A DNA stretch of 35,549 nucleotides from Gemmatimonadales bacterium (GTDB lineage: Bacteria; Gemmatimonadota; Gemmatimonadetes; Gemmatimonadales; JACORV01): positions 1 through 35,549 of the forward strand of contig JADGQW010000007.1 in the NCBI GenBank assembly GCA_017881505.1, written 5' to 3'. The translations under genes and the position numbers were made by a program. Under the pieces are notes generated by a model that was given only the letters and a program-made list of their open reading frames with translations, was not told the DNA's origin and searched no databases. Positions 1 to 35,549 of this stretch are shown one piece after another (within the stretch, counting starts at the first letter, position 1; every line of letters begins with the position of its first letter).

Positions 1-237
1 GACGTCGTGGCGGAACTGGATGAAGAGGTGGCCGACCGCGCGATCGAGCGACGACACGTCCAGCGTCAGCAGGTAGCGGACGTCGCTGATGGTCCGCGCC
101 CGGTGCTCCGCCAGCCCGCGCGAGATTCCCGGGCGCATCCACGCCGTGAGGGAGTCGGGGCTGGCCGACTGCGCCCTGGCGGGGGCCGCCTGGGCGGCCG
201 CGCTGGCGAGGGCTCCGACGAGCAACCGGGTTCGCAT
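1..237 (-). CDS. Secreted M1-family aminopeptidase, N-terminal fragment
   Basis: Only the first 79 codons are in the window; the gene runs off the left edge. The ATG at 237 opens a typical signal peptide (basic MRTRLL, then an Ala/Leu-rich stretch ending in a probable ARAQS cleavage site near residue 24). After it comes a segment with the pattern SRGLAEHRARTISDVRY followed by LTLDV and a G-HLFIQF strand. That pattern is the N-terminal beta-saddle start of M1 (aminopeptidase N type) metallopeptidases, whose HEXXH zinc site would lie outside the window. The export signal implies a periplasmic or outer-membrane-associated enzyme that trims peptides for nutrition. The family call rests on this N-terminal pattern alone, so the catalytic site is unseen. 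No clear Shine-Dalgarno sequence precedes the ATG. Confidence 0.7.
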   Translation of the reverse strand, partial: MRTRLLVGALASAAAQAAPARAQSASPDSLTAWMRPGISRGLAEHRARTISDVRYLLTLDVSSLDRAVGHLFIQFRHDV

Positions 238-365
238 CGTTCGGTTCGGCGAAGGAAGGGGTGATGCCCTACGGCCCGGCCGGCGGCCCGGGACCCGCGG
301 GGAATGTACTGGCGGCCCCAACGGTGCGCACCGGGCGGGCCGGCGCCCCGCCTCCCCCGAACGCG

Positions 366-399
366 AGCGGCGGCCCGCGTCCAACCGCGGGCCGCCGCT
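366..399. terminator. Perfect 14-bp hairpin, probable terminator
   Basis: A 14-base arm beginning AGCGGCGGCCC is exactly complementary to a second arm, with a 6-base loop (TCCAAC). It lies just downstream of the minus-strand gene at 426-767 and upstream of the aminopeptidase. No T-tract follows on either strand, so intrinsic termination is inferred from stem stability and position only. The rest of 238-425 shows nothing I can name. Confidence 0.6.
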
Positions 400-425
400 G
401 CGCCACCTCGTCGCCTCCCCGGCGG

Positions 426-767
426 CTAGCCGATGTAGCCGACGGCCTGCGCCCCCAGGAGGAGCGCGCTGATCCGGAGCGCCGCCGCGAGGACGCGCCC
501 CGCCACCACCGTCCGGTCGCGCCTGCCAAGTCGGCCGCGGGCGCGCGGGCCGGCGCGCTCCTCGTACGTCTCGATCGCGGCGCGCGCCAGGAAGACGCCG
601 GTGACCACCACGCCGATCCAGACCAGCAGCCGCGCCATGAGGGGCCAGATGTCCGCGAGAACGCACGCCGCGCTCGCACCCGCGACGGCGAGCACTACGT
701 CGGCTCCGGAGTCCGAGGCGACGGACTCGCGGAGCGCGCTGCGGAATCGGATGACGCCTGCGGTCAT
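426..767 (-). CDS. Small integral membrane protein, unknown function
   Basis: This 113-residue protein has an ATG start preceded by a strong ribosome binding site (GGAGGAGATCCACG-ATG). It has two closely spaced hydrophobic segments at about residues 23-43 and 46-62. A basic, Arg-rich stretch (about 66-85) follows, then a hydrophobic C-terminal segment (about 86-113), so two or three membrane helices are likely. I do not recognise a named family. The ribosome binding site, codon pattern and a hairpin immediately downstream support a real gene. It lies in the same direction as the STAS-like gene at 931-1356 and may be co-transcribed with it. No function is assigned. Confidence 0.7.
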   Translation of the reverse strand: MTAGVIRFRSALRESVASDSGADVVLAVAGASAACVLADIWPLMARLLVWIGVVVTGVFLARAAIETYEERAGPRARGRLGRRDRTVVAGRVLAAALRISALLLGAQAVGYIG

Positions 768-786
768 CGTGGATCTCCTCCGACCC

Positions 787-912
787 TCACCGCCTCTGCC
801 CTCTCACCGCGTGGCCCGCCTCGCCTGCCCACCCGGCGTACTCGACCGCCGGCCGAGCGAACGCGTCCACGTCCCAAGGATCGCCGGGCTGCGTCAGCAG
901 GGCGTCATTCAT
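787..912 (-). CDS. Possible 41-residue small protein
   Basis: A short frame fills the gap between the STAS-like gene and the small membrane protein. It runs from ATG at 912 to TGA at 787 and encodes 41 residues starting MNDALLTQPGDPWDVDAF, with a polar, Ala/Gly/Arg-rich remainder. It would be the middle gene of a three-gene minus-strand operon. There is no strong ribosome binding site, no membrane segment and no recognised motif. It may equally be untranslated spacer. Confidence 0.3.
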   Translation of the reverse strand: MNDALLTQPGDPWDVDAFARPAVEYAGWAGEAGHAVRGQRR

Positions 913-930
913 CGGGGATATCGGACGTTC

Positions 931-1356
931 CTACGCTTCCAATTGGGTGCGGCCGGACTCGGAATTCGGGGGGAGTCCGTCGGCGAGGACGGCCCGCAAC
1001 CACAGCCACGCGGACTCCTCGTCCTGGAACGCGGCGGCCTGGCAGCCGCGCAGCTCTCCCATCATGCAGAGCACGCGCGCGCCGCCGTACTGCACGCCGG
1101 GTTGCGTGAGGATCGCGACGGGCGGCAGACGCTCACCGCAGAGCCCCACCAGCGCCGCGACCAGCGCGCGCGCTTCCCGCGCGCTCGGCGTGTACCCCGT
1201 CGAGCGGAAGTCGAGCAGCAACGCCTCGGCCGTGCCGTGCCGCGCGCGCAGCGCGCCGCGGTCCACCGCGGCGAGCCAATCCCTCACCGTGCGCAGGCTT
1301 TCCCCGCCCAGCACGGCGACACGCGAGCCCCCATCGAGGCGGAATTCGATGCCCAT
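931..1356 (-). CDS. STAS/SpoIIAA-like small cytoplasmic protein
   Basis: This 141-residue soluble protein has an alternating strand/helix pattern. An N-terminal strand pair (residues 1-18) is followed by a helix, a buried strand EALLLDFRSTGY (about 44-55), a helix (about 59-72), a strand PPVAILTQPG and a C-terminal helix (DEESAWLWL). This resembles the STAS or SpoIIAA-like fold often annotated in environmental bacteria, in which DxRxxxxxPSxxE-type segments follow the central strand. Function is unknown; STAS-like proteins usually bind partners in signalling. It is transcribed away from the two-component operon, and the double palindrome at 1397-1439 lies between them, so the two may share a regulator. 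The fold is assigned by pattern only. Confidence 0.65.
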   Translation of the reverse strand: MGIEFRLDGGSRVAVLGGESLRTVRDWLAAVDRGALRARHGTAEALLLDFRSTGYTPSAREARALVAALVGLCGERLPPVAILTQPGVQYGGARVLCMMGELRGCQAAAFQDEESAWLWLRAVLADGLPPNSESGRTQLEA

Positions 1357-1396
1357 ACGGCAATGAGGATGGCGTGCGCGGAGCGGGCTGAAAAGT

Positions 1397-1439
1397 CTAT
1401 AACATCTTATAGTCCGGCCGGGACTATAAGATGTTATAG
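1397..1439. promoter_or_regulatory. Double palindrome, probable twin operator and divergent promoter region
   Basis: Two 16-bp palindromes, CTATAACATCTTATAG (1397-1412) and CTATAAGATGTTATAG (1424-1439), are mirror copies of one another. Together they form one large inverted repeat with 19-base perfect arms (1397-1415 and 1421-1439) around GGCCG. Each site is itself a 6-4-6 inverted repeat (CTATAA/TTATAG). Centres are 27 bp apart. The block is strikingly AT-rich for this genome and contains TATAGT, a near-consensus -10 hexamer, pointing outwards on both strands. It separates the divergent genes starting at 1356 and 1500. The likely role is binding of a dimeric regulator; the NarL-type regulator encoded at 3202 is the obvious candidate, but this is inference. 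Confidence 0.75.
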
Positions 1440-1450
1440 TCTTTCGCGGG

Positions 1451-1480
1451 GAGTGCTCCCAATGCAGACTGTGGGCACTC
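1451..1480 (+). promoter_or_regulatory. Leader hairpin before the small CPPxC gene
   Basis: GAGTGC-T-CCC (1451-1460) pairs with GGGCACTC (1473-1480), giving a nine-pair stem with one bulged base and a 12-base loop. It lies between the twin operator and the GGGAGGA ribosome binding site of the gene at 1500, so it would be in the mRNA leader. No known riboswitch was recognised. Confidence 0.35.
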
Positions 1481-1499
1481 TCAATCCCGGGAGGACTTT

Positions 1500-1808
1500 G
1501 TGACGCTCCCCGCTCGCGACTACCGTATCACGCTCGCCGCCGCCGCCGCGCTCACCAAGGCGTACCGCGACGCGAAGGTCTCCGCCGTCACGTCCGGAGC
1601 CATCGCCAAGGATCCGGTCATGCAACTGCTCAACCAGGCCGGGTGCGTCGGGCTGCGCATCTACTACGGCCGGAACCCGGACGGGACGCCCGCCCTGGTG
1701 CTCGCCGGCATCGATGCGTCCGACAACGACCTGACGAAGGGTGTCCTGCTCGAACAGCTGTGGATCTGCCCGCCGATGTGCGCGGCCGCTAGCCCACTGA
1801 ACGGCTGA
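1500..1808 (+). CDS. Conserved small protein with C-terminal CPPxC motif
   Basis: This 102-residue protein starts at GTG, with GGGAGGA about 5 bases upstream. An N-terminal helical half (residues 1-45) leads to a compact segment, GCVGLRIYYGRNPDGTPALV, then VLAGIDASDNDL and a terminal CPPMCAAASPLNG. The combination GCxGxRxYYG, LVLxGxDxxxND and CPPxC...NPLN-type ending matches a small uncharacterised family I associate with Bacteroidota and related bacteria; this is memory, not a search. The three cysteines (C49, C90 and C94, approximate) could bind metal or form a disulfide, but no function is established. It is the first gene of the two-component operon and sits 6 bp before the membrane protein gene, suggesting a role in sensing. 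Confidence 0.75.
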   Translation: MTLPARDYRITLAAAAALTKAYRDAKVSAVTSGAIAKDPVMQLLNQAGCVGLRIYYGRNPDGTPALVLAGIDASDNDLTKGVLLEQLWICPPMCAAASPLNG

Positions 1809-1814
1809 TCCGGC

Positions 1815-2462
1815 GTGCGCGCTCCCCCGCTGCTCATCGCCATCGCCATCCTCGGGACGGTAGCCGAAGCGGTTCCGCTCGTGGTGCTCGTGGCGCAGCG
1901 GCGCCGGCCGCGGGGGGCGCGTGCCTGGGTGGCGGTGTGGGTCGGGTTCCTCCTCCTCGTCGACCTCGTCGCCATCGCGCTCACCGCCACCCGACGACCC
2001 AATCTCTGGCTCGCCACCGTCCTGACGCCGGTGAGCGTCGGCCTCGCGCTCTGGACGCTGTCGTGGTGGCAGGTGTCGGACGTGTGGCGCCTGACGTTCC
2101 GCATCGCCATCGTGCCCCTCCTGCTCGTCTGGGCCCTGCTGACCATCGCCGTGGAGGACACCTCCTCCTTCAGCAGCGCGGCGGAGCCGATGGTGAAGCT
2201 CGTGACCCTCGCTGCCGCCGTCTTTACCCTGCTGTCAGGGAGCCTCGCCCGCCGTGGCGACCTGCTGCGCCAGGACTGGTTCTGGATCAGCGCCGGGATG
2301 GTGCTGTACTTCGGCGTGGGGGCCACGCTCGGCCCGGTGAGCCAACTCCTCGCGCATCGCGCGTCGCAATTCCTCCAGTTCGTCGTCGGCGTCTGGGCGC
2401 TCGCCGCAAGCGCGGCGTTCCTCCTCATCGCGAAGGGACTGACTTGCAGCCCAACCCGCTGA
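1815..2462 (+). CDS. Seven-helix membrane protein, possible sensor module
   Basis: This 215-residue GTG-start protein consists almost wholly of hydrophobic segments. Seven helices can be placed at about residues 4-27, 35-58, 63-85, 93-113, 122-145, 155-180 and 184-210, joined by short Arg-rich loops. There is no cleavable signal peptide and no recognised catalytic motif. Its stop codon lies 19 bases inside the following histidine kinase gene, so the two are probably translationally coupled. Because that kinase has only one membrane helix and no periplasmic domain, this protein may be a separately encoded sensor or signal-transducing membrane domain. This is inference from gene order; the family is unknown to me. 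Confidence 0.75.
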   Translation: MRAPPLLIAIAILGTVAEAVPLVVLVAQRRRPRGARAWVAVWVGFLLLVDLVAIALTATRRPNLWLATVLTPVSVGLALWTLSWWQVSDVWRLTFRIAIVPLLLVWALLTIAVEDTSSFSSAAEPMVKLVTLAAAVFTLLSGSLARRGDLLRQDWFWISAGMVLYFGVGATLGPVSQLLAHRASQFLQFVVGVWALAASAAFLLIAKGLTCSPTR

Positions 2463-3205
2463 CGCTCGTCTCCCTCTTCGTGGGGGGCGCGCTGAGCGTC
2501 GCCATCGTCCTCGCGGCGTTCATCGTGGCCCTGGTGATCTCGCAGCGGCGCCGCATCGCGCAGGAACGGGAGAACGCGCGGCGGGTGCTGGCGGCCCAGG
2601 AAGATGAGCGGGCCCGCGTGGCGCGCGAGCTGCACGACGACGCGCTCCAGCGGATCGCGATGATCCGTCACGAGCTGGAGGAGGCCGCGGGGGCGGCCGG
2701 ACCGGAGGTGGCGCACCGCATCGGCGGCGTCTCCGCCGAATTGCAGGACCTCGGCGTGGTGCTGCGGACCGCCGCCCACCAGTTGCACCCGTCGGTGGTC
2801 GAGAAGGCAGGGCTCGCCCGCGCACTCGGCGCCCTCGGCGAGGAGTTCGCCCGCACCGCCGGTCTTGCGGTGCGCGTGAACGTCCCGACGGCCGACCCGC
2901 CCATCCCGGCCGCGCTCGCCCTCGTCGCGTACCGCATCGCCCAGGAGGCGCTGCGCAACGTCGTGAAGCACGCCGGCGTGCTCGAGGCCGAGCTCGCGCT
3001 CACCGTCGGCGAGCACGACCTGACCCTGCGGATCGCCGACGCGGGGCGCGGCTTCGACACCGGGACCGCGCGGCCGGAGGACGGCCTCGGCCTCATCGCG
3101 ATGCGGCAGCGGGCCGTCGGCGCCGGGGGACGGCTCACCCTCACGCCCCGGACCGGAGGCGGGACCGTCGTGACGGCGATCCTCCCCGTGAGGTCCGGCG
3201 CATGA
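2444..3205 (+). CDS. NarL-type sensor histidine kinase
   Basis: This is a 253-residue kinase with a TTG start at 2444, chosen because AAGGGA lies just upstream and the frame is open from there; it overlaps the membrane protein gene by 19 bases. One N-terminal membrane helix (about 7-33) is followed by a short coiled region and a HisKA_3 dimerisation domain with phospho-acceptor H64 in RVARELHDDALQ. The ATPase domain has its N-box in YRIAQEALRNVVKHA (N172) and G-box DAGRGFD (D199), then DGLGL. There is no separate input domain, so the signal probably comes from the adjacent membrane protein. ATP-dependent phosphate transfer to the regulator encoded at 3202 is expected, since the two genes overlap at ATGA. 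Confidence 0.9.
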   Translation: MQPNPLTLVSLFVGGALSVAIVLAAFIVALVISQRRRIAQERENARRVLAAQEDERARVARELHDDALQRIAMIRHELEEAAGAAGPEVAHRIGGVSAELQDLGVVLRTAAHQLHPSVVEKAGLARALGALGEEFARTAGLAVRVNVPTADPPIPAALALVAYRIAQEALRNVVKHAGVLEAELALTVGEHDLTLRIADAGRGFDTGTARPEDGLGLIAMRQRAVGAGGRLTLTPRTGGGTVVTAILPVRSGA

Positions 3206-3888
3206 AGCGGAGCAAGCCCCGCCTGGTCCTCGCGGACGACCACCGGCTGCTGGTCGAGGCGCTCCGCGCGATGCTGACCCGGAACTTCGACGTGGTCGGC
3301 ACCGCGGGGGACGGCGAGGAACTGCTCGCGCTCCTCCGGTCCACCCCCGCCGATTGCCTCCTCCTCGATCTCTCCCTCCCCGGCCGCAGCGGCCTCGACC
3401 TCCTTCCCGACATCCGCGCGGTGCGGCCGGACCTCCGCGTGGTCATCCTGACCATGCACGTGGACCGCATCCTCGCCGAGGCCGCCTTCGCGGGGGGAGC
3501 GCTGGGCTTCGTGCCGAAGGACTCTGGGATGGACGAGGTGGAGAAGGCCCTGACGGAGGTGCTCGCGGGCCGTCGCTATCTCTCGCCGAGCGTCCCGAAG
3601 ATCACGCATCGCATGGGCATGGGGGCCGCGCACCAGGCCATCTCCCGGCTGACGCCGCGGCAGCAGGAGATCCTCGGCTTCCTCGCCGACGGGCTCTCGT
3701 CCCAGGAGATCGCCGACCGCATCGGCCTCAGCGCCAACTCCGTCACCTTCCACCGTTCGCGCCTGCGCAAGGTGCTCGGGCTGGCGAGCGAGTTCGAGCT
3801 GGTGCGCTACGCCATCCTGATGCACCTCGCCGCCACCGAGGAGGAGGCGGGCAAGGAGGATGGCGGCGGTCGGCCGCACCCGGACTAG
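3202..3888 (+). CDS. NarL/FixJ-type response regulator
   Basis: A 228-residue DNA-binding response regulator. The receiver domain (about 5-125) has the acidic pair D12/D13 in LADDHRLL, phospho-acceptor D56 in LLLDLSLPG, T84 and K106. The C-terminal LuxR-type helix-turn-helix (about 147-210) reads LTPRQQEILGFLADGLSSQE, then IADRIGLSANSVTFHRSRL. Phosphorylation by the overlapping kinase should promote dimerisation and DNA binding. NarL-family regulators bind short inverted repeats, so the palindromes at 1397-1439 are a plausible target and would give autoregulation; this is not shown. The next gene starts 55 bases downstream in the same direction. Confidence 0.93.
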   Translation: MKRSKPRLVLADDHRLLVEALRAMLTRNFDVVGTAGDGEELLALLRSTPADCLLLDLSLPGRSGLDLLPDIRAVRPDLRVVILTMHVDRILAEAAFAGGALGFVPKDSGMDEVEKALTEVLAGRRYLSPSVPKITHRMGMGAAHQAISRLTPRQQEILGFLADGLSSQEIADRIGLSANSVTFHRSRLRKVLGLASEFELVRYAILMHLAATEEEAGKEDGGGRPHPD

Positions 3889-3943
3889 CCCGCTCCCACC
3901 GCTCGGCCTTGCGCCGCTCCCGCGGCGCGGACAAGCTCACCCG

Positions 3944-6352
3944 ATGACCACGCCCGGCATTCACCTCATCCCACGTTTCCCCGCCTCCCTGCGGCGCGAC
4001 GCCGTCGTGCTCGCGGCCGCGTGGGCGCTCGCCCCCCTGGCCGCCCCCGCGCTTCGCGCGCAGGCGCGCGTCGGCCCGGAGCCGCGCTACGCCGCCGCCG
4101 TCACGGCCCTCGCCCGGTTCATCGGCGACCAGATGCGGGAGAAGGCGCTGCCGGGGCTCTCCATCGCGCTCGTGGACGACCAGCGGGTCGTGTGGGCGGC
4201 GGGGTTCGGCGTCGCGGATCCTTCCGACTCCACGCCCGCCACGGCGGAGACGCCCTACCGCGTCGCCTCCGTCTCCAAGCTCTTCACCGACATCGCCATC
4301 ATGCAGCTGGTGGAGCGGGGCGAGCTCGCGCTCGACTCGCCCGTCACGCGGTACGTGCCCGACCTCGCCCCGCGGAACCCCTACGGCGTTCCGGTGACCC
4401 TGCGGCAGATGCTGAGCCACCGGGCCGGCATCGTGCGGGAGCCTCCCGTCGGCCACTACTTCGACCCGACGTCCCCGTCGCTCGCGGCCACCGTCCTCTC
4501 GCTGGATTCCACCGCGCTCGTGTACGCTCCGGGGAGCCAGACCAAGTACTCCAACGCGGCGATCGCCGCCGCGGGATACGTCCTCGAGCGCACGCAGGGG
4601 ACCCCCTTCGCCGCCTACCTCGCGCGCGCCGTCCTCGCGCCGCTCGGGATGACGCACAGCAGCTTCGCCCCCGACTCCGCCACTGTGGCGCAGCGCGCCC
4701 GCGGGAGGATGTGGACCCTCGACGGCCGCACCTTCGCCGCCCCCACGTTCCCCCTCGGCATCGCGCCGGCGTGCGAGCTCACGACCACCATGCTCGACCT
4801 CGGCCGCTTCCTCTCCGCCCTCTTCGCCGGCGGACAGGGGGCGAACGGTCGCCTCCTGCGCCCCGAGACCCTCGACGCGATGTGGGGCGTGCAGTTCGGC
4901 GGGCCGGGCGCGCAGGCGGGGTACGGCCTCGGCTTCGGCATCTCGCGCCTCGACGGGCACCTGCGCATCGGCCACAGCGGGTGGCACTACGGGTTCGCGA
5001 CGGAGCTCGCCGCCCTGCCCCGCGAGAAGCTGGGCGTCGCGGTCTCCGCCACCGCCGACGCCGCCAATGCCGTGACGGAGCGGATCGCGGACGAGGCGCT
5101 CCGACTGATGCTCGCGGCCCGGGACGCTCGCGCGCTGCCGGCGATCGTCACCACGACCCCGATCCCCGCCGCGACGATGCGCCGCCTCGAGGGGAGGTAC
5201 CGGAGCCCGACGCGCGCCGTGGACCTCGACCAACGCGACAGCCTCCTCTGGTCCCAGAACGTGAGGGGCGGGATGAGCGCCCCCCTCCGCCTCCGCGGCG
5301 ACACCCTCGTCACCGACGGGCGGCTCGCCTTCGGCCAGCGGATCCTCCAGGGGCCGGGCTTCCTCGTCGTGTCGGGCGACACCCTGTGGCACGTCGGCGA
5401 TCCGAAGCCCCCGGACGTGCGGGAGCGCTGGACGGGGCTGATCGGCGAGTACGGCTGGGACCACGACGTGCTCTACGTCCTGGAGCGCGAGGGGCAGCTG
5501 TACGCGCTGATCGAGTGGTTCGCGCTCTACCCGCTGACGGAGGTCGCGGACGGCGTGTTCCGCTTCCCCGACGCCGGGATGTACGCGGGGGAGACGGTGA
5601 CGTTCACGCGGGACGACGCGGGTCGCGCCACGGCCGCGGCGGTCTCGGCGGTGATGTTCCGCCGCCGGGCGATCGAGCCGGAGGGGGGCGCGGTCTTCCG
5701 GATCGTGCCGCGGACGCCGATCGAGACGCTGCGCCGGACGGCCCTCGCCGCGACGCCCCCCGCCCCGCCCCGCCGGCTCCTCCCCGCCGACCTGGTGGAC
5801 CTCACCTCCCGCGACCCGCGGATCCACCTCGACGTCCGCTACGCGACGGCCGACAACTTCATGGGCGCACGGATGTACTCCTCGGCGCAGGCCTTCCTCC
5901 AGCGCCCTGCCGCGGAGGCGCTCGCCCGCGTGCAGCGCGCCCTCGGCGCAGAGGGGTACGGCCTCCTGATCCACGACGGCTACCGGCCCTGGTACGTCAC
6001 AAAGATGTTCTGGGACGCGACGCCGGTGGCGCAGCACATGTTCGTGGCCGACCCCTCGAAGGGCTCGCGCCACAACCGCGGCGCCTCGGTGGACCTCTCC
6101 CTCTACGACCTGGCGACGGGGCGGCCCATCGCGTTCGTCAGCGGCTACGACGAGTTCACCCCACGCGCCTACCGCGACTACCCCGGGGGGACGTCCCTGC
6201 AGCGGTGGTACCGCGCCCTGCTCCGCCGGGCGATGGTGGCGGAGGGCTTCCGTCCCAACTTCGAGGAGTGGTGGCACTTCGACTGGCACGACTGGGCGCG
6301 CTACCCGGTCCTCAACCTGACGTTCGAGCAGCTGGACGCGCGGCGGAACTAG
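3944..6352 (+). CDS. Secreted serine hydrolase (class C beta-lactamase fold) fused to VanX-like D-Ala-D-Ala dipeptidase
   Basis: This is an 802-residue protein. I chose the ATG at 3944 because it opens a signal peptide (basic LRRD, Ala-rich core, probable cleavage after LRAQA near residue 41); an upstream start would add 28 residues that overlap the regulator gene. Residues about 48-395 form a serine-hydrolase domain of the class C beta-lactamase/DD-peptidase fold, with SxxK at S109-K112, YSN at 202-204 and HSG at 344-346. A beta-rich linker (about 405-600) follows. Residues about 615-795 match the VanX/M15D family: DGYRP (R681), SRHNRGASVD (zinc ligands H710 and D717) and EEWWHFDW (E775, H778). 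Both active sites look intact. The protein probably acts on D-Ala peptides or peptidoglycan fragments in the periplasm. The substrate of the first domain cannot be read from sequence; esterase activity is possible. Confidence 0.88.
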   Translation: MTTPGIHLIPRFPASLRRDAVVLAAAWALAPLAAPALRAQARVGPEPRYAAAVTALARFIGDQMREKALPGLSIALVDDQRVVWAAGFGVADPSDSTPATAETPYRVASVSKLFTDIAIMQLVERGELALDSPVTRYVPDLAPRNPYGVPVTLRQMLSHRAGIVREPPVGHYFDPTSPSLAATVLSLDSTALVYAPGSQTKYSNAAIAAAGYVLERTQGTPFAAYLARAVLAPLGMTHSSFAPDSATVAQRARGRMWTLDGRTFAAPTFPLGIAPACELTTTMLDLGRFLSALFAGGQGANGRLLRPETLDAMWGVQFGGPGAQAGYGLGFGISRLDGHLRIGHSGWHYGFATELAALPREKLGVAVSATADAANAVTERIADEALRLMLAARDARALPAIVTTTPIPAATMRRLEGRYRSPTRAVDLDQRDSLLWSQNVRGGMSAPLRLRGDTLVTDGRLAFGQRILQGPGFLVVSGDTLWHVGDPKPPDVRERWTGLIGEYGWDHDVLYVLEREGQLYALIEWFALYPLTEVADGVFRFPDAGMYAGETVTFTRDDAGRATAAAVSAVMFRRRAIEPEGGAVFRIVPRTPIETLRRTALAATPPAPPRRLLPADLVDLTSRDPRIHLDVRYATADNFMGARMYSSAQAFLQRPAAEALARVQRALGAEGYGLLIHDGYRPWYVTKMFWDATPVAQHMFVADPSKGSRHNRGASVDLSLYDLATGRPIAFVSGYDEFTPRAYRDYPGGTSLQRWYRALLRRAMVAEGFRPNFEEWWHFDWHDWARYPVLNLTFEQLDARRN

Positions 6353-6473
6353 GGCGACGCCCCTCCCCCGGGGTGCCCAACGACGCCGATTCCGCTAGTT
6401 TTCAACCGTGCGGGAGCGGTCCCGTGAGGCGCCCCCGCGAGCGTTCCGGACCTCGACCCAGGCTCCAGCGCCC

Positions 6474-7904
6474 ATGATCACGCTCAAAGACCTCAATCCC
6501 AACGTCCTGCGCGCCGAGTACGCGGTGCGCGGCCCCGTCGTGGACCGGGCGCAGAAGCTCGAGGCCCAGGGGCGCCAGATCATCTACTGCAACATCGGCA
6601 ATCCGCAGGCCCTCAAGCAGCGGCCGCTCACCTACCTGCGCCAGCTCCTCGCGCTCCTCGAGTACCCCGCGCTGATGGACGACCCGCGGGCCGCGGCACA
6701 CTTCCCCGCCGACGTGGTCGCGCGGGCGCGGGGGATCCTCGCGAAGCACCCGCACGGCACGGGCGCGTACTCGCAGAGCTGCGGCATCCCCTTCATCCGG
6801 CAGGCGGTGGCGGAGTTCATCGCGAAGCGGGACGGGATCCCGGCGCAGGGGGACCACGTCATCCTGACGGACGGGGCGAGCGGGGGGGTGAAGCTCACGG
6901 TCACGTCCCTTCTCAAGCACCCGCACGACGGCATCCTGGTGCCGACACCGCAGTACCCCCTCTACTCCGCCGAGATCGCCCTCCGGGGCGGGCGCCGCAT
7001 CGACTACTACCTCGACGAGGCGCACGACTGGCAGCTCTCCGAGGCCGCGCTCACCGACGCGATCGTCCACGCCCGGCGCGACGGGGCCGATCCCGTGGCC
7101 ATCGTGGTGATCAATCCCGGCAACCCGACGGGGGCCGTCCTCACCTACGAGAACATCGCGATGGTCGTCGCCTTCGCGAAGAAGCACGGCATCGCCATCC
7201 TCGCCGACGAGGTCTACCAGGAGAACGTCTACGCCGCGGGGCGGCGGTTCTCCTCTTTCGCCAAGGTGATGCACGACCTCGGCGAGACGGGCGTCTCCCT
7301 CTTCAGCTTCCACTCCATCTCGAAGGGCTTCCTCGGCGAATGCGGGCACCGCGGCGGGTACGTGGAGTTCCGCAACATCCCCGACGACGTGCTGGCGGAG
7401 ATGGCGAAGCTCCAGTCCATCGCCCTCTGCTCGAACGTGCCGGGCCAGCTCGCCACGTACGTGATGGTCGCCCCGCCGCAGCCGGGGGACGCGAGCCACG
7501 CCACCTACGCGGCGGAGCGGGACGGCGTCCTCGCGCAGCTCAAGGCCAAGGCGGAGCTCCTCGCCCGGGGAATCAACGCCATCGAGGGGATGACCCTCTC
7601 CATGCCGCAGGGCGCGATGTACGGCTTCGTCCGCTTCGAACTCCCGCCCGAGGCCGATGTGGACGTCGCGGCGATGACCCCGGAGGAGCGGCGCGACTAC
7701 GAGGCGCGGCGCGACAGCGAGTACTGCCTCGCTCTCCTCGAGGAGACCGGCATCTGCGTCGTGCCCGGCTCCGGCTTCGGCCAGCGGCCCGGGACGTTCC
7801 ACTTCCGGACCACCTTCCTCCCGCCGATGGACCAGATCGAGGCGATGGTGGCCAAGCTCAAGACCTTCCACGAGAGCTACGTGCGGGTCACGGCGGCGGC
7901 CTAG
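6474..7904 (+). CDS. Alanine-aminotransferase-like PLP enzyme (class I/II)
   Basis: This 476-residue cytoplasmic aminotransferase has the PLP lysine K284 in SFHSISKGFLGECGHRGGY, a signature shared with eukaryote-type alanine aminotransferase (GPT) and its bacterial relatives. INPGNPTGAVLT, the fold-type I cofactor segment, and LADEVYQENVY (PLP-binding Asp) are also present. The family usually interconverts alanine and 2-oxoglutarate with pyruvate and glutamate. I chose the ATG at 6474 because the family starts close to DLNPNVLRAEYAVRGP; a GTG at 6408 would add 22 basic residues. It is convergent with glutamate dehydrogenase and close to alanine dehydrogenase, consistent with a cluster for alanine/glutamate nitrogen exchange. 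Substrate is inferred from the signature. Confidence 0.88.
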   Translation: MITLKDLNPNVLRAEYAVRGPVVDRAQKLEAQGRQIIYCNIGNPQALKQRPLTYLRQLLALLEYPALMDDPRAAAHFPADVVARARGILAKHPHGTGAYSQSCGIPFIRQAVAEFIAKRDGIPAQGDHVILTDGASGGVKLTVTSLLKHPHDGILVPTPQYPLYSAEIALRGGRRIDYYLDEAHDWQLSEAALTDAIVHARRDGADPVAIVVINPGNPTGAVLTYENIAMVVAFAKKHGIAILADEVYQENVYAAGRRFSSFAKVMHDLGETGVSLFSFHSISKGFLGECGHRGGYVEFRNIPDDVLAEMAKLQSIALCSNVPGQLATYVMVAPPQPGDASHATYAAERDGVLAQLKAKAELLARGINAIEGMTLSMPQGAMYGFVRFELPPEADVDVAAMTPEERRDYEARRDSEYCLALLEETGICVVPGSGFGQRPGTFHFRTTFLPPMDQIEAMVAKLKTFHESYVRVTAAA

Positions 7905-7974
7905 CGCCGCTGGCCATGCTCCACGCCCGAGAGAGGGCGCGGCCGTGACCCGCACCAGGCGTGCGGACGCACGA

Positions 7975-8006
7975 AGGGGCGGGCCCCGACCTCGGGACCC
8001 GCCCCT
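7975..8006. terminator. GC-rich hairpin between convergent genes
   Basis: AGGGGCGGGCCCCGA pairs with TCGGGACCCGCCCCT through 15 positions (one G-T), with only two bases between the arms. It lies between the convergent aminotransferase and glutamate dehydrogenase genes and is a plausible bidirectional terminator. No T-tract follows on either side. Confidence 0.55.
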
Positions 8007-8013
8007 CGCGCTC

Positions 8014-8041
8014 CTATCGGCTAACGGCTATCGGCTGCGTC
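8014..8041. repeat. Four-unit heptad array (CTATCGG type)
   Basis: Four consecutive seven-base units read CTATCGG, CTAACGG, CTATCGG and CTGCGTC. The array lies between the hairpin at 7975-8006 and the stop codon of glutamate dehydrogenase (8042-8044). It belongs with the heptad arrays at 11613, 16352 and 16426, which share the period but not the sequence. Confidence 0.6.
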
Positions 8042-9364
8042 TTACACCCACCCCCGCAGCTTCATCGCCTCGGCCACCCGGTGCACCGACACCAGGTACG
8101 CGCCCAGGCGGTTGTGCACCTTGTGCTTCTGCGCCATCTCGTACACGGCGTTGAAGGCGTCCGTCATCTTCATGTCGAGCCGCTTCCGCACCAGCTCCGG
8201 CTCCCAGTAGTACTGGTAGGCGTTCTGCACCATCTCGAAGTACGACACCGTGACGCCGCCCGCGTTCGCGAGGAAGTCGGGGAGGACCATCACGCCCTTC
8301 TCGAACAGGATCTCGTCGGCTTCCGGCGTGGTCGGGCCGTTCGCCAGCTCGAGGATCATCTTGGCCTTGATCCGGCCGGCGTTCGCCTTGGTGATCTGAT
8401 TCTCGAGCGCGGCCGGCACCACCACGTCCACCTTCAGCTCCAGCACGTCCTTCGAGTTCGGCAGGATCTCGGCGCCCTTGAAGCCCTTCACGCTCTTGGT
8501 CTTCGTGAAGTGCTCGTGGAACTTGTGGACGTCGAGGCCCTCCGGGTTGTACACCGCGCCGTCGATCTCGCCGATCGCGACGACCTTGCCGCCGATCTCG
8601 TCGTTGATGATCTGCGCCGCGAACCACCCCGCGTTGCCGCTGCCCTGGATCGCGTAGGTCGCCTTCGCGAGGTCCAGCTTGATCTTCTTCGCGGCCTCGC
8701 GCATCACGTACACGCCGCCGCGCGCCGTCGCGTCGCCGCGCCCCTGCGAGCCGCCGAGCGCCAGCGGCTTCCCCGTGATCATCCCGAACTGGTTCTGGCC
8801 CTGGATGACCGCGTACTCGTCCACCATCCACGCCATGATCTGCGGGGTGGTGTAGACGTCGGGCGCCGGGACGTCCTTCTCGGGACCGAGGAGCCGGGCG
8901 AATGCCCGGATGTAGGCGCGGCTCAGCCGCTCCAGCTCTCCGAGCGACATCTTGAGCGGATCGCACACGATCCCGCCCTTGCCGCCGCCGAGCGGGATGT
9001 CCACCACCGCGACCTTCCACGTCATCCACGCCGCCAGCGCGCGGACCGTGTCGATCGTCTCGTCGGGATGGAACCGGATCCCGCCCTTCGTCGGGCCGCG
9101 GGCGTCGTTGTACTGCACCCGGAAGGCGTGGAACACCTTCACCTTGCCGTTGTCCATCCGGACCGGCAGGTGCGCGTGCATCTCGCGGATCGGCCACCGC
9201 AGCATCTCGTGCGTGGCGTCGTCGAGCTTGAGGATCTTCGCCGCATCGGCCAGCTGCCGCTGCGCGATCATGAAGGGGTTGAGGCTGGGGTCGGTCGCCG
9301 ACATCCCTACCGCGTGGTAGTCCACGTTCTCGAGCATCGCCGAGCCGTTGGTCTTCTCCGCCAT
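8042..9364 (-). CDS. gdhA: Glutamate dehydrogenase
   Basis: A 440-residue Glu/Leu/Phe/Val dehydrogenase, of normal length for the hexameric bacterial type. The start is the ATG at 9364, preceded by GGAGATCCGTCTC; a longer in-frame extension to 9412 lacks this. Visible signatures are RVQYNDARGPTKGGIRFHP, the catalytic-lysine region PLGGGKGGI, the Rossmann motif AIQGSGNAGWFAA and a C-terminal helix with VSYFEMVQN. The enzyme interconverts glutamate with 2-oxoglutarate and ammonia using NAD or NADP; cofactor preference cannot be read with confidence. A long structured region (9365-9567) separates it from the deacetylase gene. Its neighbours include an alanine aminotransferase-like gene and ald. 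Confidence 0.95.
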   Translation of the reverse strand: MAEKTNGSAMLENVDYHAVGMSATDPSLNPFMIAQRQLADAAKILKLDDATHEMLRWPIREMHAHLPVRMDNGKVKVFHAFRVQYNDARGPTKGGIRFHPDETIDTVRALAAWMTWKVAVVDIPLGGGKGGIVCDPLKMSLGELERLSRAYIRAFARLLGPEKDVPAPDVYTTPQIMAWMVDEYAVIQGQNQFGMITGKPLALGGSQGRGDATARGGVYVMREAAKKIKLDLAKATYAIQGSGNAGWFAAQIINDEIGGKVVAIGEIDGAVYNPEGLDVHKFHEHFTKTKSVKGFKGAEILPNSKDVLELKVDVVVPAALENQITKANAGRIKAKMILELANGPTTPEADEILFEKGVMVLPDFLANAGGVTVSYFEMVQNAYQYYWEPELVRKRLDMKMTDAFNAVYEMAQKHKVHNRLGAYLVSVHRVAEAMKLRGWV

Positions 9365-9567
9365 GAGACGGATCTCCTGTGGGTCAGTGCGAGGGGACGT
9401 ACCTGCGCCCACGAAGGGCGCTTACCCCCTTGGGAGCAGCAATCTTCAGGCCACCCTGCCCGGCCCCACCGGAGGCCCTGGAAGCCGCGCCGGGCACGCC
9501 CCGGGCCCGGAAGGCGCCCCTCGTCTCGTGGATTGACGAACGATTGTGTCGTATTTGAAAATGGGAC
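9365..9567 (-). promoter_or_regulatory. Upstream region of gdhA with structured leader
   Basis: This 203-base gap has an AT-rich patch next to the deacetylase stop (about 9530-9567), where the gdhA promoter is most likely. It is followed by a GC-rich, probably transcribed leader. Near the gene is a perfect 6-bp hairpin (GCGCCC-TTCGT-GGGCGC on the minus strand, 9405-9421), then GGAGATC before the start codon. The best -35/-10 pair I can place (TTTCAA, 17 bases, GTCAAT) is weak. No known riboswitch consensus was recognised. Confidence 0.4.
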
Positions 9568-10419
9568 TCACGAACCGGCGTTCCGCCGACCGGCGAGGCG
9601 CCGCACGATCGAAGTGACCACCGAGAGGCGGCTGGCGAGCGCGGCGGCCCCCTGGGCGGCCCGGCCCACGGCGTCCCCCCGGAGGACGAGGGGGACCGCC
9701 CCGCGGTCCCAGGCGTAGACCGGGTGCCGCCGCAGCGCCAGCGGAGCGTCCGCAGGTGCCAGGCCGGCGACGCCGCGGGGGCCGGCGAAGCCGAGCCGGT
9801 AGCCAGCGGCCCGGGTGAGCCGCACCACGCGCGCATCCGCGGCCCCGAAGGGATAGCAGAAGCCGGTGGGGACGTCCCCCAGCTTCGCGGTGATGGCGTC
9901 GCGGGAACGGACCAGCTCCTGCTCGACCAGCGCGTCCGGGAGCCAGGTGAGCCGCGCGTGGGTCGCCCCGTGCGCGTGCACCTCGACCACGCCGCGGTCC
10001 CGCCACTGGGCCAGGTCGTCCCAGGCCAGGTGCCGGAAGCCCCGCCCCCCGTACCGCACGTCCCAGCTGTTCTCCCGTCCCGCGAAGTCGGTGATCACGA
10101 AGACGAGCGCCTTGAGGCCGAGGTCCGCGAGCACCGGAAAGGCGTGCTCGGCGAGGGCCGAGTAGGCGTCGTCGAAGGTCAAGACCACCGAGGTGAGGGA
10201 GGTGAGAGGTGAGGCGTGAGGGGGTGAGGGGGGACGCCCCTGCCCGGCCGCCTCCGCTCCCGTGACGAGGGCCTCCAGCTCCGCGCTGCCAAGGGTCTTC
10301 ACGCCCGCGCTGGCGAGGGCCTCCATCTGGCGCCGGAACACCCGCGGCCCAAGCCGCGTGACGCCCAGCTCGAGCCGCGTATCCACCTTGTGGTAGCAGA
10401 GGATCGGCGGAGCGCTCAG
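9568..10419 (-). CDS. Polysaccharide deacetylase (NodB domain) with low-complexity insert
   Basis: This protein has about 283 residues. No ATG or GTG fits the expected start, so I place it at the CTG at 10419, which overlaps the stop of ald as CTGA and follows GGAG by 8 bases. The start is uncertain. It opens with the family-typical ILCYHKV, then the NodB core: TFDD (metal Asp, residues 81-84), HAHGATHARLTW (zinc His pair, about H150/H154), FCYPFGAAD and a C-terminal LRRHPVYAWD. There is no signal peptide, so an intracellular or membrane-surface role in deacetylating N-acetyl sugar polymers or lipid-linked sugars is possible. A repeat-derived segment (about residues 58-77, rich in Pro, Ser, Thr and His) sits directly before the first core strand. 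A basic C-terminus could contact membrane. Confidence 0.82.
   Translation of the reverse strand: MSAPPILCYHKVDTRLELGVTRLGPRVFRRQMEALASAGVKTLGSAELEALVTGAEAAGQGRPPSPPHASPLTSLTSVVLTFDDAYSALAEHAFPVLADLGLKALVFVITDFAGRENSWDVRYGGRGFRHLAWDDLAQWRDRGVVEVHAHGATHARLTWLPDALVEQELVRSRDAITAKLGDVPTGFCYPFGAADARVVRLTRAAGYRLGFAGPRGVAGLAPADAPLALRRHPVYAWDRGAVPLVLRGDAVGRAAQGAAALASRLSVVTSIVRRLAGRRNAGS
10191..10244. repeat. Heptad-like repeat plus GGGACGCCCCTGCC motif inside a coding sequence
   Basis: On the plus strand GTGA recurs at spacings of 9, 7, 7 and 8 bases, followed by GGGACGCCCCTGCC (10231-10244). The same 14-mer occurs at 15056-15069 in the rpsO-pnp gap. Here the block is translated in frame within the polysaccharide deacetylase as a Pro/Ser/Thr-rich insert. 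It resembles the intergenic heptad arrays at 16352-16474. Confidence 0.6.
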
Positions 10420-11528
10420 AGGACCGACTCCGGCTCGGCCAGGGGGAGCCCGAACGCCTCCGCCACGGCCGGGTAGACGACCTTCCCGCCGACGATGTTG
10501 AGCCCCGCGCGGAGCGCCGCGTCGTCGCGGCAGGCCGCCTTCCAGCCGAGCGCGGCGAGCTTCCGCGCGTAGGGGAAGGTCGCGTTGGTGAGCGCCATCG
10601 TGGAGGTGCGCGGCACGCCCCCCGGCATGTTGGCCACGCCGTAGTGGATGATCTCGTCCACGACGTAGACCGGGTCGGCGTGGGTGGTGGGATGAATCGT
10701 CTCGACGCACCCTCCCTGGTCCACGGCCACGTCCACGATCACCGCGCCGGCGCGCATCCGCTTGAGGTCCTCGCGGCCCACGAGGTGCGGCGCCTTCCCG
10801 CCGGGGATGAGCACCGCCCCGATCACGAGGTCCGCCCGGGCGATGGCGTCGAGGATGGTGTGCCGGTTCGAGTGGAGGAGGCGCACGTTGGGGGGCATCA
10901 CGTCGGCGAGGTAGCGCAGGCGCTCGAGGCTGAGGTCGAGGAGGGTCACGATGGCGCCGAGGCCCGCCGCCATCTTCGCGGCGTTGGCGCCCACCACGCC
11001 GCCCCCCAGGATCACCACCTCGGCGGGGGCGACCCCGGGCACACCGCCCAGCAGCACCCCGCGGCCCCCCTGCAGCTTCTCCAGGTACTTCGCCCCTTCC
11101 TGGATCGCCATCCGCCCCGCGACCTCCGACATCGGCGTGAGGAGGGGGAGCTCCCCGTTCGGCAGCTGCACCGTCTCGTACGCGATGCAGACCGGCGCCG
11201 CCTTGAGGTGGGCGCGGGTGAGGGCCTCGTCCGCGGCGAAGTGGAAGTAGGTGAACACCACCTGGTCGCGGCGCAGCAGCGGCCACTCCGCGGGGACCGG
11301 CTCCTTCACCTTGCAGACGAGCTCCGCCTGGCGCCACACCGTCGACGCGTCGGGGACGAGCTCGGCGCCCGCCTTCACGTACAGGTCGTCCGCGAAGCCC
11401 GAGCCGACGCCCGCCCCGCGCTCGACGACGACGCGGTGGCCGTGGCCCGCCAGGGCCTCCGCGCCCGCCGGCACGAGGGCGACGCGGTTCTCGTTCGTCT
11501 TGATCTCTCTGGGGACGCCGACGATCAT
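10416..11528 (-). CDS. ald: Alanine dehydrogenase
   Basis: A 370-residue enzyme of standard length for NAD-dependent alanine dehydrogenase, which interconverts L-alanine with pyruvate and ammonia. It begins with the family signature MIVGVPREIKTNENRVAL. Substrate-site segments are KVKEP and FTYFHFAAD (catalytic His), and the nucleotide-binding motif is VILGGGVVGANAAKMAAGLG. A conserved DVAVDQGGCVETIHPTTH is followed by YGVANMPGGVPRTST. All key elements are present. Together with the aminotransferase at 6474 and gdhA it can move amino nitrogen between alanine, glutamate and ammonia. The downstream deacetylase overlaps its stop codon. A heptad-repeat array (11613-11676) lies upstream, between ald and the M16 peptidase gene. 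Confidence 0.95.
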   Translation of the reverse strand: MIVGVPREIKTNENRVALVPAGAEALAGHGHRVVVERGAGVGSGFADDLYVKAGAELVPDASTVWRQAELVCKVKEPVPAEWPLLRRDQVVFTYFHFAADEALTRAHLKAAPVCIAYETVQLPNGELPLLTPMSEVAGRMAIQEGAKYLEKLQGGRGVLLGGVPGVAPAEVVILGGGVVGANAAKMAAGLGAIVTLLDLSLERLRYLADVMPPNVRLLHSNRHTILDAIARADLVIGAVLIPGGKAPHLVGREDLKRMRAGAVIVDVAVDQGGCVETIHPTTHADPVYVVDEIIHYGVANMPGGVPRTSTMALTNATFPYARKLAALGWKAACRDDAALRAGLNIVGGKVVYPAVAEAFGLPLAEPESVL

Positions 11529-11612
11529 GGGGACCTACCCGGCCGGAAGTCTGCCGTCACACCGATGCAGGAACCGCGCCGCGCCCGTCCGACATACCGC
11601 TGTGGCTGTTCT

Positions 11613-11676
11613 CTTGGCGCCTTGGCGTCTGGCTTCTGACACCTGGCCCTTGGCGTCTGGCCCCTGGCTACTGCGC
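11613..11676. repeat. Nine-unit heptad array (YCTGGCN type)
   Basis: Nine seven-base units can be aligned on the plus strand with one extra base at 11620: CTTGGCG twice, then TCTGGCT, TCTGACA, CCTGGCC, CTTGGCG, TCTGGCC, CCTGGCT and ACTGCGC. The array fills much of the M16 peptidase-ald gap and contains the stop codon of the M16 gene (11668-11670). The remaining gap (11529-11612) holds nothing I recognise. Confidence 0.65.
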
Positions 11677-12927
11677 TCCCTCAGGCCCCAGCCACACGAC
11701 CGCCTGACGGTCGGGTGCGAAGCACGTCGCGGCCACCTCGGCCACCTGGGCCGGGGTGATCGCCTCGATCTCCGCGAGCACCGCGTCGAGGGTCCGGTAC
11801 GGTTCCCCGAAGAGCGCCGAGCCGGCGATGCGGTACATCCGGGAAAGGGGGCTCTCCACCGACAGCACGATCTGCCCCTGGACCTGCCGCTTCGCGGACG
11901 CCAGCTCGTCGGCGGTGAGGGAGTCACGGGCGAGCGTGGCCATCTCGGCGCGGATCTCGTCCACGGCCCGCTGGGCGGTGGCCGGCTGCGTGCCGACGTA
12001 GACGCCGCACATCCCGGTGAGCTGGAAGAACTGGTGGAAGGCGTAGACCGAGTAGGCGAGGCCGAGCTGCTCGCGGACCCGCTGGAAGAGCCGGCTGCTC
12101 ATCCCCGCCCCGAAGATCGTCGAGACGAGGACCAGGGCGTAGCGCCGCGGGTCGCCGTACGCGAAGGTCTCGGCGCCGAAGACGATGTGCGCCTGGGTGC
12201 CCTCGCGGCTCACGCGGCGCTCGCCGCGCCACGACGCCGTTGGCGCGCGGACCGGGGCGCACTCCAGGCCCGGGGCCGCGTCGAACCACCCCTGCGCCCC
12301 GAGCAGCGCGAGGATCTCCTCGTGCCGCACGTTCCCTGCCGCCGCGAAGACGAGGTGCCGTGGCTGGTAGGCCGCGTCGTGGAGCGCCGCGAGGTCGGCG
12401 CGCGTCAGGGCGCCGACGGTCTCGCGGGTGCCGAGGATGCGGTGGCCGTAGGCGTGCCCGGGGAAGAGGGCGCCCGCGTGGAGATCGAAGACCAGGTCGT
12501 CCGGGTCGTCCTCCACCATCGCGATCTCCTCGAGGACGACCTTCCGCTCGAGGGCCAGGTCCTCGTCCCGGAGGACGGGGCGGCGGACGATGTCGGTGAG
12601 GACGTCGAGGGCGAGGGGGACGTCGGCGTCGAGGACGCGTGCCTGGAAGGTGGTGTGGTCGCGGCCGGTGTAGGCGTCGAGGGAACCGCCGCGGGACTCG
12701 AGGGCGAGGGAGATCTCCCGCGCGCTCCGCCGCTCCGTGCCCTTGAAGACCATGTGCTCGAGGAGGTGCGAGACCCCCATCTTGCCGTCGGCCTCGTGGG
12801 CCGAGGCCGACCGGACCCAGAACCCGGCCGCCGCGGAGCGGAGGCCGGGCATGGATTCCGTCAGGACGACGAGGCCGTTGGGCGCGTCGGTGCGGACCAC
12901 GCCCTCGTCCAGCCGCCGGGTGTTCAC
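11668..12927 (-). CDS. M16-family zinc peptidase (processing-peptidase type)
   Basis: A 419-residue single-chain M16B peptidase. The inverted zinc motif HLLEH (H54, E57, H58) is present, with the third ligand E134 in ERKVVLEEIAMVEDDPDD. The inactive second half carries the usual MSSRLFQRVREQLGLAYSV segment and G-YVGTQP. It starts at GTG 12927, which overlaps the pnp stop as GTGA, so it is translationally coupled to pnp; M16 genes next to pnp are a common arrangement. No signal peptide is seen, so a cytoplasmic or membrane-peripheral role in degrading peptides is likely. The stop codon and last residues fall in a heptad-repeat array. Confidence 0.9.
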   Translation of the reverse strand: MNTRRLDEGVVRTDAPNGLVVLTESMPGLRSAAAGFWVRSASAHEADGKMGVSHLLEHMVFKGTERRSAREISLALESRGGSLDAYTGRDHTTFQARVLDADVPLALDVLTDIVRRPVLRDEDLALERKVVLEEIAMVEDDPDDLVFDLHAGALFPGHAYGHRILGTRETVGALTRADLAALHDAAYQPRHLVFAAAGNVRHEEILALLGAQGWFDAAPGLECAPVRAPTASWRGERRVSREGTQAHIVFGAETFAYGDPRRYALVLVSTIFGAGMSSRLFQRVREQLGLAYSVYAFHQFFQLTGMCGVYVGTQPATAQRAVDEIRAEMATLARDSLTADELASAKRQVQGQIVLSVESPLSRMYRIAGSALFGEPYRTLDAVLAEIEAITPAQVAEVAATCFAPDRQAVVWLGPEGAQ

Positions 12928-15008
12928 TCTTTTTCGATCAGCGCCTTGCGGGAGAGCCGCATCCGCCCGCGGTCGTCCACCTCGAGGAGCTTCACGGTGA
13001 CGACGTCGCCCTTCTTGACGACGTCCTCGGTCCGCTCGGTGCGGCCGTGCTGCAGCTCGGAGATGTGGATCAGCCCCTCCACGCCGGGGAGGATCTCGAC
13101 GAACGCGCCGAAGGCGGTGGTCGTCTTGACCTTGCCGGTGTACGTCTTGCCGACCTCGGCCTCCTGCACCAGCGCCTCGACCATCTCGCGCGCCTTCTGG
13201 CCCGCCTCGCTGCCGACCGCGGCGATCGTCACAATGCCGTCGTCGTCGATGCTGACCTTCGCGCCCGACTGCTCCTCGATGCCGCGGATCGTCGCGCCCT
13301 TGGGCCCGATGATCTTGCCGATCTCCTTGGGCCGCACCTGGATCGTGATGATCCGCGGCGCGTAGGGCGACATCTCCGACCGCGCTTCCTTCAGCGTCTT
13401 GGCCATCGCGCCGAGGATGTGCAGCCGGCCCTTCTTCGCCTGCGCCAGCGCCGTCTCCATGATGTCGAGGGAGAGGCCCTGGATCTTGATGTCCATCTGG
13501 ATCGAGGTGATGCCCTGCTCCGTGCCGGCGACCTTGAAGTCCATGTCGCCCAGCGCGTCCTCGGTGCCGAGGATGTCGGTCAGGATGGCGATCTTCTCGC
13601 CCTCCTTGATCAGCCCCATCGCCACGCCTGCCACCGGGGCCTTGATCGGCACGCCGGCGTCCATCAGCGCGAGCGACGAACCGCACACCGTCGCCATCGA
13701 GGAGGAGCCGTTCGACTCCAGGACCTCGGAGACGATGCGGATCGTGTAGGGGAACTTCTCGTAGGGCGGCAGGAGCGGCGTCACCGCCCGCTCGGCCAGC
13801 GCCCCGTGCCCGATCTCGCGCCGGGAGGTGCCGCGCATCGGCCGCACCTCGCCCGTGGCGAAGGGCGGGAAGTTGTAGTGCAGCATGAACGACTTGGTCG
13901 TCTCGCGCGGCACGTCGATGTTGTCGATGCGCTGCTCGTCGTCCACGCTCCCCAGCGTCACCGTCACCAGCGCCTGCGTCTGGCCGCGGGTGAAGAGCGC
14001 CGAGCCGTGCACGCGCGGCAGGACCCCGACCTCGGAGGAGATGGGCCGCACCGTCTTGGTGTCGCGGCCGTCCACCCGCTCCCCGCGCTCCAGCACCTGC
14101 TTGCGCATCGAGGTGTACTCGATCTCGGAGAGGAGCTCGGCGATCAACTTCTTGTCGTCCGGGAACTCCGCCTCGAGTTGCGAGACCACCGTGGCGAACA
14201 GCGCCGAGAGGGCCTGGTGCCGCTCTTCCTTGGCGGGGAGGTTCATCGCCTCCGCCACCCGCGGCTCGGCGATCTCCTTCACCCGGGCGGCCAGCGCCGC
14301 GGGCGCTTCCGGCTTGGACCACTCCATCTTCGGGATGCGGTTCTTGCCGAGCAGCTCGTCCTGCATCGTCACCAGCTCTTGGATGCCCTTCTGCGCGACC
14401 TTGAAGGCGTCCAGGAGCTCATCCTCGCCGATCTCCCCCGCGCCCCCCTCGACCATCATGATCGAGTCCTTGCTCCCGGCGACGACGACGTCCACATCGG
14501 AGAACTCGAGCTGCTGGAAGGTGGGGTTGAGGATCCACTTCCCCTCGACGCGCCCCACCCGCACGCCCGCCACCGGGCCCGCGAAGGGGATCTTCGACGC
14601 CGAGAGGGCGAACGAGGCCGCCACCATCCCGAGCACGTCGGCGTCGTTCTCCTGGTCCGCCGAGAGCACGTAGATGAAGACCTGCACCTCGTTCTGGAAC
14701 CCCTCGGGGAAGAGGGGCCGGATCGTCCGGTCGATGAGCCGCGCGGCGAGGATCTCCTCGTCGTGGGGCCGCGCCTCGCGCTTGAGGAACCCGCCGGGGA
14801 TCTTCCCCGCGGCGTAGAACTTCTCCCGGTACTCCACGAGGAGCGGGAAGAAGGGGAGATTGCTGCGCGTCTCGGAGACCGACGCAGCCGCCAGGACCAC
14901 CGTCTCGCCGAACTGGACGAGCGCCGCGCCCGAGGCCTGCTTGGCCAGGCGGCCGGTCTCGAGGCGGAAGGGACGGCCCGCGAAGGACCGTTCGATTTCC
15001 CGTACCAT
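12924..15008 (-). CDS. pnp: Polyribonucleotide nucleotidyltransferase (PNPase)
   Basis: A 694-residue protein matching family length. Two RNase PH core domains (about 10-140 and 320-530) flank an alpha-helical linker. The catalytic core segments include FMLHYNFPPFATGE, MRGTSRREIGHGALAERA and SNGSSSMATVCGSSLALMDA. A KH domain (about 550-610, with KIIGPKGATIRGI) and an S1 domain (about 618-690, GKVKTTTAFGAFVEILPGVEG) follow. It degrades RNA 3' to 5' using phosphate and can add tails; it probably trimerises. ATG at 15008 is preceded by AGGAAAAGAGC. It lies downstream of rpsO, the classic rpsO-pnp arrangement, and a hairpin in the 75-base gap may set their relative expression. Confidence 0.98.
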   Translation of the reverse strand: MVREIERSFAGRPFRLETGRLAKQASGAALVQFGETVVLAAASVSETRSNLPFFPLLVEYREKFYAAGKIPGGFLKREARPHDEEILAARLIDRTIRPLFPEGFQNEVQVFIYVLSADQENDADVLGMVAASFALSASKIPFAGPVAGVRVGRVEGKWILNPTFQQLEFSDVDVVVAGSKDSIMMVEGGAGEIGEDELLDAFKVAQKGIQELVTMQDELLGKNRIPKMEWSKPEAPAALAARVKEIAEPRVAEAMNLPAKEERHQALSALFATVVSQLEAEFPDDKKLIAELLSEIEYTSMRKQVLERGERVDGRDTKTVRPISSEVGVLPRVHGSALFTRGQTQALVTVTLGSVDDEQRIDNIDVPRETTKSFMLHYNFPPFATGEVRPMRGTSRREIGHGALAERAVTPLLPPYEKFPYTIRIVSEVLESNGSSSMATVCGSSLALMDAGVPIKAPVAGVAMGLIKEGEKIAILTDILGTEDALGDMDFKVAGTEQGITSIQMDIKIQGLSLDIMETALAQAKKGRLHILGAMAKTLKEARSEMSPYAPRIITIQVRPKEIGKIIGPKGATIRGIEEQSGAKVSIDDDGIVTIAAVGSEAGQKAREMVEALVQEAEVGKTYTGKVKTTTAFGAFVEILPGVEGLIHISELQHGRTERTEDVVKKGDVVTVKLLEVDDRGRMRLSRKALIEKE

Positions 15009-15042
15009 GTTTGCTCTTTTCCTTTGGCGTAGATGCGCGGAA

Positions 15043-15064
15043 GGGCGCCCCGTCCGGGACGCCC
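15043..15064 (-). terminator. Hairpin in the rpsO-pnp gap
   Basis: GGGCG (15043-15047) pairs with CGCCC (15060-15064), and after one mismatch CCC (15049-15051) pairs with GGG (15056-15058), with a GTCC loop. It lies between rpsO and pnp, where other bacteria have a partial terminator or RNase processing site. The GGGACGCCCCTGCC element found at 10231 is repeated here at 15056-15069. Confidence 0.4.
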
Positions 15065-15083
15065 CTGCCGCAGGTGACGCGAA

Positions 15084-15344
15084 CTAGTGCCGGAGGCCCA
15101 GCTCGTCGACCAGCTGGCGATACCCGGCCAGATCCGTCCGCCGCAGATACTCCAACAGGCGCCTACGCTGCCCCACCATCTTCAGGAGGCCGCGGCGCCC
15201 GTGGTGATCCTTGGCGTGCGTGCGGAAATGGTCCGTGAGGGAGTTGATGCGCGCCGTCAGAAGCGAGACCTGCACCTTCGTGGACCCGGTGTCCGTCTCG
15301 TGCAGTCGGTACTTCGCGGCGGCTGTAGCAGTGTCGTACGGCAT
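15084..15344 (-). CDS. rpsO: 30S ribosomal protein S15
   Basis: An 86-residue protein of near-standard length (E. coli S15 has 89). The characteristic segments are the [20 protein letters not shown] motif, [19 protein letters not shown] and the 16S rRNA-binding [11 protein letters not shown] followed by [10 protein letters not shown]15 binds the central domain of 16S rRNA early in small-subunit assembly. The ATG at 15344 is preceded by GAAGGG. It is first in the rpsO-pnp-M16 peptidase run and is divergent from the protein kinase gene at 15425. Confidence 0.97.
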
Positions 15345-15388
15345 CGCTGACCCTTCGGGTGTGTCTCCGTCACGCGGTCCGGAGAGTA

Positions 15389-15417
15389 TTCACTAATTCA
15401 CGATAGCTTCGTAAGTT
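15389..15417 (+). promoter_or_regulatory. Candidate promoter of the protein kinase gene, possibly leaderless
   Basis: TTCACT (15389-15394), a 17-base spacer and TAAGTT (15412-15417) fit a -35/-10 pair in an AT-rich patch. The GTG start of the kinase lies 7 bases after the -10, about where transcription would begin, and no Shine-Dalgarno precedes it. A leaderless mRNA is therefore plausible. The same patch must hold the divergent rpsO promoter (weak candidate TTACGA, 17 bases, GAATAC on the minus strand). Confidence 0.45.
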
Positions 15418-15424
15418 ACCCGGC

Positions 15425-16357
15425 GTGACAGACCCTGTAAAGGGGACCCCAGCGGTCCCCGAAGCGCAGCAGGCCGAGGACCTCGTCGGCCGCACCGTGG
15501 GCCCCTATACCGTCCGGAGCGTGCTCGGCGCCGGGGGCTTCGCGTGGGTCGTGTCCGCCACCCGGGCCGGCCAGGAGGGGGAGTTCGCCCTCAAGCTCCT
15601 CAAGCCCAAGTTCGCTCGGGACAGGCAATTCACCACGCGGTTCCTGAACGAGTCGGCGGTCGCCGGCGAGCTCCGGCACCCCAACATCATCCGCATCCTC
15701 GACGTCGGCCAGGACGGCGACGCGTCGTACTTCGCGATGCCCCGCCTCAAGTGGTCCCTCGCCGCGCGCCTCGAGGCCGAGCCGGTGCTCCCGGAGCGCG
15801 AGGTGGCGCGCATCGCGCGGGACATCGCGCGGGCGCTCGCCTTCGCGCACGAGACCGGGATCATCCACCGCGACATCAAGACCAACAACATCCTGCTGAC
15901 CGACGACGGGGCCGGCGTCCTCACCGACTTCGGCATCGCGCGCGCGGTGGCCGGCTACGTGTCGAGCACCGGCAAGCAGATGACCATCGGCACGCCGCAC
16001 TACATCTCCCCGGAGCAGGCGCGCGGCCAGGTCCTCGACGGCCGCACCGACCTCTACGCCCTCGGGGTGACGATGTACCGCGCGTCCACCGGCCAGCTCC
16101 CCTTCCGCGCCGGCGACTGGTTCGAGCTGGCCCGCCTCCACGTGGAGGAGCCACCCACGCCCCTGCGTGAGATCCGCCCCGAGATCCCCCGCGCCTTCGA
16201 GAAGATCGTCCTCACCTGCCTCGAGAAGGACCGCGAGCGCCGCTACCCCACGGCCAAGGAGCTCGCGGAGGACCTGGAGGGTATCCTCACCGGCAAGCGG
16301 TCCACGACGGAAGTGGCCCTCGGAGCCATGAAGAGACTGTTGGGACGTAATGAGTGA
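15425..16357 (+). CDS. Serine/threonine protein kinase (Hanks type), soluble
   Basis: A 310-residue protein that is almost entirely one kinase domain (about 27-290). Visible motifs are the glycine loop LGAGGFAWV (34-42), ATP-anchoring K57 in FALKLLK, the catalytic loop HRDIKTNNI (D150, N155), DFG (168-170) and the activation-segment end GTPHYISPEQARG. The usual HRDLKPxN proline is threonine here. No membrane helix, PASTA or other sensor domain follows, unlike PknB. It is expected to phosphorylate Ser/Thr of unknown cytoplasmic targets. The GTG at 15425 has no ribosome binding site and may be leaderless. The stop codon lies inside a heptad-repeat array shared with the convergent rseP side. Confidence 0.92.
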   Translation: MTDPVKGTPAVPEAQQAEDLVGRTVGPYTVRSVLGAGGFAWVVSATRAGQEGEFALKLLKPKFARDRQFTTRFLNESAVAGELRHPNIIRILDVGQDGDASYFAMPRLKWSLAARLEAEPVLPEREVARIARDIARALAFAHETGIIHRDIKTNNILLTDDGAGVLTDFGIARAVAGYVSSTGKQMTIGTPHYISPEQARGQVLDGRTDLYALGVTMYRASTGQLPFRAGDWFELARLHVEEPPTPLREIRPEIPRAFEKIVLTCLEKDRERRYPTAKELAEDLEGILTGKRSTTEVALGAMKRLLGRNE

Positions 16358-16474
16358 TGAGAGATGAGTGATGAGGTGGTGTGCAGGTAGAGAGGAGGGG
16401 CGCTCCCGCAGCGGCGGAGGCGCCCCTCATCACTCCTCACTCCCAACTCATCACGCATGACTCATGACGCATCA
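16352..16474. repeat. Paired heptad arrays around a terminator-like hairpin
   Basis: The left array has GAGTGAT, GAGAGAT, GAGTGAT and GAGGTGG (16352-16379) and contains the kinase stop codon. The right array has seven units (16426-16474): CTCATCA, CTCCTCA, CTCCCAA, CTCATCA, CGCATGA, CTCATGA and CGCATCA. The two arrays are largely complementary (TGATGAG against CTCATCA) and flank the hairpin at 16395-16428, so the whole region could fold into one extended stem. It separates the convergent kinase and rseP genes. Confidence 0.75.
16395..16428. terminator. Hairpin between convergent kinase and rseP genes
   Basis: GAGGGGCGC-TCC pairs with GGA-GGCGCCCCTC (12 pairs, one bulged base) around a 9-base GC-rich loop. 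Placed between convergent genes, it is a likely bidirectional terminator. No T-tract is present; the flanking complementary heptad arrays may extend the stem. Confidence 0.6.
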
Positions 16475-16491
16475 CTTCGCCCCACCCAGGC

Positions 16492-17868
16492 CTACGGAAT
16501 CAACCTCAAGACATCGTTGGCCAGCGCGAGGAGCATAATGGCCACCAAGACGGCGAACCCGATCTGCGTCCAGCGGTGCCGCACCGCCTCGCTGAGCGGC
16601 CGGCGGCGCACCCCCTCGATCGCGAGGAAGAGGAGGTGCCCCCCGTCCAGCACCGGGATAGGGAGCAGGTTGAGGACCGCGAGGTTCATCGAGAAGAGCG
16701 CCAGGAAGGCGAGGAACGGCTCGAGCCCGAGCCGCGCCACCTGCCCCGAGATCTGCCCCACGAGGATCGGCCCGCCGATGTCGCGGGGCGAGAGCTGCCC
16801 GAGGATCAGTCCCTTGAGCGTGTAGAGGACGATCCACCCCGACCGGCCCGCCTGCACGAAGCCCTCGCCGACCGCGGCGGCGAGGCCGTAGCGGCGGAGG
16901 GGGGGGAGCTGTCCACTCACGCCCACGCGCCCCACCTGACGCTCCACCTTGGACGCCGGGTCGCGCACGCGCGTGGCCTTCGGCGTCACGGTGAGGGGGA
17001 TCTCCGCCGCGCCGCGGCGCACTAGGAGCCGGACCGGGCTCCCCGCATGCGCCTCGATCACGTGGACGAAGTCCTCCCAGCGCGCCACGGCCACCGTATC
17101 CGCCCGCAGGATGCGGTCCCCCGGCACGATGCCGGCGGCGGCCGCGGCCTGCCCCGGCACCACCTCGCCGATCACCGGATCCACCCACGGCGCCAGCGCG
17201 CCCACGACCCGCGCCCGCGCCTGCTGTTCCTTCAGCGGGAGCTCCAGGACGACGGGCTCCGCGCGGCCCGCGATCTGGATGCGGATCATCGGGTCGCCCG
17301 TGGTCAGCAGCGCCGACTGGATGTCGCCCCAGCCGGTCATCGAGTCGCCGTTGATCCGGGCGATGCGGTCGCCGGCCCGGAGCTGGCGGAGCGCCGAGGC
17401 GCCGAGAGGGACGTTCGCGGTGTCCACGCTCCCGATCGTGACGGTATGGTCCTCGCGGACGCCGTAGGCGCCGGCGAGGAACCCGTACACGAGCACCGCG
17501 AAGACGGCGTTCATGACCACGCCGGCGGAGATGACGTAGATCCGCGCCCAGAGGGGCTTCCCCTCGAAGGTCCGCTCCCGCGGCCACGTGCCTCCTCCCG
17601 GCGGGCCCTCCAGCTCCCCCACCGCCCCCTCCTCCTCGAGCCCCGCCATCTTCACGTAGCCGCCGAGGGGGAGCCACGACAGGCAGTACTCCGTCTCACC
17701 CCACGTCCGCCGCACGGGGGTGCGCGGCCCGAGGCCGAAGGAGAACCGGACCACCGCGATCCCCACCGACTTCGCGGCGAGGAAGTGCCCGGTCTCGTGG
17801 ACGAAGATCACCACGCCGAGCACGATCAGGCCGGCGATGATCCCGAGGAGCGCGGGCGGCAGGTTCAC
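16492..17868 (-). CDS. rseP: Site-2 protease RseP (M50)
   Basis: A 458-residue intramembrane zinc metalloprotease. The first helix carries HETGH (H24, E25, H28) within VVIFVHETGHFLAAKSVG, and the C-terminal helix carries NLLPIPVLDGGHL, which supplies the third zinc ligand. Two PDZ domains lie between (about 125-205 and 210-300, each with a PGDRI/AGDRI-type loop). It should cut membrane-anchored anti-sigma factors or remnant signal peptides in the inner membrane. Start: GTG at 17868, overlapping the dxr stop as GTGA. It ends the long rplM-rseP run; the order uppS-cdsA-dxr-rseP is widely conserved. Confidence 0.95.
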   Translation of the reverse strand: MNLPPALLGIIAGLIVLGVVIFVHETGHFLAAKSVGIAVVRFSFGLGPRTPVRRTWGETEYCLSWLPLGGYVKMAGLEEEGAVGELEGPPGGGTWPRERTFEGKPLWARIYVISAGVVMNAVFAVLVYGFLAGAYGVREDHTVTIGSVDTANVPLGASALRQLRAGDRIARINGDSMTGWGDIQSALLTTGDPMIRIQIAGRAEPVVLELPLKEQQARARVVGALAPWVDPVIGEVVPGQAAAAAGIVPGDRILRADTVAVARWEDFVHVIEAHAGSPVRLLVRRGAAEIPLTVTPKATRVRDPASKVERQVGRVGVSGQLPPLRRYGLAAAVGEGFVQAGRSGWIVLYTLKGLILGQLSPRDIGGPILVGQISGQVARLGLEPFLAFLALFSMNLAVLNLLPIPVLDGGHLLFLAIEGVRRRPLSEAVRHRWTQIGFAVLVAIMLLALANDVLRLIP

Positions 17869-18992
17869 GCCCACCGGATCACCTCTTCGGCCAGCTCCCG
17901 CGCCCAGCGGTCCGCCGCCATCACCGCCGCCAGCGTCTCGGCGTGCTCCACCACCTGCCGCCGCAGCACGACCTCGATCACCTCCGCGATGCGCCCGAAC
18001 GGCATCCGGCCCTGGAGGAAGGCGGCGACCGCCACCTCGTTCGCGGCGTTGAACGCCGCCGGCGCGGTGCCGCCGCTGCGGCCCGCCTGCACGCCGAGGG
18101 CGAAGGCCGGGAAGACCTCCGTGCGGACGGGCTCGAAGGTCAGCGCGCCGGCGCCGATCGGGTCGAAGCGCGGCGCGCCGTCGTCGGAGACCCGCGCCGG
18201 ATAGGTCAGGGCGTAGAGGATCGGCAGCTCCATCGTCGGGAAGCCCACCTGCGCCAGGACCGAGCCGTCCACCAGCTCCACGAAGGAGTGGATGACGGAC
18301 TGCGGGTGCACGACCGCCTCGATGCGCTCGAAGGGGAGGCCGAAGAGGAAGTGCGCCTCGATCACCTCGAGCGCCTTGTTCGCGAGGGTCGCGCTGTCCA
18401 CGGAGATCTTCCGGCCCATCTTCCAGGTCGGGTGGTTCAGCGCCTCGTGGACGGTGGCCGAATGCACCCGCTCCGCGTCCCACGTGTGGAAGGGGCCGCC
18501 GGAGGCCGTGAGGATGATGCGCTGCAGGTCGGCGCGCGGCCGCCCGCCCAGGCACTGCAGCACCGCCGAGTGCTCGGAGTCCACGGGAACGATCTCGCCG
18601 CCCCCCTCGCGCGCGGCGCGGAGGACCAGCTCCCCCGCCATCACCAGCGACTCCTTGTTCGCGAGGGCGACCCGCTTCCCCGCCTGGAGCGCCGCGATCG
18701 TCGCCTCGAGCCCCGCCGCGCCGACGATCCCGTTCAGTACCACGTCCACGTCGGGGCGCGTGGCGGCCTCCACCAGGCTCGCGGCGCCGTCGGCCCAGTC
18801 GTCCCGGCCGTGCCCGCCCCCCACCAGGGAGACGAACGTCGGATAGAACGCCGCCGCCTGCGCGGCGAGCTGGTCCTTGCGGCCGTACGCGGTCAGCGCC
18901 GCGACGCGGAACCGGTCGCGGTGGCGGGCGATCACCCGGAGCGCCGTGGTGCCGATGGACCCGGTGGAGCCCAGGATCGCGACCCCGGTCAT
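17865..18992 (-). CDS. dxr: 1-deoxy-D-xylulose 5-phosphate reductoisomerase
   Basis: A 375-residue protein, close to the usual length of about 390. It begins with the NADPH-binding ILGSTGSIGTTALRVI, followed by LANKESLVMAGELV, the metal/substrate segment PVDSEHSAVLQCL, LTASGGPFHTW, the HPTWKMGRKISVDSATLANK motif and AFNAANEVAVAAFL. All catalytic segments are present. It converts deoxyxylulose phosphate to methylerythritol phosphate, the committed step of the MEP isoprenoid pathway, whose product feeds UppS encoded two genes upstream. ATG at 18992 shares its A with the cdsA stop codon. Confidence 0.98.
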   Translation of the reverse strand: MTGVAILGSTGSIGTTALRVIARHRDRFRVAALTAYGRKDQLAAQAAAFYPTFVSLVGGGHGRDDWADGAASLVEAATRPDVDVVLNGIVGAAGLEATIAALQAGKRVALANKESLVMAGELVLRAAREGGGEIVPVDSEHSAVLQCLGGRPRADLQRIILTASGGPFHTWDAERVHSATVHEALNHPTWKMGRKISVDSATLANKALEVIEAHFLFGLPFERIEAVVHPQSVIHSFVELVDGSVLAQVGFPTMELPILYALTYPARVSDDGAPRFDPIGAGALTFEPVRTEVFPAFALGVQAGRSGGTAPAAFNAANEVAVAAFLQGRMPFGRIAEVIEVVLRRQVVEHAETLAAVMAADRWARELAEEVIRWA

Positions 18993-19852
18993 CAGACGAG
19001 TCCGAAGAGGTGGTAGAGGCCCGCGGTCACGGGGAGCACGAAGTAGAGGGAGTCGAGCCGGTCGAGGACGCCCCCGTGACCGGGGATGAGGGTGGAGCTG
19101 TCCTTGAGCCCCACCTCGCGCTTGAAGACCGACTCCGAGACGTCGCCCACCTGGCCCACCACGCTGATCGCCGCTCCCATCGCCAGCGCGGCCGCGACGC
19201 CGATCGGGCGCCCCGCCGGCGCGAGCACCCACAGGGCGTACCCCACCGCGACGAGGAGGGTGCACGCGAGGCCCGCGATCGCGCCCGCCCACGTCTTCCG
19301 GGGAGAGAGGGTTGGCGCCAGCTTCGGCCCGCCGATGGCGGTCCCCCCCGCGTACGCGGCCGTGTCGCCGGCCCAGGTGAGGACCAGCGGGAAGAGCAGC
19401 AGCGCCGCGCCCGCGAACGACGAGGGGCCCACCCCCGCCGGGTGACGCAGCACGATGGCGAAGGCGGGGAGCCCCCCGGCGTAGAGCGCGCCGAAGACGG
19501 TCACCGCGACGGCCGCGAGCGGCTTGCCCGTCGGCCCGCGGCGCCAGGCCGCGAGCGCCACCACGGCGACGAGCCAGAGGGCGCCGAGGTACAGCGCCGG
19601 CTCGGCGAAGCGCACCTCGCTCCCCTTGGACCAGTACGTCGCGACGGGCACGAGGAAGGCGGCGAGCATCCCGCTCCGGCGCAGCGGGTCCACGCCCAGC
19701 CGCGCAGCGAAGTCGTAGACCTCCCGCGCGCCGAGGAGGCCCGCGACGGCGAGGAGGAGGGCCAGGGGCCAGCCGCCGAGATAGATGAGCACGGCGGCCG
19801 TGGGGATGGCCACCGCCGAGAAGCCGAGGCGATGCGCGAAGTTGCCGGCCAT
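18992..19852 (-). CDS. cdsA: Phosphatidate cytidylyltransferase
   Basis: A 286-residue membrane enzyme with about seven to eight hydrophobic helices. The CDP-alcohol synthase signature lies near the C-terminus: GDVSESVFKREVGLKDSST, then LIPGHGGVLDRLDSL, containing the metal-binding Asp residues and the K-D pair. It makes CDP-diacylglycerol from phosphatidic acid and CTP in the inner membrane, supplying all major phospholipids. Its start at 19852 overlaps the end of uppS by one base (ATGA-type junction) and its stop overlaps dxr, showing tight coupling. Confidence 0.97.
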   Translation of the reverse strand: MAGNFAHRLGFSAVAIPTAAVLIYLGGWPLALLLAVAGLLGAREVYDFAARLGVDPLRRSGMLAAFLVPVATYWSKGSEVRFAEPALYLGALWLVAVVALAAWRRGPTGKPLAAVAVTVFGALYAGGLPAFAIVLRHPAGVGPSSFAGAALLLFPLVLTWAGDTAAYAGGTAIGGPKLAPTLSPRKTWAGAIAGLACTLLVAVGYALWVLAPAGRPIGVAAALAMGAAISVVGQVGDVSESVFKREVGLKDSSTLIPGHGGVLDRLDSLYFVLPVTAGLYHLFGLV

Positions 19853-20601
19853 CAGGCCGTGACGCGGCCGAACCGGCGTTCGCGTCCCTGGTAGGCGAGG
19901 ATCGCCTCGTAGAGGTGGAGGCGCGAGAAGTCGGGCCAGAGCACCGGCGTGATGAACAGCTCGGTGTAGGCGATCTGCCAGAGGAGGAAGTTCGAGACCC
20001 GCTGCTCTCCCGAGGTGCGCACCAGCAGGTCCGGATCGGGGAGGCCGGCGGTGTAGAGGCGGAGCGCGAGCGCATCCTCGTCCACGTCCTCGAGGGCGAG
20101 GCGCCCCTGCACCACGTCCTCGGCGAGCCGCCGCGCGGCCCGCGCGATCTCGGCGCGGCTCGAGTACGAGATGGCGAGGTTGAGGAGGAGCTTGGTGCCG
20201 CCGCGGGTGGCGTCGATGAGGCGGTCGAGGGCCTCGCGCGCCGGCGGCTGGAGGCGGGTGAGGTCGCCGAGGGCGCGCACCTCGACCCCGTTGCCCCGCA
20301 GCTCCTCCGTCTCGCGGCCGATGTACTCCTCGAGGAGCCCCATCAGGGCGCCGATCTCGGTGCGGGGGCGGTTCCAGTTCTCCTCGGAGAAGGCGAACAG
20401 CGTGAGGACGCCGACCCCTGCCGCAATGGACGCCTCGACCGTCTCGCGCACCGCCTGCATCCCGGCGCGGTGGCCGAGGGGGCGCGGGAGATGGCGCTCC
20501 CGGGCCCAGCGGCCGTTGCCATCCATGATGATGGCCACGTGCCGCGGCACCGGCCCGCCGGCGCGGACGCGCTCCAGCAGCTCGCCGGCGTCCGTCGTCA
20601 C
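19852..20601 (-). CDS. uppS: Isoprenyl transferase (undecaprenyl diphosphate synthase)
   Basis: A 249-residue cis-prenyltransferase. The signature IIMDGNGRWARER holds catalytic D27. It is followed by GHRAGMQAVRETVEA, LTLFAFSEENWNRP and the C-terminal PDPDLLVRTSGEQRVSNFLL with WQIAYTELFITPVLWPDF. All the conserved regions are intact. It elongates farnesyl diphosphate with isopentenyl diphosphate to make the C55 carrier used for peptidoglycan and O-antigen. GTG at 20601 overlaps the frr stop. A 14-residue extension precedes the conserved start region. Confidence 0.98.
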   Translation of the reverse strand: MTTDAGELLERVRAGGPVPRHVAIIMDGNGRWARERHLPRPLGHRAGMQAVRETVEASIAAGVGVLTLFAFSEENWNRPRTEIGALMGLLEEYIGRETEELRGNGVEVRALGDLTRLQPPAREALDRLIDATRGGTKLLLNLAISYSSRAEIARAARRLAEDVVQGRLALEDVDEDALALRLYTAGLPDPDLLVRTSGEQRVSNFLLWQIAYTELFITPVLWPDFSRLHLYEAILAYQGRERRFGRVTA

Positions 20602-21164
20602 ACCTCCATGATCTCCTTCTCCTTGGCCGCGACGAGCTCGTCCACGTGCTTAATCCTCTCGTCGGTGAGCTTCTGGAGGTCGTGGTCGGTGCGGTGGGTG
20701 TCGTCCTCGGAGACGTGCTCGATCTTCTTGAGCGCCTCCTTGGCCTCGTGGCGCGCGTGGCGGATCGCGACGCGGCACTCCTCGGCCATCTTGTGGACGA
20801 CCTTCACGAACTCGCGGCGCCGCTCCTCCGTGAGGGGCGGCAGCGGAACGCGGATCAGCCCGGCCTGCGTGACGGGATTGAGCCCCGGGTCGGACTCGCG
20901 GATCCCCTTCTCGATCGCCTGCACGAGGGACTTGTCCCAGGGGGTGACCGTGAGGAGCCGCGGCTCGGGCGCCGCGACCGACGCGACCTGGTTCAGCGGC
21001 ATCTCCTGGCCGTACGCCTTGACGCGCACGAGGTCGAGGAGGGCGGTGGTGGCCTTGCCGCTGCGGATGGTCGAGAACTCGTGGCGCGAGCTCTCGATGG
21101 CCTTGTCCATGTGGGCGCGGGCCTGCCGCAGCAGGTCGCCCAGGGGGTCTTTGATGGTCGTCAT
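20598..21164 (-). CDS. frr: Ribosome recycling factor
   Basis: A 188-residue protein, of standard length (about 185). It has the family's helical-bundle pattern: [19 protein letters not shown] near the N-terminus, the beta/hinge region [42 protein letters not shown] and a long terminal helix ending [14 protein letters not shown]. With EF-G it splits post-termination ribosomes. I chose ATG at 21164, which overlaps the pyrH stop as ATGA and gives the normal N-terminus; a longer in-frame extension runs into pyrH. Confidence 0.98.
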
Positions 21165-21874
21165 CGCACGATGGAGCCGAGCCGTTCGCCCTGGAGCACG
21201 CGGGCGACCGCCCCCGGCGTGTTGATGTTGAACACCAGGATCGGGAGCTTGTTGTCCTTGCACAGGCCGAAGGCGTTGGCGTCCATGACCCCCAGCCCGC
21301 GCACCATGGCGTCGTGGTACGTGACCTCGGGGATGAACGCCGCGTTCGGGTCCTTCTTCGGGTCGGCGCTGTAGATACCGTCCACGTTGGTGGCTTTCAG
21401 GATCGCCTGCGCCTCGATCTCGAGGGCCCGCAGCACCGCCGCGGTGTCGGTGGAGAAGTACGGGTTGCTGGTGCCGCCCGCCAGGATGACCACGCGCCCC
21501 TTCTCGAGGTGGCGGATGGCGCGGCGGCGGATGTACGGCTCCGCCACCGCTTCCATCCGGATCGCGGTCATCACGCGGGTGTCCACGCCCTGGCGCTCGA
21601 GGACGTCCTGCACGGCGAGGGCGTTGATCACCGTCGCCAGCATCCCCATGTAGTCGGCGGAGACGCGGTCCATCCCCTGCTGGGAGGCCACGGTGCCACG
21701 GATGATGTTGCCGCCGCCGATCACCAGCCCGACGTCGGCCCCCAGCGCGCGCACCGCCTTGATCTCGCCCGCCAGCCGTTCCAGCACCGCGTAGTCGAGG
21801 CCGAAGCCCCGCGCCCCGGCGAGCGCCTCGCCGGAGATCTTGAGCAGCGCCCGCCGGTAGGCGAGCGCGCTCAC
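21161..21874 (-). CDS. pyrH: Uridylate kinase
   Basis: A 237-residue UMP kinase of the amino-acid-kinase fold, as in most bacteria. Motifs include the phosphate-binding [40 protein letters not shown] and [19 protein letters not shown], then [16 protein letters not shown]. It makes UDP from UMP and ATP, supplying pyrimidine nucleotides. The GTG at 21874 overlaps the tsf stop (GTGTGA), matching the expected N-terminus. The rpsB-tsf-pyrH-frr order is highly conserved in bacteria. Confidence 0.98.
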
Positions 21875-22473
21875 ACCGCCCCTCCGAGCTGCATCCGGAT
21901 GAAGCGCTTCACGACCACCTTCTCCCCCAGCTTCCCGGAGACGGCCTTGACCAGGTCGCCCACCGTCTGCTTGTCGTCCTTCACCCACGGCTGCTCGAGG
22001 AGCACCGACTCGCTGTAGAACTTCTTGAGCTTCCCCTCGACGATCTTCGCGCGGATCGCCTCGGGCTTCCCTTCCTGCGCCACCTGCTCACGGTACACGT
22101 TCCGCTCCCGCTCGACGACCGCCGGGTCCACGTCCTCCGCCGACACCGCCAGCGGGTTCGCGAACGCGACGTGCATCGCGACCTCCTTGGCGAGGCCGCG
22201 GAAGTCGTCGGTCCGCGCCACGAAGTCGGTCTCGCAGTTGAGCTCCACCAGCACGCCGACCTTGCCGTTGTGGTGGATGTACGACTCGACGAGGCCCTCG
22301 CTCGCGGCCTTCTCGGCGCGCTTCTCGGACTTGGCGATGCCGCGGGCGCGCAGCCAGTCGGTCGCCTTCTCGAAGTCCCCGCCGTTCTCCTCGAGCGCCT
22401 TCTTGCACTCCATCATCCCGGCCCCGGTCCGCTTGCGGAGCTCGGCCACGTCCTTCGCGCTGATCGCCGTCAT
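21871..22473 (-). CDS. tsf: Elongation factor Ts
   Basis: A 200-residue EF-Ts of the short type (E. coli has 283 residues), as in many thermus-like and other bacteria with a single core repeat. It opens with [20 protein letters not shown], then [14 protein letters not shown], the nucleotide-exchange segment [16 protein letters not shown], and ends with [13 protein letters not shown]. It exchanges GDP on EF-Tu. The start could be the ATG at 22473, used here, or a GTG at 22482 three codons upstream; the repeated GACGGC makes both look alike, and the ribosome binding site AGAGGGA is better spaced for the ATG. Confidence 0.96.
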
Positions 22474-22509
22474 TGCCGTCACAGTCCCTCTGGTTGTCCG
22501 GTTACGAAA

Positions 22510-22541
22510 CCGCCGCCCGCCCGGTCGGGCTCAGGCGGCGG
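22510..22541 (-). terminator. Hairpin between rpsB and tsf, possible attenuator
   Basis: On the minus strand CCGCCGCC and GGGCGGCGG form an outer stem enclosing GCCC-GACC-GGGC, and are followed by TTTCG. A partial terminator between rpsB and tsf is known in other bacteria and would reduce downstream expression relative to S2. Confidence 0.5.
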
Positions 22542-22573
22542 CGTCGGTCTCGCGGCCTCGGCGCGGCACGCGT

Positions 22574-23467
22574 TCAGTTCGCGCCGTCCTCCGCCGCTGG
22601 CGCCGCCGCGGGGGCGCCGTCCTCCGTCTTGATCCGGGCCACGATGGCCTCGGGCTTGGGCCGCCGCTTCCGGCGCGGCCGCCGCTTCTTCTTGTCCCCC
22701 TCGCCCCCCGCCTCCCCTTCCACCGCGCCCGCGTCCGACGAGTAGGCCGCGAACTCCCCCTCCTCGGCCTCCTCGCGGGTCGGCCGCAGCGCCCGCGCCT
22801 CGATGATCGTGTCCGCGATGGCCACGGTGATCAGCGACACCGAGCGGATCGCGTCGTCGTTGCCCGCGATGGGCACCGTGATGACGTCGGGGTCCGCGTT
22901 CGTGTCCACGATCGCCACCACCGGGATGCCGAGCTTGTTCGCCTCGGCCACCGCGATGCGCTCCTTCTTCGCGTCCACCACGAACAGCGCGCCCGGCAGG
23001 CGGGCCATGTTCTTGAGGCCCGAGAGGTTCCGGTCGAGCTTCTCGCGCTCGCGGTCGAGGAGGAGCTGCTCCTTCTTCGTGAAGTAGTCGAAGGTGCCCT
23101 CCTCCTGCCCCTGCTCGATCTCCTTCAGCCGCCGGATCTGCTTCTTGATCGTCTGGAAGTTCGTCAGCGTCCCGCCCAGCCAGCGCTCCGTCACGCAGAA
23201 CGCGCCGCACCGCTCCGCCTCGGCCTGCAGGATCGCCTTCAGCTGCTTCTTCGTGCAGACGAACAGGACGCCCTCGCCCCGCAGCACCACGTCGCGCATC
23301 AGGTCCTGCGCGAGCCGCAGCTGGTTGAGCGTCTTCTCGAGATCGATGATGTAGATCCCGTTCCGCTCCGCGAAGATGAACCGCCGCATCTTCGGGTTCC
23401 ACCGGCGGGTCTGGTGCCCGAAGTGCACGCCGGCTTCCAGCAGGGTCTGAATCTCAGGCAGCGCCAT
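22574..23467 (-). CDS. rpsB: 30S ribosomal protein S2, with extended C-terminus
   Basis: This protein has 297 residues against about 241 in E. coli. The standard body is present: LLEAGVHFGHQTRRWNPKM, IYIIDLEKT, the CGAFCVTERWLGGTLTNF segment and GIPVVAIVDTNADPDVITVPI, followed by GNDDAIRSV. The extra C-terminal part (from about 230) has an acidic patch (EEAEEGEF), a strongly basic block (KKKRRPRRKRRPKP) and an Ala-rich tail. The basic block may contact rRNA; such tails vary widely and no special function is established. It is the first gene of the rpsB-tsf-pyrH-frr group. Confidence 0.97.
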   Translation of the reverse strand: MALPEIQTLLEAGVHFGHQTRRWNPKMRRFIFAERNGIYIIDLEKTLNQLRLAQDLMRDVVLRGEGVLFVCTKKQLKAILQAEAERCGAFCVTERWLGGTLTNFQTIKKQIRRLKEIEQGQEEGTFDYFTKKEQLLLDREREKLDRNLSGLKNMARLPGALFVVDAKKERIAVAEANKLGIPVVAIVDTNADPDVITVPIAGNDDAIRSVSLITVAIADTIIEARALRPTREEAEEGEFAAYSSDAGAVEGEAGGEGDKKKRRPRRKRRPKPEAIVARIKTEDGAPAAAPAAEDGAN

Positions 23468-23536
23468 CTGGTGTCTCTGCTCCGTCGGGTTGATCGTCCA
23501 CCGCCTTCGTCTCCCGGCCGAATCCGCCCGTGGCGG

Positions 23537-23563
23537 ACACCCCGGACCGGGATCCGGCGGTGT
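23537..23563. terminator. Weak hairpin between rpsI and rpsB
   Basis: ACACC-CCGGA and TCCGG-C-GGTGT can pair over ten positions with one bulge. It lies in the 114-base gap between rpsI and rpsB. With no T-tract its role is uncertain; it could be a processing or attenuation site. No rpsB promoter was recognised in the gap. Confidence 0.3.
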
Positions 23564-23581
23564 GTAGGATGGGAACCGGTG

Positions 23582-23983
23582 CTACCGCTTGCTGTACTGG
23601 AACCGCTTCCGCGCGCCGGGCTGGCCGGGCTTCTTGCGCTCGACCGCGCGCGCGTCCCGCGTCAGCAGCCCCATCTCGCGCAGCTTCTTCCGGTGCTGCT
23701 CGTCCACCTGGAGGAGGGCCCGCGCGATGCCCAGCCGCAGCGCCCCCGCCTGCCCCGTGTTCCCGCCGCCGTTGCAGGTCGCCTTCACGTCGAACGCGCC
23801 CAGCGTGTCCGTCGCGACGAAGGGCTGCTGGATCAGCGACACGAGCGAGCTGCGGGGGAAGAAGTCCCCCAGCGTCCGCCCGTTCACCTCCCACTTCCCC
23901 GAACCGGGACGCAGGTACACCCGGGCGACGCTCGTCTTGCGGCGGCCCACGGCGTGGAACACCATCGGCACATCGGCGATCAC
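23582..23983 (-). CDS. rpsI: 30S ribosomal protein S9
   Basis: A 133-residue S9 with the typical VGRRKTSVARVYLRPGSG start region, VNGR, the GGGNTGQAGALRLGIARALL segment and the basic C-terminal tail ending RKRFQYSKR, which reaches the P-site tRNA. I chose GTG at 23983, overlapping the rplM stop as GTGA with GGGAGGT upstream. GTG at 23971 or ATG at 23965 would be shorter alternatives. The rplM-rpsI pair is conserved across bacteria. Confidence 0.97.
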   Translation of the reverse strand: MIADVPMVFHAVGRRKTSVARVYLRPGSGKWEVNGRTLGDFFPRSSLVSLIQQPFVATDTLGAFDVKATCNGGGNTGQAGALRLGIARALLQVDEQHRKKLREMGLLTRDARAVERKKPGQPGARKRFQYSKR

Positions 23984-24441
23984 GCAGACCTCCCGACCTT
24001 CTTCGGCGCCTTCACGACCAGCGGCGTCGGCTGCTGCGCCTCGTGGGGGTGCTCGGCACCCGCGTAGACCCGCAGCTTGAGCCGCAGGACCTGCTTGGAC
24101 AGGGACGACTTCGGCAGCATGCCGAACACCGCGCGCTCGATCACGCGCTCCGGGGTCTTGGCCATGACGGAGCGCACCGCCGTGAACTTCTCGTGCCCCA
24201 TGTAGCCGGTGTGCCGGAAGTATCGCTTCTGCTCCATCTTGCGGCCCGTCAGGCGCACCTTGGCGGCGTTCACGACGATCACGCTGTCCCCGGTGTCGAG
24301 GAAGGGCGTGAAGATCGGCTTGTGCTTCCCCCGGATCACCTGCGCCACCGTGGACGCGAGGCGCCCCAGGGGGATGTCCGCGGCGTCCACCAGGAACCAG
24401 CGGTGGGTGATCTCGTCAGGCGTGGGCGTGAAAGTCTTCAT
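23980..24441 (-). CDS. rplM: 50S ribosomal protein L13
   Basis: A 153-residue L13, slightly longer than the 142 of E. coli. Signatures include RWFLVDAADIPLGRLAS, IRGKHKPIFTPFLDTGDSV, VVNAAKVRLTGRKMEQK and the MLPKSSLSKQVLRLKLRVYA region near the C-terminus, followed by HPHEAQQP. It binds 23S rRNA early in assembly. It is the first gene of the long minus-strand run ending with rseP and has a well-matched promoter 55-83 bases upstream. Confidence 0.97.
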   Translation of the reverse strand: MKTFTPTPDEITHRWFLVDAADIPLGRLASTVAQVIRGKHKPIFTPFLDTGDSVIVVNAAKVRLTGRKMEQKRYFRHTGYMGHEKFTAVRSVMAKTPERVIERAVFGMLPKSSLSKQVLRLKLRVYAGAEHPHEAQQPTPLVVKAPKKVGRSA

Positions 24442-24495
24442 ACCGGTGCGTGTGCCGTTTCCTCTGCGAATGGGCGTAACTTAAGACAGCTTTTG

Positions 24496-24524
24496 AAAAT
24501 ACCCGGCTCCGACAAGGGCGTCAA
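24496..24524 (-). promoter_or_regulatory. Sigma-70-type promoter of the rplM operon
   Basis: TTGACG (24524-24519), a 17-base spacer and TATTTT (24501-24496) make a strong -35/-10 pair on the minus strand, upstream of rplM. The -35 overlaps the stop codon of the RNA methyltransferase gene (24521-24523). It would yield a leader of roughly 50 bases. Confidence 0.75.
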
Positions 24525-25777
24525 CGGGCGGATCCGCTCTCCCGGTCGAGGACCGCGAGGGTCTCGACGTGGCTCGTCTGGGGGAACATGTCGTACGCGC
24601 GCAGGGAGGTGAGGCGCCCGGCCGTAGGTCCAAGCCGGGCCAGATCGCGCGCCAGCGTCGCGGGGTCACAGGAGACGTAGACCAGCCGCCCGGGCGGCGC
24701 CGCCGCCAGCGCGGCACCCGCCGCGGCGTCGAGCCCCGTCCGGGGGGGGTTCACCACCACCGCGTCCGCGGGGAGGAGGCCCGCCAGCACATCCTCCACC
24801 TTCGCCGCCACAGCGCGGAGGCGCAGCGCACTCTCCCGCGCCCGCTCCTTCGTCGCCCGCACCGCCCGCGCATCCACCTCCACGGTGACGACGTCGCAGC
24901 CCCGCGCCGCGAGGGCGAGTCCCACCGCTCCCGCGCCGGCGTAGAGGTCCAGGACCCGCCCCGCCGTCGGCAGCGCCGCCAGCACGTCGGACCGGAGCGC
25001 CTCCGCGACCGCGGCGTTCACCTGTTCGAAGGCCACCGCCGCGGTCTTCGCCTCGGGACCCGCCATCCGGCGCACCGCCCCCTTGGCGGGCTGCCACCAC
25101 ACCGTCGGCGCCAGCCCCGCCGCGCGCGCCGCCGCCTCCAGCGCGGCGGCCCCCGTCCACGCCCCCTCGCCGCCGCGCACCATCACGTGGAGCGCTCCTT
25201 CCGGCGTCACGCGGAGGGCGAGACGTACGTCATCCCCCTCGGGGAGCGTTCGGAGCGCGGGGCGGAGCGCGGCCCAGAGCGCATTGAGGGGCTCCGCGGC
25301 GATCTCGCACCGCTCCAGCGGGAACACCTCCGCCCCGCCCTCCCGGTGGAAGCCCGCCACGCGCGACGCCCCCCGTCCCGCGACCGTCAGGGTGACGGTG
25401 CCGCGGTAGCCGAAGGCGCCGGGGCTCGCCACCAGGGGAGGGTCCTCGACCGCCAGCTTCCCGATGCGGCGGAGGGCGTCGCCGACGAGGCGGCGCTTGG
25501 CCGCGCGCTGCGCGCCTTCCGAGAGGTGCTGCCACTGGCACCCGCCGCATGCGTCCTCGCGGAAGTGGGCGCAGCGCGGCGCGACGCGGCCCTCCCCCGG
25601 CGTGACCAGCTCCCCGACCCGGGCGAAGGCGTGGCGCCGCCGGCGGACGATCCCGGTGAGACGCACGACGTCCCCGGGCGCCGTCCGCGGCACGAACACG
25701 GTGATGCCGTCGGCCAGGTGGCCGACGCCGTCGCCCCCGGCGGCGAGCCGCTCGATCGCGACCGTCTCCCCGCTCAC
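24521..25777 (-). CDS. RNA (uracil-5-)-methyltransferase, TrmA/RlmD family
   Basis: A 418-residue protein. An N-terminal TRAM-like strand region (about 1-55, AIERLAAGGDGVGHLADG) precedes an iron-sulfur motif: C69-x7-C77-x2-C80 with a fourth ligand C157. The C-terminal S-adenosylmethionine domain has VLDLYAGAGAVGLALA, NPPRTGLD and the nucleophile C370 in YVSCDPATLARDL. This matches RlmC/RlmD enzymes that make 5-methyluridine in 23S rRNA; the exact base cannot be told from sequence. GTG at 25777 is chosen because AGGAG lies 4 bases upstream; the open frame extends further without a ribosome binding site and through a hairpin. It lies just after rpsA. Confidence 0.9.
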   Translation of the reverse strand: MSGETVAIERLAAGGDGVGHLADGITVFVPRTAPGDVVRLTGIVRRRRHAFARVGELVTPGEGRVAPRCAHFREDACGGCQWQHLSEGAQRAAKRRLVGDALRRIGKLAVEDPPLVASPGAFGYRGTVTLTVAGRGASRVAGFHREGGAEVFPLERCEIAAEPLNALWAALRPALRTLPEGDDVRLALRVTPEGALHVMVRGGEGAWTGAAALEAAARAAGLAPTVWWQPAKGAVRRMAGPEAKTAAVAFEQVNAAVAEALRSDVLAALPTAGRVLDLYAGAGAVGLALAARGCDVVTVEVDARAVRATKERARESALRLRAVAAKVEDVLAGLLPADAVVVNPPRTGLDAAAGAALAAAPPGRLVYVSCDPATLARDLARLGPTAGRLTSLRAYDMFPQTSHVETLAVLDRESGSAR

Positions 25778-25797
25778 GGCGCTCCTGGGAACGCGAA

Positions 25798-25837
25798 CGA
25801 CACGGAAGCGCGCCCGCCGGGCCGCACCTCCGTGTCG
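25798..25837 (-). terminator. Hairpin downstream of rpsA
   Basis: CGACACGGA (25798-25806) is the exact reverse complement of TCCGTGTCG (25829-25837), with a 22-base GC-rich loop that can pair further. It lies between the rpsA stop and the methyltransferase start. It may terminate rpsA transcripts partially. Confidence 0.5.
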
Positions 25838-25868
25838 CTCGATCGCCGCGCCCGCTGCGCGGCCATGC

Positions 25869-27740
25869 CTACGCGGCGGGGGTGTCCGAAGGCCCTTCCG
25901 CGCCCGCCGACTCCGCCGACTCCGCCGGATCGGCCGGAGCATCCGGAGCGTCCGCCGGCCGGTCGGCCGGCCCACCCTCGTCCACCGGGATGTCGGGCTT
26001 CTTGATCTCGATGAGCGGCACGTCCGGGTACCCCACGACCGCGAGCACGATGCGGTGGTGGATCGGATCGACCTCGAGCACCTTGAGGTCGAGCGCCTGC
26101 CCCTCCTTCACCGCGTCGCCGGGCTGCGAGATGTTCTCCACGCCCAGCTGGCTCATCGGCACGAACCCCTCGAGGTCGTTGCCGAGGTCCACGACGACGC
26201 CCTTGTCCATCAGGCGCACGGCGTGGCCGCGGATCTCGCGTCCCACCGGATAGGTCTCGCCGATGCGGAGCCACGGATCCTCCTCCGCCTGCTTGAGGCC
26301 GAGGGAGATCCGCTTGTTCTCGGGGTCGATGTTCAGGATCACGACGTCAACGGTGTCGCCCTTCTTCACGACCTCCGAGGGGTGCTGCACGCGCTTGGTC
26401 CAGCTCATGTCGGAGATGTGGATCAGGCCGTCGATGCCCGGCTCGATCTCGACAAACGCGCCGAACGACGTGAGGTTGCGGACCTTGCCGGTGATGCGCG
26501 TGCCGACCGGGTACTTGAGCGGCAGCACCATCCACGGGTCCTGCTCCGTCTGCTTCATGCCGAGGGAGATCTTCTCCTCGGCCTCGTCCACCTTCAGGAC
26601 CACCGCCTCGATCGTCTCGCCGATGGAGACGAGCTTCGACGGGTGCCGCACGTTCCGGGTCCACGACATCTCGGAGATGTGGACCAGCCCCTCGATGCCG
26701 GGCTCGAGCTCGATGAACGCGCCGTAGTTCGTGATGGACACGACCTTGCCCTGGACGCGCGTGCCGACCGGGTACTTGGCGGCGACGTTCGTCCACGGGT
26801 ACGCCTGGAGCTGCTTGAGGCCGAGGGAGATGCGCTCCCGCTCCCAGTCGATGTCGAGGATCTTGACCTCGAGCTCCTGGCCGATGTGCACCATCTCCGA
26901 CGGGTGCGAGACGCGCCCGTAGGACATGTCGGTGATGTGCAGCAGGCCGTCCACGCCGCCCAGGTCGATGAACGCGCCGAAGTCGGTGATGTTCTTGACG
27001 ATCCCCTTCCGGACCTGGCCGACCTCCAGCTCCTTCATCAGCCGCTCGCGCTTCGTCGCCCGCTCCGCTTCGAGGATGACGCGGCGCGAGACCACGATGT
27101 TCCGGCGGCGCTTGTTGAGCTTGATGATCTTGAACTGGAAGGCCTGCCCGAGCAGCTCGTCGATGTTCGGGACGCGGCGGAGCGCGATCTGCGAGCCCGG
27201 CAGGAACGCGTCCACGCCCATCAGGTCCACGACCACGCCGCCCTTGATCTTCTTGACCAGCGTGCCCTCGACCGGCTGGTCGCCCTCGTGCGCGATCCGG
27301 ATCTGCTCCCAGACCCGCATGAAGTCGGCCTTCTTCTTGGAGAGCACGACGGCGCCGTCGTCGTCCTCGAGCTTCTCGAGGAAGACCTCGATCTCGTCAC
27401 CCTGCTTGAGGGACTGCGGGTCCTTGAACTCCTCCAGCGGGACCGCGCCCTCGCTCTTGAAGCCGACATCGAGGATGACGGCGTTCTCCGTGACCCGGAG
27501 GACGCGCGACATCACGATCTCGCCTTCCTTGATGTGCTGGACGGACCCCTCGTACATCGCCTTCATCTGCTCGTACTTCTCGTCCGAGTAGCTCTCGTCG
27601 TACAGATCGGCGCGGACGTTCAGTTTGGGAGCGGGAGGCGGGGTCGGGGTCAGAGTCGCGGTCGCGGTCGGGGTCGGGGTCGGGGTGGCGGACGCCAGCT
27701 CCTCGGTATCCCGGGGCGCGTCCTGGGTGGGGGTCGACAT
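25869..27740 (-). CDS. rpsA: 30S ribosomal protein S1
   Basis: A 623-residue S1 (E. coli 557). Six S1 RNA-binding repeats are visible, starting near residues 70, 155, 240, 325, 412 and 500. The last four have the DFGAFIDLG, NYGAFIELE, SFGAFVEIE or GVVVDLG core, and the third to fifth also have HISDMSW-type loops. It binds mRNA leaders at the ribosome. Two terminal extensions are unusual: an N-terminal Thr-Pro/Thr-Ala repeat (about residues 19-36) coded by tandem hexamers, and an acidic Ala/Pro/Asp/Glu-rich C-terminus. A good promoter lies about 85-113 bases upstream, and a small leader hairpin (27759-27775) could serve in autoregulation. cmk-rpsA is a conserved pair. Confidence 0.97.
   Translation of the reverse strand: MSTPTQDAPRDTEELASATPTPTPTATATLTPTPPPAPKLNVRADLYDESYSDEKYEQMKAMYEGSVQHIKEGEIVMSRVLRVTENAVILDVGFKSEGAVPLEEFKDPQSLKQGDEIEVFLEKLEDDDGAVVLSKKKADFMRVWEQIRIAHEGDQPVEGTLVKKIKGGVVVDLMGVDAFLPGSQIALRRVPNIDELLGQAFQFKIIKLNKRRRNIVVSRRVILEAERATKRERLMKELEVGQVRKGIVKNITDFGAFIDLGGVDGLLHITDMSYGRVSHPSEMVHIGQELEVKILDIDWERERISLGLKQLQAYPWTNVAAKYPVGTRVQGKVVSITNYGAFIELEPGIEGLVHISEMSWTRNVRHPSKLVSIGETIEAVVLKVDEAEEKISLGMKQTEQDPWMVLPLKYPVGTRITGKVRNLTSFGAFVEIEPGIDGLIHISDMSWTKRVQHPSEVVKKGDTVDVVILNIDPENKRISLGLKQAEEDPWLRIGETYPVGREIRGHAVRLMDKGVVVDLGNDLEGFVPMSQLGVENISQPGDAVKEGQALDLKVLEVDPIHHRIVLAVVGYPDVPLIEIKKPDIPVDEGGPADRPADAPDAPADPAESAESAGAEGPSDTPAA
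27640..27687. repeat. Tandem hexamer repeat in the rpsA N-terminus
   Basis: Eight contiguous six-base units on the plus strand read GGGGTC twice, AGAGTC, GCGGTC twice, GGGGTC twice and GGGGTG. On the coding strand they give alternating Thr with Pro, Ala or Leu. Gain or loss of units would keep the frame and change only tail length. Confidence 0.85.
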
Positions 27741-27758
27741 GGGGAACGGAACCTCGGA

Positions 27759-27775
27759 GCGCCCAGTGGGGGCGC
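27759..27775 (-). promoter_or_regulatory. Leader hairpin upstream of rpsA
   Basis: GCGCCC and GGGCGC form a 6-bp stem with a 5-base loop, about 20 bases before the rpsA start codon and just upstream of the GAGGT ribosome binding site. S1 represses its own mRNA through leader structure in E. coli; a like role here is speculation. Confidence 0.35.
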
Positions 27776-27824
27776 GGGGTTAGGGTCGGCGGCCTCCCGG
27801 GAAGTCGGGGGGCGCTAGCCTTGG

Positions 27825-27853
27825 AGCTTACCCGGCGGGCGGTGGCGGGTCAA
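27825..27853 (-). promoter_or_regulatory. Sigma-70-type promoter of rpsA
   Basis: TTGACC (27853-27848), a 17-base spacer and TAAGCT (27830-27825) lie in the cmk-rpsA gap on the minus strand. The layout matches the rplM promoter (TTGACG, 17 bases, TATTTT). The -35 begins 2 bases after the 22-bp tandem repeat. Confidence 0.65.
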
Positions 27854-27855
27854 GC

Positions 27856-27921
27856 GACGGCGGCACTTCGCGTTCACTACCGTGCCGCTGCGCGGTCCCT
27901 ACGGTGCCGCTTCGCGGTCCC
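27856..27921. repeat. Three-copy 22-bp tandem repeat at the end of cmk
   Basis: On the minus strand three 22-base units follow directly: two near-identical (GGGACCGCGAAGCGGCAC-type and GGGACCGCGCAGCGGCAC-type, two differences) and one more degenerate (GTGAACGCGAAGTGCCGC-type). Each of the first two contains a small hairpin, CCGC-NNN-GCGG. The repeat encodes the last residues and stop codon of cmk (27899-27901) and ends next to the rpsA promoter. Confidence 0.8.
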
Positions 27922-28585
27922 GGACCAACGCCACGACCTGCCGCACCTGCTCGGCGAAGGAGAGGCGGGTGGTGTCGAGGGGCACGGCGTCGGCCGCGGC
28001 CCGGAGCGGCGCCACGGCGCGACCGGCGTCCTGCGCGTCGCGCGCCTCAAGGAGCGCGGCCTCGTCGCGGATGGAGCAGGCGTCGAGGGACCGGCCCCCC
28101 TCGAGGAGCCGGCGCTTGGCCCGCTCCTCGGGGTCGGCAACGAGGAACACCTTCACCTCGGCGTCGGGAAAGACCACGGTGCCGATGTCGCGGCCGTCCA
28201 TCACCACGCCGCCGCCGCTCGCCGCCTCGCGCAGCAGTCCGTTGACGAAGTCCCGCACCGCCGGCATCGCGGCCACCCGCGAGACCTCCTTCGTCACCGG
28301 CGCGGTGCGCACCGCGCCCCCCACGGCCACCCCGCCCACCGTGACCTCGAGGCGGCTCCCGCGCGGGGTGGCCGAGACGCGGCGCGCCGCGGCCTCAGCG
28401 GCGACCCGCGCGCCCTCCCAGGACTCCGGCGCGCCCAGTCCCTCCAGCGCGACCAGCGTCACCGCGCGGTACACCGCCCCCGAATCCACGTGGCAGAAGC
28501 CGAGGGCCTGCGCCACCGCCTGCGCGGTGGTGCTCTTGCCGCTCGCGGCAGGGCCGTCGATGGCGACGATGGGGCGCCTAGGCAT
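27899..28585 (-). CDS. cmk: Cytidylate kinase
   Basis: A 228-residue (d)CMP kinase of normal length. It starts with IVAIDGPAASGKSTTAQAVA, the Walker A loop (about residues 11-19), followed by HVDSGAVYRAVTL and the substrate-binding VVMDGRDIGTVVFPDAEVKV, then DPEERAKRRLLEGG and PLDTTRLSFAEQV. It phosphorylates CMP and dCMP using ATP. ATG at 28585 overlaps the aroA end by 8 bases, and cmk precedes rpsA, the classical aroA-cmk-rpsA order. The C-terminus (DREAAP and stop) is encoded within a 22-bp tandem repeat. Confidence 0.96.
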   Translation of the reverse strand: MPRRPIVAIDGPAASGKSTTAQAVAQALGFCHVDSGAVYRAVTLVALEGLGAPESWEGARVAAEAAARRVSATPRGSRLEVTVGGVAVGGAVRTAPVTKEVSRVAAMPAVRDFVNGLLREAASGGGVVMDGRDIGTVVFPDAEVKVFLVADPEERAKRRLLEGGRSLDACSIRDEAALLEARDAQDAGRAVAPLRAAADAVPLDTTRLSFAEQVRQVVALVRDREAAP

Positions 28586-29843
28586 CGGTGAGCGCCCGGA
28601 CGAGGTCCTGGAAGAAGCCGGGATAGGAGATGGCCACACACCCCGCGTCGTCCAGCTCCAGTTCCCCGCCGGGCGCGGTGCCCAGGACGGCGAACGCCAT
28701 CGCCAGGCGGTGGTCCCCTGCCGTCTCGACCAAGCCACGGAGGGGCCGGTCGGTGCCGGTCACGCGGAGCGTGTCGGCCTCGGCCACGGCGTCCACCCCC
28801 GCGGCGGCCAGGTTCTTCGCCACCAGCGCCAGCCGGTCGCTCTCCTTCACCCGCAGCTCCCCGACGCCGTGGAACACCGACGTCCCCTCGGCGCGCGCGG
28901 CGAGGCAGGCCAGGAGGGGCACCTCGTCCACCAGCGCCGGGACCTCGTCGGCACGCACCTCCGTGGAGCGGAGGCGCGCGGGCCGCGCCACCAGCGTGGC
29001 ACCGGGTTCGCCGAGGCTCATCCAGCGCCCCTGCACCTCGATGCGCGCCCCCATCCGCTCGATCACCCGGGCGAACCCCGTGCGCGTCGGGTTGATGCCG
29101 ACGCCCTCGACCACGACCTCCCCGCTCCGCCGCAGGAGCCCGGCCGCCAGGAGATACGCGGCCGAGGAGTAGTCGCCGGGGATGTCGCCGTCGAACGGGG
29201 CGATGGACTCCGGCGGATCCACCCGCGTCGCGGTGCCGTCCACGTCCACGTGCACGCCCAGGAGGCGCAGCAGCCGCTCCGCGTGGTCGCGCGAATGGAA
29301 GGGCTCCGTCACGGTGACGCGGACGCCTCCGGTGAGGCCGGCGAAGAAGAGGGCGGTCTTGACCTGGGCGCTCGCGACGGGGCTGTCCCACACGAGGGGC
29401 TTCAGGGCGCCGCCGCGGATCCGCGCGGGGAGGCGGTCCCCGTCGCTGGCCGTGATCTCCGCCCCCATGCGCCGCAGCGGCTCGGCGATCCGCGCCATCG
29501 GTCGGCGACGGAGGCTCCGGTCGCCCGTCAGCGACGCTTCGAAGGCGTGACCCGCGAGGAGCCCCAGGAGGAGTCGCGCCGTGGTGCCCGAGTTCCGGCA
29601 GTCGAGGGTGACGTGGGGGGCACGGAAGGGCCGCAACCCGCCGCCGGTGATCCGGATGGCGCGGTCGGCGCCGAGGGGGCCGACAGTCACGCCGAGGGCG
29701 CGGAGCACCGACGCGGTGGCGCGCGTGTCCCCGGCGGCGAGCGCGCCGCCGAGGCGGCAGCGACCCGACGAGAGCGCCGCGAGCATCAGCGCGCGGTGCG
29801 TGATGGACTTGTCCCCAGGGACCCGGATCCCGCCTCCGCCCAC
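28578..29843 (-). CDS. aroA: 3-phosphoshikimate 1-carboxyvinyltransferase (EPSP synthase)
   Basis: With the GTG at 29843 the protein has 421 residues, near the usual 427. That codon follows GGAGG by 5 bases and leads directly into GIRVPGDKSITHRALML. The frame stays open to an ATG at 29915, but that stretch contains a perfect hairpin and has no good ribosome binding site. Conserved segments are LDCRNSGTTARLLLGLLAG, SAQVKTALFFAGL, DIPGDYSSAAYLLAAG, the catalytic DEVPALVDEVPLLACLAA and LRVKESDRLALV. It joins shikimate 3-phosphate and phosphoenolpyruvate on the way to aromatic amino acids. NSGTTxR and the GDKS motif are intact; the glyphosate-related class was not determined. Confidence 0.95.
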   Translation of the reverse strand: MGGGGIRVPGDKSITHRALMLAALSSGRCRLGGALAAGDTRATASVLRALGVTVGPLGADRAIRITGGGLRPFRAPHVTLDCRNSGTTARLLLGLLAGHAFEASLTGDRSLRRRPMARIAEPLRRMGAEITASDGDRLPARIRGGALKPLVWDSPVASAQVKTALFFAGLTGGVRVTVTEPFHSRDHAERLLRLLGVHVDVDGTATRVDPPESIAPFDGDIPGDYSSAAYLLAAGLLRRSGEVVVEGVGINPTRTGFARVIERMGARIEVQGRWMSLGEPGATLVARPARLRSTEVRADEVPALVDEVPLLACLAARAEGTSVFHGVGELRVKESDRLALVAKNLAAAGVDAVAEADTLRVTGTDRPLRGLVETAGDHRLAMAFAVLGTAPGGELELDDAGCVAISYPGFFQDLVRALTDA

Positions 29844-29883
29844 GCCCACCTCCGCTGCAGCCGTCTCGCGCTCCCCGGAACGA

Positions 29884-29912
29884 CGGGAGGGCCCCGACCG
29901 CTGGCCCTCCCG
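29884..29912 (-). terminator. Perfect 10-bp hairpin after korB
   Basis: CGGGAGGGCC and GGCCCTCCCG are exactly complementary with a 9-base loop. It begins 24 bases past the korB stop on the minus strand and lies before the aroA start. It is probably a terminator or attenuator, and it argues against the ATG at 29915 as the aroA start. Confidence 0.6.
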
Positions 29913-29935
29913 CATGCTCCGGGTCCGCCCCGCCG

Positions 29936-30835
29936 CTACTTGCGCGCGGCGGCGGCCTCGTGGTCCGGGATGAAGCTATGCAGGATGCTCTCGTAGGAGA
30001 ACGGCCCCCGCGCCTGCGCCTTGCGGCGGGCCCGGTCGTGGCCGTCCTCGAACGTCGCCCGCTCCTCGCGGTAGATCAGGCCGAGGCTGATGACCTCCTC
30101 GGTGTTCTCGAAGGCGACGGCGCGCGCCTGGTCCCGGTTCGTCGGGTCGAAGCCCTCGGGGAGCGCGCGAATCCGCTCGCGGACGATGTCGAACTGCTCG
30201 CGCCCGCGGTACGTCACGCACGGCGAGACCATGTGCACGAAGGCGAAGCCGCGGTGCGCGATCGCCGCCGTGATGATCTCCTGCGAGTGCTTCGGGTCGC
30301 CGGAGAAGGCCCGCGCGATGAAGGTGGCGCCGCAGGTGAGCGCCATCAGCACCGGGTTCATCGGCGCCTCGATGTTCCCGTACGAGCTGGTCTTGGTGAC
30401 GAGGTCGTGGGGCGACGTCGGCGACACCTGGCCCTTGGTGAGCCCGTAGATGCCGTTGTCCATGCACACGTAGCTGATGTCGATGTTCCGCCGCGCGGTG
30501 TGCACGAAGTGGCTCGTGCCGATGGCGAAGCCGTCGCCGTCGCCGCCGGCCACCAGCACCGTGAGCCCGGGATTCGCGAGCTTCACGCCCGTCGCGATCG
30601 GCAGCGCGCGGCCGTGGATGGTGTTGAACGAATACGTGTTCACGTACCCGGAGACCCGCGAGCTGCACCCGATGCCGCTCACGAGCACCGTGTTGTCGGG
30701 ATCGAGGTTCAGCTTGGCGAGCGCCTGGTACATGGCGGCCACCACGCCGAAGTCCCCGCACCCCGGGCACCACACGGGCTTGAGGTCCGCCTTGTAGTCC
30801 TTCACTGTCAGCCGAGCCACCGCTTGATGCGCCAT
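29936..30835 (-). CDS. korB: 2-oxoacid:ferredoxin oxidoreductase, beta subunit
   Basis: A 299-residue thiamine-diphosphate subunit. The N-terminal WCPGCGDFGVVAAMYQAL and GIGCSSRVSGYV are hallmark segments (the CPGC and GCS cysteines are conserved in this group). The cofactor site runs GGDGDGFAIGTSHFVH through MDNGIYGLTKGQVSPTS. It pairs with KorA to oxidise 2-oxoglutarate (or another 2-oxoacid) to the CoA thioester with ferredoxin as acceptor, or to run in reverse. ATG at 30835 is preceded by GAGGAGG, and the korA stop is 14 bases upstream. 2-Oxoglutarate is the most likely substrate by overall pattern but is not proven. No ferredoxin domain is present. Confidence 0.93.
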   Translation of the reverse strand: MAHQAVARLTVKDYKADLKPVWCPGCGDFGVVAAMYQALAKLNLDPDNTVLVSGIGCSSRVSGYVNTYSFNTIHGRALPIATGVKLANPGLTVLVAGGDGDGFAIGTSHFVHTARRNIDISYVCMDNGIYGLTKGQVSPTSPHDLVTKTSSYGNIEAPMNPVLMALTCGATFIARAFSGDPKHSQEIITAAIAHRGFAFVHMVSPCVTYRGREQFDIVRERIRALPEGFDPTNRDQARAVAFENTEEVISLGLIYREERATFEDGHDRARRKAQARGPFSYESILHSFIPDHEAAAARK

Positions 30836-30849
30836 GCGTTCCGTCCTCC

Positions 30850-32634
30850 TCAGTCCGCTGCCACGCGCCGGCCGTCCGCCCCGAGCCAGGCCAGCACTTC
30901 GTCCACGCCGAGGGGCGCGCCGCCCGCCCGCGCATGCCGCACCAGCCGCGCCGCGACCGCCGCGCTCAGCTGGCTCTTCAGGAACGTGTAGAACTGCGCC
31001 GAGTACGACAGCTCGACCACGTGGATCGCCCGGAGCCCCGCGAGCGCCGCCTCGACCTCGGCGACGGGGAACGGCCAGAGGAGCCGCGGCACCACCGCCC
31101 GCGCCTTCACGCCCACCGCCTGCAGCGCGGCCACCGCCTCGAGCGCCGCGCCCTTGCAGGACCCCCACGCGAGGATGCCGATCTCCGCGTCCGGGGCGCC
31201 CGCCACGACCGTCAGGTGTGGGTAGTGCTCCGCGACGGTGTCCAGCTTCTTCCAGCGCTTCTCCGTCATCTGCTGATGCCCGGCGACGCCCGAGAGTGGC
31301 GCGCCGACCACGTCGTGCTCGAGCCCCGAATTGAGGTACGAGCCCCCCGCCATCCCGGGGATGGACATCGGGCTGATCCGGTCGTCGGTCGCGGCGAAGC
31401 GCGCGAAGCCGTGGCGGTGGGCCACTGCCGCGAGCGCCTCGTCGGTGGGCTTCTTCCGGTCCCGCACCACGAGCTTCGACAAGTCGAAGGGCCGCACGAT
31501 CTCGGTGCGGTGGCCGACGAACTGGTCGGAGAGGACGAGCACCGGCGTCTGGTACTCCTCCGCGATGTTGAACGCGTCGACCGTCACCCAGAAGCAGTCC
31601 TCGACGTCGGTCGTCCCCACCACGACCTTCGAGGCGTCGCCGTGCGTGCCGAAGATGCCCTGCAGCAGGTCCCCCTGCTCCGTCTTCGTCGGGATGCCCG
31701 TCGAGGGCCCGACGCGCTGCACGTTCAGCACCACGAGGGGGATCTCGGCGATGGACGCAAGGCCGATCGCCTCCTGCTTCAGCGAGATGCCCGGCCCCGA
31801 CGACGCCGTCATGGACTTCACGCCCGCGTACGACGCGCCGATGGACATCGCGATGGAGGCGAGCTCGTCCTCGCCCTGGACCATCGTGCCGCCGAACTTC
31901 GGCAGCTCGCGGTTCAGGAACTCCATCACCTCCGACTGCGGGGTGATCGGGTAGCTCGCGATGAACCGGCAGCCGGCGGCCAGCGCCCCGAAGCCCGTCG
32001 CGTCGTTGCCCGCGATGATCATCATCGGCTCGCTCGTGGCCGGCGCGAGATGCACGTCGCCCTTCCGGTACTGCGTGGCGATCTCCGCGCCCGCGGCGAG
32101 GGCCGCGACGTTCGCCGCGACGACCTTCTCCCCCTTCTTCGCGAACCGCCGGCCGATCGCCTTCACGAACCCTTCGGTCGGGAGGTTCAGCGCCCCCGCG
32201 AGCACGCCGACCGCCACGATGTTCTTCGCCAGCGCGGTGCCCGCCTTCTCGACGGCGATCTGCTCGAAGGGGATCCGGCGGACGGCCGCCTTCAGCGGCT
32301 CCGCGAGCGGGATGTCTGCTTCGGGCGTTTTGTCCTGCTCGTCCACGAAGATGATGGTCTGCGCGTTCGGGACCAGTTCGCTGCGGAACCGCGCGTAGTC
32401 GGCCCAGTTGAACGCGATCAGGACGTCGAGCTCGTCACCCTGCGAGAGCACCGGCTCGGAGGAGAGCCGAAGGCGGATCGAGGACTCGCCGCCGCGGATC
32501 TGCGGCCCGAAGGACTTCACCAGCATGCCGAACAGCCCCTGTTGGGCGGCGACGTTGAGCGCCAATTCGCCGGCGGAGACGACGCCGTCGCCTCCGGCGC
32601 CCGCCATCCCCACCACCAAGTCCCTGCGAGACAT
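30850..32634 (-). CDS. korA: 2-oxoacid:ferredoxin oxidoreductase, fused gamma-alpha subunit
   Basis: A 594-residue protein in which a gamma domain (about 1-190, with VVGMAGAGGDGVVSAGELA and SFGPQIRGGESSIRL) is fused to the alpha domain (about 205-594, with FIASYPITPQSEVMEFL, QGEDELASIAMSIGASYAG and TASSGPGISLKQEAIG). This gamma-alpha fusion with a separate KorB is the usual aerobic-bacterial two-subunit layout. ATG at 32634 follows GGGAGGAAG; the longer frame into the promoter region is rejected. It probably works with KorB in a 2-oxoglutarate step of the TCA cycle. It is divergent from the GspE-like gene. Confidence 0.93.
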   Translation of the reverse strand: MSRRDLVVGMAGAGGDGVVSAGELALNVAAQQGLFGMLVKSFGPQIRGGESSIRLRLSSEPVLSQGDELDVLIAFNWADYARFRSELVPNAQTIIFVDEQDKTPEADIPLAEPLKAAVRRIPFEQIAVEKAGTALAKNIVAVGVLAGALNLPTEGFVKAIGRRFAKKGEKVVAANVAALAAGAEIATQYRKGDVHLAPATSEPMMIIAGNDATGFGALAAGCRFIASYPITPQSEVMEFLNRELPKFGGTMVQGEDELASIAMSIGASYAGVKSMTASSGPGISLKQEAIGLASIAEIPLVVLNVQRVGPSTGIPTKTEQGDLLQGIFGTHGDASKVVVGTTDVEDCFWVTVDAFNIAEEYQTPVLVLSDQFVGHRTEIVRPFDLSKLVVRDRKKPTDEALAAVAHRHGFARFAATDDRISPMSIPGMAGGSYLNSGLEHDVVGAPLSGVAGHQQMTEKRWKKLDTVAEHYPHLTVVAGAPDAEIGILAWGSCKGAALEAVAALQAVGVKARAVVPRLLWPFPVAEVEAALAGLRAIHVVELSYSAQFYTFLKSQLSAAVAARLVRHARAGGAPLGVDEVLAWLGADGRRVAAD

Positions 32635-32685
32635 CAGCTTCCTCCCGGCGGTCAGGCACTCGAGCGGTCTGACCGAATGACGACA

Positions 32686-32714
32686 ATCTAACTTCACTTA
32701 CAGTGTGGAAACAA
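32686..32714 (-). promoter_or_regulatory. Weak candidate promoter of korA-korB
   Basis: TTGTTT (32714-32709), 17 bases and TTAGAT (32691-32686) on the minus strand match consensus at three positions each. The AT-rich patch at 32676-32730 is the only promoter-like region between the divergent genes. Confidence 0.3.
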
Positions 32715-32726
32715 ACGCCGTATCTT
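32698..32726 (+). promoter_or_regulatory. Candidate promoter of the GspE-like gene, possibly leaderless
   Basis: TATCTT (32721-32726) lies 8 bases before the ATG at 32735 and fits a -10 element; the -35 at 17 bases (TTACAG, 32698-32703) is poor. No Shine-Dalgarno precedes the ATG. This parallels the kinase gene at 15425 (TAAGTT, 7 bases, GTG). Confidence 0.35.
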
Positions 32727-32734
32727 CGCTCGCT

Positions 32735-34960
32735 ATGGGCAACCGCCGTGCCACGCCGACGCCTGGCGCCGTTCGATTCCCCCGCGACGCCTGGGCTCTC
32801 GGCGCGCTCGAACGTGCTCAGGTGGTCGAGGGAGAGGCGCTGGCGGGGCTGCGCGGCGAGGAGACCGAGTGGATTGCCACCGCCGCCGTCCGACGGGGGG
32901 CGGCGCCCGAGGCGGTGGCCGCGGCGCTCGCGAAGGCGGCCCACGTGGGGGTCGCGCGCCTCGACGAGCTGGACCCAGCGGCCGCGCACTTCATCCCCGA
33001 GACCGTGGCGCGCCAATACCTGGCGCTGCCCCTCGCAGCGACCAACCGCACCATCCGCATCGCCAGCGCGAACCCGACGGACCTTCATGCGGAGCAGGCG
33101 CTGGGCTTCGTGGCCGGGCGCCAGGTGGAATTCCAGTACGCCCTCCCGGAGGAGATCCTGCAGCGGCTGGATGCGGTCTACCGCCCGGAGCGGCCGATCG
33201 ACCGGCTGCTGATCGGGCTCGGGACGCGCGCGGGCCTCGTGGCCGAGGGCGATGCCCGCACCCCCGGCGGGTCGACCGGCGCGGAGACGCCGGCCGCCAA
33301 GCTCGTCGCCGCGACGATCGCCGACGCCGTGCGCGAGCGCGCCAGCGACATCCTCTTCGAGCCGACCGACACGAGCCTCGTCGTCCGCTACCGTGTGGAC
33401 GGCGTGCTGCGCGAGGTGATGCGCGTGCCGCTGGCCGCCGCCGGGTCGGTCGTGCGCCGCCTCAAGGTGCTCGCGAAGCTCGACATCGCCGACCCGCGGC
33501 ACGCCCACACCGGGCGCGCGTCGGCCACCTTCGGCGAGCGAGGGTGGGACCTGCGCATCGCGACCGTGCCGGTCGGCAGCGTCGGCGAACAGGTGACGGT
33601 CCGGCTCTTCGACGCCCAGTCCGGCGTACCCACGCTCACCCGCCAGGGCTTCCTGCCGGACGACGTGGCGGCGCTCGAGGGCCTCCTCGGGCAGCGCTCC
33701 GGCGTGGTGCTGGTGACGGGCCCCGCGGGATGTGGCGCGACCGCGGCCCTCTATGCCGGGCTCGAGCGGGCCCGGGCGGCCGGGGCGAAGGTCGCGACGG
33801 TCGAGGATGCGATCGAGTACCGGCTGAAGGACACGACGCAGATCGAGGTGGCGGAGGAGAAGGACTCGCCGTTCGCGGAGGGGCTGCGGTCGGCGCTCAA
33901 GGGGACCGTGGAGGCCGTGCTGGTGGGCAACGTGCCCGACGCGGAGACGGCGAAGGTCGTATGGCAAGCGTCCGCGGGCCGGACGGTCCTTGCGCGGCTC
34001 CACACCCGTGACGCGGCGGCGGCGGCGACGCAGCTCGCGGCCCTTGGCATCGAGCCATCCCGCATCCCTTCGGCGCTCAAGGGCATCGTCGCGCTGCGGC
34101 GGCTGCGGCGGCTCTGTCCGCGCTGCGCGATCCCGGCGGCGCCCGAGGCCCTGCCTCCCGCGGCGCGCCCCGGAGCGGGGATCGGACCGACGACGACGCT
34201 GATGACCGGCCGCGGGTGCGCGGAGTGCAGCTTCACCGGCTACCGGGGCGAGCTGGCGATCGCCGAGATCCTGCTCGTGGAGGGAGGGGTCGCCGAGACG
34301 ATCGCCCGCGGCGCGCCGGTCGAGCAGGTCGTCGAGGCCGCGCGACGCGCCGGCATGCGCACGTTGTACGGAGCGGCGCTGCGGCGCGTCTGGGACGGGG
34401 CGACCAGCTACGACGAGCTGGTCCGCGTCCTCGGCGAACCGGCCGGGCGAGCGGTCGCCGCCGGGGCGGACGCGGAGGAGGTGGTCGTCGCCCTCACCGC
34501 GCCGCTCCCCGGGAGGGCCGTCGCGCCGCCACGGGCTCACGGGGCCGCGGCGGCCACCGGGCTGCAGGCCCCTGCGGGGCCCGCGCCGCTGGTCCTCGTG
34601 GCGGATGACGACCCGCAGCTGCGGAAGCTGGTGCGGGGGATCCTCACTCCCCAGGGGTTCCAGGTCGCCGAGGCGGAGGACGGGATCGCCGCGCTGGACG
34701 AGGCGCAGCGGCTACGGCCCGACGTGATGCTGCTCGACATGGACATGCCGCGGCTCGACGGGCTGGGGGTGCTCGACACGCTGCGACAGCGGCTCCTGGG
34801 CCGCTCCGTGCCCGTCATCGTCGTGACGGTCCACAACGACCCCGCGGTCGAGACCCGGTGCATCGAGCTGGGCGCCGAGGACTACATCACCAAACCGCTC
34901 CAGCCGGCGTCGCTGGTGGCGCGCATCCGTGCCGTCCTGCGCCGCGTGGGGACCAAGTGA
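32735..34960 (+). CDS. GspE/PilB-like protein with degenerate ATPase site fused to a receiver domain
   Basis: With ATG at 32735 the protein has 741 residues; a GTG at 32705 would add ten residues coded by unusually AT-rich codons. Residues about 30-150 resemble the GspE/MshE N-terminal domain, and about 180-560 the secretion-ATPase body, with ASDILFEP, VRYRVDGVLRE, the Asp box TVEDAIEY (355-362), the His box LHTRDA (422-427) and zinc-type cysteine pairs C461/C464 and C495/C498. The Walker A is GPAGCGAT (329-336): the lysine is alanine. The Walker B region reads VLVGNVPDAETA instead of the usual MVGEIRDxETA, so the catalytic Glu is lost. A complete receiver domain follows (about 618-735; D624, D625, D668, K720). 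It is therefore probably a regulatory protein, not a pilus motor. The single-domain regulator gene overlaps its stop. Confidence 0.88.
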   Translation: MGNRRATPTPGAVRFPRDAWALGALERAQVVEGEALAGLRGEETEWIATAAVRRGAAPEAVAAALAKAAHVGVARLDELDPAAAHFIPETVARQYLALPLAATNRTIRIASANPTDLHAEQALGFVAGRQVEFQYALPEEILQRLDAVYRPERPIDRLLIGLGTRAGLVAEGDARTPGGSTGAETPAAKLVAATIADAVRERASDILFEPTDTSLVVRYRVDGVLREVMRVPLAAAGSVVRRLKVLAKLDIADPRHAHTGRASATFGERGWDLRIATVPVGSVGEQVTVRLFDAQSGVPTLTRQGFLPDDVAALEGLLGQRSGVVLVTGPAGCGATAALYAGLERARAAGAKVATVEDAIEYRLKDTTQIEVAEEKDSPFAEGLRSALKGTVEAVLVGNVPDAETAKVVWQASAGRTVLARLHTRDAAAAATQLAALGIEPSRIPSALKGIVALRRLRRLCPRCAIPAAPEALPPAARPGAGIGPTTTLMTGRGCAECSFTGYRGELAIAEILLVEGGVAETIARGAPVEQVVEAARRAGMRTLYGAALRRVWDGATSYDELVRVLGEPAGRAVAAGADAEEVVVALTAPLPGRAVAPPRAHGAAAATGLQAPAGPAPLVLVADDDPQLRKLVRGILTPQGFQVAEAEDGIAALDEAQRLRPDVMLLDMDMPRLDGLGVLDTLRQRLLGRSVPVIVVTVHNDPAVETRCIELGAEDYITKPLQPASLVARIRAVLRRVGTK

Positions 34961-35325
34961 CCGTGGCCAAGATCCTCATCGTCGAAGACAACGCCGACAA
35001 CATGAAGCTGTTCCGGGCCGTGCTCACGCTCCGCGGGCACGCCGTGACGGGCCTCCCCGGCGGCGAGGGGCTGGTGGACACCGTGGCCGGGGAACGCCCC
35101 GACATGATCCTCCTCGACATCCAGCTCCCGGGGGCGGACGGCTACCAGCTCCTGGCGCTGCTCCGCGGCGCGCTGCCGGCGCTGCCGCCGGTGGTGGCCC
35201 TCACGGCGCACGCGATGAGCGGCGACCGGGAACGCGCGCTGGCGGCGGGGTTCGACGGGTACCTGACGAAGCCGATCGACGTGGCGACGTTCGGGGAGAC
35301 GGTGGAGGCGTTCATCCACCGGTAG
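34957..35325 (+). CDS. Single-domain response regulator (CheY/DivK-like)
   Basis: A 122-residue receiver domain with no output domain. ILIVEDNADNMKLFRAVL has the acidic pocket (E10, D11), D54 in ILLDIQLPGADG is the phospho-acceptor, with T83 in LTAHAM and K105 in YLTKPID. The EDNADNM pattern is typical of DivK and hybrid-kinase receivers. GTG at 34957 overlaps the stop of the preceding gene as GTGA, so both are translated together. A phosphorelay or partner-binding role with the fused receiver is likely. The kinase is not in the window next to it. Confidence 0.93.
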   Translation: MTVAKILIVEDNADNMKLFRAVLTLRGHAVTGLPGGEGLVDTVAGERPDMILLDIQLPGADGYQLLALLRGALPALPPVVALTAHAMSGDRERALAAGFDGYLTKPIDVATFGETVEAFIHR

Positions 35326-35331
35326 CCGTCC

Positions 35332-35549
35332 TCAGTGCGGGTGGCGATGCCGGAGGATGTGCGGCTTCTCCAGCCCGAGCTCGAGCATCCGGGCCTCGTC
35401 GGCCAGCACCTCGGCCGGCGGACCTTCCCCCACGACCGCTCCGCGATCCAACACGATCACCCGCGCGCACGTCTCGACGACCAGCTCCAGGTCGTGGGTC
35501 GCGATGATCTGCGCGACCGGCAACACCCGGAGCAGCGCCTTGAGCTCGC
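35332..35549 (-). CDS. ABC transporter ATP-binding protein, C-terminal fragment (CbiO/EcfA type)
   Basis: Only the last 72 codons are in the window; the gene continues off the right edge. The visible end has the H-loop region QIIATHDLELVVETCARVI, then VLDRGAVVGEGPPAEVLADE, LELGLEKP and a His-rich tail HILRHRHPH. This is the usual end of the ATPase in energy-coupling-factor or cobalt/nickel importers, in which the LGLEKP segment is common. The His-rich tail favours a metal substrate, but that is only a hint. Walker A, signature and Walker B motifs lie outside. The gene is convergent with the response regulator, only 6 bases away. Confidence 0.85.
   Translation of the reverse strand, partial: ELKALLRVLPVAQIIATHDLELVVETCARVIVLDRGAVVGEGPPAEVLADEARMLELGLEKPHILRHRHPH

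Follow-up and report, generated by a model that had tools for sequence, protein, structure and literature searches.

The gene at positions 32735..34960 (+) of the window, that is, of the whole stretch of 35,549 nucleotides analysed, which makes up one entire contig of a 2.8 Mb draft genome, is rather likely, as judged from sequence comparisons, to be the orthologue of a receiver-fused pilus or secretion motor that has lost both ATP binding and ATP hydrolysis and has since been retained for signalling as a pseudo-ATPase. The observed part of this reading consists of the residue losses, the orthology, the loss at the level of a clade, the constraint retained thereafter and the fold prediction. 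In particular, the loss of the ATP-binding residue next to an almost unchanged receiver (REC) domain suggests that in this branch of the Gemmatimonadota, which are soil bacteria, a motor became a regulator.

The open frame extends from 32705 to 34960 (+) and codes for 751 residues, or for 741 if counted from the ATG at 32735, which matches the N-termini of the orthologues better than the alternative GTG start at 32705. According to Pfam, this one frame carries an MshEN-like N-terminal domain (PF05157; residues 87-163, 32963..33193, +), a degenerate T2SSE ATPase region composed of N2D and CTD (residues 195-574, 33287..34426, +) with a score of 269.5 bits at a cut-off of 24.9 bits, and a Response_reg domain (residues 630-742, 34592..34930, +). 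The AlphaFold model of the protein is confident (pLDDT 87), with a pTM of 0.63 that makes the placement of the domains relative to each other unreliable, and the predicted fold matches the 5oiu, 5it5 and 5tsh chains (PilB/PilF/GspE) at TM values of 0.79-0.88 of the target. The protein belongs to the GspE/PilB fold family, and in NCBIfam it misses the equivalog cut-offs of both namesakes, with listed scores of 312 bits for PilB (cut-off 676) and 345 bits for GspE (cut-off 630).

Residue roles were transferred by alignment from PilB of Geobacter metallireducens (PMC5424180), and residues of the window protein are given in P0001 numbering. The Walker A motif (33719..33754, +) reads GPAGCGATAALY where the homologues have GPTGSGKTTTLY, its core being GPAGCGAT as compared to GPTGSGKT, with K345 replaced by alanine at codon 33737-33739 (GCG). 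In the Walker B region EAVLVGNVPD (33911..33940, +), which ends in LVGNVPD as compared to LVGEIRD, the catalytic E409 is replaced by asparagine (codon 33929-33931) and R411 by proline. The preliminary description of this DNA, which had reported a pseudo-ATPase with an alanine in place of the Walker A lysine, a missing Walker B glutamate and a full receiver domain at the C-terminus, is thus correct on each of these points (Ala345, Asn409), as the REC domain has all residues of a phosphorylatable receiver, namely the acidic pair D634 and D635, the phospho-Asp D678, T708 and K730. Also its statement that the Asp box and the cysteine pairs persist agrees with the Asp box TVEDAIEYR (33797..33823, +), which retains the Mg-coordinating glutamate E371, and with the tetra-cysteine zinc motif (34115..34228, +; 34115-34126 and 34217-34228), in which C471, C474, C505 and C508 are all present. 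With respect to the His box (33980..34003, +), likewise described as persisting, this holds for H433 (PilB His420) but not for the equivalent of PilB H413, where Arg426 is found. Further retained residues of the ATPase are T346, the arginine fingers R284 and R300, and the inter-chain arginine (R455 in PilB, R469 here).

Downstream, the gene for the single-domain response regulator RR2 (34957..35325, +) begins with a GTG at 34957 and shares four bases (GTGA) with the TGA stop of the pseudo-ATPase gene; the second receiver gene overlapping this stop, as noted before, is therefore real, and its position is conserved, RR2 being in place in all seven genomes of the window's family (f1). Upstream lies a divergently oriented gene for a 2-oxoacid:ferredoxin oxidoreductase, alpha/gamma (30850..32697, -), the start of which is likely near 32637, followed by aroA (EPSP synthase; 28578..29915, -), which together with rpsA (25869-27740) serves as syntenic anchor. 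Only in genus g1, which includes the window, and in g3 do genes of this oxidoreductase (29936-32697 in the window) separate aroA from GspE-REC. At the contig end, a minus-strand frame at 35332-35549 resembles the C-terminus of an ABC transporter ATPase, and the encoded fragment of 71 residues has no Pfam match.

The fusion to a receiver is not in itself the new feature of this protein and was rejected as such. Matches to its REC domain at E<=1e-24 are found in 163 of the 288 genomes of the order, mostly in open frames of about 750 residues, and the GspE-REC fusion is therefore a normal architecture of the Gemmatimonadota. These fusions occur order-wide, as if receiver control of pilus or secretion motors were the rule, and no paper on this was found among those with an open licence. 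What appears to be new is the natural loss of catalysis combined with a retained and even tightened constraint on the REC domain, in an architecture that is common in the phylum; none of the open-licence papers searched describes a receiver-bearing GspE/PilB pseudo-ATPase that occurs in nature. As to the presence of a canonical PilB and of other pilus genes in the same genome, which had been named as a point to be checked, a pilB-pilT-pilC group resides on contig C202, with a PilB that scores 769 bits at the NCBIfam cut-off of 676. In addition, the genome contains two GspE-REC paralogues with intact motifs (contigs C226 and C103), which are 37-39% identical to the window protein, as well as other genes of the T2SSE family.

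The GspE-REC fusions split into a subtype A (LVDDE, LDLNLP) and a subtype B (ADDD, LDMDMP-like), and the window protein belongs to subtype B, the genes of which adjoin aroA-cmk-rpsA and have the same single-domain receiver gene behind them. In family f3 the operon continues with a protein of about 170 residues and then with a prepilin carrying an N-methylation motif. The four f3 loci L074:4939-8698, L073:8803-13510, L071:2526-6262 and L072:5214-8650 join an intact GspE-REC gene, the single-domain receiver, the protein of about 170 residues, which has no Pfam match, and the prepilin, and this compact locus may represent a small pilus or endopilus system under receiver control.

Every subtype B protein from family f3 and from genus g2 has its Walker motifs intact, a finding that could have meant that the window carries just one decaying copy. 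However, the sister genus g3 lacks the lysine as well, so that the gene in the window is no isolated case of decay. Altogether three subtype B proteins, all of them from draft assemblies, are without the lysine: the window protein and two from g3, one in genome G004 with GPTDSGTT (Lys to Thr) and one in G006 with GPTDSGAT (Lys to Ala). The g3 copies retain the catalytic glutamate and have lost both His-box histidines. No further such homologue was found among the 30 loci whose REC domains are most similar, 26 having an intact GKT P-loop and one (L122) being cut off, while the remaining three are those already named.

In trees built with and without the motif columns and under two models, the window protein and the two g3 proteins form one clade that is sister to g2 (support 100/99 and 99/98), and a tree constrained to place the window next to g2 fails the AU test (p = 0.008). 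This topology agrees with the presence of the oxidoreductase neighbour in g1 and g3 and its absence in g2, a character that is independent of the tree; a decaying singleton is thereby rejected. Moreover, the three proteins have H413R (PilB numbering) as well as A291G, V370I, Q381E, D403E and A709V (window numbering) in common. Because they form one well-supported clade, the simplest reading of these sequences is that the Walker A lysine was probably lost once, before g1 and g3 split. For the common ancestor of G004 and G006 the lysine was almost certainly already missing, since both also have in common GPTDSG and the change of His420 to Arg.

With the loss being ancestral to G004 and G006, this pair reports on selection after the loss. 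The dN/dS ratios between them (NG86, with 95% bootstrap intervals) are 0.27 (0.15-0.43) for the N domain, 0.29 (0.16-0.59) for N2D, 0.30 (0.21-0.43) for CTD and 0.045 (0.01-0.10) for REC, the corresponding values of an intact g2 pair being 0.19, 0.06, 0.15 and 0.10. Purifying selection has hence continued between the g3 copies, at 0.27-0.30 in the N and ATPase domains, and with ratios of 0.30 for the ATPase core and 0.045 for REC the gene is not free to drift. In a maximum likelihood codon model of seven sequences, omega = 1 is rejected for the lysine-less clade in every domain (LRT 128-287); this rejection is all that was taken from the model, as synonymous distances at their bounds (saturated dS on the deeper branches) make its absolute omegas unusable. 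In terms of identity between the two g3 genomes, REC is as conserved as ribosomal protein S1 (RpsA), at 96% each, with CTD at 75% and AroA, the oxidoreductase and RR2 at 84%, 85% and 91%, respectively.

The window protein itself evolves fast, as its end branch of 0.66, compared to 0.12 in the intact pair, reveals. At columns without any variation among nine intact homologues it is changed in 32 of 95 positions of the CTD and 12 of 41 of the N2D, in contrast to 1 of 24 in the N domain and 1 of 37 in REC, and leaving out each of the intact homologues in turn yields 0-4 changes per domain. A sequencing error or single-base artefact behind the lost residues is excluded by the number of concerted changes in the core (see the CTD columns above). 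For the g3 pair, the values given above mean that constraint on the ATPase has loosened without being lost, and that REC is now the best conserved part of the protein.

The main rival to the regulator reading is slow gene loss, according to which the motor became useless once its partner genes had left the locus, the ATPase part being eroded towards deletion and REC serving as a phosphate sink or mere remnant. The gene is intact in two of the seven f1 genomes, lysine-less in three from two genera, and cleanly absent from one further g3 genome (G002) and one g2 genome (G003), both of which still have RR2 in place, so that in this family the gene is dispensable. At the same time, none of the seven f1 genomes has the small partner protein known from the f3 operon, as compared to all four f3 genomes tested, and no prepilin was found at the f1 locus; the motor function has lost its setting in the window's family, which together with the dispensability of the gene is the main argument for such a loss. 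The accelerated evolution of the window's ATPase also speaks for it. However, the frames of the window and G004 are open, and the frameshift in G006 was rejected as a sign of decay, as the frame breaks exactly at an assembly gap (NN). Also a dN/dS far below 1 in the ATPase and N domains of a pair with ancestral loss, and a REC domain conserved to the degree of a ribosomal protein, are difficult to reconcile with erosion, and slow loss is therefore considered unlikely, albeit the strongest of the rivals. In G002 and G003 the receiver gene stands alone at the corresponding position (L086:4957-5423 and L087:1661-2163), and since it was left behind there without GspE-REC it probably serves a function that does not depend on the motor.

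Less probable still is a mixed hexamer in which the protein would act as a non-catalytic subunit together with an intact GspE-REC paralogue or with PilB, contributing residues in trans, such as the arginine fingers, without having an ATP site of its own. The inter-chain arginine and the two arginine fingers have indeed been kept while the cis-acting lysine and glutamate were lost, two intact paralogues are available in the same genome, and by analogy an ATPase-dead PilT works alongside PilU, Walker mutants of PilT in V. cholerae still supporting retraction with PilU (PMC11656802). On the other hand, the sequence identity to these paralogues is low (see above), and the pattern of losses is not uniform, given that the g3 copies have the catalytic glutamate but neither of the His-box histidines. 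That the protein is still an ATPase with an unusual P-loop is highly improbable on sequence grounds, as the persistence of the Walker A threonine, the Mg-Glu, the arginine fingers and one histidine is outweighed by the loss of both the lysine, the replacement of which by alanine strongly lowers ATP binding in PilB (PMC5544727), and the catalytic glutamate, which PilB requires for hydrolysis (PMC5424180), as well as of dozens of core residues that do not vary elsewhere.

As for a ligand, the preliminary description had suggested that the N-terminal domain may bind cyclic di-GMP. The MshEN motif for this nucleotide comprises 24 residues and occurs twice with a spacer of five residues (PMC5013675). 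The window protein scores 4 of 11 for the 24-residue motif and 7 of 22 for the double motif, whereas the PilB of the same genome (L067:10004-11725), which served as positive control, scores 11 of 11 for the first and 20 of 22 for the double motif. A cyclic di-GMP receptor is thus rejected on this test, the nucleotide being an unlikely ligand of the window protein, and the true pili of this genome are in turn probably under cyclic di-GMP control.

Returning to the regulator reading, the fold that has been retained, the purifying selection that has continued and the very strong constraint on REC speak for the proposed scaffold or regulator in place of a motor, the role itself being inferred from these. 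The GspE/PilB core would be fixed in a nucleotide-free-like conformation and act as a scaffold, phosphorylation of REC would change what the pseudo-ATPase binds, and an exchange of phosphate with the single-domain receiver of the same operon might perhaps contribute. Likely targets would be the PilB/PilC machine of the cell itself or a surface or biofilm output. In its most specific form, which is put forward tentatively, a phospho-switched apo-PilB scaffold with a second receiver in its operon would be held in the nucleotide-free signalling state and signal without ever assembling a pilus. The nearest functional precedent, by analogy, is PilB of Myxococcus with the Walker A mutation K327A. 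This mutant has poor ATP binding and is similar to the apo form, and although it cannot assemble pili it signals exopolysaccharide production (PMC5544727). Nucleotide-free signalling by PilB has so far been proposed from this laboratory mutant; a natural lineage in which the lysine was lost before two genera diverged, while selection on REC remained strong, would put the idea to an evolutionary test, with the intact g2 orthologues, the lysine-less g1 and g3 orthologues and the deleted copies as a ready comparison set. The case also illustrates that a two-component input may be left standing once its former motor is dismantled.

Compared to known systems, the window protein has the fold of PilB and GspE (PilT-like ASCE ATPases; 5tsg, 5oiu, 4ksr), their order of MshEN-like domain, N2D and CTD, the tetra-cysteine motif, the arginine fingers and the Asp-box glutamate, but it lacks the Walker A lysine and the catalytic glutamate, has an additional REC domain and remains far below their equivalog cut-offs. 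Its architecture is identical to that of the other GspE-REC proteins of the Gemmatimonadota, i.e. subtype A (C226) and subtype B (f3 and g2), the latter being true orthologues with the same following receiver gene and the same aroA-cmk-rpsA neighbours; in contrast to the window protein, these have intact Walker motifs, and the f3 locus still has the prepilin and the small partner. With PilB K327A of Myxococcus xanthus (PMC5544727) it has in common a lysine-less P-loop in a PilB fold that is tied to signalling and not to assembly, as is proposed here, but the former was made in the laboratory from a working motor that has no REC, whereas the change in the window is natural and ancestral to two genera. 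The MshE/MshEN receptors (PMC5013675), for which associations of MshEN with REC are on record, likewise match the N-terminal MshEN Pfam domain and differ by the cyclic di-GMP motif missing here. Finally, FimX-type regulators (PMC11656802) also combine REC with a degenerate enzymatic domain, and FimX regulates pili; however, FimX is a REC-PAS-GGDEF-EAL protein whose REC is without the phospho-Asp, whereas the window protein has a complete REC, and its dead domain is that of the motor.
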